From assembly GCF_007273535.1 (NCBI RefSeq), contig NZ_RIBP01000001.1, positions 372,001-436,000 of the forward strand: DNA of 64,000 bases, written 5' to 3'. Made by a program: the position numbers and the translations under genes. This DNA comes from Niallia circulans (GTDB taxonomy: Bacteria > Bacillota > Bacilli > Bacillales > Cytobacillaceae). Position 1 is the stretch's first letter; each line of letters starts with the position of its first letter. Below are positions 1 to 64,000 of this stretch, in pieces. The notes below the pieces were generated by a model that had not been told where the DNA came from, ran no database searches, and worked only from the letters and a program-made list of their open reading frames with translations.

Positions 1-500
1 TTTATTTAATCCACGATATGCTTATAAAAACGACTCTGTTTCTTTTAGTAGGTATTATTATAAGTATTACTCGCACGAGTAAATTAAAGGAGATTAGCGG
101 ATTAATTAAAAAATATCCTGGGTTAGCATGGACGTTTTTCTTAAGTGCACTGTCTCTTGCAGGAATTCCACCTCTAAGCGGTTTTATCGGCAAGCTGTTA
201 ATTGTTAAAGGTGGTTTTGAAGCAGGGAATTACCTTGGTGCAGCAGTTGTATTAATCTCTAGTCTTCTTATATTACTCTCCATAATGAAAATCTTTATAA
301 ATGGATTTTGGGGTACTCCTCGTTCCTATGAAGGGGAGGGGAAGGCACCGGTGAAAACGTTAATGATTGCACCAATAATCCTAATTAGTATCTCTATTCT
401 TTTGGGGCTTTGTGCGGAAGCCGTTTATCCGTATATCTCACAGGCGGCTGAGACATTGGTACAACCAGAAATTTATATTGATGCAGTCTTAAAGGAGTGA
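1..500 (+). CDS. mrpD: Na+/H+ antiporter subunit MrpD, 3' part
   Basis: This is the C-terminal end of an Mrp (Mnh/Sha) antiporter subunit D, a large proton-translocating membrane subunit related to NADH dehydrogenase ND4/ND5. The reading frame is open from base 3, so the start lies outside the window; about 165 residues are visible. They include HDMLIKTTLFLLVG, a typical membrane stretch with a lysine between helices, and LAGIPPLSGFIGKL, which is characteristic of this superfamily. The assignment is fixed by the tightly packed mrpE, mrpF and mrpG genes that follow. The complex exchanges cytoplasmic Na+ for external H+ and supports pH and salt tolerance. Confidence 0.93.
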   Translation, partial: YLIHDMLIKTTLFLLVGIIISITRTSKLKEISGLIKKYPGLAWTFFLSALSLAGIPPLSGFIGKLLIVKGGFEAGNYLGAAVVLISSLLILLSIMKIFINGFWGTPRSYEGEGKAPVKTLMIAPIILISISILLGLCAEAVYPYISQAAETLVQPEIYIDAVLKE

Positions 501-505
501 TACGC

Positions 506-982
506 GTGGCTTTTCAAATTTTATTAAATGTGTTTCTTGGTTTTATGTGGATGGTAATGACGGTATCATTTGAACCAGTGGCGTTTCTGAAAGGATATCT
601 ATTCGGTTTGCTGATCATCTATATTTTCAGGAATTTCTTTTCTGCTCGGTTTTACCTATTAAGGATCGTTGCTGTACTAAAGCTGGCCTACATTTTTATT
701 AGAGAATTAATTGGCTCAAACATAGCCGTTGTGAAAACAGTCTTAAAGCCAAAATTAAATATGCAGCCAGGAATTTTTGCCTACCCGACAATTTTAGAGA
801 AGGATTGGGAAATAACGCTTCTGGCTAATCTAATCACCTTGACACCTGGTACACTTGTGATTGAGGTATCTCCAGATAATAAAATATTATATGTTCATGC
901 TATAGATATTAATGATGCACAGGAATCCATCGACTCCATTAAAGGTACATTTGAGAAAGCAATTTTGGAGGTGGGCAGGTAA
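506..982 (+). CDS. mrpE: Na+/H+ antiporter subunit MrpE
   Basis: Small membrane subunit E of the Mrp antiporter, 158 aa. The N-terminal half has two to three hydrophobic helices, and the C-terminal half carries NLITLTPGTLVIEVS, the hallmark of MrpE/MnhE. I chose the GTG at 506 because AAAGGAG at 491-497 lies 8 nt upstream of it; an earlier in-frame GTG at 497 overlaps that ribosome binding site. The gene starts 5 nt after the mrpD stop, and its stop overlaps the mrpF ATG by one base, so the subunits are probably translationally coupled. Confidence 0.93.
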   Translation: MAFQILLNVFLGFMWMVMTVSFEPVAFLKGYLFGLLIIYIFRNFFSARFYLLRIVAVLKLAYIFIRELIGSNIAVVKTVLKPKLNMQPGIFAYPTILEKDWEITLLANLITLTPGTLVIEVSPDNKILYVHAIDINDAQESIDSIKGTFEKAILEVGR

Positions 983-1266
983 TGTTTCAGACGTTTATGT
1001 ATATGGCAATCCTGTTAATCGTAGTTGCGATGATAGGATTTACCTACAGAGCAATTAAAGGGCCAACAACTCCTGATAGAGTCGTTGCATTAGATGCTAT
1101 CGGTATTTGTTTAGCGGGCTTGACTGCTTTAATATCGATTGTCCTTAACACAAGTGCTTTTCTTGAAGTGATTTTAGTAATCGGCATCCTCGCGTTCATT
1201 GGAACGGTAGCTTTTTCTAAATTTTTAGAGAAGGGAGAGGTGATTGAAAATGACCGAGATAGTTAA
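982..1266 (+). CDS. mrpF: Na+/H+ antiporter subunit MrpF
   Basis: Subunit F of the Mrp antiporter, 94 aa with three predicted membrane helices, the usual size. The segment GPTTPDRVVALDAIG matches the conserved MrpF loop, with an acidic residue entering the second helix. The ATG overlaps the mrpE stop codon and the 3' end overlaps mrpG by 17 bases, typical of this operon. MrpF belongs to the hetero-oligomeric complex that all Mrp subunits are needed to form. Confidence 0.93.
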   Translation: MFQTFMYMAILLIVVAMIGFTYRAIKGPTTPDRVVALDAIGICLAGLTALISIVLNTSAFLEVILVIGILAFIGTVAFSKFLEKGEVIENDRDS

Positions 1267-1606
1267 GGGGATTGTTGGCTTGTTAATAGCAATTGGAGTT
1301 CTGCTGCATTTAGTGGCTGCTTTAGGTGTCATCCGACTTCCAGATGTTTATACGAGAAATCACGCAGCATCTAAAGCAGCAACGCTTGGAATAATGCTCA
1401 TTCTTCTGGCTACTTTTTTATATTTTTATTTTATAAATGGTCAGTTTAATTCAAGAATTTTACTAGGGATTGCTTTCTTCTTTCTAACTTCACCTGTTGC
1501 AGGCCATCTTATCGGCAGAGCAGCTTACAATTCAGGCGTGGAACTATGGGATAAAAGTGTCCGCGATGATTTAAAAAGTAGTAGAAGCAGCAAAGAAAGT
1601 AATTGA
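1250..1606 (+). CDS. mrpG: Na+/H+ antiporter subunit MrpG
   Basis: Subunit G of the Mrp antiporter, 118 aa with three hydrophobic helices. The segment GVIRLPDVYTRNHAASKAATLG is the family signature, and SPVAGHLIGRAAY follows near the C-terminus. The ATG at 1250 was preferred over the TTG at 1244 because GGGAGAGG lies at a suitable distance upstream. This is the last gene of the operon; a terminator follows about 30 bases after the stop. Confidence 0.93.
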   Translation: MTEIVKGIVGLLIAIGVLLHLVAALGVIRLPDVYTRNHAASKAATLGIMLILLATFLYFYFINGQFNSRILLGIAFFFLTSPVAGHLIGRAAYNSGVELWDKSVRDDLKSSRSSKESN

Positions 1607-1633
1607 TGATAAAGAGCGTAAAAATTGCTGTTA

Positions 1634-1675
1634 AAAAACCTTCCGTATTTTACAAATTAACGGAAGGTTTTCTTG
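1634..1675. terminator. Bidirectional terminator after mrpG
   Basis: A perfect stem (AAAACCTTCCGT with ACGGAAGGTTTT) has a T-rich side on both strands. It serves the mrp operon on the plus strand and the convergent gene ending at 1682 on the minus strand. Confidence 0.85.
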
Positions 1676-1681
1676 TTATCA

Positions 1682-2053
1682 CTATTTATCTAGTAGGTTG
1701 TATGCTTCCTCAACGGAATCAACAAAAATTCCAGGGAAATTAATTTTTGTAACGCAATTTTCAACCTGTATTCTGGAAGCAGGAGAGGCAGGACTTATAA
1801 TGATCAGCGTTTTAAAATTAGCCATCCAATACAGCTTCAAAACGAAGATGATATCATCCACCACAGCACTTGGCACTTCCTCTTGTCCGCGGCCATCTAT
1901 AATTAATGTATATCTTGAAGGATTAATACTATTAACGACAGTCTGAAATTCACTTAAATAAATTTTCGCGTCTGCCTCTTTAAAAAAACCGTCTACTTTC
2001 ACAAAGAAAATGCTCTTTTCTTTATCCAATTCAAAGGAATATAGCTTCCTCAT
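1682..2053 (-). CDS. STAS/SpoIIAA-like hypothetical protein
   Basis: Cytoplasmic protein of about 123 aa with alternating beta/alpha character (FFVKVDGFF, YTLIIDGRG, KTLIIISPAS, PGIFVDSVEEAYNLL). The pattern resembles small STAS or SpoIIAA-like folds, but I see no phosphorylatable motif I can name. The ATG at 2053 has GGGGGAA about 6 nt upstream; the longer frame starting at 2095 has no ribosome binding site. The gene is monocistronic and convergent with mrpG. Function unknown. Confidence 0.7.
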   Translation of the reverse strand: MRKLYSFELDKEKSIFFVKVDGFFKEADAKIYLSEFQTVVNSINPSRYTLIIDGRGQEEVPSAVVDDIIFVLKLYWMANFKTLIIISPASPASRIQVENCVTKINFPGIFVDSVEEAYNLLDK

Positions 2054-2252
2054 TTCTTGTTCCCCCAAAGCGTAAAAAATAACTGCTGCCTTCATAATAC
2101 ATAAAATGACTTAATTCGACAATCCTAAAATTTATCTTAGTTTATAAGAATTACCGTAATCTACTAATGGGCTAGAATAAATTAATAAAAGTTACCTTCA
2201 TACGAATATATGGTCAAAATAGGCGGTGATACAACTCACTAATTAGAGAGCC

Positions 2253-3083
2253 TTAAATGGAACTAAACCCTTCACCAAATACATCTCTTACATCATGAAT
2301 CGTAATAAAAGCCTCATTATCTATGTGCTTAATAATCTTCTTTAATTTAATGATTTCTTGATTATTAATAACTATATACAAAACTTCTTTATTCTCTTTC
2401 GTATAATAACCGTGTCCTGATATAACTGTTATTCCGCGCTCCATTCTTGTGCTGACCTCAAAAGCAATTTCCTTTGAATAGGCAGAAATAATTGTAACGG
2501 CTTTTTGGCGATTAGCTCCTTCGAGTATGAATTCCATCGTTTTCGTTCCGACATATAACATAACGATTGTAAGCATAACTCCTTCTATGCCAATAATAAA
2601 ATAAGACAAGAACACGACAATTAAATCTAAAATAAGTAAACTATAGCTTACACTCCAGCCTAGGTATTTATGAATGATTTTCGCTAGTATGGTAGAACCA
2701 GCCGTAGTTCCTCCCACTCTTATGATTAAACCAAGACCAACTCCAGTTAACACACCACCAAATAAAGCATGTACAATAACCTCTTCAGATGGAATAGACC
2801 ATGATTCTGTTAAATGTAAAAACAAGGAATTAAAACAAACAGCAATAATGGTATAAATCGCTGTTTGTTTGCTTAAGAATTTTAATCCCACCACTATTAA
2901 AACAGCATTTAACAGGAAACTAACGATACTTGGAGACCATTTGAATAAATAATAACTAATAATCGTAAGCCCGGTAACTCCACCTTCACCTAAATCATTG
3001 GGAATAACAAATACATTGACCGCAATAGCAAAAAGAAGCGATCCTAACGCAAGTAGTAGTATATCAACAGTGTATTTCTTCAT
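2253..3083 (-). CDS. YitT family membrane protein
   Basis: Membrane protein of 276 aa. Roughly residues 1-180 form five or six helices (NVFVIPNDLGEGGVTGLTII and GGTTAGSTILAKI are the conserved DUF161 segments). The C-terminal hundred residues form a soluble DUF2179 domain, including TVISGHGYYT and DEAFITIHDVRDVFGEGF-like segments. This architecture defines the YitT family, whose several Bacillus paralogues lack a firmly established transport substrate. AAGGAGAAACAAC precedes the ATG. Transcribed alone, leftward. Confidence 0.9.
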   Translation of the reverse strand: MKKYTVDILLLALGSLLFAIAVNVFVIPNDLGEGGVTGLTIISYYLFKWSPSIVSFLLNAVLIVVGLKFLSKQTAIYTIIAVCFNSLFLHLTESWSIPSEEVIVHALFGGVLTGVGLGLIIRVGGTTAGSTILAKIIHKYLGWSVSYSLLILDLIVVFLSYFIIGIEGVMLTIVMLYVGTKTMEFILEGANRQKAVTIISAYSKEIAFEVSTRMERGITVISGHGYYTKENKEVLYIVINNQEIIKLKKIIKHIDNEAFITIHDVRDVFGEGFSSI

Positions 3084-3452
3084 GTTGTTTCTCCTTATCT
3101 AATCTCATATGTATAATAAAATGTTGCAATACTAAAGTATACCAGACGCAGTAAGGAGAAATAATCTTTTTTGAAAAAATATTCTAGTATTATGATATGA
3201 AATTGTTTTTAGGAGAAATTGCTTGGGTCCGATATGATGGTTTTTCTATTTTTATTTCTGTACAACAGTGGCAGCCTAGCATGAAAGCATATTTTTTTGA
3301 AACAATTCTCTGAAAAATTTCGTATTAAGTAATAGAGTTAGAAATAATAGATTACTATCGGTAAGTGATAAGATTTGAGATTCGGAACAATACAACTAAG
3401 GCTGTTTATTGAATTTGGAATGGATATTAGTAATTAAAGAGGGGGGATATTA
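3084..3452. other. Intergenic region, divergent
   Basis: AT-rich spacer between the leftward yitT-like gene and the rightward 71-aa gene. It must hold both promoters. I see no clear hairpin, RNA gene or credible small reading frame in it. Confidence 0.5.
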
Positions 3453-3668
3453 ATGAAAATCGTTAAAGAAGCGGGTATTATTAGTTTAGTTATTGTCATT
3501 TTTAATCTTGTTATTAGCTTCATTACACGACCAATTTATTTTATCAATCAATTCAAGGCAAAATTTTGGTTTGAATTTACAACATACCTTTTTGCATTAA
3601 CATCAATTTTCCTTTTAATTTATGTACTTTTAGTTATAAAAAAATCACTTATGATAAAGAAAGGATGA
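3453..3668 (+). CDS. Small two-helix membrane protein
   Basis: A 71-aa protein with two hydrophobic segments (about residues 8-30 and 42-62) separated by a positively charged loop, ending in lysines. GAGGGGGG lies 6-7 nt before the ATG, so translation is likely. I do not recognise the family and no neighbour suggests a function. Confidence 0.6.
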   Translation: MKIVKEAGIISLVIVIFNLVISFITRPIYFINQFKAKFWFEFTTYLFALTSIFLLIYVLLVIKKSLMIKKG

Positions 3669-3687
3669 AATATGTTCCTATTTAATA

Positions 3688-3713
3688 AAAAAAAGTACCT
3701 TTAAAAAGGTACG
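3688..3713 (-). terminator. Terminator of the zinc-ribbon gene
   Basis: GTACCTTT pairs with AAAGGTAC around a 2-nt loop. On the minus strand this is followed by eight T residues, directly downstream of the gene ending at 3728. Confidence 0.8.
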
Positions 3714-3727
3714 AGAAGTAGGGGATA

Positions 3728-3913
3728 TTAAGTTAATTTACTTGGATTTACAATTTTAATTGAATTAACTTCTCCACAATCAACACAGAATGTATAGACT
3801 TTTTCTGAACCGATTGTAAGTTTATTATCAAGTGGTCTTAAGTTTATGTAATCAGTTCCTTGAGCAAATGAAGTACCGCCACATTCTAAGCATGCTTTAC
3901 CTTTTTCGTTCAT
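3728..3913 (-). CDS. Small zinc-ribbon protein
   Basis: A 61-aa protein with two CxxC knuckles, CLECGG near residue 9 and CVDCGE near residue 43, about 30 residues apart. This is the layout of a zinc ribbon. The ATG at 3913 has AAGGGAG 7-8 nt upstream; an in-frame ATG at 3931 overlaps that site and is unlikely. Such small proteins may bind nucleic acid or be metal-dependent adaptors. The gene stands alone with its own terminator. Confidence 0.75.
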   Translation of the reverse strand: MNEKGKACLECGGTSFAQGTDYINLRPLDNKLTIGSEKVYTFCVDCGEVNSIKIVNPSKLT

Positions 3914-4033
3914 ACTGTCACTCCCTTTCATATATAAATACGATTAATGTAGGGAAAAGTTTCAAAATATTGGATTTTTTGTTTTAAGCCATTTTTTTGA
4001 AGTTACCGTTAATGGATTAGACGATCCTCAACA

Positions 4034-4070
4034 TAAAAAAGGACTAATAAAATGATATAGTCCTTTAAAA
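4034..4070 (-). terminator. Terminator of the 33-aa gene
   Basis: AAAGGACTA (4038-4046) and TAGTCCTTT (4058-4066) form a perfect 9-bp stem. Read leftward it is followed by a T-tract, 12 bases after the stop of the small gene at 4078-4179. Confidence 0.8.
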
Positions 4071-4077
4071 AAAGAAG

Positions 4078-4179
4078 TTAATTGGGCCCAATTTTATCAT
4101 TGAAGTAACTCCAAGCAGACATTGCCCATGCTGCACAGAGGTCACCAACAAAGGTGAAAATTCCAATAAGTAGCTCCAT
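4078..4179 (-). CDS. 33-aa hydrophobic peptide gene
   Basis: A complete short frame begins at an ATG at 4179 with AAGGAG 10 nt upstream and ends in TAA at 4078. It encodes 33 residues starting MELLIGIFTFVGDLCAAWAM and ending in FNDKIGPN. The middle is hydrophobic and aromatic (three Trp/Tyr, one Cys, two Asp), so a short membrane or amphipathic peptide is likely. A perfect terminator follows immediately, so the locus has all parts of a minimal transcription unit. I do not recognise the peptide. It could be a small membrane protein, a toxin-like peptide or a signalling peptide. Confidence 0.6.
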   Translation of the reverse strand: MELLIGIFTFVGDLCAAWAMSAWSYFNDKIGPN

Positions 4180-4385
4180 GATTATTCAACTCCTTATATA
4201 CATTATAGCGCTTTTTTTGTGCGATATCCATAAATTCCCTAATTTTCAGTGAGAGTATGTTCTTGTTGTGCTGTCACTAACATTAACAAGAAGTTAATAT
4301 GGAACTTTCATACATCTTAAACCGTATATAAAAGTACAGGCATTAATAAAGCTGAGCTATATAGGATGGAAAGGATTGGTTTTAG

Positions 4386-4601
4386 ATGTTATGGATTATG
4401 TCTCAAGATAAACAAAGTTTAATAAATGTGAAAGAAGTTTCTGTCGAAGGGAAAAAAATTGTAGGTAATTCAAATGAATGGAATAAAGTTTTAGGCAAGT
4501 ATGACTCAAATGAAAGATCACTAGACATACTCAATGAGATTTTTACGAAAATACAGGAAAACAGTGGTGTTTCTGTGACATACTCAATGCCTGTAAAATA
4601 G
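4386..4601 (+). CDS. Small hypothetical protein
   Basis: A 71-aa soluble protein starting MLWIMSQDKQSLINVKEV. The WIxSQDxxxL opening is one I associate with a family of small uncharacterised Firmicutes proteins, but no function is known to me. The rest is charged and mixed alpha/beta. AAAGGA lies about 10 nt before the ATG. A perfect 10-bp terminator follows the stop, so it is its own unit. Confidence 0.6.
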   Translation: MLWIMSQDKQSLINVKEVSVEGKKIVGNSNEWNKVLGKYDSNERSLDILNEIFTKIQENSGVSVTYSMPVK

Positions 4602-4611
4602 TTAAATGGGG

Positions 4612-4645
4612 GCATTTATCCAAGATGGATAAATGCTCTTGTTTC
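4612..4645 (+). terminator. Terminator
   Basis: GCATTTATCC (4612-4621) and GGATAAATGC (4627-4636) form a perfect 10-bp stem with a 5-nt loop, followed by a T-rich stretch. Confidence 0.85.
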
Positions 4646-4748
4646 TCCTTCTATATAAACTTGAGCTGGAATTTTACATATTTATAATGCTTAATTTACT
4701 CGAAATGCATTGTTTTATATTCATACAATAATAAATTCAGGAGGTTTT

Positions 4749-4979
4749 ATGAATTTACGATTAATTGGAAGTTCTTTAATAATTACTATATTGCTTTTAA
4801 TCACCGCCATTCTCGTACCTGATTATCTAAATATCAATGAGAATCTATCAAAAGTATTGTTCACTATACCAATAATGGCTTGGTTAGCAATTTCAAAAGA
4901 GAAATGGTGGTTTAAACTAGCAGCCTTACTTTTAGGGGGAATCTTGGTTGTCTTATTTATTGTATTGTTCCTCCAGTGA
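4749..4979 (+). CDS. Small membrane protein
   Basis: A 76-aa protein with three hydrophobic stretches: an N-terminal helix, a central VLFTIPIMAWLAI and a C-terminal LLLGGILVVLFIVLFL. The ATG at 4749 follows an AGGAGG 6 nt upstream, which decides against the longer frame from 4710. I do not recognise a family. It lies between a terminator and the promoter of the TetR gene, so it is probably monocistronic. Confidence 0.6.
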   Translation: MNLRLIGSSLIITILLLITAILVPDYLNINENLSKVLFTIPIMAWLAISKEKWWFKLAALLLGGILVVLFIVLFLQ

Positions 4980-5033
4980 GATAGTACTTAAAAATAGTAT
5001 TGGTTCCCAAAAGGGAAAAGTAATGTTCAATTA

Positions 5034-5062
5034 TTGACTGACCGTTACAAAATATATATACT
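5034..5062 (+). promoter_or_regulatory. SigA promoter of the TetR gene
   Basis: TTGACT (5034-5039) and TATACT (5057-5062) are separated by exactly 17 bases, 35 bases upstream of the TetR-family start codon. The spacer begins GACCGTTAC, a place where an autoregulatory TetR operator could lie, but I see no convincing palindrome. Confidence 0.7.
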
Positions 5063-5096
5063 GTTTTTATAATTACTTTTTATGTAAGGAGACAAC

Positions 5097-5684
5097 ATGA
5101 GTAAAAGTGGAAGACCTCGTGAATTTAATAAGCCTGAGGTGCTTGATGCAGCAATGAATGTGTTTTGGTTAAAAGGGTATGAAGCATGCTCCACAGAGGA
5201 TTTATGCAGCAGTACAGGGCTTGGTCGAGGAAGTTTATATAATACGTTTGGAAGTAAGCATGAATTGTATGAGCAAACACTCCAACGTTATCATGAGCAC
5301 TGGATTGAGGTGCAGACAGCGATTCTGGAACGTCCTGTCCCTGTTAAAGAAAGATTGCGTGGTCTGCTGGAATGGGCCGTTGAGAAGGATTTTGAGGATT
5401 CAAGTAAAGGCTGCTTTTTAATTAATGCTACGATGGAGCGTGGTCGCAGCGATTCGATTGTGGAGATTTGGTCGAATCGTCATGTAGAGTGTTTGGAAAG
5501 TGTTCTATTTAGTGTCATGGAGGATGGAATACAGGCTGGTGAGATAACATCAAATAGATCAGCACTAGAATTGGCAAGAACATATATATGTAGTTACTAT
5601 GGTCTTCGAACTCTCAATGTTACAACACGAAATCGTGATATGGCAGAACAAATCGTCGAGGGAACTATGGCAAGCATCTATTAA
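5097..5684 (+). CDS. TetR/AcrR family transcriptional regulator
   Basis: Transcriptional repressor of 195 aa. The N-terminal 60 residues form the TetR helix-turn-helix (FWLKGYEACSTEDLCSST then GLGRGSLYNTFGSKHELY). The rest is a helical ligand-binding domain containing KGCFLINATMER, typical of the YxaF/AcrR-like branch. AAGGAG is 6 nt from the ATG. The nitroreductase gene starts 93 bases downstream on the same strand with no terminator between, so the two probably form an operon controlled by this protein. Confidence 0.88.
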   Translation: MSKSGRPREFNKPEVLDAAMNVFWLKGYEACSTEDLCSSTGLGRGSLYNTFGSKHELYEQTLQRYHEHWIEVQTAILERPVPVKERLRGLLEWAVEKDFEDSSKGCFLINATMERGRSDSIVEIWSNRHVECLESVLFSVMEDGIQAGEITSNRSALELARTYICSYYGLRTLNVTTRNRDMAEQIVEGTMASIY

Positions 5685-5777
5685 TGAAGTTTGCCGTTTT
5701 CTTGCAATGATTTTGTACTGTTCGTTCAAAAAGTAAGTGCAGTTTAAAATATACCAAGGTAGAAGGAGAAATTTAAT

Positions 5778-6518
5778 ATGAACCAAACGATCGAAACAAT
5801 ACTAAACCATGTGTCTGTCCGCTCTTTTACAAACCAAGCTTTAACAGAGGAGCAAATAAAACAACTAGTTACCGCTGCACAAGCAGCTTCATCTGCAAGC
5901 TTTCAACAAGCATATTCAATAATAGGTGTAACTGATCCTGACCTGAAACGGAAAATCGCAGAGCATGCGGGAAATCAACCATTTATAGCAGAGGGCGGTC
6001 ACTTTTTCGTATTTTGTGCTGATGTTAATCGTCATAAGCAATTGGCAGAAGACGTAAATATAAACATTTCAGAGACAATCGAGGGAATAGATGCTGCATT
6101 GGTAGGGGCAATTGATGCGACCTTGGCAGCCCAAAACCTAGTCATTGCCTCCGAATCCATGGGGTTAGGTGTTTGTTATATTGGTGGAGTTAGAGATGGA
6201 ATAATAAAAATATCAGAGTTACTTGAAATTCCTGAGTACGTTTTCCCTGTCTTCGGACTTGTCGTAGGTTATCCAAATGAACGAAATGACAGTAAACCAA
6301 GAATCCCATTTGAAGGTATTTATCATACAAATCGTTATAACAGCAATACGAAAGAGATATTTGAGCAGTATGATGAAACAACTAAATTATATAATGAAAA
6401 TCGTTCAGGAAGAAAGTCAAGCCGAACATGGTCGGAAACTGCAATTGGTAGCTTTGCACGTCTGCCAAGATCATTTATGAAGGATTTCTTAAATGGTAAA
6501 GGATGGGCTAAGCGTTAA
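5778..6518 (+). CDS. Oxygen-insensitive NADPH nitroreductase (NfsA/FRP type)
   Basis: FMN-dependent reductase of 246 aa, the usual NfsA/NfrA1 length. Key segments are VSVRSFTNQALTEEQI at the N-terminus, AAQAASSASFQQAYSI (FMN contact), GIDAALVGAIDATLAAQNL and SMGLGVCYIGGVRD. The C-terminal GYPNERNDSKPRIPFEGIYH is typical of the NADPH-preferring branch. It reduces nitroaromatics, quinones or flavins with NADPH in the cytoplasm. Placed behind a TetR regulator, it is likely induced by an electrophile or quinone. AGAAGGAG precedes the ATG. Confidence 0.88.
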   Translation: MNQTIETILNHVSVRSFTNQALTEEQIKQLVTAAQAASSASFQQAYSIIGVTDPDLKRKIAEHAGNQPFIAEGGHFFVFCADVNRHKQLAEDVNINISETIEGIDAALVGAIDATLAAQNLVIASESMGLGVCYIGGVRDGIIKISELLEIPEYVFPVFGLVVGYPNERNDSKPRIPFEGIYHTNRYNSNTKEIFEQYDETTKLYNENRSGRKSSRTWSETAIGSFARLPRSFMKDFLNGKGWAKR

Positions 6519-6545
6519 AATTAGTATTAGGTTCGTTTTCAGTAG

Positions 6546-6790
6546 AGAGGCTGGGACATAGGTATGTGAATTAGCATAAAAACCGAACGAACTATCTATT
6601 CGAATATTGATTAGATAGTTCGTTCGTTTTTTGTTTTTTTAGTTTTAATACAATAATTAGAAATCTTAGTGTAGCGTAATGGAATGAACTTATTTTCAAA
6701 CCACTATTTAGTCACAAGCTTATTTTTAAAAAATTAGATGTAATCTTATTATTGTTTAGAAAGGTTATCTTTTGTTTTGTCCCAGCCTCT
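6546..6790. repeat. Intergenic element bounded by 13-bp inverted repeat
   Basis: AGAGGCTGGGACA at 6546-6558 is exactly mirrored by TGTCCCAGCCTCT at 6778-6790, enclosing 219 bases without a gene. The left part holds a strong terminator hairpin and the right end runs into a T-tract (CTCTTTTT). GGCTGGGAC-type ends recur in intergenic DNA of many Firmicutes. Related fragments lie at 11726-11752 (AGAGGCTGGGT hairpin) and 49476-49489 (CCAGCCTCTTTTTT). Confidence 0.7.
6584..6640 (+). terminator. Strong terminator of the nitroreductase operon
   Basis: CGAACGAACTATCTA (6584-6598) pairs perfectly over 15 bases with 6612-6626 and is followed by TTTTTTG and a further T-run. Confidence 0.88.
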
Positions 6791-6955
6791 TTTTATATTG
6801 CCATTAGGGCCTGATGATGAAGTACTTGCTTTCCCTCTGAAAAACATAAGAGACCTAAAATTTGGGCAGAAGTTACTTAATTTACTGCAGAGTGATATAC
6901 ATTTTACATTCAATACTCCTTAGTATGAATTAAATGGCTAACTACCTGCCTACCC

Positions 6956-7012
6956 TTGACGCTCTCAAGAAAAACCCTATAAAATGGACAAAAGTGACCG
7001 TTGCAACGGTCA
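6956..7012 (+). promoter_or_regulatory. PTS operon promoter with 18-bp palindrome
   Basis: TTGACG (6956-6961) and TATAAA/TAAAAT (6978-6985) form a SigA-type promoter with a 16-18 bp spacer. Starting about 10 bases after the -10, TGACCGTTGCAACGGTCA (6995-7012) is a perfect 18-bp palindrome followed by TTTTT. It covers or immediately follows the expected transcription start. It could be an operator or a leader hairpin/attenuator. Confidence 0.6.
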
Positions 7013-7070
7013 TTTTTCAGTGAAGTGCTTTTTAAATATTGTGTTAATATCAAATCAAGGAGGCAAAGAG

Positions 7071-8558
7071 ATGAGTTCTAAAAGCAATCATGAACAAGAA
7101 CTGTTATTGTTTCTTTCCAAACATCAAGGATATGTGACATCAAAGGAACTCCTTGAAGTACTTAATGTTTCTCAAAAAACTGTATATCGTTTAATAAATA
7201 AAATTAATAATGAGTACGAGGATGGTCCTTTAATCATATCTGAAAGAGGGAGAGGATATAGACTAGACTACGAGAAATTTATTAATTCACAAAAAAGTAA
7301 TGTTAAAGATAAAGAAATGCAATTTTCTCCAAGTGAGAGACGTAAACGAATTATGGAAGAATTATTGTTGTCTTCGCCCAAGCCTATAAATGTGTATCAT
7401 TTATTTAGTCACTATTATGTTGGAGATTCTGCAACTTTTAATGACGAGCAAATAATGAGTGAAGAGCTTAAAAAATACAATTTGGTTTTAGAGAGAAAAA
7501 ATAGAACATTAGCGATCCTTGGAGATGAGGTTAATATTCGGAAAGCTATTAAAGATATTATTGAAATCTTTAATATTATCGATATTGATGATTTAAAAAG
7601 GAATCCAAAGCTGAATTTCAATCAGTACGATGTTTTGTTTATCTTGGACCAATTAAGAAGGATTGAAGAAGATTTAAATATAACGATTCCTTACCCATAC
7701 AATGTAAACATTTTTTCACACTTATATATACTGCTAAGCAGATCAAGAATAGTTCCGACTAGAAGGTTTGCTGAAATTTCTAAAGAAGAAATGGAAAATA
7801 TGAAGCGAGATATTTTGTATCCGGTTGCTAAAGTGATTGTCTCTAATATTGAGAAATATTTAAACAGTCCTTTGCCAGATATTGAAATTTATTTTCTTTA
7901 TCAATATTTGGTGTCATCGCGAATGCAGGGGTCTCATGCTATTACTTCCACTTTTTCATCAGAAGTGATTCAAGTAACAAAAGCATATATTGAAGGAATG
8001 AGTACTAACTTAGGAATCGACATAGACGGTCAATCTATATATATCGATTTAGCCAACCATATTAAACCGATGCTTAACCGATTAGAGCATAAGATTCGGG
8101 TTAAAAACAGTTTGTTAAGTCAGATAAAGGTAACGTATGAAGACGTATTTATGGGCGTAAAGAAGGTTTCGGAATTAGTTAGTGAGAAATTCAACTTACA
8201 AGCCATAAACGAAGATGAGATTGGGTTTATCACCCTCTATTTTGCTAAGGCAATTGAAACAGGTCAGCATCAACGTCCTATAAAAACATTGATAATGTGT
8301 ACAACAGGAATAGGAACTTCAGAGCTTTTAAAAGCAAAAGTTTCAAAGAAATTTCCAGAGTTAGAAATTGTCGATGTAGTAGCATCCCGAAATACTCAAA
8401 TGCTAAAAGAGAAATATACAGATGCTGAATTGATTCTGAGCACTGTTCATATTAAGGAGGATGTACCTATTCCTTTTCTATTAGTGAGTGCGATGTTTAC
8501 CATTGATGACCAGAAGAGACTTCAGGGAAAGATAGAGGAAGTTTATCATGGGAATTAA
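7071..8558 (+). CDS. PRD-domain PTS-regulated transcriptional activator (lacks fused EIIA)
   Basis: Regulator of 495 aa of the BglG/MtlR/LicR type. Order: winged HTH (about residues 1-60, SKELLEVLNVSQKTVYRLIN), two PTS regulation domains, then an EIIB-Gat-like domain with LIMCTTGIGTSELL, whose Cys is the phosphorylation site. The first PRD histidines are present (NIFSHLYILLSR; LANHIKPMLNRL), but the second conserved position is Tyr in both (YQYLVSSR; FITLYFAKAIE). The ATG at 7071 has AAGGAGG upstream. Full-length relatives carry a C-terminal EIIA domain; here that domain is a separate gene overlapping by 11 bases. It probably activates the downstream PTS operon when its sugar is present. Confidence 0.87.
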   Translation: MSSKSNHEQELLLFLSKHQGYVTSKELLEVLNVSQKTVYRLINKINNEYEDGPLIISERGRGYRLDYEKFINSQKSNVKDKEMQFSPSERRKRIMEELLLSSPKPINVYHLFSHYYVGDSATFNDEQIMSEELKKYNLVLERKNRTLAILGDEVNIRKAIKDIIEIFNIIDIDDLKRNPKLNFNQYDVLFILDQLRRIEEDLNITIPYPYNVNIFSHLYILLSRSRIVPTRRFAEISKEEMENMKRDILYPVAKVIVSNIEKYLNSPLPDIEIYFLYQYLVSSRMQGSHAITSTFSSEVIQVTKAYIEGMSTNLGIDIDGQSIYIDLANHIKPMLNRLEHKIRVKNSLLSQIKVTYEDVFMGVKKVSELVSEKFNLQAINEDEIGFITLYFAKAIETGQHQRPIKTLIMCTTGIGTSELLKAKVSKKFPELEIVDVVASRNTQMLKEKYTDAELILSTVHIKEDVPIPFLLVSAMFTIDDQKRLQGKIEEVYHGN

Positions 8559-8988
8559 TTCTTCACTTTATCAACTGTATTTTAATTGTGAGTTAGCTAC
8601 AAAAGAAGAAGTACACGCTTTTATTGCGGAAATTGTTGGGCAAAACAATCCTATTTCACCGGAGGAAGTTATCCAGCAATTAATGGATAGAGAAAAAGTC
8701 GGCAGTACAATGATCGCAGAGCATGTCTTATTACCCCATATTGAAAGCGAACAACTAGAGAAAAGTCAAATTTTATTTCTTCGGTTAGCAAAACCAATCG
8801 AGAATTGGGATTTTCAGACAAAAAATATTTGCCTCATTATTGTGATTTTGTTGAAGAAAAATGAAAGCGTTAATATGAAGAAGAGAATAGCCTCATTTAC
8901 TAGATCTTTGGCAGATGAAGAGTATCTTGACAGATTGATAAACAGTCAAGAAAAAGCAGCATTTATAAATGAAATTATAAAATATTAG
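8548..8988 (+). CDS. PTS EIIA (MtlR/LicR C-terminal type) domain protein
   Basis: A 146-aa EIIA-type-2 domain. The phosphoacceptor His lies in HVLLPHIESEQL, followed by ILFLRLAKPIENWD as in the EIIA domains fused to MtlR/LicR activators. The ATG at 8548 overlaps the 3' end of the PRD regulator, and AGAGGAAG about 9 nt upstream supports independent, coupled initiation. Together the two products have the length and domain order of one canonical activator. This protein may therefore be the detached regulatory EIIA, distinct from the transport EIIA at 9338. A frameshift splitting one gene is the alternative. Confidence 0.8.
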   Translation: MGINSSLYQLYFNCELATKEEVHAFIAEIVGQNNPISPEEVIQQLMDREKVGSTMIAEHVLLPHIESEQLEKSQILFLRLAKPIENWDFQTKNICLIIVILLKKNESVNMKKRIASFTRSLADEEYLDRLINSQEKAAFINEIIKY

Positions 8989-8999
8989 GAGGAATAATC

Positions 9000-9317
9000 A
9001 TGAAAATAGTAGGAGTTGCAGCTTGCACAGTTGGAATCGCACACACATATATCGCACAGGAAAAATTAGAGAATGCTGGTAAAAAAGCAGGTCATGAAAT
9101 TCATATTGAAACACAAGGAACAATTGGAACAGAAAATGAATTGAGCCAACAACAAATCGCAGAAGCAGACATCGTTATTTTGGCGGCAGATGTAAAAATC
9201 GCAGGAAGAGAACGCTTCGAAGGGAAAAGAATTATCCAAGTTACAACAGAAATAGCGGTTAAATCACCAAATAAATTAATTGAAAAAGCAGCTGAGGTAG
9301 TCAACCAACCAAAATAA
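9000..9317 (+). CDS. PTS fructose-family EIIB
   Basis: A 105-aa fructose-type IIB domain with VAACTVGIAHTYIAQEKL; the Cys near residue 9 is the phosphocysteine. HEIHIETQGTIGTENEL and ADIVILAADVKIAGRERF complete the family signature. It passes phosphate from EIIA to the sugar bound by EIIC. AGGAGGAATAATC precedes the ATG and it sits 11 bases after the previous stop. In many fructose transporters IIB is fused to IIC; here it is separate. Confidence 0.92.
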   Translation: MKIVGVAACTVGIAHTYIAQEKLENAGKKAGHEIHIETQGTIGTENELSQQQIAEADIVILAADVKIAGRERFEGKRIIQVTTEIAVKSPNKLIEKAAEVVNQPK

Positions 9318-9337
9318 GAATAAAAGGAGAGCTAATC

Positions 9338-9787
9338 ATGGAAGTAAAAAATATTGTAGATTTAAACACAATTAAAACGAATATGACTGCTAAAAGCAAG
9401 GAAGAAGCTATTCAGGAATTAGCTCAGGTCTTGCTTGAAAACGAATACATTAAGGATATTGAAGAATTTACAAAGGATATTTATGCTAGGGAAGCGATAG
9501 GACAAACTGGAATCGGAAATTATATTGCTATTCCTCATGGAAAAAGTGATTCTGTCGAAAAAATAGGCGTAGCGATTGGGATTACGCAAGAAGAAATCGC
9601 TTGGGAAACTCTCGATGGGAAGGGAGTTAAGGGAATCATTCTATTTGCGGTTAGTAACGATGATGGAGCACAAAGTCATTTGAAGCTATTATCATTATTT
9701 GCGAGAAAGCTAGGAAATGATGAAGTTATTGAGAAGATGCTGCAATCTAAAAATGCTGAGGATGTTAAAGAAGCTTTATGCAGCTAA
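9338..9787 (+). CDS. PTS fructose-family EIIA
   Basis: A 149-aa EIIA-Fru/Mtl type protein. The active histidine is in YIAIPHGKSDSV near residue 66; REAIGQTGIGN before it and LFAVSNDDGAQSHLKLLS after it are conserved. It accepts phosphate from HPr and donates it to the EIIB encoded just upstream. AAAGGAGAG precedes the ATG. Part of the same operon (20-base gap). Confidence 0.92.
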   Translation: MEVKNIVDLNTIKTNMTAKSKEEAIQELAQVLLENEYIKDIEEFTKDIYAREAIGQTGIGNYIAIPHGKSDSVEKIGVAIGITQEEIAWETLDGKGVKGIILFAVSNDDGAQSHLKLLSLFARKLGNDEVIEKMLQSKNAEDVKEALCS

Positions 9788-9842
9788 GAAAACATATAGT
9801 AGTAGATTTATTGAACGAGGTCTTTTATAGGAGGGGTAAATT

Positions 9843-10934
9843 GTGAGCGCATTAAAAAAATTAAATCTTAAAGGCCATTTATTAACAGCTATTTCATACT
9901 TGATTCCAATTGTGTGTGGAGCAGGTTTCTTGATCGCTATTGGGATGGCTTTTGGAGGAACAAGTCAAGGTTCTTTAGTACAAGGGGAGTTTTCCTTATG
10001 GGATGCTCTAGCAACAATGGGTGGAGCAGGTTTAGGCTTACTACCTGTCGTTATCGCAACAGGAATCTCTTATTCTATTGCTGGTAAACCCGGTATTGCT
10101 CCAGGTTTCATTATTGGATTAAGTGCTAATGCAATTGGCGCTGGCTTTATTGGTGGTATTTTAGGAGGATTCTTATCTGGTTATCTTGCTGTAGCTATTA
10201 TTAAACATTTTAAAGTTCCTAGCTGGGCTAAAGGCTTAATGCCAACATTAATTGTGCCATTTTTCACCTCCATTATTGGTGGACTAATCATGGTTTACAT
10301 TATTGGAATTCCTGTAGCGGCTCTTACGGCCTTATTAACAGATGGATTAAACAGTTTAGGTACCTCTTCGTTACTTGTATTTGGTGGAATTGTTGGTCTG
10401 TTAAGTGGAGTTGACTTTGGTGGACCGATCAACAAAACAGTATTTGCCTTCGTATTGACGATGCAAGCAGAAGGAATTAATGGACCTATCACAGCACTAC
10501 AATTAGTTAATACTGCAACTCCAATCGGTTTTGGATTAGCTTACTTTATTGCTAAAATCTTTAGAAAAAACATCTATACACGATCAGAAGTAGAAACGTT
10601 GAAATCAGCAGTGCCAATGGGTGTTGTTAACATTGTAGAAGGTGTTATTCCGATTGTTATGAATGATATTGTTCGTACTGTAACTGCTGTAGCGATTGGT
10701 GGAGCAGCTGGTGGTGCAGTAACGATGGTGTTAGGAGCAGATGCAACTGTACCATTTGGGGGAGTATTTATGCTACCAACAATGTCAAATCCATGGGCTG
10801 GGGTTGCAGCTATCTTAGTTAACGTTGTTGTAACAGGATTGGCATTAGCTTTAATTAAGAAAAATGTAAAAGAAGATGAGGAAATAGAAGTAGAAGAAGA
10901 AGATATCGATTTAGATGACATTCAAATTCTATAA
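9843..10934 (+). CDS. PTS fructose-family EIIC permease
   Basis: Membrane permease of 363 aa with eight to ten hydrophobic helices. It contains GKPGIAPGFIIG, the conserved DFGGPINKTVFAF loop of fructose-type IIC, and VPFGGVFMLPTMSNPW near the end, with an acidic C-terminal tail. The start is GTG at 9843, with AGGAGGGG upstream. It translocates and phosphorylates the sugar with the IIA and IIB encoded before it. The downstream AlsE-like epimerase suggests the substrate is D-allulose or a similar ketohexose rather than fructose; that is inference. Confidence 0.9.
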   Translation: MSALKKLNLKGHLLTAISYLIPIVCGAGFLIAIGMAFGGTSQGSLVQGEFSLWDALATMGGAGLGLLPVVIATGISYSIAGKPGIAPGFIIGLSANAIGAGFIGGILGGFLSGYLAVAIIKHFKVPSWAKGLMPTLIVPFFTSIIGGLIMVYIIGIPVAALTALLTDGLNSLGTSSLLVFGGIVGLLSGVDFGGPINKTVFAFVLTMQAEGINGPITALQLVNTATPIGFGLAYFIAKIFRKNIYTRSEVETLKSAVPMGVVNIVEGVIPIVMNDIVRTVTAVAIGGAAGGAVTMVLGADATVPFGGVFMLPTMSNPWAGVAAILVNVVVTGLALALIKKNVKEDEEIEVEEEDIDLDDIQIL

Positions 10935-10953
10935 AAAAATGTAAGCGTGTTAA

Positions 10954-10996
10954 CTTTAGGAATAATAAAATTATAAATATTTTTTTATTCCTAAAG
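10954..10996 (+). repeat. Intercistronic hairpin between EIIC and epimerase genes
   Basis: CTTTAGGAATAA (10954-10965) pairs perfectly with TTATTCCTAAAG (10985-10996) around an AT-rich 19-nt loop that can extend the stem. No T-tract follows, so a processing or stability element, or a weak attenuator, is more likely than a terminator. Confidence 0.6.
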
Positions 10997-11027
10997 AAAC
11001 TAGAGATTTATGGAGGATTAATAGAAT

Positions 11028-11717
11028 ATGAAAAAAGTAGAATTTTCACCGTCATTAATGACAATGGATTTAGATAAGTTTAAAGAGCAAATCACTTTTT
11101 TAAACGATCATGTAGGTTCTTATCATATTGATATCATGGATGGGCATTATGTCCCTAATATCACATTATCCCCATGGTTTATGCAGGAAGTGCGAAAAAT
11201 AAGTGACTTACCGATGTCTGCCCATCTTATGGTAACTAATCCAAGCTTCTGGGTCCAACAATTAGTGGATCTAAAGTGTGAATGGATTTGTATGCATGCA
11301 GAAGTACTGGATGGCCTTGCTTTCCGCTTAATTGATCAAATCCATGATGCTGGACTTAAAGCAGGGATAGTATTAAATCCTGAAACTCCTATTGAAACAA
11401 TTTTCCCTTATATTGATTTAGTGGATAAAATCACGATTATGACAGTTGATCCAGGCTTCGCAGGACAACGCTTTATTGAAAGCACCCTTGATAAAATTGT
11501 CGCATTAAGAGAATTACGTGACGAAAAAGGCTATCAATATGTTATTGAAATGGATGGCTCATCAAGTAGAAAAACCTTTAAAAGAATCGATGCAGCAGAT
11601 CCTGATATTTATATCATCGGTCGTAGCGGTCTATTTGGTTTAGATGAAGATATTCAAAAATCATGGGAAATAATGTGTAAAGATTATGAGGATATGACAG
11701 GGAAAGTAGTAGAATAA
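11028..11717 (+). CDS. alsE: D-allulose-6-phosphate 3-epimerase (AlsE-like)
   Basis: A 229-aa TIM-barrel epimerase of the ribulose-phosphate 3-epimerase superfamily. FSPSLMTMDLDKFKEQI, YHIDIMDGHYVPNITLSP, SAHLMVTNP, TIMTVDPGFAGQRFI and EMDGSSSRKT place it with AlsE rather than Rpe. The His and Asp metal/catalytic residues (HIDIMD, MTVDPG, EMDG) are present. AlsE interconverts D-allulose 6-phosphate and D-fructose 6-phosphate, which would feed the PTS product into glycolysis. It is the last gene of the operon, with GGAGG before the ATG. A substrate other than allulose is possible. Confidence 0.8.
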   Translation: MKKVEFSPSLMTMDLDKFKEQITFLNDHVGSYHIDIMDGHYVPNITLSPWFMQEVRKISDLPMSAHLMVTNPSFWVQQLVDLKCEWICMHAEVLDGLAFRLIDQIHDAGLKAGIVLNPETPIETIFPYIDLVDKITIMTVDPGFAGQRFIESTLDKIVALRELRDEKGYQYVIEMDGSSSRKTFKRIDAADPDIYIIGRSGLFGLDEDIQKSWEIMCKDYEDMTGKVVE

Positions 11718-11723
11718 AGGTTT

Positions 11724-11759
11724 AAAGAGGCTGGGTCAAGCTACCCACCTCTTTTTTTT
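11724..11759 (+). terminator. Terminator of the PTS operon
   Basis: AGAGG-C-TGGGT pairs with ACCCA-CCTCT (one bulged C), followed by eight Ts. The left arm resembles the AGAGGCTGGGACA end of the 6546-6790 element. Confidence 0.85.
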
Positions 11760-11916
11760 GTTGATGCATAAAAGTAACTTTTCAATTATATAATAGTTTG
11801 TTTTGAAGACTAGTTTTAAAAGTGATTAGCTTGCTTAAATTATGTTTTGTATTCACTTTAATAGTTACTAGCGATAAGATAATTCTTCTATAACCTAGAA
11901 TAGGAGAAATACGCTT

Positions 11917-11946
11917 ATGTCATTAAAAGAACAACTCAATTTTTAA
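11917..11946 (+). pseudogene. Gene-start remnant
   Basis: AGGAGAAA stands before an ATG that opens a frame of only nine codons (MSLKEQLNF) and then stops. Similar openings occur in redoxin-like proteins. A terminator follows 87 bases later. It looks like the scar of a deleted gene, though a leader peptide cannot be excluded. Confidence 0.35.
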
Positions 11947-12032
11947 GATGCAAAAAAAAATCGGAAAAAGGTTTCAAGAGAATGTAAAAAGGGTAATAAG
12001 AAATAATGCACTTATATATTGAGTAAGGCATA

Positions 12033-12060
12033 TGGATAAATCCTTATCCAGATTTTTTTA
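12033..12060 (+). terminator. Terminator upstream of carotenoid promoter
   Basis: TGGATAA and TTATCCA form a 7-bp stem around ATCC, followed by GATTTTTTT. It would insulate the carotenoid promoter from upstream transcription. Confidence 0.75.
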
Positions 12061-12117
12061 TGTTTTAAAAGGTTAACTTACTGATTTTACCCGAATTGTT
12101 AGTTTAATAGCTGTATG

Positions 12118-12146
12118 TTGACAACAAACCATTATCACTTGATAAT
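12118..12146 (+). promoter_or_regulatory. Promoter of the carotenoid operon
   Basis: A consensus -35 TTGACA (12118-12123), a 17-base spacer and GATAAT (12141-12146) form a strong SigA promoter. The first palindrome (12131-12146) occupies the spacer and the -10, so a bound protein would block RNA polymerase. The predicted start is near 12153, giving a leader of about 190 nt. Confidence 0.75.
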
Positions 12147-12283
12147 AAAGTTGTTTGAATTTCACCTTATCACTTGATAAGGTGAGATATTTTACAGTTG
12201 CTTATCAATCGATAAGTGAAATGTTCGTCTTCCTTATCACTTGATAAGGGGAGTTGTAGTTATTTGGTTTATCAACTGATAAG
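12131..12283 (+). promoter_or_regulatory. Array of five phased palindromic operators
   Basis: Five 16-bp palindromes with the pattern YTTATCA-NN-YGATAAG lie at 12131-12146, 12166-12181, 12201-12216, 12233-12248 and 12268-12283. Centre-to-centre spacings are 35, 35, 32 and 35 bp. Site 2 has 11-bp perfect arms (12162-12185) and site 4 has 8-bp perfect arms. Site 1 overlaps the -10; the others are in the transcribed leader. The simplest reading is a cooperative repressor array; the regulator is not encoded next to it. Confidence 0.75.
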
Positions 12284-12344
12284 GGAAGGTTAGATTAGGA
12301 TTTAAAAATATTACCAGAAGTAAAATAGGGGGCAATTTACCACA

Positions 12345-13910
12345 ATGACTAAAAAAGTAGCTATTATTGGTGCAGGTGTTGCAGGATTGGCAAGTGCTAT
12401 CCGTTTGCAGCATGCTGGATACGAGGTTGAAATATATGAGAAAGAAGCTATTGCAGGAGGGAAAATGCATCGCATTGAAAAGGATGGCTTTCAATTTGAC
12501 CTTGGACCATCCATTGTAATGATGCCAGAGTTATATCGGGAAATCTTTGAACTGGCCGGACGCAATCCAGATGATTATATCCCGATGGAAAGATTGGATC
12601 CGATGTATTCCGTTTTCTTTGGAAGTGGAAAGCAAGGCTATCACGAGGTCTCCTCTGATTTGGTGGAATTAATGAAAACATTTGAACATGCTAGTGAAAA
12701 GGATGCAGAAGGGTTCTTAAAATACTTGCAGTTGATTTATGAACGTTTTATGGTGGCGAAAAATCATTTTCTGCAGCGTCCCTTCCGAAATAAAAGGGAT
12801 TTCTACAATCCTGCAACATTGTATCAAGCATTGAAGTTAAAGACCTTTGACAGTGCTGACAATTTTATAAGTAAATATGTTAAAAATGAGCAGTTGAAGC
12901 AAATGATTAGTTTTCAAACGTTATATATCGGTGTGTCTCCATATAACGGTCCGTCTTTGTACTCGATGATTCCGATGATTGAGTTTTTCTATGGCATCTG
13001 GTTTATAAAAGGCGGTATGTATACGATGGCCAAGTCAATGGAGCGATTATTTCTTGAGCTTGGCGGCAAGGTTTTCTATCAATCCTCTGTAGAAGAAATT
13101 ATGATAGAAAATCAAGTAGCAACAGGAATTAAGGTGAATGGTAAAGTGGTTTCTGCCGACAAGGTTATTTGTAATGCTGATTTTCCTTATGCCATGAAAA
13201 ATCTTGTAAAAGAAGACAAAGCAAAAGGAAAATATACAGATAAAAAGATTGATAGTATGGATTATTCCTGCTCATGCTTCATCATGTATTTAGGCATGAA
13301 TAAAAAATATGAAGAATTAAAAACCGCTCATAGCTTTTTCTTTGGAGAGGAACTAAAAAAGAACCTTGACGATATATTTGCAGGGGAAAAACTAGTGAAT
13401 CCATCCTTTTATGTATACACTGCTTCCAAGCTAGATCCAACATTGGCTCCAGAAGGGAAGGATGGACTATATATACTTGTCCCTGTCTCTGATCTATCTA
13501 CAGCTAAGTACGAATGGACAGATGAAACAATTTCCTATTATCGGTCTCAAGTCCTTCAAACGCTCAGTCAAGTCGAGGGGCTAGCAGAAATCGAAGAGGA
13601 TATTATCTCTGAAACGTATATGACGCCAGTGGATTTCGCTGAGAAGTTCAACGCATATAATGGCGCTTGCTTTGGATTACGTCCTACGTTAACACAAAGT
13701 AACCATTTAAGACCGCAAAGCAAAGCGAAAAATTGTGAAAACCTCTATTTCACAGGAAGCAGCACACACCCAGGGGCAGGTGTCCCAATTGTATTGCTAT
13801 CAGCGAAAATTGCAAGTGATGAATTAATATTAGATGATTCTGTTTCTATGAAAGCAACGACAGAAAAGACAGTCCATTCTGCAGGAGGGGTTGCAAATGA
13901 GGGAAGCTAA
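12345..13910 (+). CDS. crtN: Diapophytoene/phytoene desaturase (CrtN type)
   Basis: FAD-dependent carotenoid desaturase of 521 aa. The N-terminal dinucleotide fold is AIIGAGVAGLASAIRLQHAG, followed by GGKMHRIEKDGFQFDLGPS. The C-terminal NLYFTGSSTHPGAGVPIVL closes the FAD site as in CrtI/CrtN enzymes. It should introduce double bonds into the product of CrtM (4,4'-diapophytoene if C30). It is the first gene of a seven-gene operon and overlaps crtM by 14 bases. A GGGGG ribosome binding site lies about 12 nt before the ATG, rather far. The C30 assignment rests on similarity to staphylococcal-type clusters, not on a diagnostic residue. Confidence 0.88.
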   Translation: MTKKVAIIGAGVAGLASAIRLQHAGYEVEIYEKEAIAGGKMHRIEKDGFQFDLGPSIVMMPELYREIFELAGRNPDDYIPMERLDPMYSVFFGSGKQGYHEVSSDLVELMKTFEHASEKDAEGFLKYLQLIYERFMVAKNHFLQRPFRNKRDFYNPATLYQALKLKTFDSADNFISKYVKNEQLKQMISFQTLYIGVSPYNGPSLYSMIPMIEFFYGIWFIKGGMYTMAKSMERLFLELGGKVFYQSSVEEIMIENQVATGIKVNGKVVSADKVICNADFPYAMKNLVKEDKAKGKYTDKKIDSMDYSCSCFIMYLGMNKKYEELKTAHSFFFGEELKKNLDDIFAGEKLVNPSFYVYTASKLDPTLAPEGKDGLYILVPVSDLSTAKYEWTDETISYYRSQVLQTLSQVEGLAEIEEDIISETYMTPVDFAEKFNAYNGACFGLRPTLTQSNHLRPQSKAKNCENLYFTGSSTHPGAGVPIVLLSAKIASDELILDDSVSMKATTEKTVHSAGGVANEGS

Positions 13911-14775
13911 AATCATTGATTCGCTTCAAAATGACTATCAATACTGTGAAAATGTGATTAAAAACAATTCAGCAAGCTTCTACCACGCTTTTAAAAAGCT
14001 GCCAAAAGACAAAGCGAATGCTGTATATGCCATTTATGCATTTTGCCGCTATGCAGATGACAGTGTTGATGAAACTGGAAATAAATCTGTACAAGAAAAA
14101 AATTGGCAGAACTTGTACCATCAGCTAAAGCTTTTTGAAAAGGGCGAGGAAATTTCATCCCCGCTTTGGAGAGCGTTGCGAGATGTTTTTACCCGTTATG
14201 AGATGGATATTAAACCTTTCTACGAGCAATTAGAAGGACAAAAGATGGACATAAACTTTCAACAGCCTAATACATTAGCAGAGTTAGAGCAGTATTGTTA
14301 TTATGTAGCCGGAACGGTTGGCTTGATGCTTCTTCCTATTTTAGCAACGGAAAATCATCAGCACTTGCATATGTATGCAGTTCAATTAGGGGTCGCTATG
14401 CAATTGACTAATATTCTCAGAGATGTTGGTGAGGATTATCGAAATAATCGAATCTATTTACCAGTTGATTTGCTTGAAAAGGAAGATTACAAACAACGGG
14501 ACTTAGAAGCTAGCAATATAAACGCATCCTTTATAAAAGTTTGGGAGGAAATTGCAACCCGATCAGAACAGCTTTATGCATTATTTCAGGTTGGAATGGA
14601 TTATTTTGATAAAGACAGTCAATTACATGTTCTTTTATCAGCACTTATTTATAAAGAAATATTAAAAGTTGTCCGAGAAAATGGATATGACTGCTTGCAT
14701 ACACGAAACTATGTATCTGAAGAGAATATGGTTCGATTAAAGCAAGCAGTAGAAGAATTAACAGTGGGTTTATAA
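13897..14775 (+). CDS. crtM: Dehydrosqualene/phytoene synthase (CrtM type)
   Basis: Trans-isoprenyl diphosphate synthase of 292 aa that condenses two prenyl diphosphates head to head. The first aspartate-rich motif is FCRYADDSVDE (about residue 50) and the second is LTNILRDVGEDYRNNRIYLP; both bind Mg-diphosphate. The ATG at 13897 is served by GGAGGGG; the preceding in-frame TTG is too close to that site. No geranylgeranyl diphosphate synthase is in the cluster, in keeping with a C30 route from farnesyl diphosphate. The start overlaps crtN, so translation is coupled. Confidence 0.88.
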   Translation: MREAKIIDSLQNDYQYCENVIKNNSASFYHAFKKLPKDKANAVYAIYAFCRYADDSVDETGNKSVQEKNWQNLYHQLKLFEKGEEISSPLWRALRDVFTRYEMDIKPFYEQLEGQKMDINFQQPNTLAELEQYCYYVAGTVGLMLLPILATENHQHLHMYAVQLGVAMQLTNILRDVGEDYRNNRIYLPVDLLEKEDYKQRDLEASNINASFIKVWEEIATRSEQLYALFQVGMDYFDKDSQLHVLLSALIYKEILKVVRENGYDCLHTRNYVSEENMVRLKQAVEELTVGL

Positions 14776-14809
14776 CTCATATTTAGAGGACTTGGGAGCT
14801 GTAACAGTT

Positions 14810-15871
14810 ATGGACACAATTAGACAAAATCGTAAAGCAGAGCACATTAACCTTGCATTAACATCACCATTTTCACTTAGTTCCGATTTTGATGAGCTGT
14901 CATTCATTCACCGTTCCTTGCCGGAAATGAAGATGGAAGACATTCAGCTCCAGACCAACATCGGGCCTTTAACGCTCGATTACCCAATTTTTATCAATGC
15001 AATGACAGGTGGCAGTGAGAAATCAGCAGTAATTAATGCATCTCTTGCGGAAGCTGCCAGGGAAACTGGAATTGCAATGGCAGTCGGTTCTCAGCATGCT
15101 GCCATTCGAAATGAAGACCTTGCACATACATTTAAAGTTGTAAGAGAAAAAAACCCGCACGGTCTTGTATTTGCAAATATTGGGGCAGATGCGCCACTCG
15201 ATTATGCATTAACAGCTATTGATATGCTGGAGGCTGATGCCCTGCAAGTTCATTTGAATGTGCCACAAGAGCTGGTTATGCCAGAAGGAGAACGCAATTT
15301 CACTAATATTCTTGCTAGGTTAGAAAAATTATCGGTAAAGCTGCAGGTGCCTGTTATCGTCAAGGAAACCGGGTTCGGCATGAGTTCAGAAACGCTCAGG
15401 CAGCTACATAGTGCTGGTATTCAATATGTTGATTTAGGAGGAAAAGGCGGCACCAATTTCATTCATATAGAAAATGAGCGCAGAAGTAAACGCGATTTTG
15501 CGTATTTAAAAGATTGGGGTCAATCGACTGTCATTTCGTTGTTAGAAGCACAGTCCGTATTAGGTGAGCTGACAATCATCGCCTCAGGCGGAATACGTAA
15601 CCCGCTTGATGCAGTAAAATCATTCTCCTTAGGAGCGTCTGCTGCAGGAATTGCCGGACCATTTTTGAAAATTCTCCATGACGAAGGCATTAATGGATTA
15701 ATAACGGAGCTGGAGGTGTGGAAGGAACATTTAAAAATGCTGCTTCTCCTCCAAGGGGCTCAATCTATTCCAAATCTTCAGCACTGTCCGATGATAGCTG
15801 GCGGGAAGGTAAGAGAATGGTGCGAAGCGAGAGGACTTGACTGGCAAAGTCTTGCGCAAAGGAAGCCGTAA
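14810..15871 (+). CDS. fni: Type 2 isopentenyl-diphosphate delta-isomerase
   Basis: FMN- and NADPH-dependent isomerase of 353 aa interconverting IPP and DMAPP. Conserved segments are RKAEHINLAL at the N-terminus, PIFINAMTGGSEKS, AVGSQHAAI, VKETGFGMS, VDLGGKGGTNF and IASGGIRNPLDAVKS (FMN phosphate site). The ATG at 14810 has GGGAG about 11 nt upstream; an earlier in-frame TTG at 14792 lacks room for a ribosome binding site. Placing it inside the carotenoid operon couples precursor balance to pigment synthesis. Confidence 0.92.
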   Translation: MDTIRQNRKAEHINLALTSPFSLSSDFDELSFIHRSLPEMKMEDIQLQTNIGPLTLDYPIFINAMTGGSEKSAVINASLAEAARETGIAMAVGSQHAAIRNEDLAHTFKVVREKNPHGLVFANIGADAPLDYALTAIDMLEADALQVHLNVPQELVMPEGERNFTNILARLEKLSVKLQVPVIVKETGFGMSSETLRQLHSAGIQYVDLGGKGGTNFIHIENERRSKRDFAYLKDWGQSTVISLLEAQSVLGELTIIASGGIRNPLDAVKSFSLGASAAGIAGPFLKILHDEGINGLITELEVWKEHLKMLLLLQGAQSIPNLQHCPMIAGGKVREWCEARGLDWQSLAQRKP

Positions 15872-15887
15872 TGAGAAGGAGAGCATT

Positions 15888-16622
15888 ATGAGTTTTGAAA
15901 ATGGCCTATTTCGTTTTTTTATCATTTGGTATATTTGCGGTGTGATTCTTCTTACCTTTGATCTGCTGCCTGCTTGGCTTGAATGGGCGAACGCTGTGTT
16001 TTTGATTTTAAGCGGCCTTTTGGCAATTGTTTATTTCACTAAAGTATTTGGGAAAAAAGCAGCATATGTAATCAGCCTAGTTATTTTCTTATTCTCCTAT
16101 CTTGCAGAATACATCGGATCGACTCATGGAATTTTATTTGGAGATTATTATTATACGAATCGGTTTGCTCCTAATTTATTTGAAGTACCAATAGCCATTG
16201 GATTTGCCTGGCTAATGGTAATGGGGACATCACATGCTTTAGCAAATGCAATTTCAGCAAAAAAATGGATGCAGCCGATTATTGGTGCCTGTATTGCCGT
16301 GGTTATTGACTTAATTATCGATCCGGTTGCATTTAAACTTAAGCAATATTGGATTTGGCAAGAGGACGGCGTCTACTATAACATTCCATTCAGCAATTTT
16401 TTAGGGTGGTTTATTGTTGCACTTATCCTTCATGTATTTATTTTATCTTTCTCACAAGAAAAAAATTCTCTTTGGGAGAAGCGGATGTTTTACCTATTTG
16501 CCCTAACGATTACGATGTTTGTATTGCTTGCGGCAACAGGTGAGCTTTGGCTAGCATGTATCTTGACAGCTTGCTTGGCCGGAATGACACTATATACGGC
16601 TATAGGAAGGAAACCATCATGA
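15888..16622 (+). CDS. CruF-like carotenoid biosynthesis membrane protein (DUF422)
   Basis: Polytopic membrane protein of 244 aa with six to seven helices. It carries GDYYYTNRFAPNLFEVPIAI-like and DLIIDPVAFKLKQYWIWQ-like segments typical of the DUF422/CruF carotenoid family. CruF proteins hydrate the end double bond of acyclic carotenoids, making a 1-hydroxy group. That role here is inference from family and context; it would supply the hydroxyl glycosylated by a later enzyme. The ATG at 15888 follows AAGGAGAG. Its stop overlaps the next gene as ATGA. Confidence 0.8.
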   Translation: MSFENGLFRFFIIWYICGVILLTFDLLPAWLEWANAVFLILSGLLAIVYFTKVFGKKAAYVISLVIFLFSYLAEYIGSTHGILFGDYYYTNRFAPNLFEVPIAIGFAWLMVMGTSHALANAISAKKWMQPIIGACIAVVIDLIIDPVAFKLKQYWIWQEDGVYYNIPFSNFLGWFIVALILHVFILSFSQEKNSLWEKRMFYLFALTITMFVLLAATGELWLACILTACLAGMTLYTAIGRKPS

Positions 16623-17281
16623 TTTATGCTAAAAAAGACGTTGTTTTCAACAAATTTTTCTCTATTTTCAACAAGAGACTGCTTGCCTACTCTTTTGACA
16701 AAATCTATTGGCAAGCATCCAGCAAACTGCCTTCAGGTCCTTACATTTTTGTCTGCAACCACTCGTCTTGGTGGGATGGACTTATCTACTTTCAGTTGAC
16801 GAAGACGGTTATACAGCAGGATTTGTATATCATGATGCATGAACAGGGCTTAAAGCAGTTTCCATACTTTAAGAAGCTTGGAGCCTTCTCCATCGACCGC
16901 TCCAGCCCAAAAGAAACGATAAAAACAATGAGGTATGCTGAGATGTTGCTGAATAAGGGGAAAAGTGTATGGGTTTTTCCTCAAGGGGATGAGTATCACT
17001 TGGAAAAACGCCCGCTGCAATTTCAGCCAGGAGCCTTGTACCTGCAGGAAAAGGTTCCCGAAATTCCCGTCATACCAGTATGCTTCTACTATTCGTTTGC
17101 ACACAAACGAAAGCCGGAGGTATGGATAAAGGCAGGCAATCCATTGTTTAGCACAGATCTGCCAGGAGTTTTGCGGCAGGAAAAAACCTTATCACTTGAA
17201 AAGAAATGTACAGACGCATTGGATGAGTTGAAAGGCGAAGTAATCAGCGAAAAAACGAAGCACTTCGTAAACTTGCTGTAA
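16619..17281 (+). CDS. PlsC-like acyltransferase of carotenoid pathway
   Basis: A 220-aa acyltransferase of the lysophosphatidic acid acyltransferase fold. The catalytic H-x4-D motif is FVCNHSSWWDGLIYF (about residue 45); FSIDRSSPKETIKTM and VFPQGDEYH are the later substrate motifs. In this operon it most likely attaches a fatty acid to the carotenoid glycoside, taking the place of CrtO in Staphylococcus. The start is the ATG at 16619 in an ATGA overlap with the previous gene, served by AGGAAGG. Confidence 0.82.
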   Translation: MIYAKKDVVFNKFFSIFNKRLLAYSFDKIYWQASSKLPSGPYIFVCNHSSWWDGLIYFQLTKTVIQQDLYIMMHEQGLKQFPYFKKLGAFSIDRSSPKETIKTMRYAEMLLNKGKSVWVFPQGDEYHLEKRPLQFQPGALYLQEKVPEIPVIPVCFYYSFAHKRKPEVWIKAGNPLFSTDLPGVLRQEKTLSLEKKCTDALDELKGEVISEKTKHFVNLL

Positions 17282-17295
17282 GGGGCGATGTCTAA

Positions 17296-18402
17296 ATGAT
17301 ACTATTTTTAATCATCAGTCTCTTCCTATTTTTCCTTTGGACATTGTGGAATATGAGCGGATTGCCAAGTCTTCCAGCTTCTAATTTAAATAAAAACCTT
17401 CAGCCCCTTGTGTCCGTTTTGGTGCCTTTACGAAACGAAGCACAGAACGTGGCTGGACTAATTAACAGCTTAAAATCCTTATCATACCCAAATGTGGAAT
17501 TCCTTCTCCTTGATGATGGGTCATCAGATCAGACGTTGTGTTTGCTGCAGGAAAACACGTCAGGAGATAGCCGCTTTAAGATATTAAGAGGAAGAGAGCT
17601 TCCAGCAGGCTGGGCTGGCAAGGTGCATGCCTGTCATCAGCTGCAGGAAAAAGCGAAGGGTGAGTATTTCCTTTTTATTGATGCAGACGTTCGTCTGAAA
17701 TCTGGAGTGATAGGAAAGGCACTTACATTGTTAAAAAAAGAAAATGTTAAGCTGATAACTGGCTTTCCTTCCTTTGAGGTTCCGGGTATTATGAGCAAGC
17801 TTTTAATTCCGATGATGCATTTCGTTGTACTATTCCATCTCCCGCTCCATCTTGCAAATAGAAGCAAGATGAGTGCGGCAACGGCTGCTAATGGGGTTTT
17901 TATGTTTTTTGAAAGAAATGCCTATCAGGAAATAGGCGGTCATCGTACCGTCCGGACTTCGATAGTGGAGGATGTTCATCTGGCAAGACAAATGAAGCTA
18001 TCTGGATATAAAGTCTGCTTGGCTAATATAAGTACGGACGTTTCATGCCGGATGTATGAACGAAATAGCGAAGTATGGGAAGGATTTATAAAGAATATTT
18101 TTACAGGGCTTGGACGTTCTGTCCCGCTGGTTTTGCTCTTGAGCGTTTTCTATGGCTTTTTTTATGTACTCCCTGGAATTCTAATGGTGTATGGATTATG
18201 GATGTTCCAACCGCTATTCGTCCTTCCCTATATTCTGGTTGTCCTGCAGCGCATGGCAGTTGACTGGAAAGCAAGTCAGCGTTTGTCTCTATCCTTCTTC
18301 ATGCCGATATCGGCAGCCATACTAATTATTATCATGAACGCTTCTATGTGGAGATGGATCAGGAAAAAGCCGTATAGCTGGAAAGGAAGACAGTATTCAT
18401 GA
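17296..18402 (+). CDS. crtQ: Family 2 glycosyltransferase, CrtQ-like
   Basis: Membrane-anchored glycosyltransferase of 368 aa. An N-terminal helix (residues 2-18) precedes a GT-A domain with VSVLVPLRNEAQNVAGLI, FLLLDDGSSDQT, FIDADVRLKSG and VEDVHLARQMKLSGY, the last resembling the acceptor motif. Three C-terminal hydrophobic segments follow. It matches 4,4'-diaponeurosporenoate glycosyltransferases in size and layout. Here it probably transfers glucose to a hydroxylated or carboxylated carotenoid. It overlaps the next gene by ATGA. Confidence 0.85.
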   Translation: MILFLIISLFLFFLWTLWNMSGLPSLPASNLNKNLQPLVSVLVPLRNEAQNVAGLINSLKSLSYPNVEFLLLDDGSSDQTLCLLQENTSGDSRFKILRGRELPAGWAGKVHACHQLQEKAKGEYFLFIDADVRLKSGVIGKALTLLKKENVKLITGFPSFEVPGIMSKLLIPMMHFVVLFHLPLHLANRSKMSAATAANGVFMFFERNAYQEIGGHRTVRTSIVEDVHLARQMKLSGYKVCLANISTDVSCRMYERNSEVWEGFIKNIFTGLGRSVPLVLLLSVFYGFFYVLPGILMVYGLWMFQPLFVLPYILVVLQRMAVDWKASQRLSLSFFMPISAAILIIIMNASMWRWIRKKPYSWKGRQYS

Positions 18403-19871
18403 AGAAAAAGGTGTTAATCATTGGCGGCGGACTGGCAGGATTGTCAGCAGCGATAACGCTTGCCAACAAAGGATTTCAAGTAGAACTATTTGAAAAGAAC
18501 AAGCATTTTGGAGGTAAATTAATGCCTGTCGCATTAGGGGATTATACGTTTGATTTCGGACCGAATACGATCACCATGCCAGAGGTATTCCGGAAAGTGA
18601 TTGAACAGACTGGTGAAAAGGCTGAAGACTATTTCCATATGGTCAAACTGGAACATCATACAAGAAATGTGTTTTCAGATGGAACCTCCTTTGACCTTTC
18701 GAGCAACAGGGAATATATGCTGCAACAGTTAATGCAGCTGGACGCTGGCCATAAATATGATGATTTCTTAAAAGAGATTACCAGATTATATAAATTATCA
18801 GCGAAACATTTCCTGCCAAAGACATTCCATTCATGGCAGGACTACTTATCGCCATCACTTGGGGCAGCACTTATGCAGGTGAGACCGCTGCAAAGCCTGG
18901 ACAGCTTTTTTCGGCAGTATTTTTCCCATCCTCATGTGCTGCAGGCTTTTAATCGCTATTCGACTTACATTGGCTCGTCTCCCTATAAGACTCCTGCCAC
19001 ATTTGCCATGATTGCCTATTTAGAAATGATTGGCGGTGTTTATTATGTTGAAGGCGGCAATGTTAAAATTGCAGAGGCTTATGCAAAAGTCGCACAAAAG
19101 CTTGGTGCCAGGCTTTACGCTGATGCAACAGTTAAAAGAATAATCGTAAAAAACAAAAAAGCCATAGGCATCGAGCTTGAAGATGGGGAGAAAATACAGG
19201 GGGATTACTTTATTATGAATGCAGATTTGCTTAAAGCCTATCCCGAGCTGGTGAACGAAAGCGACCGTCCCTCCTTTCCAGATTCAAAGGCAGCAGGAAA
19301 GACACCCTCCACTTCGGCTTTTGTCGTGCTTGCAGGTGTTAATAAACGATTTTCAGAGCTGAGGCATCATAACGTCTATTTTTCCAATAATTACAAGCAG
19401 GAATTTATTGATTTATTCCAACATAAGCAATACAGCAGTGAACCAACCATTTACATCAGCAACTCTTCCTATACAGAGCCTGGCCGTTCACCTGGGGGCA
19501 GCAATCTTTTTATACTAGCAAATGCTCCAGCTCTTCCTGCTGATGGGAAACTGCAGGTAAATCCAGAAATGTATAAAGAGCTTATTTATCAAAAGCTTGC
19601 AACCTTTGGACTATCGTTGAAGGAAAATATCGTTGAGGAAAAAGTCTATACACCTGCTGATATTGCTTCTCAATTCGGCGCATTCCGAGGAGCTCTCTAT
19701 GGTCTATCCTCCAATCGGAAAAAAGATGCCTTTTTGCGTCCTAAAAATTCGAGCAAGGATATTGCTAATCTCTTTTTCGCAGGTGGAAGCACACATCCTG
19801 GCGGCGGGTCGCCAATTGTAACATGGAGCGGCATGAATACGGCCAATTTAATTATAAAGGCAGATAAATAG
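18399..19871 (+). CDS. crtP: Diapolycopene oxygenase / CrtP (CrtNb)-like desaturase
   Basis: Second FAD-dependent CrtI-family enzyme of the operon, 490 aa. IIGGGLAGLSAAITLANKG binds FAD, GGKLMPVALGDYTFDFGPNT follows, and NLFFAGGSTHPGGGSPIVT closes the C-terminus. It differs strongly from the first enzyme and resembles CrtP/CrtNb, which oxidise the terminal methyl of diapocarotenoids to aldehyde or acid. Two CrtN-like paralogues at the ends of one operon is the usual arrangement. No CrtNc aldehyde dehydrogenase is seen nearby. A second desaturase role is the alternative. Confidence 0.82.
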   Translation: MKKKVLIIGGGLAGLSAAITLANKGFQVELFEKNKHFGGKLMPVALGDYTFDFGPNTITMPEVFRKVIEQTGEKAEDYFHMVKLEHHTRNVFSDGTSFDLSSNREYMLQQLMQLDAGHKYDDFLKEITRLYKLSAKHFLPKTFHSWQDYLSPSLGAALMQVRPLQSLDSFFRQYFSHPHVLQAFNRYSTYIGSSPYKTPATFAMIAYLEMIGGVYYVEGGNVKIAEAYAKVAQKLGARLYADATVKRIIVKNKKAIGIELEDGEKIQGDYFIMNADLLKAYPELVNESDRPSFPDSKAAGKTPSTSAFVVLAGVNKRFSELRHHNVYFSNNYKQEFIDLFQHKQYSSEPTIYISNSSYTEPGRSPGGSNLFILANAPALPADGKLQVNPEMYKELIYQKLATFGLSLKENIVEEKVYTPADIASQFGAFRGALYGLSSNRKKDAFLRPKNSSKDIANLFFAGGSTHPGGGSPIVTWSGMNTANLIIKADK

Positions 19872-19872
19872 C

Positions 19873-19920
19873 GAAAAGGGCTAGAGAAGCAAGATTTTCT
19901 TGTTTCTTTAGCCTTTTTTG
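19873..19920 (+). terminator. Terminator of the carotenoid operon
   Basis: AAAAGGGCTAGAGAAGCAAGA can pair with the TCTTG...TTCTTTAGCCTTTT side (one bulge), followed by six Ts. It begins right after the crtP stop. Confidence 0.8.
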
Positions 19921-20175
19921 TTTATGAAGTAGTACATTGAACTGCTTTGGCTGTCTTATGTTTAATATTTAGATTATTTAGACAAAATGGCGACTTTGCT
20001 TTAAGTTGAAACCTTATTTTTCCTCTCAGTCAGAATACTCCAAATAAATATGATATAATTTGAAAATTTTTAATTGTCAAGTACCTAAAAAAACAATTTT
20101 AGGTTGTATAAATGTATTAACAGTATTTATAATTATATAGGTTATTAACGACACGAAGATTGGAGCAGAAGAGTT
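19921..20175 (+). promoter_or_regulatory. Promoter region of TRIC-family gene
   Basis: AT-rich spacer with a TATAAT-like box near 20053 and a small hairpin (CCTAAA near 20083 with TTTAGG near 20098). Nothing else is visible. Confidence 0.35.
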
Positions 20176-20808
20176 ATGTCTTGGGACTTTTGGAATTATC
20201 TCGGCACTATCGCATTTGCGATAAGTGGGGCGCTGATTGCTTCGGAAGAAGATTATGACCTGATCGGATACTATGCATTAGGTTTTATAACAGCTTTCGG
20301 AGGCGGAGCTATACGAAATTTATTAATAGGGGTGCCGGTTTCGGCATTATGGGAACAAAACACATTATTTTTACTAACATTCCTATTGATTACGGTCCTG
20401 TATTTTATACCTATTCATAAAATTGTTAGTTGGAAGCATTGGTATTATTCATTTGGTCTAACAGATGCGGTTGGATTAGTGGCTTTTGCCATTCAAGGTG
20501 CTCTTTACGCGAAGAATTTAGGATTGCCGGCAAGTGCTAGTATTGCTGCAGCTTTATTAACAGGTGTTGGTGGCGGTATAATTCGAGATGCCCTAGCGAA
20601 AAGACAGCCATTTGTTTTTAAATATGAATTATATGCTTTTTGGACCATTATAACAGGTGCCTTAATTGGTCTTAACTTTATTAATGGCATAATCGATACT
20701 TACGTATTATTTATAATAATAGTTGTCTTAAGGATGTTATCCCTTCGGTTTAAATGGCATATTCCAAGGCCGAAAAGACAAGCATCTAATACTGAAAAAG
20801 CAATATAA
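20176..20808 (+). CDS. TRIC cation channel family (UPF0126) membrane protein
   Basis: Seven-helix membrane protein of 210 aa formed from two tandem repeats. IAFAISGALIASEEDYDLIG and FGGGAIRNLLIG in the first half match GLVAFAIQGALYA and LLTGVGGGIIRDAL in the second. This duplicated GxGGGxxRD pattern defines the bacterial TRIC/UPF0126 family, proposed to conduct cations or small molecules. GGAGCAGAAG precedes the ATG. Monocistronic, with a terminator 107 bases after the stop. Confidence 0.87.
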   Translation: MSWDFWNYLGTIAFAISGALIASEEDYDLIGYYALGFITAFGGGAIRNLLIGVPVSALWEQNTLFLLTFLLITVLYFIPIHKIVSWKHWYYSFGLTDAVGLVAFAIQGALYAKNLGLPASASIAAALLTGVGGGIIRDALAKRQPFVFKYELYAFWTIITGALIGLNFINGIIDTYVLFIIIVVLRMLSLRFKWHIPRPKRQASNTEKAI

Positions 20809-20914
20809 AATCCTAGTCGTCAGTAGAAAGACCTCTAGAATAAATAGCATTGCAAAATATATCCCTTATCCATATAAAGTTAAAGGAAAAATAATATAAC
20901 CCCTTATCGTGGAG

Positions 20915-20942
20915 ACAGCTGCTAGTGAGCGGCTGTTTTTAT
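20915..20942 (+). terminator. Terminator
   Basis: ACAGCTGCT pairs with AGCGGCTGT (one T-G wobble) around AGTG, followed by TTTTT. Confidence 0.8.
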
Positions 20943-21091
20943 ATTTAAAAGTAGGTAAAAAGGCTAAGTGTTCCTGCTATACTTAACGTAAAAGGAAATT
21001 GCCCCATAAACTTAAAATCTATATATTACCAATTTTTAATGTATAATATAAAATATGAAAATAGATTGAAATCAACTGTTGAGGAGTCTTT

Positions 21092-21907
21092 ATGGATTTA
21101 TTTACTGGAAAAGTCATATTAATATCGTTGTTTTTATTGCTAATAACTATGATAGAAACATTAGCTTATTCGACCAGAATTTCAGGAGCTAGGGTGAAGC
21201 TGATTGCCACAGCACTATCATTGTTTAGTACATTGCTGATTATTTCTAGGTTTTCTACTATGTTTCAACAGCCTTTAACAGCAAAACTTATTGCTGAAGC
21301 ACCAAGTATAAATCCCATGCACTTTATTGAAGAACAATACAGGGTGTTAATAGCAGTCACATCCTTTGGTGTATTACTTGGTATATTTCTATTTCCAACT
21401 TTCATTAATATTTTTTCAAGAGGCATCGTACAGCTTTCTAAACAAAGTGGTTCAGTTGTTGGGTTGTTTTTAAGTAATTTTAATAAAACTGGTATCAAAA
21501 AGGTGATATTATGTTTTCGGTTGCCAAGAGTGCAGTATTTAAAGGGGATAACGCTTAAGACCATTCCTAAACGGCTTTTTATCATAAACGTAATTATTTC
21601 GGCCGTATTTACTATTGGCGTTTTATCTTCCATATACGCTTCTATGTTAGTACCTAAGGAATATGCCCCAGCTGCGTTAATGTCATCTGGTATTATAAAC
21701 GGTATAGCCACCATATTACTTACGTTATTTATCGACCCGAAAGCTTCCGTGTTAGCAGATAAAGTAATGAAGAAACAAATTGATTACATTTATCTTAAAA
21801 GCTACTCTTTAACCATGATATCTTCTAAATTTCTTGGTACAATAGTTGCTCAATTAATATTTATTCCAGCTGCATATTATGTAGCTTGGTTTGTTAAGTT
21901 GATCTAA
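21092..21907 (+). CDS. amj: Lipid II flippase Amj family protein
   Basis: Six-helix membrane protein of 271 aa. MIETLAYSTRISGARVKLIA, LLIISRFSTMFQQPL and LVPKEYAPAALMSSGIINGI match the Amj (formerly YdaH) family. Amj can replace MurJ in moving lipid II across the membrane for peptidoglycan synthesis in Bacillus subtilis. Length agrees with the family. GAGGAG precedes the ATG. It is a single gene with its own terminator. Confidence 0.85.
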   Translation: MDLFTGKVILISLFLLLITMIETLAYSTRISGARVKLIATALSLFSTLLIISRFSTMFQQPLTAKLIAEAPSINPMHFIEEQYRVLIAVTSFGVLLGIFLFPTFINIFSRGIVQLSKQSGSVVGLFLSNFNKTGIKKVILCFRLPRVQYLKGITLKTIPKRLFIINVIISAVFTIGVLSSIYASMLVPKEYAPAALMSSGIINGIATILLTLFIDPKASVLADKVMKKQIDYIYLKSYSLTMISSKFLGTIVAQLIFIPAAYYVAWFVKLI

Positions 21908-21910
21908 AGA

Positions 21911-21937
21911 AGGCTGCTAATGGCAGCTTTTTTTTTA
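21911..21937 (+). terminator. Terminator of amj
   Basis: GCTGC (21913-21917) and GCAGC (21923-21927) form a short stem followed by nine Ts, just after the amj stop. Confidence 0.8.
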
Positions 21938-22063
21938 TGGGCACGCTACTCCTAATAAGTATTTTATTTAAAAATTTATATTTGCGCCTTGAAATGAATG
22001 GAATAGATATGTTTCTTAGTGGGAAAATAGAAGAAATATTTTTAGAGAAGAGGACGAAATTTA

Positions 22064-22627
22064 ATGAAGTTTAGTCCCCCAGAAAACATAAAAAATTTAA
22101 TTGACGAACAATATGTATTACTAGATGACGCCCATTCACGATTACAAGACATTTGGGTGGAAAATATTTTATTTTCCTTTGGATGGTGGACCTCGTTATT
22201 TATGACGATCATCCCCTGGATGATATGGCTTATTTTTAGAAGCAAGGAGAGCAGCGCAAGGCTTTTAGTAGCCGGACTCTGGGCGATGTTTATATCCACT
22301 TGGTTAGACTATGTGGGGGTAACGCTTGGTTTATGGAGATATTATAATAAATTAGTTCCTTTAATGCCTGATTATATACCATGGGATTTTGCCTTAATGC
22401 CAGTTACAATTATGTTTTTTCTACAAATCAAAGCCAAGGCAAATGTACTAGTTAAAGCAGCCCTTTATGCTAGTATGACAGCTTTTTTAGCAGAACCTTT
22501 GTTTTTAAAATTAGGGTATACAAAATACCCAGGATGGAATCCGATCTTTTCCTTCCCTGTATTTATAATAATATATATAGTAGCTCATTTTTTGGCTAAT
22601 AGTAAGGCGACCCAGCCACTGAGATGA
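22064..22627 (+). CDS. CBO0543 family membrane protein
   Basis: Membrane protein of 187 aa. A soluble N-terminus of about 40 residues is followed by four or five helices. WWTSLFMTIIPWMIWLIF, STWLDYVGVTLGLWRYYNKL and PWDFALMPVTIMFFLQ are typical of the CBO0543 family found across spore-forming Firmicutes. Function is unknown. A weak GAGGACGA precedes the ATG. Confidence 0.8.
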   Translation: MKFSPPENIKNLIDEQYVLLDDAHSRLQDIWVENILFSFGWWTSLFMTIIPWMIWLIFRSKESSARLLVAGLWAMFISTWLDYVGVTLGLWRYYNKLVPLMPDYIPWDFALMPVTIMFFLQIKAKANVLVKAALYASMTAFLAEPLFLKLGYTKYPGWNPIFSFPVFIIIYIVAHFLANSKATQPLR

Positions 22628-22954
22628 ACTAAAAAAACTAGTCAGATGAATTTCTTCTTAATGTAATAGAGGAAAAAACCTTTCAAGATAATACAATCAT
22701 GTATATGTCGTATCAACCTTGTTAATTATAATGCCCCTCCGTTTTTTCCTGGATTTAGTAGCAAAAATGAAAAGAATATAAATAATAAGTTTGAGTTATC
22801 AGGATGTCGTTGAGAAGATATTAACAGTAAAAGCTATATAGTTAAGATGTAACATCCATATCGGAAGAAAAAAGAAGGGAATTATAACCTAAAATAGAAT
22901 AAAAATAAGGATGTGGATAATTTAGGAAGTTAATACGGAAAACAGGAGGCAATC
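22628..22954. other. Intergenic region
   Basis: 327 bases of AT-rich DNA. I see no convincing hairpin, RNA gene or translated small frame. It should contain the promoter of the 78-aa gene. Confidence 0.4.
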
Positions 22955-23191
22955 ATGAATTTAAAAAAAATACAACAATATGTACCCGTGGATATTAGAA
23001 ATTGGGAAAAAACTGACTTTGCACAATTATTGTATGAAATCTGTGATTCAGTTAAGCAATACACAAATGATGTCGTTGAAGTTCATCAAGTAGTTAAACT
23101 AGGTAAGGTTGGTAAGGATTGGAAATTCTTGATAATTATCAATATTACACAGGACCTTGATAACTTGGGAACTGCAGTGGAAGCGTTATAG
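22955..23191 (+). CDS. Small hypothetical protein
   Basis: A 78-aa soluble protein with a helical first half and a beta-rich end (VVEVHQVVKLGK, DWKFLIIINITQDL). AGGAGG is 6 nt before the ATG, so expression is likely. The W-x-hydrophobic pattern faintly recalls gas-vesicle GvpO, but the diagnostic C-terminal part is missing and no gvp genes are present. Unassigned. Confidence 0.55.
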   Translation: MNLKKIQQYVPVDIRNWEKTDFAQLLYEICDSVKQYTNDVVEVHQVVKLGKVGKDWKFLIIINITQDLDNLGTAVEAL

Positions 23192-23507
23192 ACTAAGCCT
23201 TATATGAGATATATATGCTTATTTTCCCTATCATTCTATCAACAAAGGAGAATTGATGAAAAACAGACGATATCCATTTAAAAACAGTATCTAAATTTTG
23301 CATAAGCTATTTTTTTAAAAACATAAAGCAACCACGTTATTACCTTCGTGTACGATTGCATTTCATAAAAATACCTGCTTTTGAAATATTGCCAATTAGG
23401 AGGCAATATTTCTTTTGTTCCGCCCTAATCTTTTTCCTATAGAGGATAATTGTCCCTAAAAGCTCACAAAATAAAAGGAGTTCTACCATACATTAGGAGA
23501 TAAAGAT
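23192..23507 (+). other. Intergenic region with short frame and terminator
   Basis: AAAGGAG at 23244 precedes an ATG at 23256 that opens only 12 codons (MKNRRYPFKNSI, stop at 23294). A perfect terminator follows at 23383. This may be a gene-start remnant or a tiny peptide. The rest is unremarkable. Confidence 0.4.
23383..23420 (+). terminator. Terminator upstream of gerC-like gene
   Basis: GAAATATTGCC (23383-23393) pairs perfectly with GGCAATATTTC (23402-23412) and is followed by TTTTGTT. Confidence 0.85.
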
Positions 23508-24695
23508 ATGAAATGGGTAAACTGCTTATTTATGTGTTTGTTAATACTTCTGTTAACAGGATGCTGGGATAGGAACGAATTAGCAAAAACTTCAATTGTA
23601 ACAGGGATGGCAGTAGATAAAGGAAAGTCATCTAAATATAAGCTAACAATTGAAACTACAGAAGCACGAGAAATGACTGCCAAAACAGCAACAGGTTTTG
23701 CCCCATCAAATGTTGCTTCTTTAGAAGGTAATACGATTGGGGAGCTTATTTATAAATTTAATATTGTTAATGCTACTCGTCCGATCTATTCACATACAAG
23801 AGTGTTGGTCCTAAGCGAGGATATAGTAAAGGATGGGTTATTAGAGTTCATGGATTTCTTTGACCGGAACAGAGAGATAAGAGATGATTTTGCTATTATC
23901 ATTGCAAGGGATGGAAAAGCTGAAGATATTTTGAAGGTAACTAATATGTACAAAAAAAGTGCTTCCCTTAAAATATTTACTCAATTAGTAACTATGCAAA
24001 AGGACTGGGGAGGAGCACCAGATGTTAAGTTAAATGATTATACTCGAATCTTTAATTCGGAAGGACAAGCTCCGGTATTACCAGCAGTACAGTTAGTTGG
24101 AAATAATCCGAAAAAAGGCGGAAATGTTGAGAATCTAAAAAGTGAAGTGCCTGATAGTGTAGTGAAGATTAGTTCTATGGGTGTATTAAAAAATGGAAAG
24201 CTAGCAGGCTATGCCTCCTTAAATGAGGTTCGTGATATGCTCTTTGTTCAAGGGATTATTAAAAGTGCGGCAATTGCTGCCAAATGTGAAGATGGTAAAA
24301 AGATTGAATATCGTGTCACTCATTCTAAAACAAAAGTGAGAGCAAAAGAGGTAAAAGGCATTCCGAATTTTTACATTAAGATTAAGACAGAAGGTTACTT
24401 AGAAGGTACACAATGCTTAAAAAAGTTAGGAGATGTAAAAGCGTTTGAAGGATTTGAAAAATCCATTAACAACATAATGGAGGAAGAGATAAAAGATTTT
24501 GTTATTAAGACAAAAGAGGAGTACAACGCGGATATATTTGGATTAGGTGAACGACTAAGAGAACAGGATTATAAGAATTTCAAGAAATATAAAGATACCT
24601 GGGATGATGGATATGCTAAAGCAAAAATTCACATCACTTTCAATTCAGAAATTAAAAGAAGCGGGTTAAGGAAGGACCGATTTATGATGGATTAA
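23508..24695 (+). CDS. Ger(x)C family spore germination lipoprotein
   Basis: Lipoprotein of 395 aa with signal peptide and lipobox LLLTGCWDRNELAK; Cys near residue 19 is lipidated. The CWDxxE start and the following domain (VTGMAVDKG, STIGEL-like region, THTRVLVLSEDI, FDRNREIRDDFAIIIARDG) are typical of GerC subunits. GerC forms the nutrient germinant receptor in the spore inner membrane together with GerA- and GerB-type membrane subunits. Those partners are absent on both sides, so this is an orphan subunit. AGGAGATAAAG precedes the ATG. Confidence 0.88.
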   Translation: MKWVNCLFMCLLILLLTGCWDRNELAKTSIVTGMAVDKGKSSKYKLTIETTEAREMTAKTATGFAPSNVASLEGNTIGELIYKFNIVNATRPIYSHTRVLVLSEDIVKDGLLEFMDFFDRNREIRDDFAIIIARDGKAEDILKVTNMYKKSASLKIFTQLVTMQKDWGGAPDVKLNDYTRIFNSEGQAPVLPAVQLVGNNPKKGGNVENLKSEVPDSVVKISSMGVLKNGKLAGYASLNEVRDMLFVQGIIKSAAIAAKCEDGKKIEYRVTHSKTKVRAKEVKGIPNFYIKIKTEGYLEGTQCLKKLGDVKAFEGFEKSINNIMEEEIKDFVIKTKEEYNADIFGLGERLREQDYKNFKKYKDTWDDGYAKAKIHITFNSEIKRSGLRKDRFMMD

Positions 24696-24894
24696 CAGTG
24701 TACACCGACAAGAGGATTATTTACCATAAAGTTACCACCCTAGTACACTTATGTGAGATAAATAATGAAGATGGAATGGTGGCTGTTATCACAAATTAGA
24801 CAGCTGGTTTGAGATGAATTTTTATTGCCAATTTGTAAATGGTTCCTGCTTGAAGTCAATGAAGCAAAAGTAATGTCTATTTATCCAGACTCGT

Positions 24895-24926
24895 AATAAA
24901 ACCATCAAAAATGATGGTTTTATTTA
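24895..24926. terminator. Hairpin, probable gerC terminator
   Basis: AATAAAACCATC and GATGGTTTTATT form a perfect 12-bp stem around a 6-nt loop, 200 bases after the gerC-like stop. T-rich on both strands. Confidence 0.6.
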
Positions 24927-25235
24927 ACCCTATATATAAGAGATTCAAGTTTTACTAAGAATATGGAACTTGTTTGAGGATTAATAATTTCTAATAAGCC
25001 ATTTTCATGATTAAAGAAGCAAAAGTGTATTTTACTGTTGTATATAACTTTTTGACCGAAGAAAACGTCATTATTCTGATATTGATACATAGCTGTTGAC
25101 TTGTTTTTAATGGATCTTCAGTCCTCCTTTCCTTTATAGAGGGAAGGTGACTAAGAAAAGTCTAAAAGGACCCAATATTTATGTCTATTATGGTTACCTT
25201 AACATCGTGAGGGGCTGTAAGTAAAATATTTTTTA

Positions 25236-25251
25236 CTTATCAACCGATAAG
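25236..25251 (+). promoter_or_regulatory. Isolated copy of the carotenoid-operon palindrome
   Basis: CTTATCAACCGATAAG differs from array site 3 (CTTATCAATCGATAAG) at one base. It stands alone 194 bases upstream of the gene at 25445. Confidence 0.5.
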
Positions 25252-25268
25252 TATTGAGGCATTCCAAA

Positions 25269-25298
25269 GAGCTGTAGGTATGAAACAGTTCTTTTTTT
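25269..25298 (+). terminator. Terminator-like hairpin
   Basis: GAGCTGT pairs with ACAGTTC (one G-T) and is followed by seven Ts. No gene is visible directly upstream, so a short transcript may end here. Confidence 0.55.
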
Positions 25299-25444
25299 AT
25301 TGTGCAAATAATTAGTTACACAACAAAAACAAATAAATGGAATCCTTTTACAAAGTATGCAGTCTAACAATATAGAGGAAATTGGAAATAGAGAATTTTT
25401 AACAAAGCTTATTGTAAATCATTGATTGAAAGGAGGGTCATTAC

Positions 25445-25864
25445 ATGGGGAAAAAGAAATATGTAATCATAGTTATCGTATTACTTATTGTTATCATTTC
25501 AACACTGTATGCCTATACTGCTAGTACTTCTATTTCTGGAAAGTCGGAAAATGGTATGTGGAAATACACATATAAAAAAAATCTTGATGCAAGTGAGCCA
25601 AGAGGATGGCAGGGGAGAATTAAGCAGTTAGATAAACAAGAAGTAGTAGTTGAGATGTTGGAATTCAAGGATACTGGCAAGGTGATTGCAGATACAGATG
25701 TATTTAATGAGGGAAGGGATATAGACGGTTCTGTTACAACATTACATCCTTTCTCAACTGAATTTTATTTGGGAAATGAACCAAGAAAGGGACATATGTA
25801 CCAAGTTGTTGTTACATGGATGAAAGATGGTGTAGCCCATATGGATACGATTGACTTAAACTAA
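25445..25864 (+). CDS. Membrane-anchored hypothetical protein
   Basis: A 139-aa protein with one N-terminal transmembrane or uncleaved signal helix (residues 5-24, no lipobox Cys). The extracellular domain is beta-rich (SENGMWKYTYKKNL, QEVVVEMLEFKDTGK, YQVVVTWMKDGVAHMDTI). GAAAGGAGG precedes the ATG. I do not recognise the domain. It is followed after 50 bases by the broken lipoprotein gene and may have formed a unit with it. Confidence 0.65.
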   Translation: MGKKKYVIIVIVLLIVIISTLYAYTASTSISGKSENGMWKYTYKKNLDASEPRGWQGRIKQLDKQEVVVEMLEFKDTGKVIADTDVFNEGRDIDGSVTTLHPFSTEFYLGNEPRKGHMYQVVVTWMKDGVAHMDTIDLN

Positions 25865-25914
25865 CTAATGCATTGTTATGGAGATAGTTAGAAAAAGCTG
25901 GAGGGAGTAGTATC

Positions 25915-26296
25915 ATTAAATTATATATACCGCTAGTAATTATTTTAATGATTGTTGGTGGGTGCTCACAGAAAGAAAAATCAACTAAAAAAAGTAAGTT
26001 TGAGGAAATAGTTCATACTGAAGGCTACTTTGCCTTTCCAGTTGTTAAATGGAATAACCTGATTTACAGAATAACAAACACGAAGGTCGACAGAGCTAAA
26101 GAAAAAATCGGAGAAATTCAAAAATTCTTCAGCGGAAGAGACGGTAAACACTCCTGATAACTATTCGAATTCTAAAATATTTCAGTTTACAGAAGAAGGA
26201 ATAAGTGAGTCAACATTAGAAGACACTCAACATTATTCCATCGTGAAGCAGTTCTTTGAAAATAAAGATCGTCTACTGCACCATCTCTTTAATTAA
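25915..26296 (+). pseudogene. Frameshifted small lipoprotein gene
   Basis: GGAGGGAG stands 7-8 nt before an ATT at 25915 that opens IKLYIPLVIILMIVGGCSQK, a full lipoprotein signal with lipobox VGGC. The nearest ATG, at 25948, would cut off most of that signal. The frame ends at 26157, but after an A5 run near 26122 another frame continues with coding-like sequence (NSSAEETVNTPDNYSNSK, then FTEEGISESTLEDTQHYS) to TAA at 26296. Removing one A would give a single protein of about 126 residues. Either the gene is decaying (lost ATG plus frameshift) or both oddities are sequencing errors. Confidence 0.6.
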
Positions 26297-26606
26297 TAAT
26301 GGCATAAGTTATGTTGGGATATAAATGCGTATAATTAGGATTAGGGAATGTGCGAGGTTAAGGTAATCGCTTAAATAGAGTGCCTTATAGTTAAATTCGG
26401 TAAGAAGTGTTAAGCAAGCAATGTTTAATGCTTCTTTTTTTCTTCAAAAAATAAGATGCTTTCTACAGCATGCTTATAAAGATTTTCGTGCAGCCTTTCA
26501 GAACAATTATAATACTTAAGTACAGGAAGGACTTGCACAGGACTACATCGAATAGAGGAAAAATAGAATCAGTTTATTTAAAAATAACACACAGGAGTTA
26601 TGGAAA
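26297..26606 (+). other. Intergenic region with terminator
   Basis: A terminator lies at 26402-26442 (AGAAGTGTTAA with TTTAATGCTTCT, then seven Ts). Otherwise only the promoter region of the VOC gene; no further structure seen. Confidence 0.5.
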
Positions 26607-27044
26607 ATGAAAATTAAAAGAATAGATCACATTGGTGTTACCGTAAATAATCTTACCGCAGCAAAAGCGTTTTTTCTTGATTTTGGACTTGAGGTGAAAG
26701 GGGAGTTGGAGATGGAAGGAGATTTGATGGGATATGCGGCTGGCCTTGAAGATGTGAAAGTAGCATGTGTTGGAATGGGACCGGCAGACAGCGAGACGTG
26801 GCTAGAACTAATCAAATTTTATTCGCCGTCAGCTGAAAGTGATATTCAGCAACCATTAGCTAATACACTTGGTATCCGCCATATTGCTTTTGCTGTTGAA
26901 GATATTGAAGCTCTTATTTCTAAATTGAAAACGAAGGGCACTTATATCTTTAGTGAGATACAGCAATATGAAGAAAGTTATAAGCTATGCTACGTTCGTG
27001 GCCCAGAGGGAATTATTTTGGAGTTGGCTGAGGAGATTTTCTAG
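26607..27044 (+). CDS. VOC (glyoxalase/bleomycin resistance) family protein
   Basis: A 145-aa protein of two beta-alpha-beta-beta-beta modules. RIDHIGVTVNNLTAAKAFF opens the first, GIRHIAFAVEDIEALISKL the second, and YVRGPEGIILELAEE closes it with the metal-binding Glu. The layout resembles methylmalonyl-CoA epimerase or lactoylglutathione lyase-like VOC members; the substrate cannot be told. Monocistronic, with a strong terminator after it. Confidence 0.82.
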   Translation: MKIKRIDHIGVTVNNLTAAKAFFLDFGLEVKGELEMEGDLMGYAAGLEDVKVACVGMGPADSETWLELIKFYSPSAESDIQQPLANTLGIRHIAFAVEDIEALISKLKTKGTYIFSEIQQYEESYKLCYVRGPEGIILELAEEIF

Positions 27045-27060
27045 AAAACTTAAATTAAGA

Positions 27061-27100
27061 AAAAAGTGGAGCATCAATATTGTGAAGCTCCACTTTTTTA
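27061..27100. terminator. Bidirectional terminator
   Basis: AAAAAGTGGAGC (27061-27072) pairs perfectly with GCTCCACTTTTT (27087-27098), with T-runs on both strands. Confidence 0.88.
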
Positions 27101-27336
27101 CAATTCGCCAATTATAATTATATTTAATGAAGGAAAACCCTTAAATATTCGCTCGCTTTTGGTGCATAAATTCCTAATTATATTTCTACACCTGTAGGAA
27201 ATCTAAGCAATAGTAGGAGCTATATACTAAAATAAATAATTATGACCTTAATTCTAAGTGAAATTATAGGTTTAATTCTTGACTATAAAACTTCTAACTT
27301 CCATTTTAGTCAAACATTCAATTGCAAGGATGCATA

Positions 27337-28164
27337 TCATTTTTCATATTCATGAGTATTCACTTTAATACCTATTTTGGTTATATATTCTTCTTCATGT
27401 TTTGAGACTAAAGAATGGAGTAGGTACTCTTCATAGGCATCCCCGTCTAGTGTTAATTTCCGTGATACTATCTCTTTTAACAAATAAGAATAAGCGTTTT
27501 TTATATTATCATACGATCCTTGATAATAATAGATAGCATACAAACCAGCGGGTTTTTTTATAGTTCCTGGCCCTTCCATCCGGCAAAATAAACAATCAGC
27601 TTGAAGATAGTTTTCATTTATGAGGTTTTTCTTATTTAGGACGGAACCAAATGCTGCTGCTCCATTTACACCTACTTCTTTCAAGAATTCATCATAGATA
27701 TGTGATAAAGCTTCCACAGATGCCTCCCAATCAATATTCTTCGATGAGCTGTATAAGACAGATTCTTCAGGTAGTTCTTTTAGTACTAACTCCCCTATAA
27801 CCACGTTCTGCAATTCATCTGTTACTTCCATTAATCGTGACAGAAATAATTGATTTTCTTTTAGTTTATTTATCTCTATTTCAATATTTTCCACTTGTCT
27901 TGAAGCAAGTTCATTTAATCTAGCAGAGGAAGGTGAGTCAAAATAAGATTTTAGTTCTTTTATTGGAACGTTAACGGAACGAAGTGATTGAATCGCGCTA
28001 AAGGTGTCTAATTGCGGTAAAGTATAGTACCGATAGCCGTTTGAGTGTATACCTGCAGGATTAAATAAGTTAATTTTATTGTAGTACAGTAAAGTGTCTT
28101 TTTTAACTCCAAATAAATCTGCAAATTCTCCTGTGGAAAATGTCGTTATATAATTATTTATCAC
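27337..28164 (-). CDS. MerR family transcriptional regulator with effector domain
   Basis: Regulator of 275 aa. The N-terminal MerR helix-turn-helix is FSTGEFADLFGVKKDTLLYY with NGYRYYTLPQLDTF; a coiled coil follows (SRQVENIEIEINKLKENQ). A C-terminal GyrI/BmrR-like ligand domain of about 150 residues contains AGLYAIYYYQGSYDNIKNAY. I chose the GTG at 28164 because AAGGAAGGAG lies 8 nt upstream; longer frames lack such a site. It is divergent from an MFS exporter whose promoter has MerR geometry, so it likely activates that exporter on binding a hydrophobic drug. Confidence 0.85.
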   Translation of the reverse strand: MINNYITTFSTGEFADLFGVKKDTLLYYNKINLFNPAGIHSNGYRYYTLPQLDTFSAIQSLRSVNVPIKELKSYFDSPSSARLNELASRQVENIEIEINKLKENQLFLSRLMEVTDELQNVVIGELVLKELPEESVLYSSSKNIDWEASVEALSHIYDEFLKEVGVNGAAAFGSVLNKKNLINENYLQADCLFCRMEGPGTIKKPAGLYAIYYYQGSYDNIKNAYSYLLKEIVSRKLTLDGDAYEEYLLHSLVSKHEEEYITKIGIKVNTHEYEK

Positions 28165-28180
28165 ATTATTCACTCCTTCC

Positions 28181-28211
28181 TTTACTATGGAGTTACTCCA
28201 CACTTTATAAT
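28181..28211 (+). promoter_or_regulatory. MerR-type promoter of the MFS gene
   Basis: TTTACT (28181-28186) and a perfect TATAAT (28206-28211) are separated by 19 bases. The spacer holds the palindrome TGGAGTTACTCCA at 28188-28200. An overlong spacer with a central palindrome is the hallmark of promoters untwisted by MerR activators. Confidence 0.75.
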
Positions 28212-28257
28212 AACATTCAGTCAAGTGAATTTCATTTTTAAACAAAAAGGATTGGTG

Positions 28258-29478
28258 TTGAATTTAATGAAGGAACTACTAAAGAATAGGGTATTTTTAA
28301 TCGTACAGGGGGCAGACCTATTACAACAAATTGGGATTTGGACTCGTAATATGGCTTTGCTTTTTTATATTATGGAGAAAACGAATAATAATCCAACAGC
28401 AGTCTCATTGCTAACAACATTAGAATATTTACCAATCTTTATATTTTCTTTAATTGGCGGAACATATGCTGATAGGTGGAATCCAAAAAAGACTGTAGTT
28501 TATGGAGATGCATTAAGTGCTCTTTCCATGCTATTCATATTAATTCTCATTACTAATGGAGTGTGGCAATCTGTATTTGCAGCAACTGTGCTATCGGCAA
28601 TTATTAGTCAGTTTTCACAGCCATCTTCAGCTGTCCTTTACAAAAAGCATATTCCTGTGAATTTAGTGGGAAGTGCTATTGGGATTAGCCAAAGTTTAAT
28701 AGCAATATTTACTATCTTAGGTCCAATTTTGGGAACGTTTATATATACTCAATTAGGGTTAGAAACATCTATTTGGGTATTGTTTGCAATATTCACCTTA
28801 GCATCTGGACTGCAATTATTTTTACCAAAAACAGTGAAAGACAAATCAAAAACAGAAACAAAATCGGCATTAATAGATGTAAAAGAGGGTTTTGTATACG
28901 TATTTAAGCATAACAATTTAAAATTTATTGCGTGCTTATTTTTTATTGTTGGCATTTCTTTTGGAATTACCCAACCATTAGACGTATTCGTAATCATGGA
29001 AAGGTTAGGATTACCAAAAGAAGGTGTTCAGTGGTTTGCAGCTGCAGAAGGAATTGGTATGTTGCTCGGGGGCGGACTTGCGGTGACATTATCGTCATTT
29101 GTTGAAAAAAATAGCAAATATGTCTTAACAACGACAATAATAGCACTTTCTATTATTACCATTATTGAAATATTGTCATTCTGGCCACTATTAACGGCAG
29201 CTGCTCGGATATTATCAGGACTCTCCGTTGCTTTTGTTCAAGTAATATTTAGTACAATGATGATGAAGGAGGTTGCTTCTGATTATATTGGAAGAACTAA
29301 CGGTATTATTATGCCACTAATGATGGCTGGTTTGCTTATAGGCAGTGCCAGTTCTGGATTTATCGTCCTTAAAGTGGACTTAATTGGTGCTTATATTTTA
29401 TCAGCTATTTTGACACTTTCGTGTATTGTTTTGACAAGTCGGCTTCAATTAAAAAAGGCTGCTCTAATAACTAACTAA
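28258..29478 (+). CDS. MFS transporter (likely drug efflux)
   Basis: Major facilitator protein of about 406 aa with 12 helices. GTYADRWNPKKTVVYGDALS is the conserved loop 2-3 motif and SQFSQPSSAVLYKKHIP lies in helix 4-5, as in the MFS_3/enterobactin-exporter-like group. AAAAAGG stands before several possible starts: GTG 28255, TTG 28258 and ATG 28267. The spacing favours TTG 28258, though ATG 28267 is possible. The MerR-type promoter and divergent MerR gene suggest inducible efflux. Confidence 0.85.
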   Translation: MNLMKELLKNRVFLIVQGADLLQQIGIWTRNMALLFYIMEKTNNNPTAVSLLTTLEYLPIFIFSLIGGTYADRWNPKKTVVYGDALSALSMLFILILITNGVWQSVFAATVLSAIISQFSQPSSAVLYKKHIPVNLVGSAIGISQSLIAIFTILGPILGTFIYTQLGLETSIWVLFAIFTLASGLQLFLPKTVKDKSKTETKSALIDVKEGFVYVFKHNNLKFIACLFFIVGISFGITQPLDVFVIMERLGLPKEGVQWFAAAEGIGMLLGGGLAVTLSSFVEKNSKYVLTTTIIALSIITIIEILSFWPLLTAAARILSGLSVAFVQVIFSTMMMKEVASDYIGRTNGIIMPLMMAGLLIGSASSGFIVLKVDLIGAYILSAILTLSCIVLTSRLQLKKAALITN

Positions 29479-29602
29479 TAAATGAGTCAGTCCACCTTAA
29501 ATATGTGGTGAGCTTTAGATTTTTTGATATTGCCAATCGACAATTTTCCATGTATATCTTTTGCTAAAGTTAGCTCCAACTTAAGCAAAAGCAATTTAAA
29601 CA

Positions 29603-29635
29603 AGCAAAAAGGGCTAACCTAAAAAGGCAGCCCTT
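29603..29635 (-). terminator. Terminator of the Gfo/Idh operon
   Basis: AAGGGCT (29609-29615) pairs with AGCCCTT (29629-29635). On the minus strand the stem is followed by TTTTTGC. Confidence 0.7.
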
Positions 29636-29663
29636 GAAAATATTCTTTCTCTTTAAACAGTCG

Positions 29664-30755
29664 TTACTTCTGGATTTTCATGGCGACTGGCTCAGGTCGG
29701 TCGCAGGTACTTTCCATTATATAATGTCTGCCGCTATCAGAAGAGTCATGGAAACCATGCATAGCTTCTAACACATGATAAGCTAACTTGCCATTTGCTC
29801 GATAATTACCGCCTTCGATAATCGCTGTTGCCATATCTGCCACACCAAGTCCTCTGCTGTTTTGGGCGTGACCATATTCTAGTGGGACCTCTCTAAATTC
29901 ATTTTCGTCCCGTTTTCTAATCTTAACAGGACCTCCAAATGTGTTCGGATCAGGAACTAATAATGTTCCTTCGCTTCCGTATATTTCAATAGGTGGAAGG
30001 GAGGTACCGCCAAATGCATCGAAGCTTGTCGTAATATTACCAATAACCCCTGAAGCAAAATCTAGAACGCCTGAGATATGGGTTGGAATTTTCACATCGA
30101 TGGTAGTGCCTGCTTTTGGTGTGCTTAGCACCGTTCTTTCAGGATAGCTGATACGTGTGAATCCTGAAATTCGCTTAATTGGTCCTAAAAGGGCAACCAA
30201 GGCTGTTAAGTAGTATGGCCCCATATCAAACATTGGGCCACCGCCTACATCATAATAAAAGGCTGGGTCAGGATGCCAATGTTCGTGACCACGGCAAATC
30301 ATGAAAGCAGATGCACCAATAGGAACACCAATTTCACCTTGCTCTATTAAATGAATCGCTGTTTGGATTCCGGCACCTAAGAAGGTATCAGGCGCACTCC
30401 CAACAAGAAGATTTCGTTTTTTTGCTGTTTCTAAAATTTGTCTGCCTTCGTCGCGTGTCACTGCTAGTGGTTTTTCCGTGTAGACATGCTTTCCTGCTTC
30501 AAGAGCCTGAATACAGACAGATGCATGTGCTTTTGGTATGGTTAAATTAATCACAAGCTCAATCTCCTGATTATTCAGCAGCTCCTCAACCGAACATGCT
30601 TTAGGAATATCAAATTTTTCAGCTTGAGACTGGGCCCGCTGTAAATCTAAATCAGCACAAGCAACTAGCTCAAGATGAGGGAATTTTGGGCAGTTTTCCA
30701 TATAAATAGAACTAATATTTCCACAGCCAATGATGCCAACTTTAAGTTTTTTCAT
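29664..30755 (-). CDS. Gfo/Idh/MocA family oxidoreductase
   Basis: NAD(P)-dependent sugar or inositol dehydrogenase-like enzyme of 363 aa. The N-terminal Rossmann fold is VGIIGCGNISSIYMENC; the conserved GKHVYTEKPLAVT holds the catalytic Lys. The C-terminal domain has GGGPMFDMGPYYLTALVALL with the usual Asp and Tyr. GGAGGAG precedes the ATG. It is the last of three leftward genes with a ThuA-like protein and a second Gfo/Idh enzyme, a set expected for oxidation or epimerisation of a sugar derivative. Substrate unknown. Confidence 0.85.
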   Translation of the reverse strand: MKKLKVGIIGCGNISSIYMENCPKFPHLELVACADLDLQRAQSQAEKFDIPKACSVEELLNNQEIELVINLTIPKAHASVCIQALEAGKHVYTEKPLAVTRDEGRQILETAKKRNLLVGSAPDTFLGAGIQTAIHLIEQGEIGVPIGASAFMICRGHEHWHPDPAFYYDVGGGPMFDMGPYYLTALVALLGPIKRISGFTRISYPERTVLSTPKAGTTIDVKIPTHISGVLDFASGVIGNITTSFDAFGGTSLPPIEIYGSEGTLLVPDPNTFGGPVKIRKRDENEFREVPLEYGHAQNSRGLGVADMATAIIEGGNYRANGKLAYHVLEAMHGFHDSSDSGRHYIMESTCDRPEPVAMKIQK

Positions 30756-30781
30756 AAGGCTCCTCCAAGTTCAAAGTTTTT

Positions 30782-31519
30782 TTATTGGCTGTCTCCCATA
30801 CCAGTATAGGTACGTACATTTTTGTAAGTCGTGTTTACAGCTGGATTCTCAGCCAGTGCCTTTCCAGCAGCAGCCCATAAAAAACCTCGCCGCATAATCA
30901 GGGAGACTTCCGGCATTGCCACAATATTGGCCTGATGACCTAAAGAGTTATAAAATACATTTCCATGTCCCCAGCGTTTTGTCCAGACAACTGGCATATC
31001 GACTGCTTTGTTAGCAGAATGTGGACCAGCAAACACTGGGAAACGGGTGGTTGCCAACACTTCCACCGCCGGATCATAATGAAGATAATATTGCTCACTG
31101 GCGACTTTGAAATCTGAAAGTCCTGCTAGCAGCGGGCTGGAGGTGTGCTTAATGTTGACGGTATATTCCACACCGTCATTGCCAGGATGCGCGACCCAAT
31201 TTCCGCCCGTCATAAACTGCCAGTCAACATTGTTACGGAAAGAGTCGCACATTCCACCATGACAGCCAGCTAAGCCGACACCTGCTGCCACTGCTTCAGA
31301 GATATTTAAGACGTACTTTCTTTCAATTTGGCCCATTGTCCAATGAGGAACAATCAAGTCTAATGACTTTAACCTTTCCTTATCAGCATAAGAATCCAGT
31401 GAGTTGGAAACCTCTACTTGGAAATTTTCTTCTTCAAGGATTCCTTTGAAAATATCTGCTACTTGTTCTGGCTGATGACCATCCCAGCCGCCCCAAACAA
31501 TTAATGCCGTTTTTTTCAT
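30782..31519 (-). CDS. ThuA domain protein (trehalose-utilisation family)
   Basis: A 245-aa protein of the ThuA/class-I glutamine amidotransferase-like fold. LIVWGGWDGHQPEQVADIF at the N-terminus, GLAGCHGGMCDSFRNNVDW in the middle and VVWTKRWGHGNVFYNSLGHQ near the end are the ThuA signatures. ThuA proteins act with dehydrogenases in catabolism of trehalose or related keto-sugars. It lies between two Gfo/Idh genes, 26-30 bases from each, in one operon. A GGGG-rich site precedes the ATG. Confidence 0.83.
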   Translation of the reverse strand: MKKTALIVWGGWDGHQPEQVADIFKGILEEENFQVEVSNSLDSYADKERLKSLDLIVPHWTMGQIERKYVLNISEAVAAGVGLAGCHGGMCDSFRNNVDWQFMTGGNWVAHPGNDGVEYTVNIKHTSSPLLAGLSDFKVASEQYYLHYDPAVEVLATTRFPVFAGPHSANKAVDMPVVWTKRWGHGNVFYNSLGHQANIVAMPEVSLIMRRGFLWAAAGKALAENPAVNTTYKNVRTYTGMGDSQ

Positions 31520-31549
31520 GCTTCAACCCCACGCCTTCATCATTTTATT

Positions 31550-32710
31550 TTAGACTTCCGAAATTTGAATCCATTGGCGTTGCTCAATCGATAAATCAAC
31601 CGCTTCTAAAATTTCTTGACACTTAACGCCATCACGGAAGTTCGGAACAGGCTGACGATTCTCGCGAAAAGCCGCCATAAGTTCCACTACTTCGTGAATA
31701 AACGTGTGTTCATAGCCAATCGTATGTCCCGGCGGCCACCAATGTTGGGCGAAAGCATGACTTGGATCAGTCGCTAACACGCGGCGAAAGCCCTGTACAT
31801 CCTCTTTGTCATCAGTAAAGTAAACCTGCAGTTCATTCATTCGCTCAAAGTCGAAAATGACACTGCCTTTACTCCCGTTAATTTCAAATGAGTTCGTACA
31901 GCGATGACCTGCCGCAAAACGGGTCGCTTCAAAGCTGCCTAATGCACCATTAGCAAAACGAGCTAGGAAGAGGGTAGCATCATCTACTGTTACAGCCGCC
32001 TTTTCATCGCTACTGCTGCCTTTTGCGGTTAGACCGGACATTTGCGAAGGAACTGGCCGTTCTTTAATAAAGGTTTCACTCATGCCAATTACCTCTGCGA
32101 TATCACCAATAAGATAATGTGCCAAATCAATTAAGTGAGCGCCGAGGTCTCCGTGTGAACCTGAACCGGCCACATCTTTCTGCAGTCTCCAAGCTAGTGG
32201 AAAGTTTGGATCGACAAGCCAATCCTGTAAAAAACATGCTCTGAAATGATAAATTTCACCAAGTCTACCTTCATCCAGCAGCTTTTTCGCCAGCATAACA
32301 GCAGGAGCAAAGCGATAGTTAAAGCCAACCATATGTTTAACCCCAGCAGATTCTACCACTTCAAGCATTTCTCTTGAGTCTAATAATGTAAGCGCTAACG
32401 GTTTTTCGCAAAAAACATGCTTGCCTGCCTTTGCCGCAGCCAATGTTATTTCTTTATGTACATCACTTGGTGTATTGATATCGATTAAATCAATATCGTC
32501 TCTTTCTAATAAAGCCTTCCAGTCAGTTGAATATTCTTCCCAGCCAAACTGTTTGGCGGCAGCAGAGATACCCTTTTCATCACGACCGCAAATGACCTTC
32601 ATTTCAGGATGAATAATATCAGGAAAGAACATGGGAAGATCCCTGTATGCATGACTATGTGCTTTTCCCATAAATTTATAGCCGACCATTCCAATTCTAA
32701 GTTTCTCCAT
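31550..32710 (-). CDS. Gfo/Idh/MocA family oxidoreductase
   Basis: Dehydrogenase of 386 aa. Rossmann segment GMVGYKFMGKAHSHAYRDLP, catalytic KHVFCEKPLALTLLDS, VGFNYRFAPAVMLAK and GAHLIDLAHYLIGDI in the substrate domain. It resembles the long Gfo/Idh members that accompany ThuA proteins. AAGGAGATAACT precedes the ATG. It is the promoter-proximal gene of the three-gene operon, divergent from an AraC regulator 237 bases away, which is probably its activator. Confidence 0.85.
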   Translation of the reverse strand: MEKLRIGMVGYKFMGKAHSHAYRDLPMFFPDIIHPEMKVICGRDEKGISAAAKQFGWEEYSTDWKALLERDDIDLIDINTPSDVHKEITLAAAKAGKHVFCEKPLALTLLDSREMLEVVESAGVKHMVGFNYRFAPAVMLAKKLLDEGRLGEIYHFRACFLQDWLVDPNFPLAWRLQKDVAGSGSHGDLGAHLIDLAHYLIGDIAEVIGMSETFIKERPVPSQMSGLTAKGSSSDEKAAVTVDDATLFLARFANGALGSFEATRFAAGHRCTNSFEINGSKGSVIFDFERMNELQVYFTDDKEDVQGFRRVLATDPSHAFAQHWWPPGHTIGYEHTFIHEVVELMAAFRENRQPVPNFRDGVKCQEILEAVDLSIEQRQWIQISEV

Positions 32711-32947
32711 AGTTATCTCCTTTTTTTAATAGATGTTAAGTCTAGGAAAGATAATTCCCGTTCTTTAAAAGCTAAGAGCATTAGGAAAAAGCGGTGAAAC
32801 GAATTCTCACACTAGTGAAAAGGGGAGCATGCATGGCTAAGTTGGTGTCTAATATTGGTAAATGTATCATTTTTTCGTTTGACACAACAAGATAAAACTT
32901 ATATAATCCTAGACAAAATTTATCCTATTAAGAAAGGGTGAATCTCC

Positions 32948-33766
32948 ATGTTATTATATGAACCCCAACATTTTGATTTCATTTCAAACTATGATTCTAC
33001 CAATTTAAACTTCCCAAGCCACCTGCATCGTTGTTTTGAATTAATCTATGTCGTTGGTGGTGAAATGGAAGTAATGATTGAGCAAAAAAACTTTCCGTTA
33101 CATACTGGACAATATTTACTAATACTGCCGAATGAAATCCATTCTATTACGACAGAATCACAGTCCAGGGCTAAAATATGTATCTTTTCACCCGATTATG
33201 TAACGACCTTTCAAAGAATGAGTGAAAATCGATCCCTTGAAAATCCGATATTCGAGCTATCTGTACAGGCAAAAATGCTCGTTTCAAAAACACTCTTTAA
33301 AGATGAATTCAACTTGTTAGAACAAAAAGCCAGTCTGTACCTATTATTATCCGAGCTTATGGCACAAACAACCCTCATTAAAACAGAAAAAAAAGACTCA
33401 GCTTTGCTTCACACCCTGCTAACCTACATACAGGAACACTTTACAGAACCTATAACCTTACGAAGTATAGCTGTCACACTTGGATATAGTTATAATTATT
33501 TATCCAAGTATTTTAATGCACAGGTCAAAACGTCATTCACAGATTTTCTAAACGATACTCGGATAAGCTACGGTTGTCATCTGCTTAAAACAACAGAAAA
33601 AACAATAACGGAGATTGCTTATCTTTGTGGCTATGAAAACATCCGCTCATTTAATCGGAATTTCATCAAAAAAACATTATGTACACCAATAGAATACCGA
33701 CGTACACTTCCAGCGCTTTTAGCTGGTCAGCAGGCAGTTCATAATAAAAATCCTGAGAGAAACTGA
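32948..33766 (+). CDS. AraC family transcriptional regulator
   Basis: Regulator of 272 aa. An N-terminal cupin-like sensor domain (HLHRCFELIYVVGGEMEVMI, GQYLLILPNEIHSI) precedes two C-terminal helix-turn-helix motifs (LRSIAVTLGYSYNYLSKYF and ITEIAYLCGYENIRSFNRNF). This is the standard sugar-responsive AraC layout. GAAAGGGTG precedes the ATG. Its divergent placement suggests control of the Gfo/Idh-ThuA operon. Confidence 0.87.
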   Translation: MLLYEPQHFDFISNYDSTNLNFPSHLHRCFELIYVVGGEMEVMIEQKNFPLHTGQYLLILPNEIHSITTESQSRAKICIFSPDYVTTFQRMSENRSLENPIFELSVQAKMLVSKTLFKDEFNLLEQKASLYLLLSELMAQTTLIKTEKKDSALLHTLLTYIQEHFTEPITLRSIAVTLGYSYNYLSKYFNAQVKTSFTDFLNDTRISYGCHLLKTTEKTITEIAYLCGYENIRSFNRNFIKKTLCTPIEYRRTLPALLAGQQAVHNKNPERN

Positions 33767-34086
33767 TAGGTAGCTGAATATAAGTTAACCATCAATTGAA
33801 GATACATAAATGCCTACACTATTTTTTAAACAGTTGTGATTAAAGGTTATATATAATTATTTTGTACAGTGTAACTTACTAAAGTTTTATAAAAATTTTA
33901 GAGGAAGGGTTAGTTTTTTTAGAAACTGTTTCCTTTCTCTTTTTCTATATATTTGTGTAGAAGGAGAGAGTGCTAAACAGTTCACAAAATTGTCATAGAA
34001 TTTAGTTGCTTCAGACTAAGAATCAGATAGTACTATCAGATTTTTTCGGAATGTTCAAAAAGTAATATGTTACATTTTTATTAAAC

Positions 34087-34114
34087 AAGCCCGTTACTTA
34101 TTAAGTAACGGCTT
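34087..34114. repeat. Hairpin / palindrome
   Basis: CCGTTACTTA (34091-34100) and TAAGTAACGG (34102-34111) form a perfect palindrome around one base; AAGC/GCTT can extend it with a bulge. It may be a leftward terminator or an operator; no gene claims it clearly. Confidence 0.5.
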
Positions 34115-34243
34115 AAGAAAAAGTATAAAGAGGTGATTATTACTTTGAAATAAAACGATTTAAACAAATCTGACTCTTACCTATAGTCAGTAGCTATTTT
34201 AACAGTGGGATAATTAAACACTGGTGCAAGGAAAAAGGAAAAT

Positions 34244-34450
34244 CTGAAATTATATCTTTCTATAGTTACTCTAACTATATTTGCTGGACTTGGTGTTGCA
34301 CTTATTGCCAAATTTATGCTAAATATGACTTTTTTAAAATTTATTGGAGAGGCAATGAGTTTCGTTCATACAATGCATTTGCTATTAAAGCAGGAAGTAT
34401 TAAACGTGGGAGGGTATATACTGTGGAATACTGGAAGTGAAAAGGAGCTG
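34244..34450 (+). pseudogene. Possible frameshifted small membrane protein
   Basis: One frame gives a clean transmembrane stretch from about 34244 (LKLYLSIVTLTIFAGLGVAL). From about 34305 another frame gives coding-like sequence ending at a TGA near 34440 (YWRGNEFRSYNAFAIKAGSI, then VYTVEYWK). Joined, they would make a plausible short membrane protein. No good start codon is visible. I infer a decayed gene; confidence is low. Confidence 0.3.
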
Positions 34451-34840
34451 CTAATTAATAATGTCCAGTTTATGGGTACAAGAAAGGTGTTAGGTGATAG
34501 ATACAAGAGTAATACCAGTAAAAAAAATCATATAATAATGAACTTCCTATCAACAATTATTGTGAAAATAATCTTCTTATCGCTATTTACGCATATTAAC
34601 TCTTTTTCTGCTTTCTTTACATTTGGATAAACTCGGCAGCAATTGTGTAGGAAGTAGTTTCTAACTATAGTTAGTATGTGGAAGAATTACTACTTCTTCT
34701 GTTTTACGGTAAAAATGCTTTTCTTTCTTATGTAAAAGTTATAAAATCAAAAAACCTTTCTAATCTCACACTCTGATTCGTTTATTATCTTTTTTAACGG
34801 ACAAAATATATGGTACAAAACATAAAGAAGTTGGAGAAAA

Positions 34841-36196
34841 ATGAACAATAAAATAAAGATTTTCACAAAACGACTATCTGCGGCTCAATTAATTGTATTT
34901 TATTATATAGTAGCTGTTATCGTATCTACCATTTTGTTGCTGCTGCCTATTACTCAAAAGGATCATTCTGAGCTCGCCTTTATTGATGCTGTATTCATTT
35001 CTATTAGTGCGGTAACTGTTACAGGTTTATCTACTGTAGATGTGAGTCAGCTCCTTAGTGTGCCTGGTACGTTTATTTTTGCAATCATCCTCCAGTTTGG
35101 TGGCATTGGGGTGATGGCTTTCGGTACTATTCTTTGGCTTGTATCTGGAAAAAGAATAGGACTAAGAGCAAGGATACTGATGACAACTGAACAAAACAGC
35201 CCGACTTTTTCTGGTATTGTTCGCCTCATACGAATGATTTTCTATGTTTTTGTCATTGTTGAGCTATTTGGAGCTGTTGTATTCGGCACCTATTTTTTAA
35301 AGTATTTCCCAACATGGCAAGAAGCTTATTTACAGGGATTTTTCGCCTCTGTAGCTGCCACGACAAATGCTGGTTTTGATATTACAGGAAAATCACTTAT
35401 TCCGTTCGCTAATGATTATTTTGTCATCATCATTAATATAGTACTCTTTATTATCGGATCACTTGGATTCCCAGTACTAATAGAGCTAATTCAGTGGTTC
35501 AGGCATAAGCGAAAGAGTACATTCCAGTTCTCCTTGTTCACAAAAGTTACAACCGTAACTTTTTTCATTCTGATTGTAATTGGAGTAGTTTTCATCTATT
35601 TGTTTGAGTACGGTCACTTCTTTTCAGGGAAAAACTGGCATCAATCCTTTTTCCATTCCTTGTTTTATTCAATATCTTCACGAACTGGCGGAATGGCAAT
35701 TAGTGATGTTAACGAGCTATCAGTACCAACCATTTTATTACTGTGTATTTTTATGTTCATAGGGGCGTCACCAAGCAGTGCTGGTGGTGGGATAAGAACT
35801 ACGACGTTTGCTGTGATGCTGTTAACGATCTACAATTATTCGAAGGGGAATAGAACTATAAAAATATTCAAAAGAGAGATTGAAGAAGAGGATATCATCA
35901 AGTCTTTCATTGTATTTACGACAGGTATGATACTTTGCATTGTTGCAGTTTTTTTACTAGCATACTTTGAAACAGCCTTTTCCTTAATGGAGATTTTATT
36001 TGAAGTTTCCTCGGCCTTTGGCACCGTCGGCCTTTCGCTTGGAATTACACCCGAGTTAAGCATTATTGGCAAGAGTGTCATCATGATTTTAATGTTTATA
36101 GGAAAAATCGGGATGTTTACCTTCTTATTCTTTATGGGTGGCAAACCAATAAAACAGCCATATCAGTATCCAAAAGAGCGCATTATTATTGGATAA
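34841..36196 (+). CDS. Potassium uptake protein, KtrB/KtrD (TrkH) family
   Basis: K+ translocating subunit of 451 aa with four M1-P-M2 repeats. The selectivity segments are AVTVTGLSTVD, ATTNAGFDITG, SSRTGGMAISD and SAFGTVGLSLG, each with the key Gly. SPSSAGGGIRTTTFAV is the conserved gate region. KtrB-type subunits work with a cytoplasmic ring of KtrA or KtrC; none is encoded here, so it is more like the separately located KtrD of Bacillus. GGAG is 6-7 nt before the ATG. Confidence 0.9.
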   Translation: MNNKIKIFTKRLSAAQLIVFYYIVAVIVSTILLLLPITQKDHSELAFIDAVFISISAVTVTGLSTVDVSQLLSVPGTFIFAIILQFGGIGVMAFGTILWLVSGKRIGLRARILMTTEQNSPTFSGIVRLIRMIFYVFVIVELFGAVVFGTYFLKYFPTWQEAYLQGFFASVAATTNAGFDITGKSLIPFANDYFVIIINIVLFIIGSLGFPVLIELIQWFRHKRKSTFQFSLFTKVTTVTFFILIVIGVVFIYLFEYGHFFSGKNWHQSFFHSLFYSISSRTGGMAISDVNELSVPTILLLCIFMFIGASPSSAGGGIRTTTFAVMLLTIYNYSKGNRTIKIFKREIEEEDIIKSFIVFTTGMILCIVAVFLLAYFETAFSLMEILFEVSSAFGTVGLSLGITPELSIIGKSVIMILMFIGKIGMFTFLFFMGGKPIKQPYQYPKERIIIG

Positions 36197-36240
36197 ATTA
36201 TGGCGGCTTGCTTAGAGTATTTAAATTTGTTGTTTTCAAT

Positions 36241-36270
36241 AAACTGAATCAATTTGATTCAGTTTTTTTA
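36241..36270 (+). terminator. Terminator
   Basis: AAACTGAATC and GATTCAGTTT form a perfect 10-bp stem around AATTT, followed by Ts. Confidence 0.88.
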
Positions 36271-36450
36271 TTTGAAACAGTTTTTTAGAAATGAGTTATT
36301 CATTGCGAGAATTAGGCAAGGATTTAAGACGATTATGATAACGTTTTTTTTGAATATGTTGGATAATGTGAGTAAGGAATTTTAAACAAAAAATGCTTAA
36401 GTGTCTTTCTTTTTATTAATTATTTTTAGATTTCAGTGAGGTGGATATGT

Positions 36451-37050
36451 ATGAAAAAGACATTATATCTAATGAGACATGGACAAACATTATTTAATAA
36501 AAGAAGAAAAGTTCAAGGCTGGTGTGATTCTCCACTTACAGAGTTAGGAATTAAACAAGCAGAGACAGCCGCAAAGTACTTTAATGATCAGCATATTATC
36601 TTTGATCAGGCATATTGCTCAACGTCAGAAAGAGCGAGTGATACGTTAGAAATAATAACTAAAATCCCATATACAAGACTGAAAGGATTAAAGGAATGGA
36701 ATTTTGGGACATTTGAAGGGGAAAGTGAAGATTTAAACCCACCACTTCCTTATAATGACTTTTTTGTGAAGTACGGAGGAGAAAATCAAAAAGAAGTACA
36801 GCTAAGAATGAATACAACTTGTCAACAAATAATGGAAGAGGAAAATGAAGTAGTGTTAGCTGTATCACATGGAGCATCTTGCAGAAACTTTATGAGGAAT
36901 TGGGAGCATACTAGTACAGTTACCCAACAAGCGAAAATTGGAAATTGCTGCATTTTAAAATTCGAATATGAAAACAAAGAATTTAAATTGGTTGAGATTA
37001 TTAATCATGATTTTAATGATATAAGAGATGGAATTTCTGTTGTATCTTAG
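36451..37050 (+). CDS. Histidine phosphatase family protein
   Basis: A 199-aa phosphatase or mutase of the phosphoglycerate mutase-like fold. LYLMRHGQTLFN carries the catalytic His in the RHG motif; CSTSERASDTLEI, KEWNFGTFEGE and VSHGASCRNF provide the remaining Arg, Glu and second His. The ATG at 36451 uses GTGAGGTGG upstream; the in-frame GTG at 36436 lies inside that site. Substrate unknown. A terminator follows. Confidence 0.87.
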   Translation: MKKTLYLMRHGQTLFNKRRKVQGWCDSPLTELGIKQAETAAKYFNDQHIIFDQAYCSTSERASDTLEIITKIPYTRLKGLKEWNFGTFEGESEDLNPPLPYNDFFVKYGGENQKEVQLRMNTTCQQIMEEENEVVLAVSHGASCRNFMRNWEHTSTVTQQAKIGNCCILKFEYENKEFKLVEIINHDFNDIRDGISVVS

Positions 37051-37076
37051 ACTAAATTTAATTAGCGGTCACGCTA

Positions 37077-37103
37077 AGACACTCATTTGGGTGTCTTTTT
37101 TTT
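37077..37103 (+). terminator. Terminator
   Basis: AGACACTC pairs with GGGTGTCT (one T-G) around ATTT, followed by seven Ts. Confidence 0.85.
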
Positions 37104-37369
37104 ATAAAAATATAAATAAAAATCAAATCACAAGAAGTTACAGTTGAAAAATTAAATGAAAATAGTTTTGATTCTATATGTAACCAGCTTTTTGCCTTTG
37201 TATCCAATAAATCGACATACTTGGCAAGTGCTTTAATCTAAATATTCCAATGATAGATAACTTTTTTTTTAGTAGCTGTTAAGCAGGCATAGTCCCTTTA
37301 AGAGGTACATTATAAACTGCAATTTGGATATATTAAAAAAGAATTTAAAGAAGTTAGGACGGGTGAAAA
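37104..37369. other. Intergenic region
   Basis: AT-rich spacer before the 154-aa membrane protein gene. No hairpin, RNA gene or translated small frame is evident. Confidence 0.4.
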
Positions 37370-37834
37370 ATGGCTACTACCAGGCATAAAGTATTTAATT
37401 TGATACTAATAATAATTCCATGGATAGCAGCACTATTCATAGGGAAAAGCAGTTTTAAACGTTATTCTTTAGCTAGTGTCTTAATAGCCATTTTTGAAAC
37501 GTTAAATCATTTATATGCTCATAAACGGAGATGGTGGAAATTTTATGATAAAAAAACTGCATTTATAAGAGATGAATTTCCATTTGATATAGGACCATAC
37601 ATACCAATGTCTCTTTATTTTTTGAAATACTCGTATGGGAATTTCAAGAAATTTATATTAATTAATCTTGTCGCAAATGTACTTTTTGCGTTTGGATTAA
37701 TGCCATTGCTGAAGTTTTTAAAAATAGTAAAGTTAACCCGCATAAACTATTTTCAATTTTTTATTTACATACATTATAAAGCCTATCTATTGTATGGCGC
37801 ACAGTATTTAATTGAAAGAAGGAAGAGGAATTAA
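37370..37834 (+). CDS. Membrane protein of unknown function
   Basis: A 154-aa protein with about four hydrophobic stretches (VFNLILIIIPWIAALFIG at the N-terminus, SLASVLIAIFETLNHLY-like second, and two more) and very basic loops. FPFDIGPYIPMSLYFLKY suggests a relative of small Bacillus membrane proteins such as the CBO0543-like group, but I cannot assign it. AAGTTAGGACGGGTG before the ATG is a weak ribosome binding site. Confidence 0.65.
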   Translation: MATTRHKVFNLILIIIPWIAALFIGKSSFKRYSLASVLIAIFETLNHLYAHKRRWWKFYDKKTAFIRDEFPFDIGPYIPMSLYFLKYSYGNFKKFILINLVANVLFAFGLMPLLKFLKIVKLTRINYFQFFIYIHYKAYLLYGAQYLIERRKRN

Positions 37835-37970
37835 CTAGCGTTAACAAGTTTACTTAATCGTTAAGTTGAGAATTTTTAAATATGAGAATCATACTTGCGT
37901 GTTGTAGAATGACAGGGAGATTTAATTTATGTCTTATGTCTGTTACTTGGATAACTTTACGAATGTCATT

Positions 37971-38010
37971 AAAAAGGACTATTAGATTTATATTCTGAAG
38001 TCCTTTTTAG
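37971..38010 (+). terminator. Terminator
   Basis: AAAAAGGACT (37971-37980) and AGTCCTTTTT (37999-38008) form a perfect 10-bp stem with built-in A/T runs, probably bidirectional. Confidence 0.8.
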
Positions 38011-38071
38011 TGTTGAGTTTTAGAATTTCTAACATAATCACAGATGATTTCTTTTCCATAATATAATTTTT

Positions 38072-38136
38072 GCCCTAAAGTACATGTTCGTCTTGCCCTT
38101 TTGGACGATTTCTTTTGCTTTATTCTTCTTTATGAT
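38072..38136 (+). promoter_or_regulatory. Putative YdfI-type boxes and promoter of MMPL gene
   Basis: GCCCTAAAGTAC (38072-38083) and GCCCTTTTGGAC (38095-38106) form an imperfect tandem repeat 23 bp apart. A -10 TATGAT (38131-38136) follows with no recognisable -35, as expected for an activator-dependent promoter. The second box begins 36 bp upstream of the -10, exactly as at 42341/42377. Confidence 0.55.
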
Positions 38137-38166
38137 TAGCTAGTAGTTAATTGAAAGGAGAAATAT

Positions 38167-40338
38167 ATGTCGAAACTATTATATAAAATAGGAAAATGGT
38201 CTGCGCTGAATAAAATTAAGGTTTTGTTATTATGGGTTCTAATTCTAGTCAGTGCAATGGCTGTCGCTATTGGCTTAAAGCCTGCTTTTTCTGAGGATAT
38301 GTCTATACCTGATACACCTTCTGAAAAGGCCTTAACTGTAATAAAGGCCGAATTTCCTCAAGGTCCTGACAATGGAAAAATTCGTGTCATATTTGGAACA
38401 GAAGACGGTGATAAGGTAACTTTTAAATCGACTCAAAAAACCATATTAACAACATTAGAAAAAATTAAAGAGGATAAGTCTGTTAAGACGATCACCAATC
38501 CTTTCGATATGGGAACAATCTCGGAAAATCAAAAGATTGCATATGCCGATATCACTTATAATCAAGGAGCAGATGATATCTCAAATGCTTCCTATAAACA
38601 TCTTGAAGAGAGTATTGCCTTTTCTAAAGACACTGGTATCCAAACGGAATTAACTGGTAATGTTAAAGGATCTGAAATGCAAATAGGTGGAGTATCTGAG
38701 GTTGTCGGTATTGCCTTGGCATTTGTAGTATTGGCAGTTACTTTTGCGTCTTTCTTACTAGCCGGGTTACCTATACTAACAGCGTTGTTAGGGTTAGGTG
38801 TTAGTATTGGATTGACAATGATTGCAACAACAATTTTCGATATAGCATCTGTCAGTCTCTCCTTAGCTGGTATGATTGGAATTGCAGTTGGCATAGATTA
38901 CGCTTTGTTTATTTTTACGAAGCATCGTCAATTTTTTGGGGAAGGCATCTCAAAGATTGAATCAATCGCAAGGGCTACAGGAACAGCAGGAAGTGCAGTA
39001 GTATTTGCTGGTTTAACAGTTATCGTTGCTCTTTGTGGACTAACAGTAGTTGGCATTCCGTTTATGTCTGCTATGGGCCTAACTGCAGGACTAAGTGTTC
39101 TTTTGGCTGTGTTGGTATCTATTACGCTTGTTCCATCGGTATTATCCATGGTTGGGAAGCGAATGGCTCCAAAAAATCAAAAAGTGAAAAATCAGAGCAA
39201 ACAAATGCCAGATAGTAACTTCTGGGGGCGTTTAGTAACAAAACATCCAATAAAATTGAGTGTAGCTAGCTTTCTGTTGCTTCTATTTATCAGTATTCCT
39301 TCCCTTCATATGGAATTAGGACTGCCTAATGATGGAATGAAAGGACAAGATACACCTGAACGTCGTTCTTACGACTTATTAGCTCAAGGATTTGGAGCAG
39401 GATTTAATGGCCAACTAACAATTGTAGCAGATGCATCAAATGTCGATGATAAACATAAGACTGATACAATAGAAAAAGCTGTTAAAGACATCCAGCAGCT
39501 TGACAATGTATCGAGTGTTTCTCCAGCAATGCCTAATGAAAAAGGGGAGTACGCAATTATAACGGTTACCCCAAAAACTGGTCCTAATGAAGCAGCAACA
39601 AAAGATTTAGTTAAAGAGGTCCGTGACTTATCGGATAAGAATATTAAATTACTTGTTACTGGTTCGACAGCTGTTAATATCGATATTTCAGAGGGCCTTA
39701 ATAATGCGATCCCTATATTTGCTGTATTAATCGTTGGATTCGCATTTGTGCTGCTAACAATTGTTTTTCGTTCCTTATTCGTTCCAATTGTTGCTGTATT
39801 AGGCTTCTTGTTAACGATGTTTTCTACTTTAGGATTATCTGTGTTTATTTTACAAGATGGATATATGATTGATTTATTTAGTATTCCTCAGGAAGGACCA
39901 ATACTAGCCTTTTTGCCAATCTTATCAATAGGTATACTATTTGGTCTAGCCATGGATTATCAAGTTTTCCTTGTCAGTCGGATGAGGGAAGAATATGTAC
40001 TGACAAAAAATCCGGTTCAAGCAATCCAAGCAGGGTTAAAGCATAGTGGTCCTGTTGTAACCGCAGCTGGTCTCATCATGATATTTGTATTTGCGGGATT
40101 TATTTTTTCTGGTGAGGAGACGATCAAATCCATGGGATTAGCAATGACCTTTGGCGTTATCTTTGATGCTTTTATAGTTAGAATGACTATTGTTCCAAGT
40201 ATTATGAAACTAATGGGTCATAAGGCGTGGTATTTGCCAAAGTGGTTAAATAAAGGAATTCCAAATGTGGACATAGAAGGACATGGACTTATAAAGCCTC
40301 AGAATACAGAGGTATTTCATGAACATCCTGTCAAATAA
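38167..40338 (+). CDS. ydfJ: MMPL/RND family transporter (YdfJ-like)
   Basis: Membrane transporter of 723 aa with the duplicated MMPL layout: one helix, an extracellular domain, six helices, then the same again. GIAVGIDYALFIFTKHR in the first half and GLAMDYQVFLVSRMREEY in the second are the conserved Asp-containing transmembrane 4 motifs that couple proton flow. B. subtilis YdfJ is the closest named homologue I can suggest; it is controlled by YdfH/YdfI. The next two genes here encode such a system. GAAAGGAG precedes the ATG. Substrate unknown, perhaps a lipid or drug. Confidence 0.87.
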   Translation: MSKLLYKIGKWSALNKIKVLLLWVLILVSAMAVAIGLKPAFSEDMSIPDTPSEKALTVIKAEFPQGPDNGKIRVIFGTEDGDKVTFKSTQKTILTTLEKIKEDKSVKTITNPFDMGTISENQKIAYADITYNQGADDISNASYKHLEESIAFSKDTGIQTELTGNVKGSEMQIGGVSEVVGIALAFVVLAVTFASFLLAGLPILTALLGLGVSIGLTMIATTIFDIASVSLSLAGMIGIAVGIDYALFIFTKHRQFFGEGISKIESIARATGTAGSAVVFAGLTVIVALCGLTVVGIPFMSAMGLTAGLSVLLAVLVSITLVPSVLSMVGKRMAPKNQKVKNQSKQMPDSNFWGRLVTKHPIKLSVASFLLLLFISIPSLHMELGLPNDGMKGQDTPERRSYDLLAQGFGAGFNGQLTIVADASNVDDKHKTDTIEKAVKDIQQLDNVSSVSPAMPNEKGEYAIITVTPKTGPNEAATKDLVKEVRDLSDKNIKLLVTGSTAVNIDISEGLNNAIPIFAVLIVGFAFVLLTIVFRSLFVPIVAVLGFLLTMFSTLGLSVFILQDGYMIDLFSIPQEGPILAFLPILSIGILFGLAMDYQVFLVSRMREEYVLTKNPVQAIQAGLKHSGPVVTAAGLIMIFVFAGFIFSGEETIKSMGLAMTFGVIFDAFIVRMTIVPSIMKLMGHKAWYLPKWLNKGIPNVDIEGHGLIKPQNTEVFHEHPVK

Positions 40339-40347
40339 TAAAGAGAT

Positions 40348-40378
40348 AACAGCAGTCACAAGTCTGCTGTTTCTTTTA
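40348..40378 (+). terminator. Terminator of the MMPL gene
   Basis: AACAGCAG and CTGCTGTT form a perfect 8-bp stem followed by TCTTTT. Confidence 0.8.
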
Positions 40379-40473
40379 GTACAAATGCAGTAGAATGGAG
40401 GAATATGTTGTAGATACTTCTATAATAAACATATGAGATTTGTTGTTCATTCATAGGAAGAGGTAATTAGCTC

Positions 40474-41682
40474 ATGGATAATACTACTTTTAATGACAGA
40501 TTAGAGGGTATAGGACTGTCAAAGATTGCATATATGTTTTGGATAGTTCTAGTATATGTAGCAGCAATTGCGATTCAGATATATGAAAATGCTACAGTAC
40601 ACGATATAGTACTTTTAACTTTATTTTCTGCGATTCACTTTTTTCTGTACTATTTGTCTGTTTCCTTACAACTGTCGAAAAAACAAAGCTGGTTCTATAT
40701 AATACTGCAAATTTCTTTATTATTTTTATCGTCTTTTTTCTTACATACTAGGATACCGATTTTATTAGTTGGAATTTTACCAATGTTAATCGCTCAAAGT
40801 ATAACCATTTTTAATAGCTGGAAAAAAGTGCTTATTGCTTTTATAGCAATATATGCAGTTTACTGTAATGCCATATGGCTCAATTATGGTTCGAGTGAAT
40901 TACCAATTTTCATACTGGTTTTCTTTTTTAATTTAACCTTAGTAGTATTTTATTCCGTCATGTACAATAAGCAAGTTAATGCCAGAATACGAATGGCATA
41001 CTTTCTCCAAGACCTAGAACGAGTCCATCAGCGAGTTGAAGAGTTAACGTTAGCTAATGAGAGACAGAGGATGGCAAGGGATTTGCATGATACGTTAGCA
41101 CAAGGGTTAGCAGGTATCATTATGCAATTAGAAGCTGTAGATTCGCATATGCAAAATGGAAATACAGAGAGATCACATGAAATAATTCAGCATTCAATGG
41201 CACAAGCTAGAGAAACCTTACGGAAATCTAGAACAGTCATTGATGATTTGCGATCAGTACCAGTTGAAAAAAACAGTTTTAATAAACAGGTCTTAGAACA
41301 GCTGGAAGTATTTAAACAAGAGACGAGGATTAATGTGGAGTTATTAGAACAACCAATTGTTAATATCCCATATTTAGTCAGGGAGAATTGTCTGTATATT
41401 ATTAGTGAGTGCTTAGCTAATATTAAGAAGCATGCCAATGCTGAAAAAGTAAGAATGGAAATGAAAATAATTAACAGTGAGATAGTAATCAAAATCAGTG
41501 ATAATGGGATTGGATTTAAGAAGAAATCCATTGGTAATCATACTGGAAGATATGGTCTTATAGGATTATTGGAAAGGGCACATCTAATTGGTGGAGAAAT
41601 ACAAATTAATACAGATGTCGGAATAGGAACAGAAATCACATTGCAAGTACCAATAAAAGGGGTAGCTTATGGAAGCATATAA
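40474..41682 (+). CDS. ydfH: Sensor histidine kinase, NarL-type (YdfH-like)
   Basis: Membrane sensor kinase of 402 aa. Six N-terminal helices (residues 15-170) lead through a coiled coil to a HisKA_3 dimerisation domain with ERQRMARDLHDTLAQGLAG, where the His is phosphorylated. A C-terminal ATPase domain holds ISECLANIKKHANA (N box), ISDNGIGF and GLIGLLERAHLIGG. There is no extracellular sensor domain, so it likely senses a membrane signal. Its 3' end overlaps the response regulator by 14 bases. Confidence 0.88.
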   Translation: MDNTTFNDRLEGIGLSKIAYMFWIVLVYVAAIAIQIYENATVHDIVLLTLFSAIHFFLYYLSVSLQLSKKQSWFYIILQISLLFLSSFFLHTRIPILLVGILPMLIAQSITIFNSWKKVLIAFIAIYAVYCNAIWLNYGSSELPIFILVFFFNLTLVVFYSVMYNKQVNARIRMAYFLQDLERVHQRVEELTLANERQRMARDLHDTLAQGLAGIIMQLEAVDSHMQNGNTERSHEIIQHSMAQARETLRKSRTVIDDLRSVPVEKNSFNKQVLEQLEVFKQETRINVELLEQPIVNIPYLVRENCLYIISECLANIKKHANAEKVRMEMKIINSEIVIKISDNGIGFKKKSIGNHTGRYGLIGLLERAHLIGGEIQINTDVGIGTEITLQVPIKGVAYGSI

Positions 41683-42313
41683 TGTACTTATCGTAGACGA
41701 TCATTTAGTAGTTAGAGAAGGTCTTAAGTTAATCTTGGAAACGAACGATAAATATCAAGTAATGGGTGAAGCTGAAAACGGAATCCAAGCATTAGACATT
41801 CTGAAAGTTAAGAAACCAGATGTCATTTTAATGGATTTAAATATGCCTGTCCTTAATGGATTGGACACGATAACCAAGTTAAATGAGCTAAAGGTAAATA
41901 TTCCAATCATTATTCTAACTACTTATAATGAAGACGAGTGGATGATAAAAGGGTTAGAATTAGGTGCTAAGGGATATTTATTGAAGGATACGAGTAGAGA
42001 AAATTTATTCCGTTCCATAGAAACTGCAGTAAGAGGGGAAACCTTGCTGCAGCCTGAAATACTTGAAAGAGTACTAAAAGTAAAAACAGCAAATGAAGTT
42101 TCTTTTTCCAACAATGCAATGAATCTAACTGAAAAAGAATTGTTTATCCTGAAAGCAGCGGCAAAGGGCTACCGAAATAAAGATATTGCTTTTGATATTG
42201 GAATTTCTGAACGAACTGTAAAGGCACATATCACAAACATATTTAATAAAATGGGGGTTAATTCCAGAACAGAGGCTGTAGCAGTTGCGATAGAAAGAGG
42301 ATACTTCCAATGA
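41669..42313 (+). CDS. ydfI: Response regulator, NarL/LuxR type (YdfI-like)
   Basis: Response regulator of 214 aa. The receiver domain has NVLIVDDHLVVREGLK, the phospho-acceptor Asp in PDVILMDLNMPVLNGL, and KGYLLKDTSRENLF. The C-terminal LuxR-type DNA-binding domain is LTEKELFILKAAAKGYRNKD with ISERTVKAHITNIFNKMGV. Translationally coupled to the kinase gene. Its expected targets are the MMPL transporter upstream and, from the matching boxes, the small gene at 42451. Confidence 0.9.
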   Translation: MEAYNVLIVDDHLVVREGLKLILETNDKYQVMGEAENGIQALDILKVKKPDVILMDLNMPVLNGLDTITKLNELKVNIPIIILTTYNEDEWMIKGLELGAKGYLLKDTSRENLFRSIETAVRGETLLQPEILERVLKVKTANEVSFSNNAMNLTEKELFILKAAAKGYRNKDIAFDIGISERTVKAHITNIFNKMGVNSRTEAVAVAIERGYFQ

Positions 42314-42318
42314 AATTT

Positions 42319-42382
42319 GCCCAATCGTACATATGGTTATGCCCTTATGTACGATTTTTTTTGTTTAAAACTGATTTATACT
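42319..42382 (+). promoter_or_regulatory. Putative YdfI-type boxes and promoter of 38-aa gene
   Basis: GCCCAATCGTAC (42319-42330) and GCCCTTATGTAC (42341-42352) repeat at 22 bp. A -10 TATACT (42377-42382) lies 36 bp after the start of the second box, with no good -35. A second possible -10 is TATAAT at 42412-42417. Confidence 0.55.
42324..42362 (+). terminator. Terminator of the ydfHI-like operon
   Basis: ATCGTACATA (42324-42333) and TATGTACGAT (42346-42355) form a perfect 10-bp stem followed by eight Ts. It overlaps the tandem GCCC boxes. Confidence 0.85.
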
Positions 42383-42450
42383 AAATTTATACACCGATTT
42401 ATTTATCTTTTTATAATTGAAAATTAAAAGGATGGAGGAGGAAATTAATT

Positions 42451-42567
42451 ATGAAAAACAAACTCATCTATGGCATTCTTTATACTTTATCAATCTTGGC
42501 CGGCTTCATTTTATTCTTTGCAGAGAGAAGATATAAAAAAACCGCAAAAAACCAAGCGAAAGAATAG
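42451..42567 (+). CDS. 38-aa single-helix membrane protein
   Basis: A short gene with a strong ribosome binding site (GGAGGAGG) 7-9 nt before the ATG. The product has one transmembrane helix (about residues 5-24, IYGILYTLSILAGFILFF) and a very basic tail (ERRYKKTAKNQAKE), so the C-terminus should face the cytoplasm. It follows the kinase/regulator operon and carries the same putative activator boxes as the MMPL gene. It may modulate the kinase or the transporter; that is inference. Confidence 0.65.
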   Translation: MKNKLIYGILYTLSILAGFILFFAERRYKKTAKNQAKE

Positions 42568-42797
42568 ACGAACAAAGTTGTACTTAAACTGCCGAGAAGG
42601 TTTTTTTACAAGCATTAAATATCACTAGTGATGTAGAATTAAGCTAACAATAAGATTCAAAGGATTATTACCAGCCGGTTTATGCATTTCAAAGTGAGGT
42701 TAATGGAGTGGAGAGCTTAATCTTAATACCAGCAATCTGAATTGGGGCGATATAGGAAGAAGCGAGATGTTAAAAGAAGACGCTCTTAAAAGGAAAA

Positions 42798-42834
42798 AAA
42801 ACAGGGCACAGGATATGTGCTCTGTTTTTTATAG
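42798..42834. terminator. Bidirectional terminator
   Basis: ACAGGGCAC (42801-42809) pairs with GTGCTCTGT (42817-42825, one wobble), with A/T runs on both sides. It ends the leftward gntR gene. Confidence 0.8.
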
Positions 42835-42844
42835 TTTCAGCTTG

Positions 42845-43567
42845 TTAATTTTTATACTTCATATCGACCACTAATATATCTCCCATATCATAACGATGCC
42901 GAGTCCGGGAATATTCAAATGGGACGCCGTTGTCCAAGTACACGACTTGAATGACTTCTAAAACAGGATCACGGTCTGTGCATTGTAAATATTGTTTATC
43001 AAGTTCATCTGGCTGGTCTGCGCGGATGCGCCTATTTGCGCCGAGAATTTTAAAGTTAAGATCTTTTTTTATATAATGATAGATCGACTTTTGTAAAATC
43101 TCTTCTGTGATATCGGGGATTACATGTACAGGCATTATCGTATGCTCCATTAAAAATGGTTCATCATTTAACAGCCTGAAGCGAACGATATCATAAATAG
43201 GCTGGTTCTTTGAAATCATTAATTTTTCTACTTCATCCTCAATTGGAAACCGGACATTGAAGGAGATAATGACACTCGAAATTTTTCCATTACCTTTTAT
43301 TTGCTCTGTTAAGCCGATGTATTCATCAGCTTTTGCATCAAGCTGAGACATTTGTAAGGCATTTTTTCTGACAAATGTTCCAGATCCTTGTTTACTATAA
43401 ATAAGGCCTTCTATAGATAATAAATTGAGTGCTTTAATAATGGTCACTCTGCTCGTTTCAAATTCTTTAGCCAATTTTTCCTGATCAGGAAGGGGCTTTG
43501 ATGAATCATATTCTTTGTTGATGATTCTATTTCGAATTTGTTCTGCAATCCACTTATACTTAACCAT
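42845..43567 (-). CDS. GntR/HutC family transcriptional regulator
   Basis: Repressor of 240 aa. The N-terminal winged HTH is EQIRNRIINKEYDSSKPLPD with KEFETSRVTIIKALNLLS and GTFVRKN. The C-terminal UTRA sensor domain contains FLMEHTIMPVHVIPDI and EVIQVVYLDNGVPFEYSRTR. The ATG at 43567 follows GAGGTG. UTRA regulators of this kind (BglR, TreR) respond to sugar phosphates. It lies behind a phospho-beta-glucosidase and EIIC, whose promoter holds a TreR-like operator, so it most likely represses that operon. Confidence 0.88.
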   Translation of the reverse strand: MVKYKWIAEQIRNRIINKEYDSSKPLPDQEKLAKEFETSRVTIIKALNLLSIEGLIYSKQGSGTFVRKNALQMSQLDAKADEYIGLTEQIKGNGKISSVIISFNVRFPIEDEVEKLMISKNQPIYDIVRFRLLNDEPFLMEHTIMPVHVIPDITEEILQKSIYHYIKKDLNFKILGANRRIRADQPDELDKQYLQCTDRDPVLEVIQVVYLDNGVPFEYSRTRHRYDMGDILVVDMKYKN

Positions 43568-43611
43568 TATTCGCACCTCAAGAAATTTAGTGTATAGTAA
43601 GGCTTTTTGTA

Positions 43612-43663
43612 CGTTTTAAAAAAAGGAAATCGCCTTTTCCTTATATTTCAAGACGATTTCCTT
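43612..43663 (-). terminator. Terminator between EIIC and gntR genes
   Basis: AAGGAAATCG (43623-43632) pairs perfectly with CGATTTCCTT (43654-43663); leftward it is followed by seven Ts. gntR may therefore have its own weak promoter or rely on read-through. Confidence 0.8.
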
Positions 43664-43707
43664 CTATTAATATCATAACATGACTAAAAAGTATACAGTT
43701 AAGTTTG

Positions 43708-45033
43708 TTAAGCTGCTTTATCGTTATTCATCTGGCTGACCCGTTCACTGATCTTCATGAAAGGCAAGTATAGGAACGCACCACCAATAATAATGAGCGC
43801 CTGCAGAATAACAGCCTTCCAATCGCCTGCTGTCGCCAAGTATGCGCTTAACAGTGGCGGCGTGGTCCATGGAATATAAACGACCGTTTTGCTGATAAAA
43901 CCGATAGCTGTTGCAAAATAACCAATTATAATACCAAGAGCAGGGAGAAGGACAAACGGAATCATCATTGGAATATTGAAAACAATAGGATAGCCAAAAA
44001 TCACCGGCTCATTGATATTGAAAAGCCCTGGTCCTGTTGCTAACTTGGCTATATCCTTACCAGGTTTGCTTTTTCCAAACAGGAAAATAGCAAGTATGAG
44101 TGAAATCGTGCTGCCTGTACCGCCAATCATGCCAAAGGTCGGAACAAAAGAGCTGTTGATAATATGCGGGATTGCCTGACCGTTTGCATATGCCAGCATA
44201 TTTTCATTCATATTGGCCAATAGCAGTGGGTCAAGTAAGGCGCCATTGACAACAGTTTGATGGATACCAATCGAGAAAAGGAAGTTTCCAATACTGTAAA
44301 TGACAACTGTTCCTATCAAGCTCGTATTAATCTTTCGTAATGGTTCTTGAATCATCGAAGAGATAAGCGAGATTAAGTTAGTATCAAAGGCCACCGCCAG
44401 AATTAATGAAATGACTCCAAAGAAAGATAAAACTAGGATAGCTGGAATCATAACATTGAACGATTTACTTACGGCAGGGGGGATATTGTCCCCAAGACTA
44501 ATTTCTAACTTTTTAATACTTGATACCTTGATGAAAATTTCAGTCGCAAGCAAGCCAATAATTATACCAGCAAACATTCCAGTCGTGCCAAGATTGCCGA
44601 ATGTTAAAACACCTGTAATATCGACTGCTGTTTCAGTACCGACCGGAACCATCGAGACAGTATTTGGCATCATAATCACAAGTGTTGCCAATGCAATCGC
44701 AGCAGATGCTAAAGGATCTTTAAAGTTACGATTTCTTGATAAGCTATAAGCAATCATCGGAGCTAGCAAAAGTCCGGCTATATTTAGTGTTCCATTCGTA
44801 ATGGTAGTTCCCCAATACTGGGCATTTACTAGTGTATCTCCGCCAAAAAACCAAGGGAAAATAACATTGTTAACAAGGACTGCAACTCCTGCTAAAATAA
44901 ACAGCGGCATGATAACAGCAAAAGCATCTCTTAACGATCGCAAATGGATCTGTCCGCCTAATTTAGCGGCAAACATGGTGAATTTATCAATAAATGACAG
45001 TTTCTCAGCATTGTCTGTTTGACTTTTACTCAT
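43708..45033 (-). CDS. PTS EIIC, lactose/cellobiose family
   Basis: Membrane permease of 441 aa of the cellobiose/lactose IIC family (CelB, LicC). The N-terminus FAAKLGGQIHLRSLRDAFAV, the central GIHQTVVNGALLDPLLLANM and GPGLFNINEPVIFGYPIVFN with the conserved NEP motif are diagnostic. It imports and phosphorylates beta-glucosides with EIIA and EIIB, neither of which is encoded here, so it must borrow them from another locus. It lies 24 bases after the glycosidase gene. Confidence 0.9.
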   Translation of the reverse strand: MSKSQTDNAEKLSFIDKFTMFAAKLGGQIHLRSLRDAFAVIMPLFILAGVAVLVNNVIFPWFFGGDTLVNAQYWGTTITNGTLNIAGLLLAPMIAYSLSRNRNFKDPLASAAIALATLVIMMPNTVSMVPVGTETAVDITGVLTFGNLGTTGMFAGIIIGLLATEIFIKVSSIKKLEISLGDNIPPAVSKSFNVMIPAILVLSFFGVISLILAVAFDTNLISLISSMIQEPLRKINTSLIGTVVIYSIGNFLFSIGIHQTVVNGALLDPLLLANMNENMLAYANGQAIPHIINSSFVPTFGMIGGTGSTISLILAIFLFGKSKPGKDIAKLATGPGLFNINEPVIFGYPIVFNIPMMIPFVLLPALGIIIGYFATAIGFISKTVVYIPWTTPPLLSAYLATAGDWKAVILQALIIIGGAFLYLPFMKISERVSQMNNDKAA

Positions 45034-45057
45034 ACTGTATTCACCCTCTTGGTATTT

Positions 45058-46461
45058 TTATTGATTCACTTTATTCTCCAAAGCCTCAAGATCTGCCCCA
45101 TTACTCTTGATTACTTTTTGCAGCCACCAAAAGCTTTTCTTCGGAACTCGTTTCATATCCTTCAAATCATCGTTCTCACGGTTGACATACACCACGCCAT
45201 AGCGCTTGCGCATATCACCTTGTGAGCTTAAAATATCAATTAACCCCCAGCCCAAATATCCTATGACATCAACTCCGTCTATGAAAATTGCGTCCTTCAT
45301 CGCTTGAAAATGTGCTTTGTGATAAGCGATACGATAGTCATCCTGAATTTCATTTTTTCCATCCCATGACTCTATCACACCGATGCCATTCTCAATCGGG
45401 AAAACAGGTAATTTGTATCTGTCATACATTTTATTGATGACATCTCTAAATCCAAGCGGATCAATCTGCCAATTCCATTCTGTTGTTTCTAAATACGGAT
45501 TATCTTGTTTCCCGTAATGCATAAAATAATTGACAGACGTTCCCTCTGGAATCAAATCGGTATTAATAGTGGTGCTGGCGTAATAACTAAATGATAGGAA
45601 ATCACTGCGAAGTTTGGCCAGTTCTTCCAAATCTCCATCTTTAATGCCCATATCAATGTTCTCACGTTGGACATATGTCATAATTTCTTTTGAATACTTT
45701 CCGAATGTAAATGCTTCTAGGAGGTTGTGGTTGAAAAATTCATCAACTTTTCTGGCATAGAGGATATCTTTTGGTTTGCAGGTGGCTGGATATACTTCAA
45801 TATAAGCAAGCATTCCGCCAATTAAAGCATTCTCGTGGTTTTCGTGAATATAATTGGCGATGTTGGCGTGTGCCATCATGACATGATGCTGTATCTTATA
45901 TAGTTCATTCAATGTTTTCTCACCAGTAAGATAACCACTAATTTTAAAAGCTTCAGGGATGTGATAGAGGTTTTGTTCATTAAACGTAATCCAATATTTT
46001 ACCTTATGGGCAAAGCGGTCAACCATTTCCTTACCGTAACGGACAAAGGCATCCAATACTTCTCTGCTGACAAATCCATTGTATTTTTCCGCCAAATGAA
46101 GTGGCATATCAAAGTGATAAAGACAAATCATCGGTTCAATTCCGCGTTCAATTAAGCCGTCAATAAATTTGTCATAAAAAGCAATACCTTCTTCGTTGAA
46201 AGCACCGTCACCCAATGGATTAACCCGACTCCATGAGATTTGGAAGCGGTAACAATTCATGCCGAGCTGCTGCATATAATCAAAATCCTCTTCATAGCGA
46301 TGATAGCTGTCAGTTGCTACTTTCCAATCTGAGGCAAATTCGGAGGCTTCACGGATATCATAAACCGATAATCCTTTCCCGCCTTGATTCCACGCACCTT
46401 CAGTCTGCATACTAGAAACAGAGTTGCCCCACAAAAAACCGTCTTTTAACTTGTCAGTCAT
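45058..46461 (-). CDS. 6-phospho-beta-glucosidase, GH1
   Basis: Glycoside hydrolase family 1 enzyme of 467 aa. The N-terminal FLWGNSVSSMQTEGAW, the acid/base Glu in YWITFNEQNLYHIPE and the nucleophile Glu in PVFPIENGIGV are visible; GWGLIDILSSQGDMRKRYGV is the C-terminal phosphate-binding region (K and Y). It splits phosphorylated beta-glucosides delivered by the PTS into glucose 6-phosphate and aglycone or glucose. First gene of the leftward operon. GGAGGG precedes the ATG. Confidence 0.92.
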   Translation of the reverse strand: MTDKLKDGFLWGNSVSSMQTEGAWNQGGKGLSVYDIREASEFASDWKVATDSYHRYEEDFDYMQQLGMNCYRFQISWSRVNPLGDGAFNEEGIAFYDKFIDGLIERGIEPMICLYHFDMPLHLAEKYNGFVSREVLDAFVRYGKEMVDRFAHKVKYWITFNEQNLYHIPEAFKISGYLTGEKTLNELYKIQHHVMMAHANIANYIHENHENALIGGMLAYIEVYPATCKPKDILYARKVDEFFNHNLLEAFTFGKYSKEIMTYVQRENIDMGIKDGDLEELAKLRSDFLSFSYYASTTINTDLIPEGTSVNYFMHYGKQDNPYLETTEWNWQIDPLGFRDVINKMYDRYKLPVFPIENGIGVIESWDGKNEIQDDYRIAYHKAHFQAMKDAIFIDGVDVIGYLGWGLIDILSSQGDMRKRYGVVYVNRENDDLKDMKRVPKKSFWWLQKVIKSNGADLEALENKVNQ

Positions 46462-46500
46462 TTTTTACCCTCCATTTCAATATTGGTTTTACAGGTTTAT

Positions 46501-46514
46501 TGTAAGCGCTTTAC
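46501..46514 (-). promoter_or_regulatory. cre-like catabolite repression site
   Basis: TGTAAGCGCTTTAC is nearly palindromic and matches the CcpA consensus TGWNANCGNTNWCA at 12 of 14 positions. It lies 40 bases upstream of the phospho-beta-glucosidase start, a usual position for CcpA repression. Confidence 0.6.
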
Positions 46515-46520
46515 TTAAAG

Positions 46521-46546
46521 TTGTAAATACAAATTTTAAAATTTGT
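46521..46546 (-). promoter_or_regulatory. Putative GntR (TreR/BglR-type) operator
   Basis: TTGTAAATACAA (46521-46532) is a TTGTA-NN-TACAA palindrome like the TTGTATATACAA operators of UTRA regulators. It overlaps a perfect 18-bp palindrome, ACAAATTTTAAAATTTGT (46529-46546), which may hold the -10 region or a second site. Confidence 0.55.
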
Positions 46547-46729
46547 TAATATGTATTTAGGTTTGTGCAATTTTTGATTAATGTATGCACATCCTTGGTG
46601 GACTACATTGTGGTTTATTATTATTTTTTGGAGTATAAGTAGTATGAGCATTATTAAAAGTAAAGAATAGTTTATTTCACTAATCTCAGTCTGAAAAAAT
46701 ATAATGGTCTGTCCCTGTGTATTTAAGAC

Positions 46730-46766
46730 AAAGGCTTACGATGATTTCTAAGCCTTTTTTCTTTTG
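46730..46766 (+). terminator. Terminator
   Basis: AAAGGCTTA and TAAGCCTTT form a perfect 9-bp stem followed by TTTCTTTT. Only a very short frame (46645-46671) lies upstream on this strand. Confidence 0.8.
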
Positions 46767-46911
46767 GAGTGAAATGGATTTATGTTTTAATAATCCTTAA
46801 AAGGATTTTGTGATTCAATAACTAAATAATAAAAAAGAATAATAATTTATTGTAAAACAATAAATTATGTGGTAAATTCGATTTGTAAATTATTTAGTGA
46901 GGTGTTTTGTT

Positions 46912-47391
46912 ATGTTAAAACGAGGGTCCACAACCTTTTTGAAGTTAGCTGTATTTTTAATAGGGCTGCCCATATTAGCTCTAGGTGTATTTGGGATATT
47001 TTATTTAACGAAGAATCCTGCAAATCCTGATTATGCACACTTGTTATACCCAATGGTCATTATTATGTATATATCAGCAGCTCCATTTTTTCACGCATTG
47101 GTTCAGGCATTCCGACTTTTGAGCTTTATCGATAAGAATCATGCGTTTTCTCAAGACTCCGTAAGAGCTTTAAGAGTGATAAAATACTGCGCGGTCGTCA
47201 TTAGTGGTTTGTATGTCATCATGCTTCCGTTCGTCTTCCTTGTAGCCCAGCTAGATGATGCGCCTGGCTTAGTTATTATCGGGATGGTTCCTATCTTTGC
47301 GTCTATTGTCATCGCGGTGTTTGCAGCGGTTCTTCAAAAGCTTCTAAAAGACGCAATTGACCTTAAAGATGAAAATGAGCATACGATATGA
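46912..47391 (+). CDS. DUF2975 family membrane protein
   Basis: A 159-aa protein with four helices (LKLAVFLIGLPILALGVFGI first; FFHALVQAFRLLSFIDKNHAFS is the conserved loop). DUF2975 proteins are regularly encoded just upstream of a small Xre regulator, as here. Function is unknown. The ATG at 46912 follows GTGAGGTG. The next gene starts 10 bases after its stop. Confidence 0.85.
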   Translation: MLKRGSTTFLKLAVFLIGLPILALGVFGIFYLTKNPANPDYAHLLYPMVIIMYISAAPFFHALVQAFRLLSFIDKNHAFSQDSVRALRVIKYCAVVISGLYVIMLPFVFLVAQLDDAPGLVIIGMVPIFASIVIAVFAAVLQKLLKDAIDLKDENEHTI

Positions 47392-47401
47392 GGTGGATAA
47401 C

Positions 47402-47614
47402 ATGGCAATCATAATAAACATAGATGTAATGCTAGCAAAAAGAAAAATGAGTGTAACAGAATTATCAGAGAAGGTCGGTATCACAATGGCCAACCTCTCC
47501 ATATTGAAAAATGGGAAAGCAAAAGCTGTACGCATTACCACTTTAGAAGCGATTTGTAAGGCATTAGATTGCCAACCTGGAGATGTTTTAGAGTATAGAC
47601 CAGATAATGATTGA
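47402..47614 (+). CDS. Xre family small HTH regulator (YozG-like)
   Basis: A 70-aa protein that is almost entirely a Cro/CI helix-turn-helix: MSVTELSEKVGITMANLSIL then KNGKAKAVRITTLEAICKAL, ending GDVLEYRPD. This is the typical YozG-like partner of DUF2975 membrane proteins. GAGGTG precedes the ATG at 47402; a longer frame to the left overlaps DUF2975 and is unlikely. It probably autoregulates the cluster. Confidence 0.9.
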   Translation: MAIIINIDVMLAKRKMSVTELSEKVGITMANLSILKNGKAKAVRITTLEAICKALDCQPGDVLEYRPDND

Positions 47615-47641
47615 TTTCATTTTAGAATAGGTGTAGATAGT

Positions 47642-47860
47642 ATGAAAGTTATTCAAGAAGCAGCAGAATTTCATAGCAACGAATATCACGAAATTCTTTC
47701 TTTAGGATTAGCTTTTGTCTTAAACGGTAAGAGGTTTTCTGTTCTTCATGTATATGTTGTGGCAGATGTGATTACGTGTGTATCTAAAACAGAAGGATTC
47801 GCCTATGATGAACTGGAAGAGTTTTTGGAAGAGGGAAGAGCCTATATTGTATTTGATTAA
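47642..47860 (+). CDS. Small hypothetical protein
   Basis: A 72-aa soluble protein (FHSNEYHEILSLGLAFVLNG, RFSVLHVYVVADVITCVSK, acidic end ELEEFLEEGRAYIVFD). AATAGGTG before the ATG is a modest ribosome binding site. It lies in the Xre operon, 27 bases after the regulator. No family recognised. Confidence 0.6.
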   Translation: MKVIQEAAEFHSNEYHEILSLGLAFVLNGKRFSVLHVYVVADVITCVSKTEGFAYDELEEFLEEGRAYIVFD

Positions 47861-47884
47861 GATTAGTAGAGGTAGGGGATTGCT

Positions 47885-48290
47885 ATGAGAAGTAAACAAC
47901 GGTCAAAGATAAAACTTATATGCACATGCTTCATTGTTCTAATAGGAGCTCTGATTGTAACCGGGAGCTTTTTCATAGAAGAAGTAAAAAGAGAAGAGAA
48001 GATGGACGATGCAATCCAACCTCTTTAATAGGTACATCCTTGCTAAAAAGCTCTTCTCCAAATCAAATTCATGAGGTTGTCCTTCAAGAAATGATTGTTG
48101 AGGATTGGGATAAGAAGGACAATAAAGTTGTCTATGGATATTATTCCTTCCGGATTTATTATGGGAATCATAGCGGCAGTTTGGCCAGGTATAATGAGAT
48201 TAAGAGGCTCGGTGTGTGACGCCTTAAAATGTGGAAGTTACCTGGGAAGACGATAATATCGCAGTTATAAATGTACAAACAATCGGATGA
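47885..48290 (+). pseudogene. Frameshifted DUF5412-like gene
   Basis: A good start (GTAGGGG before ATG 47885) opens a membrane-anchored N-terminus (IKLICTCFIVLIGALIVTGS) that stops at 48028. Coding-like sequence goes on in a second frame to 48219 (LLKSSSPNQIHEVVL, KVVYGYYSFRIYYGNHSG) and in a third from 48228 to 48290 (NVEVTWEDDNIAVINVQTIG). In that order they resemble one DUF5412-like protein of about 130 residues. Two frameshifts make this a decayed gene. Confidence 0.65.
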
Positions 48291-48480
48291 AGGAGATAGA
48301 GTGATAAACCAGTCCATACGTTTGAACACAACAGATTAAAGAAACATCGGCATGTTAGCAGCTAAGAATAGAGTTGAATTAGTAAAGCGCAGATGCTAAA
48401 AAGTAAGATTCAGTATTTATTCGTCTTTTAAGATAAGTACATATCTGAAAAGAGATTTTCATTAAAAAGGGGAGTTATAA

Positions 48481-48960
48481 ATGAATGTTAAACAAGTTTC
48501 TGCCACCTTCTTAAAGGTCGTGGTTTTTCTGGTTGGAATTGCAGTGCTTGCTTTATGTATTTATTGGATGCCTGCATTAACTATTAAAGACTTAAAAGCT
48601 CATCCAGGTGGAGATTACACGATATTTCCTCTTTTAGTATGTGCGTATGGAGTCTGTATTACTTTTTCTATTGCACTTTTCCAAGTATATAAGTTATTAA
48701 CCTATATCAAAAGGGATAACGCTTTTTCTGAGTTATCTCTTAACACTTTGAAGAGGATAAAAAGATGTGCTTTGGCTGCCATTTTCTTTATGTTGTTAAT
48801 GATAATAAGCTTAAAGGTGATTTCTACAATAAATGGAGATGATGCTGCGGGTCCTATTTCGATAAGTCTGATGGGGATTTTAGCAACATGTATCATCACG
48901 GCCATTGTGGACGTACTTCAGAAGCCATTAAAAAATTTTCTGGATAAAAAATTGGTGTAA
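48481..48960 (+). CDS. DUF2975 family membrane protein, second copy
   Basis: A 159-aa, four-helix paralogue of the protein at 46912, with the same FFLKxxxFLxG-type start (TFLKVVVFLVGIAVLALCIY) and loop (FQVYKLLTYIKRDNAFSELS). AAAAGGGGAG precedes the ATG. Unlike the first copy it has no Xre gene directly behind it. Function unknown; probably a tandem duplication within the cluster. Confidence 0.85.
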   Translation: MNVKQVSATFLKVVVFLVGIAVLALCIYWMPALTIKDLKAHPGGDYTIFPLLVCAYGVCITFSIALFQVYKLLTYIKRDNAFSELSLNTLKRIKRCALAAIFFMLLMIISLKVISTINGDDAAGPISISLMGILATCIITAIVDVLQKPLKNFLDKKLV

Positions 48961-49028
48961 CTTTCTTGCAAATTTCTCAATTATCGGAACATATTCTTTA
49001 AAGAAGAAAAAACTATGGGGGTGGCTAG

Positions 49029-49229
49029 ATGGGATTTTATTATTTATTATTACTCGTTATCGGAATTGTACTAATTGTAATTGGAGCACTTAAAAAGGAA
49101 GTGCCTCGTTCAGTTAAAATAGTTATCTTACTATTTGTAATTGGAATTGTATTTATAGTAATGTCATTAATATTATTGCTTCCTGGTAGCTCTGACGTTA
49201 TTACTGAACTTTTAAAATGGAATAGCTAA
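49029..49229 (+). CDS. Small two-helix membrane protein
   Basis: A 66-aa protein with two hydrophobic helices separated by KKEVPRSVK. TATGGGGGTGG before the ATG gives a ribosome binding site. It closes the DUF2975 cluster and is followed by a strong terminator. No family recognised. Confidence 0.65.
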   Translation: MGFYYLLLLVIGIVLIVIGALKKEVPRSVKIVILLFVIGIVFIVMSLILLLPGSSDVITELLKWNS

Positions 49230-49709
49230 GTTTCAATTTTGCTGTGAAATCTATAAAACCAAACATAACTTCCGTTTTTATGGAAGTTATGTTTTTTTCT
49301 ATAAATATCAACATTAAACTTTAACAGAGCCTTATTTTTCAAAAACTAAAAATATGAAAAAATGAAAAATCAAACTATTAAGCAATAATGGAGTTAGATA
49401 AAAATATTATTCGTGTTTAGTTCATTGCCTCAAATTAAATAGTTCGGTTTTTAACTAGAAATACATATTTATATTCCAGCCTCTTTTTTATTGGGTGTTT
49501 TAGGTTTTTAATATTATTGTTTTTCTAGGGTAGAATTCTTGTAATATATACATTTATGTCCGATTAATTGCAATGTTTTGTTTATCTATTTGAAACGCTT
49601 CTAATAGTTAATTAATAATATGTTACTTAAAACAATAATTTATAAGGCAAGATAACAATTGCTAACATAAACAAAGGAATCTTATAATGAACTAAAAAAG
49701 GTGTTTATT
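49230..49709 (+). other. Intergenic region
   Basis: It holds the terminator at 49262-49298, a partial copy of the GGCTGGGAC-type repeat end (49476-49489, CCAGCCTCTTTTTT) and AT-rich DNA with the promoter of the MocR gene. No RNA gene seen. Confidence 0.5.
49262..49298 (+). terminator. Terminator
   Basis: AACATAACTTCC and GGAAGTTATGTT form a perfect 12-bp stem followed by Ts. Confidence 0.9.
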
Positions 49710-51098
49710 ATGCCAATTAATTCGTTTGAAAACTACCATATGAGCTGGAAGCCAGTGATTAATAGAATAGAAAAGCCAATTTATAAAGTGCTGGCACGTC
49801 AATTGGAAGAGGATATTGTAGAGGGGATTTTATTACCTGGAACTAAGCTTCCGCCTCAGCGCGAACTGGCTGATTATCTGGATTTAAATGTGAGTACTAT
49901 TTCCAAGGCTTTTAAAGTTTGTGAGATGAAGGGGTTGTTAAGTGCCTCTGTTGGAAGTGGTACTTTTGTCTCGTACGATGCAGTTTCAAATGCCTATTTA
50001 CTTGAAGATACTAAGCCAACACACTTAATAGAAATGGGTGCAACAATACCAGGTAATGATTCATTTGAACCGCTGATGCACCAGCTTAAAAGTATGCTGC
50101 AGGAAGGGGATTATGAGAAATGGTTTGGCTATGGTCGTGGAGGAGAAAGTATTTGGCAAAAGGATGCAGCGGTAAAGTTAATTCGTAGAGGTGGATTTGA
50201 AACAACGGTTGACCATATTTTATTTGCCAATGGGGGACAAAATGCCATTGCTGCCACCTTGGCGAGTCTGTGTAAGCCTGGAGATCGGATTGGTGTTGAC
50301 GAACATACTTATCCTGGATTAAAAACGGTTGCAGCTATGTTAAGTGTGCAAATTGTGCCAATTAAATCAGAAAACGATCAATTAAGCCCAACAGCATTTG
50401 AGGATGCCTGCAAAAATGAAAATATAAAAGGCGTATACATCATTCCAGATTATCATAATCCGATGGCTTCTATAATGACTGTAGAGAATCGAAAGAGGAT
50501 TGCGGCAGTTGCCAAGAGGTATAACCAGTTTGTTATGGAAGATGCATCGTACCATTTGCTCAATCAAAGCCCGCTGCCAGCTGTTGCATCATTTGCACCA
50601 GAGCAGGTTATCTATATTGCAAGTTTGTCTAAATCCTTAGCACCAGGCTTACGTCTAGCGTATGTGTCAGTACCGCTTAAGTATAAGGAGCTAATTTCTA
50701 AGGCACTTTATAATTTAAATATAACTGTCTCTCCTTTATTAGCAGAGCTGACAGCACGAATGATCGTGTCGAATCAATTTGAAGGATTAATTCAAGGGCA
50801 TCAGTTGCAGAACAAACACAGGAACGAACTGCTAGAACAGTATTTATCAAACTATACATGTGTCGGTGATGAGATAGGGATTTTTCGGTGGCTGTTGCTA
50901 CCCGGAAAGGTTACTGGTGCTGAATTTGAGGCATTAGCTGCCAAGCATGGGGTGCAGGTCTATGCGGCTGAACGTTTTTTTGTTGGTAATAGCTGTCCAA
51001 AAAGGGCAGTGCGAGTCGCAGTATGTGCACATAGTACACTTGAAGAGCTTAAACAAGGATTAAATATCTTAAAGGGCTTACTGGATAAGCTTAAATAA
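49710..51098 (+). CDS. MocR-type regulator (GntR HTH + PLP aminotransferase-like)
   Basis: A 462-aa fusion. Residues about 20-85 form a GntR winged HTH (LARQLEEDIVEGILLPGTKL, YLDLNVSTISKAFKVCEMKG). The rest is a fold-type I aminotransferase domain with the PLP lysine in YIASLSKSLAPGLRLAYV and the Asp-x-His-x-Pro site IIPDYHNPM. MocR proteins use PLP to sense metabolites and control adjacent genes. The MFS gene starts 105 bases downstream beyond a terminator and is a plausible target. The ATG at 49710 was preferred to an upstream GTG for its spacing to AAAAGG. Confidence 0.88.
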   Translation: MPINSFENYHMSWKPVINRIEKPIYKVLARQLEEDIVEGILLPGTKLPPQRELADYLDLNVSTISKAFKVCEMKGLLSASVGSGTFVSYDAVSNAYLLEDTKPTHLIEMGATIPGNDSFEPLMHQLKSMLQEGDYEKWFGYGRGGESIWQKDAAVKLIRRGGFETTVDHILFANGGQNAIAATLASLCKPGDRIGVDEHTYPGLKTVAAMLSVQIVPIKSENDQLSPTAFEDACKNENIKGVYIIPDYHNPMASIMTVENRKRIAAVAKRYNQFVMEDASYHLLNQSPLPAVASFAPEQVIYIASLSKSLAPGLRLAYVSVPLKYKELISKALYNLNITVSPLLAELTARMIVSNQFEGLIQGHQLQNKHRNELLEQYLSNYTCVGDEIGIFRWLLLPGKVTGAEFEALAAKHGVQVYAAERFFVGNSCPKRAVRVAVCAHSTLEELKQGLNILKGLLDKLK

Positions 51099-51106
51099 AA
51101 TGTTTG

Positions 51107-51138
51107 CCATACAATTATGTTATTGTATGGTTTTTTTA
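51107..51138 (+). terminator. Terminator of the MocR gene
   Basis: CCATACAAT and ATTGTATGG form a perfect 9-bp stem followed by seven Ts. Confidence 0.85.
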
Positions 51139-51202
51139 ACGGTGTTATGATGACTTTAATTCTAGTTAATAGTATAGCTGTAAAGAAAGGCAGGTTAGAT
51201 AG

Positions 51203-52465
51203 GTGATAGAAGATCATTCGGATAGGATACATAGTTATGATAATGACTCAGAAAAGAGAAAATCTTTTTACAAACGAACTTTATTTATTGTTAGTATCTC
51301 ACAGGTTTTTGGTGGTGCAGGATTAGCAGCAGGTGTTACTGTTGGGGCACTGCTTGCACAGCAAATGCTTGGCACAGATGCTTATGCTGGTTTACCTACT
51401 GCCTTGTTTACGTTAGGATCTGCAGGAGCTGCTTTATTTGTGGGGAGACTTTCTCAACGTTATGGCCGTCGTATTGGTCTTACGACTGGGTTTATCATTG
51501 GTGGACTTGGAGCAATTGGGGTAATAATTTCTGCCATTATCAATAGTATTATCTTATTATTAATCTCACTGCTTATTTATGGAGCGGGAACAGCAACAAA
51601 TTTACAGGCACGCTATGCAGGTACTGACTTAGCAACAAGTAAACAGCGGGCAACGGCAGTCAGTATGACGATGGTTTTTACAACATTTGGAGCGGTAGCA
51701 GGTCCGAACCTAGTAAATGTTATGGGGAACCTTGCTAGTTCTATTGGTATACCGTCCATTGCCGGTCCGTTCATTTTAGCGGCAGCGGCATATATATTGG
51801 CAGGGCTTGTTCTTTTCTTGCTTCTACGGCCAGATCCGTTAATTATTGCTAGAAATTTAGCAGTAACTAACGAAGTTAACAAGAATGTATTAACAACATC
51901 AGAAAATACAGAAGACAAAAGAGGAATACTTGTTGGTGCAGCCATAATGGTAATGACGCAAATCGTAATGGTAGCAATCATGACAATGACACCTGTGCAT
52001 ATGAGTCATCATGGCCATGGACTTGGTGCTGTAGGTCTTGTCATTGGTTTTCATATTGGTGCCATGTATTTGCCTTCACTTATTACAGGTTTCCTTGTTG
52101 ATAAGCTAGGGAGAGTTTTTATGGCTATTGCCTCTGGAGTAACATTACTCCTGGCAGGCTTAACTTCTGCTTTTGCACCAGCAGATTCCATGCTTCTTCT
52201 AATAATTGCTCTGTCTTTACTTGGATTAGGGTGGAACTTTGGCTTAATAAGTGGAACTGCCCTCATCGTCGATTCAACTCAAATGACGACTCGTGCAAAA
52301 AGACAAGGAACAGTTGATGTTCTAATTGCATTATCAGGAGCTGCAGGCGGTGCCTTATCCGGCATGATTGTTGCTGGCTCAAGTTATGCAACATTATCAT
52401 TAATTGGCGGAGTTATATCCTTACTTCTAATTCCTGTAGTAATATGGGCTCGTGCTAAAAAATAA
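51203..52465 (+). CDS. MFS transporter
   Basis: Major facilitator protein of 420 aa with 12 helices. GRLSQRYGRRIGLTTGFIIG is the loop 2-3 motif, and GTATNLQARYAGTDLATSKQ is typical of a bacterial group of drug-like exporters. TPVHMSHHGHGLGAVGLVIG in the second half has a His cluster. The start is GTG at 51203, with GGCAGGTTAG upstream. Its position behind a MocR regulator suggests metabolite-controlled export. Substrate unknown. Confidence 0.85.
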   Translation: MIEDHSDRIHSYDNDSEKRKSFYKRTLFIVSISQVFGGAGLAAGVTVGALLAQQMLGTDAYAGLPTALFTLGSAGAALFVGRLSQRYGRRIGLTTGFIIGGLGAIGVIISAIINSIILLLISLLIYGAGTATNLQARYAGTDLATSKQRATAVSMTMVFTTFGAVAGPNLVNVMGNLASSIGIPSIAGPFILAAAAYILAGLVLFLLLRPDPLIIARNLAVTNEVNKNVLTTSENTEDKRGILVGAAIMVMTQIVMVAIMTMTPVHMSHHGHGLGAVGLVIGFHIGAMYLPSLITGFLVDKLGRVFMAIASGVTLLLAGLTSAFAPADSMLLLIIALSLLGLGWNFGLISGTALIVDSTQMTTRAKRQGTVDVLIALSGAAGGALSGMIVAGSSYATLSLIGGVISLLLIPVVIWARAKK

Positions 52466-52478
52466 CATGATAACAAGT

Positions 52479-52516
52479 ATGGTGAGTGTTCAATGAGAGC
52501 ATTCACCATTTTACTT
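52479..52516 (+). terminator. Terminator of the MFS gene
   Basis: ATGGTGA (52479-52485) and TCACCAT (52503-52509) form the base of a stem extended by wobble pairs, followed by a T-rich stretch. Confidence 0.75.
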
Positions 52517-52585
52517 TCTAATCAAAGGATAAAAACTCATGTTCAAAACAATTAGGTTTCTTAGAAAATAACGAATCGTGAATTC

Positions 52586-53800
52586 CTACTTTTTAATAGA
52601 GTCTTTAATTTTTAATACAACACTTACACAAGGAATCAACACGCTCATGGCAAATTTTCGTATGAAGGTGTTTTTGAAACGGCGTTGCCAATATAATGGT
52701 GGCCGAGCTTCTGCCACAGCCTTTGGTGCATATTTCAGCATGTCAGCTTGATATGCTTGCAATGCATATGACGAATCGTCATACTTTACCAGCTTTTTTG
52801 CCAAGTTTACTGCGTCCAGTATGGAAGTGCTCGCACCGAGCCCGCTAGTTGGCGGCATTGGATGAATGGCGTCTCCAATTAATGTTATTCTACTGTGCTT
52901 CCACGAGGTAAGATTGCTAGGATACCAAAAGGGAAAAGCTGCTGTTTTGCCTTTTTCAGAGTTATTGATAAGCGCAAGAAAGCTGTCGTCCCAGTGTCTT
53001 ATTAACTCGTATGCTTCTTTTTCAAGCTCATCAGAGGTTAATTTTCTGAAATTTCCACGAAGCTCTTCATCTATTGCTGCAACAGACCAGACAATATATG
53101 GTTCCTCAAGGACATCCAAGTTTGTTATTAATTCATTTTTTGTTGTCGGTGCATGTACAGTTATAAACATGCCAATTCCTTTTGGACCAACTGCAAATCC
53201 AGGTCCTTTAAAAAAATCTTTGTTAATAGTTGATCTTAACTGGGGAGTTAGCAAGGATCTTCCGGCAATCCCCATCACTCCTGCATATTTTGCTGTTGAA
53301 CGTCCAAGGAGTTGTTTGGCTACTTCTGAATGCACACCATCTGCACCAACTAATATATCAACCTTTTCACTTGGGGCGTTCGAAAAATAAAGGATAATGC
53401 CAGAATCCTCTTCTTTGTAATGAGTGAAGTGTGTATCCCAACGAATTACCTCTTCCAAGTTTATTGCTAATATTTTTCGTAAAGGAATTCTTCCGATCAT
53501 TAGAAGGTCTTCCTCATCTGTTTGACGAAGGCAGAGCTTTGTTTTTCCATGATGATCTACTATCGAAAATTGTGCAAATGATTCAGGACCAGTTCCACTA
53601 AGTTTAAGTAATTTTTCTATATTATCAGGAAGATGTTTGTGAATTGATTTTAACGCAGCTTCACTTAAATGCAGACGGTAGCCACCAGTTTTTTCGGCAG
53701 CAAGATCACGGTCGAACAAGCTTACTTCTATATTTTGTTCAATTAGTGCTTGAGCCAATGTTAGTCCACCAATACCAGCACCAATTATACCAACCCTCAT
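52586..53800 (-). CDS. FAD-dependent monooxygenase (PHBH fold)
   Basis: Flavoprotein hydroxylase-like enzyme of 404 aa. The GxGxxG motif is VGIIGAGIGGLTLAQALIEQ, the DG motif is VDILVGADGVHSEVAKQLLG, and the GD motif is ITLIGDAIHPMPPTSGLGAS. The C-terminus is basic and hydrophobic. Such enzymes hydroxylate aromatics or inactivate antibiotics (TetX-like); the substrate here is unknown. GGAGGG lies before the ATG. Single gene, convergent with the MFS gene. Confidence 0.87.
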   Translation of the reverse strand: MRVGIIGAGIGGLTLAQALIEQNIEVSLFDRDLAAEKTGGYRLHLSEAALKSIHKHLPDNIEKLLKLSGTGPESFAQFSIVDHHGKTKLCLRQTDEEDLLMIGRIPLRKILAINLEEVIRWDTHFTHYKEEDSGIILYFSNAPSEKVDILVGADGVHSEVAKQLLGRSTAKYAGVMGIAGRSLLTPQLRSTINKDFFKGPGFAVGPKGIGMFITVHAPTTKNELITNLDVLEEPYIVWSVAAIDEELRGNFRKLTSDELEKEAYELIRHWDDSFLALINNSEKGKTAAFPFWYPSNLTSWKHSRITLIGDAIHPMPPTSGLGASTSILDAVNLAKKLVKYDDSSYALQAYQADMLKYAPKAVAEARPPLYWQRRFKNTFIRKFAMSVLIPCVSVVLKIKDSIKK

Positions 53801-54110
53801 ACACAGCCCTCCAGGAACTTATTTTTTGACTGTTTATCATATGCGAAATCACCGGAACATTATAACACCAACATAATTGTTAACTGAATTAAGGGGTGGT
53901 TAGCAGTTATAAATTATTTATAAGGAGTTTATTTTACTTTTTTTGGGATAATGTTTGTGAGATGCTTATGAGTTGAATTAAAAGTGAGCAAATAGTAGGG
54001 TTAGGTAGTGATGTAAAAGAACTAGTTATTAGGAATATATTAACAGAAGACCGAGATTCCTAATATTTGTTATAATTATTCTGTTAATTTGAATTGTTGG
54101 ATGGTGGAAC
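53801..54110. other. Intergenic region, divergent
   Basis: AT-rich spacer between the monooxygenase and diguanylate cyclase genes, which must hold both promoters. No distinct structure recognised. Confidence 0.4.
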
Positions 54111-55376
54111 ATGGAAGAGAACATGAACGATAAAGATGAGACTCGGACAAACGAAGAAAGATTTCGGTTGTTAGTAGAGCATGTCAGTGATTGGATATGG
54201 GAAGTAGATGAAAATGGTATATATACGTATGCTAGTCCGCAAATCAAGGATATATTAGGATATTCGCCTGCAGAGGTTATCGGAAAAACACCATTTCATT
54301 TGATGGAGCCTTTGGAAGGAAAACGTATTGCGCCAATTTTTGAGTACCATGTTGCTAATAAGCTGCCAATTAAAAGCTTAGAAAATATTAATCTTCATCG
54401 TGATGGCCATGAAGTAATATTAGAAACGAGTGGTTCTCCCATTATTAACGCAGAGGGAAATTGTATTGGCTATAGAGGCATAGATAGAGATATTACTTTA
54501 AGAAAACAGCAGGAGCGCAGACAGCAGCAGCTCTTAGATATTATAGAAGCCTCTCCAGACTTTATTGCAACATTAGACACTGCTGGAAACAGTTTGTATT
54601 ATAATCCAGCTGCACAGAAAATGCTTGGTATTAGTCAAGAGGAAAGCACTGGCGAAAAGGTAACACAAAGATGGATCACAGAAATTATCAAAGCAGAGGG
54701 CATTCCAACTGCAATCGAAAAAGGCCATTGGAAGGGAGAAACAACAATCCTTAAGGAAGATGGCGCAAAAATTCCAGTTTCGCAAATGATCGTGGCACAT
54801 AAATCGGAAAACGGTGATGTGGAGTTTCTATCTACGATTGCCCACGATATAACAGAGAGAAAAGAGCTTGAAAAGGTAGTGTATTACCAAGCGCATTATG
54901 ATCCCTTAACTAATTTACCAAACAGGAGATCACTTCACAATAAATTGTCAAAATTGATAGAAAACCAAACACAACAGAAAAAAGTCGCCGTGTTGTTTAT
55001 GGATTTAGATAATTTTAAGGAAATCAATGATAATCTAGGCCATGAAATTGGAGATAAATTACTTAAAATGACAGCGAATCGTCTGAAAAACTGTGTGAAG
55101 GAAGTAGACTTTGTTTGCCGATATGGCGGAGATGAATTTATATTAATGCTGGAAAAAATCCAATCTAATGCTGAAGTGGAAGAAAGGGCAGAGCGGATTA
55201 TAGCAGCATTTCAGGAGCCATTTCAATTGGACGGAATTTCATGGAAGATAAGCGGAAGTATTGGAATAAGTATTTTTCCTGATGATGGAGCCGATTTAGC
55301 GGCATTAATAGAGAAAGCAGATACGGCGATGTATCAAATAAAACGAACCGGTAAAAATAATTATTTAAGAGAATAG
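54111..55376 (+). CDS. PAS-PAS-GGDEF diguanylate cyclase
   Basis: Cytoplasmic sensor enzyme of 421 aa. Two PAS domains (about residues 15-130, with WEVDENGIYTYASPQIKDIL, and 140-255, with TLDTAGNSLYYNPAAQKML and a PAC segment AHDITERKELEK) precede a GGDEF domain. VCRYGGDEFILMLEKI carries the intact catalytic GGDEF; LPNRRSLHNKL and VLFMDLDNFKEIND are the other active-site segments. There is no EAL domain, so it should make c-di-GMP in response to a signal. A second ATG at 54123 is possible. Confidence 0.9.
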   Translation: MEENMNDKDETRTNEERFRLLVEHVSDWIWEVDENGIYTYASPQIKDILGYSPAEVIGKTPFHLMEPLEGKRIAPIFEYHVANKLPIKSLENINLHRDGHEVILETSGSPIINAEGNCIGYRGIDRDITLRKQQERRQQQLLDIIEASPDFIATLDTAGNSLYYNPAAQKMLGISQEESTGEKVTQRWITEIIKAEGIPTAIEKGHWKGETTILKEDGAKIPVSQMIVAHKSENGDVEFLSTIAHDITERKELEKVVYYQAHYDPLTNLPNRRSLHNKLSKLIENQTQQKKVAVLFMDLDNFKEINDNLGHEIGDKLLKMTANRLKNCVKEVDFVCRYGGDEFILMLEKIQSNAEVEERAERIIAAFQEPFQLDGISWKISGSIGISIFPDDGADLAALIEKADTAMYQIKRTGKNNYLRE

Positions 55377-55651
55377 AAATGGGGGCTTTCCTTTTTAATA
55401 GGTGAGCTCCTTCTTTATGTATTATTTATTACTAGAAGGTAAAAGGCACTAGCACGAAAAATGCATTCTAAATTTTGTATTTTAATGGAACTTTTTTTAA
55501 TTAAATTCGTAAGAAATAGTAGTAAGAAGTTATATTGTCGCCTAGCTAAAATTATGAACAAGTAGACGTATCTTCGTAAACTTTGTATTAATAGAAATTA
55601 GAGTAAAGTACCCAAAACAACATAAGAATTGGACTTAAAGGGGGCGTGAAT

Positions 55652-56074
55652 ATGTTTGGTTTAAGTTTGTCCTTTGGACTGAGGTTATTAGTATTACTTG
55701 TTATTGTTTTTGTATTAATGTTTTTATTTAATTATTTAATGAGTAAAACGTTAAAGGTTCAGAGGAAGAAAATTTTTTCTGATAACCATATTAATGAGAA
55801 ACATAAAAAGATAGATTGGACCCTAAGAATAATAACGTTCATTAGCATGCTTTTAGTATTTCCTTTCAGTATTGATGAAACGAAAAGCTATTGGTTTCTA
55901 CAGCCGTGGATAATATTGAGCCTTTTTCTTATCGTTTCTGAAATCGTAAGGGCTGTGATGGAAAGGAAATATGCAGAGAATCCTGTAGCTTATAAATTAA
56001 CGCTTAGTCAATTGATTTTTGTTATTATTTTGTTTTTTACTTTATTCAAGACAGATTTTTGGGGATTATTTTAA
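55652..56074 (+). CDS. DUF4181 family membrane protein
   Basis: A 140-aa protein with four hydrophobic helices. The segment RAVMERKYAENPVAYKLTLS matches the conserved loop of DUF4181 proteins of Bacillaceae, whose function is unknown. The ATG at 55652 has AAAGGGGG 7 nt upstream; the GTG at 55646 is too close to it. Single gene. Confidence 0.8.
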   Translation: MFGLSLSFGLRLLVLLVIVFVLMFLFNYLMSKTLKVQRKKIFSDNHINEKHKKIDWTLRIITFISMLLVFPFSIDETKSYWFLQPWIILSLFLIVSEIVRAVMERKYAENPVAYKLTLSQLIFVIILFFTLFKTDFWGLF

Positions 56075-56103
56075 GTTAATAGTACACCTTCTCCTACTAT
56101 GAC

Positions 56104-56143
56104 AAAAAACCACCCCTGAACATCTGTACAGGGGTTGGTTTTG
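56104..56143. terminator. Bidirectional terminator
   Basis: AAAACCACCCCTG pairs with CAGGGGTTGGTTTT apart from one mismatch, with A/T runs on both sides; it serves the convergent genes. Confidence 0.82.
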
Positions 56144-56160
56144 TAAGTGGTGACAATATG

Positions 56161-57051
56161 CTATTTATTTACCGATGCCTCATAAATACCTTTAATAGAT
56201 TTAGCTAAAAGTGAGTCGAATTCCTCGTTGCTTTGGCTGACAGTTAATCCTTCTGCTAAGGCGCGAGAGAAACTAGCGATTAGGCCCTGATTTAATGCCA
56301 GCTTCTGATTTGCATCCATTTGTGAATATCCCCCTGATAAAGCAACAATTCTTACTACATGAGGATCTTCAAGTAAGTCACTGTAGAAATTGTTCGCAGT
56401 TGGAATGGAGACTTTAAGGATAACTTTTTCATTATCTTCAAGCGTAGATAGCTTAGTAAGCAGCTCTTCCTTTAATATCTTCTCAATGGCTTCTTTATCT
56501 GTACTATTAATATCTACTTCAGGCTCAATAATAGGAACTAGTCCCATTTCGATAATTTGTTTACCAATTTCAAACTGTTGATCAACAACCTTTTTTATTC
56601 CGTTACTATTTGCTTCCTTAATAACGGAACGCATTTTTGTCCCAAAAATATTTCGATTAACCGCACGCTTAAGTAAATCATTAAGGTTTGGCATCGGCTT
56701 CATAAGCTGAACACCATCACTTAAATCGGCTAATCCCTTATCAACTTTAAGGAAAGGGACAATCCCTTTTTGCTTCCAAAGATAATCAGCAGTATATTCT
56801 CCATCAATTTTCCGGTCCATGGTGTTTTCAAACAAGATGGCACCTAGAATATACTCAGAGTTAAAGGTGGAACTTTTGATAATACGCGTTCGCATCTCAT
56901 GTACCAAAACATACATTTCTTCTTCATTTGCATAACTGTTTTCCTTAACTCCGTAAAGTAACAAAGCCTTAGGTGTACTTCCACCACTTTGATCCAAAGC
57001 AGCTATAAACCCTTTACCTGTGCGAATTCTTTCTAATTGCTCTAAATTCAT
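56161..57051 (-). CDS. Class I fructose-bisphosphate aldolase
   Basis: Schiff-base aldolase of 296 aa, the length of bacterial class I enzymes (FdaB/Fda). [54 protein letters not shown] and [14 protein letters not shown] follow the family; the last Lys is the probable Schiff-base residue. [18 protein letters not shown] binds the phosphate. It cleaves fructose 1,6-bisphosphate in glycolysis. GGAGGAATAATC precedes the ATG. Single gene. Confidence 0.92.
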
Positions 57052-57345
57052 GATTATTCCTCCTTGTTTAAATCGCTTTTACGAAACTAGCATTTCCTGT
57101 AGAAGATAGTCTGTTTTTGATAAAAGTTAACTAACTAGCGTTTTAACCATAATATCCTTTAGATAATTTACCCATTATTCCGTACATAAATCCTATTTTG
57201 ACGATGCAACAAGAACCTGAATTTATTTTGAAGTGAGAATTGTCGGGGAAATAAATCCTTTTATCGTATATTATTGATTCAATTACTTGATATAATATAA
57301 AAAATTGATAGAAATTAACCTAATAGAGAAGAGGGCTTTGAAGTA

Positions 57346-57840
57346 ATGGTTTCATTAAGAAATGTGCAAACTAATGACTTAAATCAGTTGTTAGCAATTG
57401 AAAATGAAGGATTTTCAAAAGAAGAGGCTGCTACAAAGGAAGCGTTCGTGGAAAGGATTCAACTTATCCCAGATACCTTTATTGTTGCTGAAGATGAAGG
57501 AGTGATTATAGGATATATAAATGGTCCGATAATTAATCAACCATATATAACAGACGATCTGTTTGAACAAATAAAAGAAAATCCGAAAATAGGAGGTTAT
57601 CAGAGTGTTTTAGGATTAGCAGTGTTAAAGCAAGCTAGAAATCTAGGGATTGCTAAGGTGCTTATAAGTGCGCTGGAGGATCTTGTGGAAGAAAATGAAA
57701 GAGAAGGAATCACGCTAACATGTAAACAGGAACTAGTTAGCTTTTATGAAAGGTATGGATTTAGTAACCATGGCCTGTCTGCATCCCAACACGGAGGAAT
57801 TAGCTGGTATAACATGGTGAAAGATAGAAGCAAGAGGTAA
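57346..57840 (+). CDS. GNAT family N-acetyltransferase
   Basis: Acetyl-CoA-dependent acetyltransferase of 164 aa. LRNVQTNDLNQLLAIENEGF opens the fold, SVLGLAVLKQARNLGIAKVL carries the CoA pyrophosphate loop (V..Q..R-N-x-G-I/A), and YERYGFSNHGLSASQHGG closes it. It resembles the arylalkylamine/YdgE-like branch. Substrate unknown. AGAGAAGAGG is a modest ribosome binding site. Confidence 0.85.
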   Translation: MVSLRNVQTNDLNQLLAIENEGFSKEEAATKEAFVERIQLIPDTFIVAEDEGVIIGYINGPIINQPYITDDLFEQIKENPKIGGYQSVLGLAVLKQARNLGIAKVLISALEDLVEENEREGITLTCKQELVSFYERYGFSNHGLSASQHGGISWYNMVKDRSKR

Positions 57841-57905
57841 AAGGATTGGATTACCGGAAGTACGATATGAAATCTATGAATAATAGTATTTAAGCAATGA
57901 AAGAA

Positions 57906-57932
57906 ACAGGCTTCAGGGGCTGTTTTTTTTAT
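57906..57932 (+). terminator. Terminator
   Basis: AACAG and CTGTT enclose a GC-containing loop, followed by a run of Ts. A weak stem. Confidence 0.6.
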
Positions 57933-58029
57933 TTGCTGGGTTTTGGGAAGTTCCTTAAAATTCAACAGACACTTGGAAAATGTTAGAATAGAAGTTGGAA
58001 TATTAAAACTTAAAAAAGGGGCAGCTATC

Positions 58030-58422
58030 ATGAAAAAATCTCTAAATCCAGAAACAATACATAACCCAGTAGCACCTTATGTACATCAGATTGAAGTTAC
58101 AGCACCTAGTAAATGGTTAACGATGTCAGGCCAAATAGGCATGGATATTGAGGGAAACATACCTGATGATCCATTAGAACAATTGAAATTGGCACTCGAC
58201 AATGTTAAAGAGAATCTCGTGGCTGCAAATATGACTGTTTCCGATTTAACAAAACTAGTATTCTATTTGGTTGGTGACTTTGATGCAGAGAAAAGAAGAA
58301 ATATTATTGGAGATTTTGTGGGAGAGCACCTTCCTTGTACGACCATGATGTATGTCGTAGGGCTTGCAGCACCGGCTCTTAAAGTAGAAGTGGATGCGTG
58401 GGCATGTCAGGAATTAAATTAG
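58030..58422 (+). CDS. RidA-like protein lacking the usual Arg
   Basis: A 130-aa protein of the YjgF/YER057c/RidA fold. APSKWLTMSGQIGMDIEGNI, EQLKLALDNVKENLVAANM and KLVFYLVGDFDAEKRRN match the family. At the place of the catalytic Arg (usually in a P-x-R-T-T segment) it reads LPCTTMMYVVGLA, so the residue that binds the imino acid carboxylate is missing. Imine deaminase activity is therefore doubtful. The ATG at 58030 follows AAAAAGGGG. Confidence 0.82.
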   Translation: MKKSLNPETIHNPVAPYVHQIEVTAPSKWLTMSGQIGMDIEGNIPDDPLEQLKLALDNVKENLVAANMTVSDLTKLVFYLVGDFDAEKRRNIIGDFVGEHLPCTTMMYVVGLAAPALKVEVDAWACQELN

Positions 58423-58441
58423 CAATACTCCGAAATACTTT

Positions 58442-58465
58442 AAGCTTCCGGTGGAGGCTTTTTTC
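58442..58465 (+). terminator. Terminator
   Basis: AAGCTTCC pairs with GGAGGCTT (one wobble) around a 3-nt loop, followed by TTTTCT. Confidence 0.75.
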
Positions 58466-58972
58466 TCGGGAATTTATTATTTTTAGCTCCTTCAATGTAA
58501 AGAAGCTATTACTTTACAAGTAGGTCTTGACTGACAATTTACATAAATAAAACATTAGCTGATTATTTTTACTATAAAATAGAAACTGGTAGAGCATTGA
58601 TTTGTTAATTGGTGCACAATATTTCTCTACTATCGGTAATAGATGGTAATATCTAAAATTAATATTTTTTATACGTACATTATAGTAAAATATACCTACA
58701 GTTAGGTACTTTGTTAGCAGTAGAATCTAGAAATCCTATTAAAATTTAGGGATATGTATTTCTGCTGTGTCAAACATAATTGGAATTAAAAAGGGTTTAA
58801 GTGAAAATATAAATAAAAGTATCGTAGACCTTTCTAAAAAAGATGGAAGCAAGGATCATTCATTATTAATTGGGTGCTTTTAATGAATGGGAGCTAGTAG
58901 CGCAACCGACCAACTTTCATAGGATTTTTCTGCTGTTAAATAAGTTAGATATTATATGAAGGAGAATGAATT
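58466..58972 (+). other. Intergenic region
   Basis: About 500 AT-rich bases. The only structure noted is the small palindrome TACCTA-CAGT-TAGGTA near 58693-58708. It should contain the promoter of the chemotaxis-like gene. No RNA gene or small frame with a good start is seen. Confidence 0.4.
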
Positions 58973-59893
58973 ATGCACCTTGAAAGATTGATAAAAAGCA
59001 ACCAGGTTTTTAATGAAAGTGCGATACTAGCGTCCATTGAAAGCTCATTGGCAATGATTGAGTTTGATACACAGGGGAAGGTTTTATGGGCTAATGAAAA
59101 CTTTGCAAAAACGATGGGGTATAAGGTCAACGAGATGCCAGGCTTATTGCATAAAAACTTTTGTACTACCGAGTTTTCTGCAAGTACGGAATATCTTCTT
59201 TTTTGGTCTAACCTAAGAAGCGGGAAAACCTTTCAGGAAAAAATATTAAGACTAACAAAAACTGGAGAGAAGAAATGGCTAGAAGCCACCTATACTCCTA
59301 TTTATAATCAAGCTGGCAGTGTAGAGGGAGTTCTCAAAATCGCTACTGACATAACAGAGAGAGAAATTAAATCAGCTGAAGTAGCTTCACAATTACTCAG
59401 CATGTCAGAGGAAATTAATAAAAAAGTGATGCGCGGCATAAAAAAAAGCGAGGAAGCAAATGATTCTATTACAGATTTAGTAACTAAATCTGAAGGAAAC
59501 TTGGAGATTCTTCATTCATTAGATGGACAAGCACAGTCCATCCAAACAATAATAAAAACGATTCGTGAGATTGCCAGACAAACGAATTTACTTGCAATTA
59601 ATGCTGCAATAGAAGCCTCAAGAGCTGGTGAATTTGGCAGGGGATTTAGTGTTGTAGCACAAGAGGTGAGAAAATTGGCCAATCGTGTCCAAAATTCAAT
59701 CCAAGATATTAATTCACATGTTGAAGGAATTACAACGGAAATCACTAAAATTAACGAGGCTACCGTGGATTCCCAACAGGGAGTTTCTGAGAATCAAACC
59801 TTGAATGAAAAAATAGTAGTATCGTTTAAGGAAATTGGGGATGCTGCTAAAGAATTGGAACTGCAAGCTGTAGTGTTAAAAGAAATATTTTAA
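58973..59893 (+). CDS. Soluble PAS-domain methyl-accepting chemotaxis protein
   Basis: A 306-aa cytoplasmic transducer. Residues about 20-135 form one PAS domain ([33 protein letters not shown]). The rest is a shortened MCP signalling coiled coil with the highly conserved tip [20 protein letters not shown] and [20 protein letters not shown]. It lacks transmembrane segments and HAMP, so it senses an internal signal, possibly redox or oxygen if the PAS binds a cofactor. GAAGGAG precedes the ATG. Confidence 0.9.
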
Positions 59894-59899
59894 AATAAG

Positions 59900-59936
59900 A
59901 CGCCTTTGTAGATATTTCTGCAAGGCGTTTTTTTGT
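59900..59936 (+). terminator. Terminator
   Basis: ACGCCTT and AAGGCGT form a 7-bp stem, extended with a bulge, followed by seven Ts. Confidence 0.85.
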
Positions 59937-60066
59937 TTCAAAATTACTTGCTATTAGCGGTTATAATTTACTAAGAGGTTTAGCTAAATTGTGTCAAAAG
60001 TAGGCGTGTACAAAATATTCTCCAGTGATAGAATTATAATTATATTTATGAACGAGGTGAAGGTTA

Positions 60067-60582
60067 ATGATGAATAATGCAGATGTGTTAATGGTGATAG
60101 ATTTACAAGATGGAGTTTGTTACAGTGGAGAAGAGCATTTATATGAGTTAGATGCTTTACTTGAAAAAGTTAATCATAGAATCGCTGTATATAGAAGATT
60201 AAATAAACCGATTATTTTTGTTCAGCATGGTGATGAAGAGTTAGTTCCAGAAGAAGAGGCGTGGGCAATGCATGCCAATTTAGATGTACAAGACCAAGAT
60301 TATTTTGTAAGAAAAACGCATGCAAACTCATTTTACCAAACAACTTTGAAGACAGTTTTAGACCAACTATCTGTCCAAAAAATTGAATTTTGTGGCGCCC
60401 AAACAGAATACTGTATGGATGCAACTGTTAAATTTGCACATGGACTAGGATATGAAAATGTCATGTATAAAAAAGCAACCTCCACCTTAAATAATTCATT
60501 TATGTCAGCAAAAGACACGATAAGTTTTTATGAAAATATTTGGAATAATCGCTACTTGCAGCTAATCGATGATGAAAGCTAA
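60067..60582 (+). CDS. Cysteine hydrolase (isochorismatase family)
   Basis: A 171-aa hydrolase. The catalytic triad is visible as Asp in LMVIDLQDGVCYSG (about residue 10), Lys in QDYFVRKTHANSFYQ and Cys in EFCGAQTEYCMDATVKFAHG. Family members include nicotinamidase, isochorismatase and other amidohydrolases; the substrate cannot be told. GAGGTGAAGG precedes two adjacent ATG codons (60067, 60070). Single gene. Confidence 0.88.
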   Translation: MMNNADVLMVIDLQDGVCYSGEEHLYELDALLEKVNHRIAVYRRLNKPIIFVQHGDEELVPEEEAWAMHANLDVQDQDYFVRKTHANSFYQTTLKTVLDQLSVQKIEFCGAQTEYCMDATVKFAHGLGYENVMYKKATSTLNNSFMSAKDTISFYENIWNNRYLQLIDDES

Positions 60583-60755
60583 CAGCTATTGTCTTTAAGT
60601 TGTTATTACTATATTATGGAAAAAACGAACAGCAGAAGGATAATAATACAGCAGATAAATATATCAATTTATTGTCCGAAAATTTATAAATATAAACCTC
60701 ATATTGGTGATATACTTAAATTAATTATTAAAATAAATCTAGTGAGGTGTGTATT

Positions 60756-61181
60756 ATGGGAACAGGAGATAAAGCATTAATTACGGTAGAAACTATCGTT
60801 AATGCCCCAGTGGAGAAAGTATGGGATTTTTGGACAAAGCCAGAGCATATAACAAATTGGTCCTTTGCTTCAGACGATTGGCATGCACCAAGAGCAGAAA
60901 ATGATTTAAGAGCAGGAGGAAAATTCCTTACTCGAATGGAAGCAAAGGATGGCAGTTTTGGATTTGATTTCGGCGGAGTGTATGATGAGGTTAAGCCAAA
61001 CGAATTTATTTCCTATACACTTGGAGATGATCGCAAGGTTACTGTTTCTTTCCTTAGTCAAGATAATCACACTAAAGTAGTTCAGAGCTTCGAAGCAGAA
61101 GATACTAATTCCAATGAACAGCAAAGGGCAGGCTGGCAGGCATTTCTTCAAAATTTCAAAAGCTATACAGAGCGTTCTTAA
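60756..61181 (+). CDS. SRPBCC (AHSA1-type) domain protein
   Basis: A 141-aa START-like protein. ITVETIVNAPVEKVWDFWTK opens it and GGKFLTRMEAKDGSFGFDFG, then TKVVQSFEAED and QQRAGWQAFLQNFKSY, follow the AHSA1 pattern. These proteins form a hydrophobic cavity for small ligands, and some bind Hsp90-like partners. The ATG at 60756 follows AGTGAGGTG. Single gene with its own terminator. Confidence 0.85.
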   Translation: MGTGDKALITVETIVNAPVEKVWDFWTKPEHITNWSFASDDWHAPRAENDLRAGGKFLTRMEAKDGSFGFDFGGVYDEVKPNEFISYTLGDDRKVTVSFLSQDNHTKVVQSFEAEDTNSNEQQRAGWQAFLQNFKSYTERS

Positions 61182-61189
61182 TATTGTTT

Positions 61190-61217
61190 ACCTTCCCTTG
61201 GCGGAAGGTTTTTTTTT
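61190..61217 (+). terminator. Terminator
   Basis: ACCTTCC and GGAAGGT form a perfect stem around CTTGGC, followed by eight or more Ts. Confidence 0.88.
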
Positions 61218-61352
61218 ATTGCTATGAGTGTGACATGAAGACTCGTTATTTTATTACTTAACAGCACATTGTAATTTAACATTATATTTAGTAATTCTAC
61301 TAAGTATTAATAAACAAGTTATAAGTATTGTTAACATATGGTAATCATAAAT

Positions 61353-61392
61353 AATGCCCGAACCTTGATTATGTAGGGTTCAGGCATTATTT
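61353..61392. terminator. Hairpin, probable terminator of the drug exporter
   Basis: AATGCCCGAACC (61353-61364) pairs with GGTTCAGGCATT (61377-61388) except for one mismatch, downstream of the leftward gene ending at 61463. Confidence 0.65.
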
Positions 61393-61462
61393 ATATTTTT
61401 GCTGAATAACTGTACTATTTTAACAAAGTGAAATTACTACCACATGTTTTATACTGGTACGA

Positions 61463-62989
61463 TTATTCGTTCGGCGTTGTTGAGAGCACTTCTTTTTTCA
61501 AAAACCAACATAAGACAAACGCGATAATCGCAATGATAAATGAATACATGTAAATATGCTGGAATGAGTCAATGAATAATGTGTTAATCTGTGTTAGCAA
61601 CCCTTTTGGTAAACCTGCAGGCACACCGCCGGCAGCTAAGGTATTCATATTTTCGGCCATACTTGCGGGAAGCTTATCACCTATGCCTTGCAATTTCGAT
61701 GTAAGTGTTGATGATAACAAGTTACCAAATAAACTAACCCCGACTGTAGCCCCGATTGTTTGGAATAATGGAACAGTCGCAAGTGCAATGCCTTTATTTT
61801 CTTTGTCAACAGACTCTTGAACAATGAGGTTATCACCACCAAATAAAACGCCTAAACCAAGACCTGTAATGAAAAAGAAGATGGTAATTTGAACAATCGT
61901 TGTAGAAATGCTCATATGTGAAAATAAGTAGAATCCAATAATCGGCATGATAAAGGCAATGCCAAATAGTTCTCTGTAACGTACTTTTGTTATAAGAAAT
62001 CCACTTACCATAGCTGATCCAACTGCTCCTACCATCATTGGCAATGTCAAGTACCCGGCCTCAGTTGCAGTCAGTCCCAGCACATTTTGCGCAAAATACG
62101 GGAAGGAAGAGAAGGATCCCATTAAACCAATTCCAACTGTGAAAACAATTAAAGATAGGACAAGAATATTGCGGTTTTTAAATAAATGTAAAGGTACAAT
62201 CGGTTCTTTCACCTTACTCTCGACAAAGAGGAAAATTCCAAATAAAACGGCACCAAGGAATAGCAAACCTATAATTAATGGAGAGCCCCATGTATAACCA
62301 TTATTTTCAACAAGAACTGGTGTTATTAGCAAGGAAACAATCGTAGCAATTAATAATAAAGCGCCTCCCCAATCAATAACCACTTGTTTCTTCATAGCTG
62401 TTTCCAGTAACCCACTTGCTAGAAGAAGTGCTGCGATGAGTCCAACAGGAATATTAACAAAGAAAATCCAATGCCAACTTACTTGATCGACAAAATATCC
62501 GCCCATTAATGGCCCTAATAACATTGGAATAAACATGATTGGACCCATAAAGCCTTGAACCTTTGCTCGTTGTTCAACTGGAAATAAATCACTTGATATG
62601 GTCATGGCAAGCGGCATTAACCCACCAGCTCCTAAACCTTGAATTCCCCGGCCAATAAGAAGCAATGTCATGGAATCCGCTAATCCGCAAACTATCGAAC
62701 CAACAATGAAAAAAGCCATACTCATTAAATATATTTTTTTTCGGCCCATTAAATCGGCTAATTTACCAAGTAGTGGCATGAATGCAGACATTGTCAGCAT
62801 ATATACACCGCCGACCCAACCATACATCGCCAAACCACCTAAATCACGAATGATTGTGGGCATTGCTGTATTAACAACTGTCTCATCTAGCTCAGAAAAA
62901 ATCAGGCCAATTATTAAACCTAACATTACCAGTATTTTATTGCTTTTATCAGCTAAAGCTGGTTCCTTATACTTTGAAATACTTTCCAT
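61463..62989 (-). CDS. DHA2 family MFS multidrug transporter (EmrB/QacA type)
   Basis: Fourteen-helix drug/H+ antiporter of 508 aa. FSELDETVVNTAMPTIIRDL in helix 1 (motif D1), GKLADLMGRKKIYLMSMAFF in loop 2-3, RGIQGLGAGGLMPLAMTISS in helix 4, and GFMGPIMFIPMLLGPLMGGY (motif C of antiporters) are all present. It exports hydrophobic or cationic compounds. GGGTTAGATG lies before the ATG, a poor ribosome binding site. No regulator is adjacent; the next gene is divergent at 63280. Confidence 0.9.
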   Translation of the reverse strand: MESISKYKEPALADKSNKILVMLGLIIGLIFSELDETVVNTAMPTIIRDLGGLAMYGWVGGVYMLTMSAFMPLLGKLADLMGRKKIYLMSMAFFIVGSIVCGLADSMTLLLIGRGIQGLGAGGLMPLAMTISSDLFPVEQRAKVQGFMGPIMFIPMLLGPLMGGYFVDQVSWHWIFFVNIPVGLIAALLLASGLLETAMKKQVVIDWGGALLLIATIVSLLITPVLVENNGYTWGSPLIIGLLFLGAVLFGIFLFVESKVKEPIVPLHLFKNRNILVLSLIVFTVGIGLMGSFSSFPYFAQNVLGLTATEAGYLTLPMMVGAVGSAMVSGFLITKVRYRELFGIAFIMPIIGFYLFSHMSISTTIVQITIFFFITGLGLGVLFGGDNLIVQESVDKENKGIALATVPLFQTIGATVGVSLFGNLLSSTLTSKLQGIGDKLPASMAENMNTLAAGGVPAGLPKGLLTQINTLFIDSFQHIYMYSFIIAIIAFVLCWFLKKEVLSTTPNE

Positions 62990-63279
62990 TCATCTAACCC
63001 TTTCAACATTTGATAAACGGATTATATAAATTATTTATGAACTATATGTGAACTTTGGATGAGAATTAATAAAGAATATGAAATCGATACGTTCTCTAGA
63101 AGAAACATTTATCGTTCAAGTATTCTTTGAACTGACGTTATAGAACAAATAATTCTATTGAAGAAGGAATAAGCAGAGATACATAGAATTATGATATTTG
63201 CATTTTATTTATAAAAAATATAAAAAATAGAATTATTAAGTAGAGGATAAGTTATATTTAACTAGAGAGTTGGGTTTAG

Positions 63280-63750
63280 ATGAAAATAGATTATTTTTTG
63301 GAATTTCCCTATGCAGAATTGCGTTCACAAGATGGAAAGAGCTACTTTAAAATTTGTAGTTATGCAAATGCCTATTCAGATGCAGATAACATCAATGATT
63401 TGGATTGGCATCGAAATTTTATGATTTTGCATATACCAGGATTCAAAGCTGAACTAAATGAGGTTATATTAGAAGGGCGCTTAATAAAATTTTATATACA
63501 AGAATTAAAGTCTTTTTCTGCAATAAAAAAGAAAACTGTTATATTTGAAGCCTCTGAACCTTTTTTTGAGCTGACTTTTACTTTGGATGCTAGAAAAAAG
63601 GTAGAAATAGCAGGAGTTGTACAGATTCCTGTAGGAACTGGAAATAAACTTCAATTTTCATACGAAACAGATTTAACCTATGTTGATTTATTTATTAAAG
63701 GATTAGAGGACATTTTAGTGAAATTTCCAGTTAAGGAGATGAAGAGTTGA
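63280..63750 (+). CDS. Hypothetical protein, WapI-type immunity-like
   Basis: A 156-aa soluble protein. DLDWHRNFMILHIPGFKAEL, KFYIQELKSFSAIKKKT, FEASEPFFELTFTLDARKKV and NKLQFSYETDLTYVDLFIKG follow the pattern I associate with the WapI family of immunity-type proteins from contact-dependent toxin loci. That assignment is from memory and tentative. TAGAGAGTTGGG before the ATG is a weak ribosome binding site. The next gene overlaps its stop. Confidence 0.55.
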   Translation: MKIDYFLEFPYAELRSQDGKSYFKICSYANAYSDADNINDLDWHRNFMILHIPGFKAELNEVILEGRLIKFYIQELKSFSAIKKKTVIFEASEPFFELTFTLDARKKVEIAGVVQIPVGTGNKLQFSYETDLTYVDLFIKGLEDILVKFPVKEMKS

Positions 63751-64000
63751 AACTAGACATCGGATTCTTACCAAAGTATTATTATAGCAAAGATCCAGAT
63801 GCAGGAGGTTGTTTCCCTTTTGGCATGGAAGAGACACCTTCGTATGTCTTTTCTATGGATAATTTATATCTTCCTGAATGTAATAAAAACTTTGTTCCAA
63901 GCTTGATGGAGAATATTCAAGCATTCCCGCTTTATTTCTGTGCAGAGTTTTCAAGCTTTTGGAAGAAGGACTACGAAGAAAAATGTTACAAAGGTGATAT
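63747..64000 (+). CDS. Hypothetical protein, 5' part
   Basis: An open frame starting at TTG 63747, with AAGGAG 8 nt upstream, runs to the end of the window. It overlaps the previous stop by 4 bases and is clearly coupled to it. About 84 residues are visible: KLDIGFLPKYYYSKDPDAGG, then FPFGMEETPSYVFSMDNLYL, and a Cys-containing aromatic region. I do not recognise the family; it could be a second immunity-like protein. Confidence 0.65.
   Translation, partial: MKLDIGFLPKYYYSKDPDAGGCFPFGMEETPSYVFSMDNLYLPECNKNFVPSLMENIQAFPLYFCAEFSSFWKKDYEEKCYKGD

Follow-up and report, generated by a model that had tools for sequence, protein, structure and literature searches.

The carotenoid operon and its promoter

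The window, as we call the whole stretch of 64,000 nucleotides of Niallia circulans DNA that was analysed (G000:C3:372001-436000), holds a carotenoid (crt) operon that starts with crtN, a gene whose closest named counterpart is that of Niallia taxi (97%). Gene order and tight spacing suggest that the genes downstream of crtN belong to the same operon. The open reading frames of the operon encode enzymes, which agrees with the original prediction that no regulator is present within it. A TetR gene (5097-5684) and a MerR gene (27337-28245) elsewhere in the window were rejected as candidate regulators, as neither has a nearby site matching 12 of the 14 informative bases of the motif described below.

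Five palindromes had been predicted in front of crtN, with centers 35, 35, 32 and 35 bp apart, the first overlapping both spacer and -10 in a promoter of the form TTGACA-17-GATAAT and the remaining ones lying in the leader. The window sequence bears out this layout, both for the promoter (12118-12146) and for the leader sites (12166-12283), and places sites 2-5 between the expected transcription start and the crtN start codon (12345). The consensus put forward for the palindromes, YTTATCA-NN-YGATAAG, holds exactly for four of the five sites, while site 1 carries two mismatches. At least 12 of 14 informative bases were matched at five positions of the 627 bp intergenic region, whereas 5000 dinucleotide shuffles gave at most one such position (45 shuffles with one). 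With a loose pattern allowing up to three mismatches, the whole window contained 48 matches versus a shuffle mean of 37.6, and 12 of 100 shuffles reached 48, so that enrichment at this level is not clear. We also noted a 13/14 match at 17188-17203 inside the acyltransferase gene of the operon, with a 12/14 counterpart at 13845 in the crt region of L033. Because the match in the window lies inside coding sequence, it was left out of the site count.

Table 1. Coordinates of the promoter elements, predicted operators and genes. Positions refer to the window unless a contig is named.
Feature	Position	Strand	Remarks
-35 hexamer TTGACA of the crt promoter	12118-12123	+	From sequence; identical in G000, G172, G176, G177 and L033
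Spacer of the crt promoter, 17 bp	12124-12140		From sequence
-10 hexamer GATAAT of the crt promoter	12141-12146	+	From sequence; also the right end of site 1
Predicted operator site 1, ATTATCACTTGATAAT	12131-12146		Overlaps spacer and -10
Predicted operator site 2, CTTATCACTTGATAAG	12166-12181		Leader; identical in G176 and G177, one base different in G172
Predicted operator site 3, CTTATCAATCGATAAG	12201-12216		Leader
Predicted operator site 4, CTTATCACTTGATAAG	12233-12248		Leader
Predicted operator site 5, TTTATCAACTGATAAG	12268-12283		Leader
crtN, first operon gene, CrtI/CrtN-family carotenoid desaturase	12345-13910	+	TIGR02734, 435.2 bits (cut-off 238.1)
Remaining crt operon (predicted): phytoene/squalene synthase family, type 2 IPP isomerase, CruF-like protein, acyltransferase, glycosyltransferase, second CrtI-family desaturase	13891-19871	+	
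Further site, CTTATCAACCGATAAG	25236-25251		Upstream of small-protein paralog at 24923-25075 (-)
tetR, candidate regulator gene	G000:C4:1618365-1619003	-	Directly ahead of MMPL-family exporter gene; contig other than the crt contig

A tetR-MMPL locus carries the same sites

The protein acting on the palindromes had been described as unknown. This is not supported, because we found a strong candidate in the same genome, a TetR gene situated beside an MMPL exporter gene. The prediction came with a proposed check, to look for a TetR gene whose own promoter contains the palindrome, and this check turned out positive at this locus. Both genes lie on the same strand (tetR at 9366-10004 and the MMPL gene at 6979-9213 of L028; PF03176, 344.7 bits), and three exact sites accompany them, two between the genes at a distance of 34 bp and one upstream of tetR. 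The N-terminus of the candidate contains the helix-turn-helix domain PF00440 (TetR_N; E 8.7e-18, 64.3 bits, cut-off 24). Its structure model shows an all-helical TetR fold (pLDDT 86.9) with 406 matches in the PDB at E<=0.001, the best 50 of which are TetR-type or unnamed regulators by title.

Apart from those of the crt array, the genome carries three exact sites at tetR-MMPL and four located upstream of paralogs of a small protein of 50-60 amino acids. The latter four, together with a site carrying one mismatch (window 25236-25251; G000:C1:814, C2:95632, C4:3332890 and C3:213784), lie about 145-152 bp upstream of these paralogs. A site accompanies five of seven paralogs in G000 and one of six in G172, and no Pfam match was found in the one copy of the small protein scanned. 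Since the flanks diverge more than the palindrome, the small-protein genes may form a third class of targets. The ends of contigs C2 and C1 (L030 and L031) carry near-identical segments in opposite orientation, each with the small protein, an ArsR-like gene and a gene for a 328 amino acid protein.

Conservation of the sites within the genus

Exact CTTATCANNYGATAAG was present at the tetR-MMPL locus in all 13 genomes of the genus and at crtN in all five genus genomes with full-length crtN. In the 12 genus genomes besides G000, every exact match lay at one of these two places. A control with the motif read in reverse gave no match in the genus genomes, apart from a single one in G171. L033 and G176 as well as L034 and G171 have identical coordinates, and each pair was counted once.

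The proposal of a regulatory array would have lost its basis had motif and spacing not been kept upstream of orthologous crtN genes. The array is present in four of the five crtN-bearing genus genomes (G000, G172, G176 and G177); the fifth, G171, carries a single site 73 bp before crtN. The gaps measure 35, 35, 32 and 35 bp in G000, 35, 35, 32 and 36 bp in G177, 35, 37, 32 and 36 bp in G176 (the N. taxi record) and 35, 35, 35 and 36 bp in G172. Bases within the sites were better conserved than those between them in G177 (74/80 vs 54/73, p 0.002) and G176 (74/80 vs 51/73, p 0.0003), and the difference was not significant in G172 (67/80 vs 54/73, p 0.17). The -10 is retained in G172 despite decay of the left arm of site 1, which scores 11/14. 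This comparison supports the notion that the sites are conserved at genus crtN operons in the manner of an operator array.

The spacing of the sites is loosely held

The regular spacing had been taken to suggest phased sites at which a multi-dimer filament or a looped complex assembles. The sites are indeed fairly regular: 27 gaps from crt and MMPL promoters, which are not independent of each other, have a mean of 34.3 bp (sd 1.8, range 31-37). However, gap lengths of 31, 32, 34, 35, 36 and 37 bp occur and span about half a helical turn, and clustering of the helical phase did not exceed that of random gaps in the range 31-37 bp (0.12 with all 27 gaps, 0.20 with 14 hand-picked as distinct). 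Orthologous crt gaps differ by 1-3 bp, and elsewhere sites are 48 bp (G589) or 76 bp (G163, G165) apart or occur singly. Because of the half-turn spread and the shifts between orthologs, a helically phased filament or loop nucleated by the sites is not supported and appears improbable to us. The spacing is loosely held, which speaks against helical phasing and not against cooperativity as such.

The sites accompany TetR orthologs across the family

We analyzed 193 genomes of the family and found a TetR ortholog (E<=1e-30) in 38 of them. Thirty of the ortholog loci were scanned; five of the six loci of genus g11 as well as those of G163 (where the ortholog match contains internal stops) and G165 were fetched separately, which covers all ortholog genomes except G033. 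At each of the 30 scanned loci, whose orthologs share 40-100% identity, a site of at least 12/14 was located within 190 bp downstream of tetR, an MMPL homolog was encoded, and at least two sites were present in total; 24 of the loci also had a site upstream. Sites located shortly before the start codon of the gene after tetR were likewise found in other genera.

Of the 38 family genomes encoding the ortholog, 31 contain exact CTTATCANNTGATAAG, versus eight of the 155 without it (Fisher 8e-22), a value that ignores shared descent and is therefore only a guide. The seven ortholog genomes lacking the exact form comprise G167, where the Y form was found, five genomes of genus g11, in which 12-13/14 variants lie close upstream of tetR, and G033, which lies outside the genomes examined. 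As for the eight genomes having the motif and no ortholog, seven loci were inspected (all but that of G191), and in G030, G047 and G140 a MarR-like gene was found by an oxidoreductase-like gene.

TetR homologs at crt clusters of other families

TetR homologs at E<=1e-15 were found in two of 18 named crtN genomes and in six of 35 crtN genomes of a class sample, two sets that share at least one genome. In five of these eight TetR-bearing genomes the homolog, a distant one (29-41% identity), is encoded at the crt cluster and accompanied by sites. The order in Alkalihalobacillus trypoxylicola is tetR, a 14/14 and a 12/14 site, and crtN, and G479 has a 13/14 site between divergent tetR and crtN genes. 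In G589, tetR is followed by two exact sites 48 bp apart, a gene for a 237 amino acid protein, a CrtO gene and ABC-transporter-like genes, with crtN 11 kb further on. In both G302 and G515, ABC-transporter-like genes, crtN, crtM and tetR belong to a single run on one strand; an exact site lies just before the first gene of this run, and no other site within 10 kb reaches 12/14. Together with the sites near start codons in other genera, this suggests that operators in the leader are a common feature.

In G595, a sixth of these genomes, the crtN promoter TTTACA-17-TATACT has its spacer filled by a 13/14 site, and the TetR genes are located on other contigs, one of them being followed by three 12/14 sites. 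No site was found at crtN in the last two of the eight, G211 and G553; the TetR of G553 is of the MMPL type and has 14/14 and 13/14 sites. Orthology is not claimed for the A. trypoxylicola TetR, because the tree pairs it with the TetR of O. manasiensis on a long branch and over a weak backbone.

Most crtN genomes outside the genus have no TetR link. All 17 other named crtN loci lacked a 12/14 site within 700 bp upstream, and five distant crtN loci (31-33% identity, not among the 17) gave one 12/14 match, 1.5 kb upstream. The class sample covered 30 loci for 36 genomes, and the crtM and ABC genes were assigned from translations. Between the named set and the class sample, G197 and G354 share one place. 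When the class crtN loci were rescanned, 25 of 29 could be anchored at the FAD-binding motif (the exceptions being L243 and L245-L247). The rescan yielded a site in L244 (13/14) and a 12/14 match far upstream in L233, which was not counted. L243 belongs to G479, whose site was found via L256.

Two side observations were made at these clusters. Between tetR and crtN of A. trypoxylicola, the palindrome (L040:8841-8856) makes up the central part of a terminator-like hairpin. In addition, ABC-transporter-like permease and ATPase genes recur beside TetR and crt genes in other families (L251, L255/L262, L263 and L264), and the transporter might possibly represent a second exporter type under the same control.

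Discussion

Comparison of the sequences establishes that the sites exist, that they are conserved and that they are tightly linked with this TetR subfamily at exporter and crt genes. In our view the five palindromes are very likely operators of an autoregulated TetR repressor. The gene for this protein precedes an MMPL exporter gene at another place in the genome, and the repressor would control the exporter and the pigment genes. Pigment and pump appear to share one switch, because the same predicted repressor sites are found at both. We infer binding, repression, a roadblock action and an effector, and propose the following mechanism. With site 1 occupied by a TetR dimer, the spacer and the -10 would be covered and RNA polymerase would be excluded from the crt promoter. 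Sites 2-5 lie beyond the expected start, and dimers bound there would be roadblocks to elongation. Exporter and pigment would be switched on together once the dimers had been released by an effector, which is probably a lipid-type molecule. A lipid or fatty acid signal is our leading guess for this effector.

The TetR protein might instead act positively and be needed for induction. Inactivation of farR in Staphylococcus aureus is reported to abolish inducible farE expression (PMC12671165), so that FarR departs from simple repression and an inducing role is possible for the TetR protein described here as well. However, operators that overlap the -10 or follow it in the leader are consistent with repression and not with activation, which we regard as improbable; the small-protein sites lie farther upstream and could differ in this respect.

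It is very unlikely that another regulator acts at crt and that the shared palindrome is coincidental or belongs to a MarR protein. Eleven genomes of other genera (L058-L068) do carry pairs of TTATCA-NNN-GATAA cores with centers 40 bp apart, the genus itself has a core pair 38 bp apart in G169, and at L165, L168 and L178 a site is flanked or neighbored by one MarR-like and one oxidoreductase-like gene. Yet the 40 bp pairs mostly have GTTATCA...TGATAAC edges, though some carry C, whereas the crt sites agree with those of the TetR locus in tolerating A/G at position 7 and in the other bases, and TetR homologs are encoded at crt clusters in other families. We consider it least probable of all that the palindromes are RNA hairpins of the crt leader, as the position of sites 2-5 downstream of the expected start and the terminator-like A. 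trypoxylicola copy would allow, given that site 1 lies inside the promoter, that the motif accompanies tetR at every scanned ortholog locus, that its 2-base center better suits a protein dimer than an RNA loop, and that 11700-12400 contains no known RNA family at the Rfam gathering threshold.

Beyond the repressor of the Niallia crt operon, we lean towards a broader view. The TetR subfamily with the operator CTTATCR-NN-YGATAAG may represent a widespread and undescribed switch of membrane chemistry in Bacilli, acting on MMPL exporters in Bacillaceae-type genomes and repeatedly on crt clusters in other families, where it is found upstream of, divergent from or downstream of crtN. The Niallia carotenoid operon would have been wired into this switch through a natural array of five operators combining promoter and roadblock sites.

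The analysis names a candidate regulator and an operator for carotenoid synthesis in Bacilli, both of which are testable. The tie between the pigment and a lipid-type exporter points to a membrane-lipid signal. As the same TetR subfamily and operator recur at crt clusters of several families, pigment control can be tested directly, and the five-site array offers a natural system for studying how the number and spacing of operators set repression.

Among the open-access literature matches listed, and in passages of PMC11611032, PMC8816928 and PMC9706005, control of carotenoid genes by a TetR-type regulator was not found described for Bacillota. A search with the letters of the operator gave 401 matches, the best 20 of which are unrelated by title.

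Several known systems resemble the one described here in part. The MerR-family B12-dependent light regulators CarH and LitR control carotenoid genes as well (PMC6739363), but belong to another protein family. The TetR-family regulator FadR of Bacillus subtilis was the best fold match among the PDB entries listed, although a weak one (3whc, stearoyl-CoA complex; E 5e-7, TM 0.71/0.79, 19% identity). The candidate scores 36.1 bits versus the 200-bit cut-off of NF053878 and thus does not qualify as a FadR equivalog.

In gene arrangement, by which the two were compared, the locus resembles FarR-FarE of S. aureus, where a TetR-family gene likewise adjoins a gene for a fatty acid exporter of the RND superfamily. 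FarR and FarE are encoded divergently, whereas tetR and the MMPL gene share one strand here. PMC2629846 reports that unsaturated fatty acids raise the expression of the crt genes and of the MMPL gene SAR2632 in S. aureus and that a crtM mutant survives linoleic acid less well; control of crt by FarR was not found in the excerpts of the S. aureus FarR literature examined.

CrtR of Corynebacterium glutamicum and Mycobacterium kansasii represses carotenoid genes at loci that also hold mmpL, and disruption of crtR in M. kansasii is reported to raise crtE, mmpL1 and fni (PMC5401885, PMC9861118). CrtR is a MarR-family protein that is encoded at the crt locus and has a TTAA-containing site, whereas the regulator proposed here belongs to the TetR family, is encoded elsewhere and has five sites. 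With crt and mmpL placed together under another regulator family in mycobacteria and corynebacteria, the wiring of pigment and exporter genes to one switch seems to have arisen more than once.
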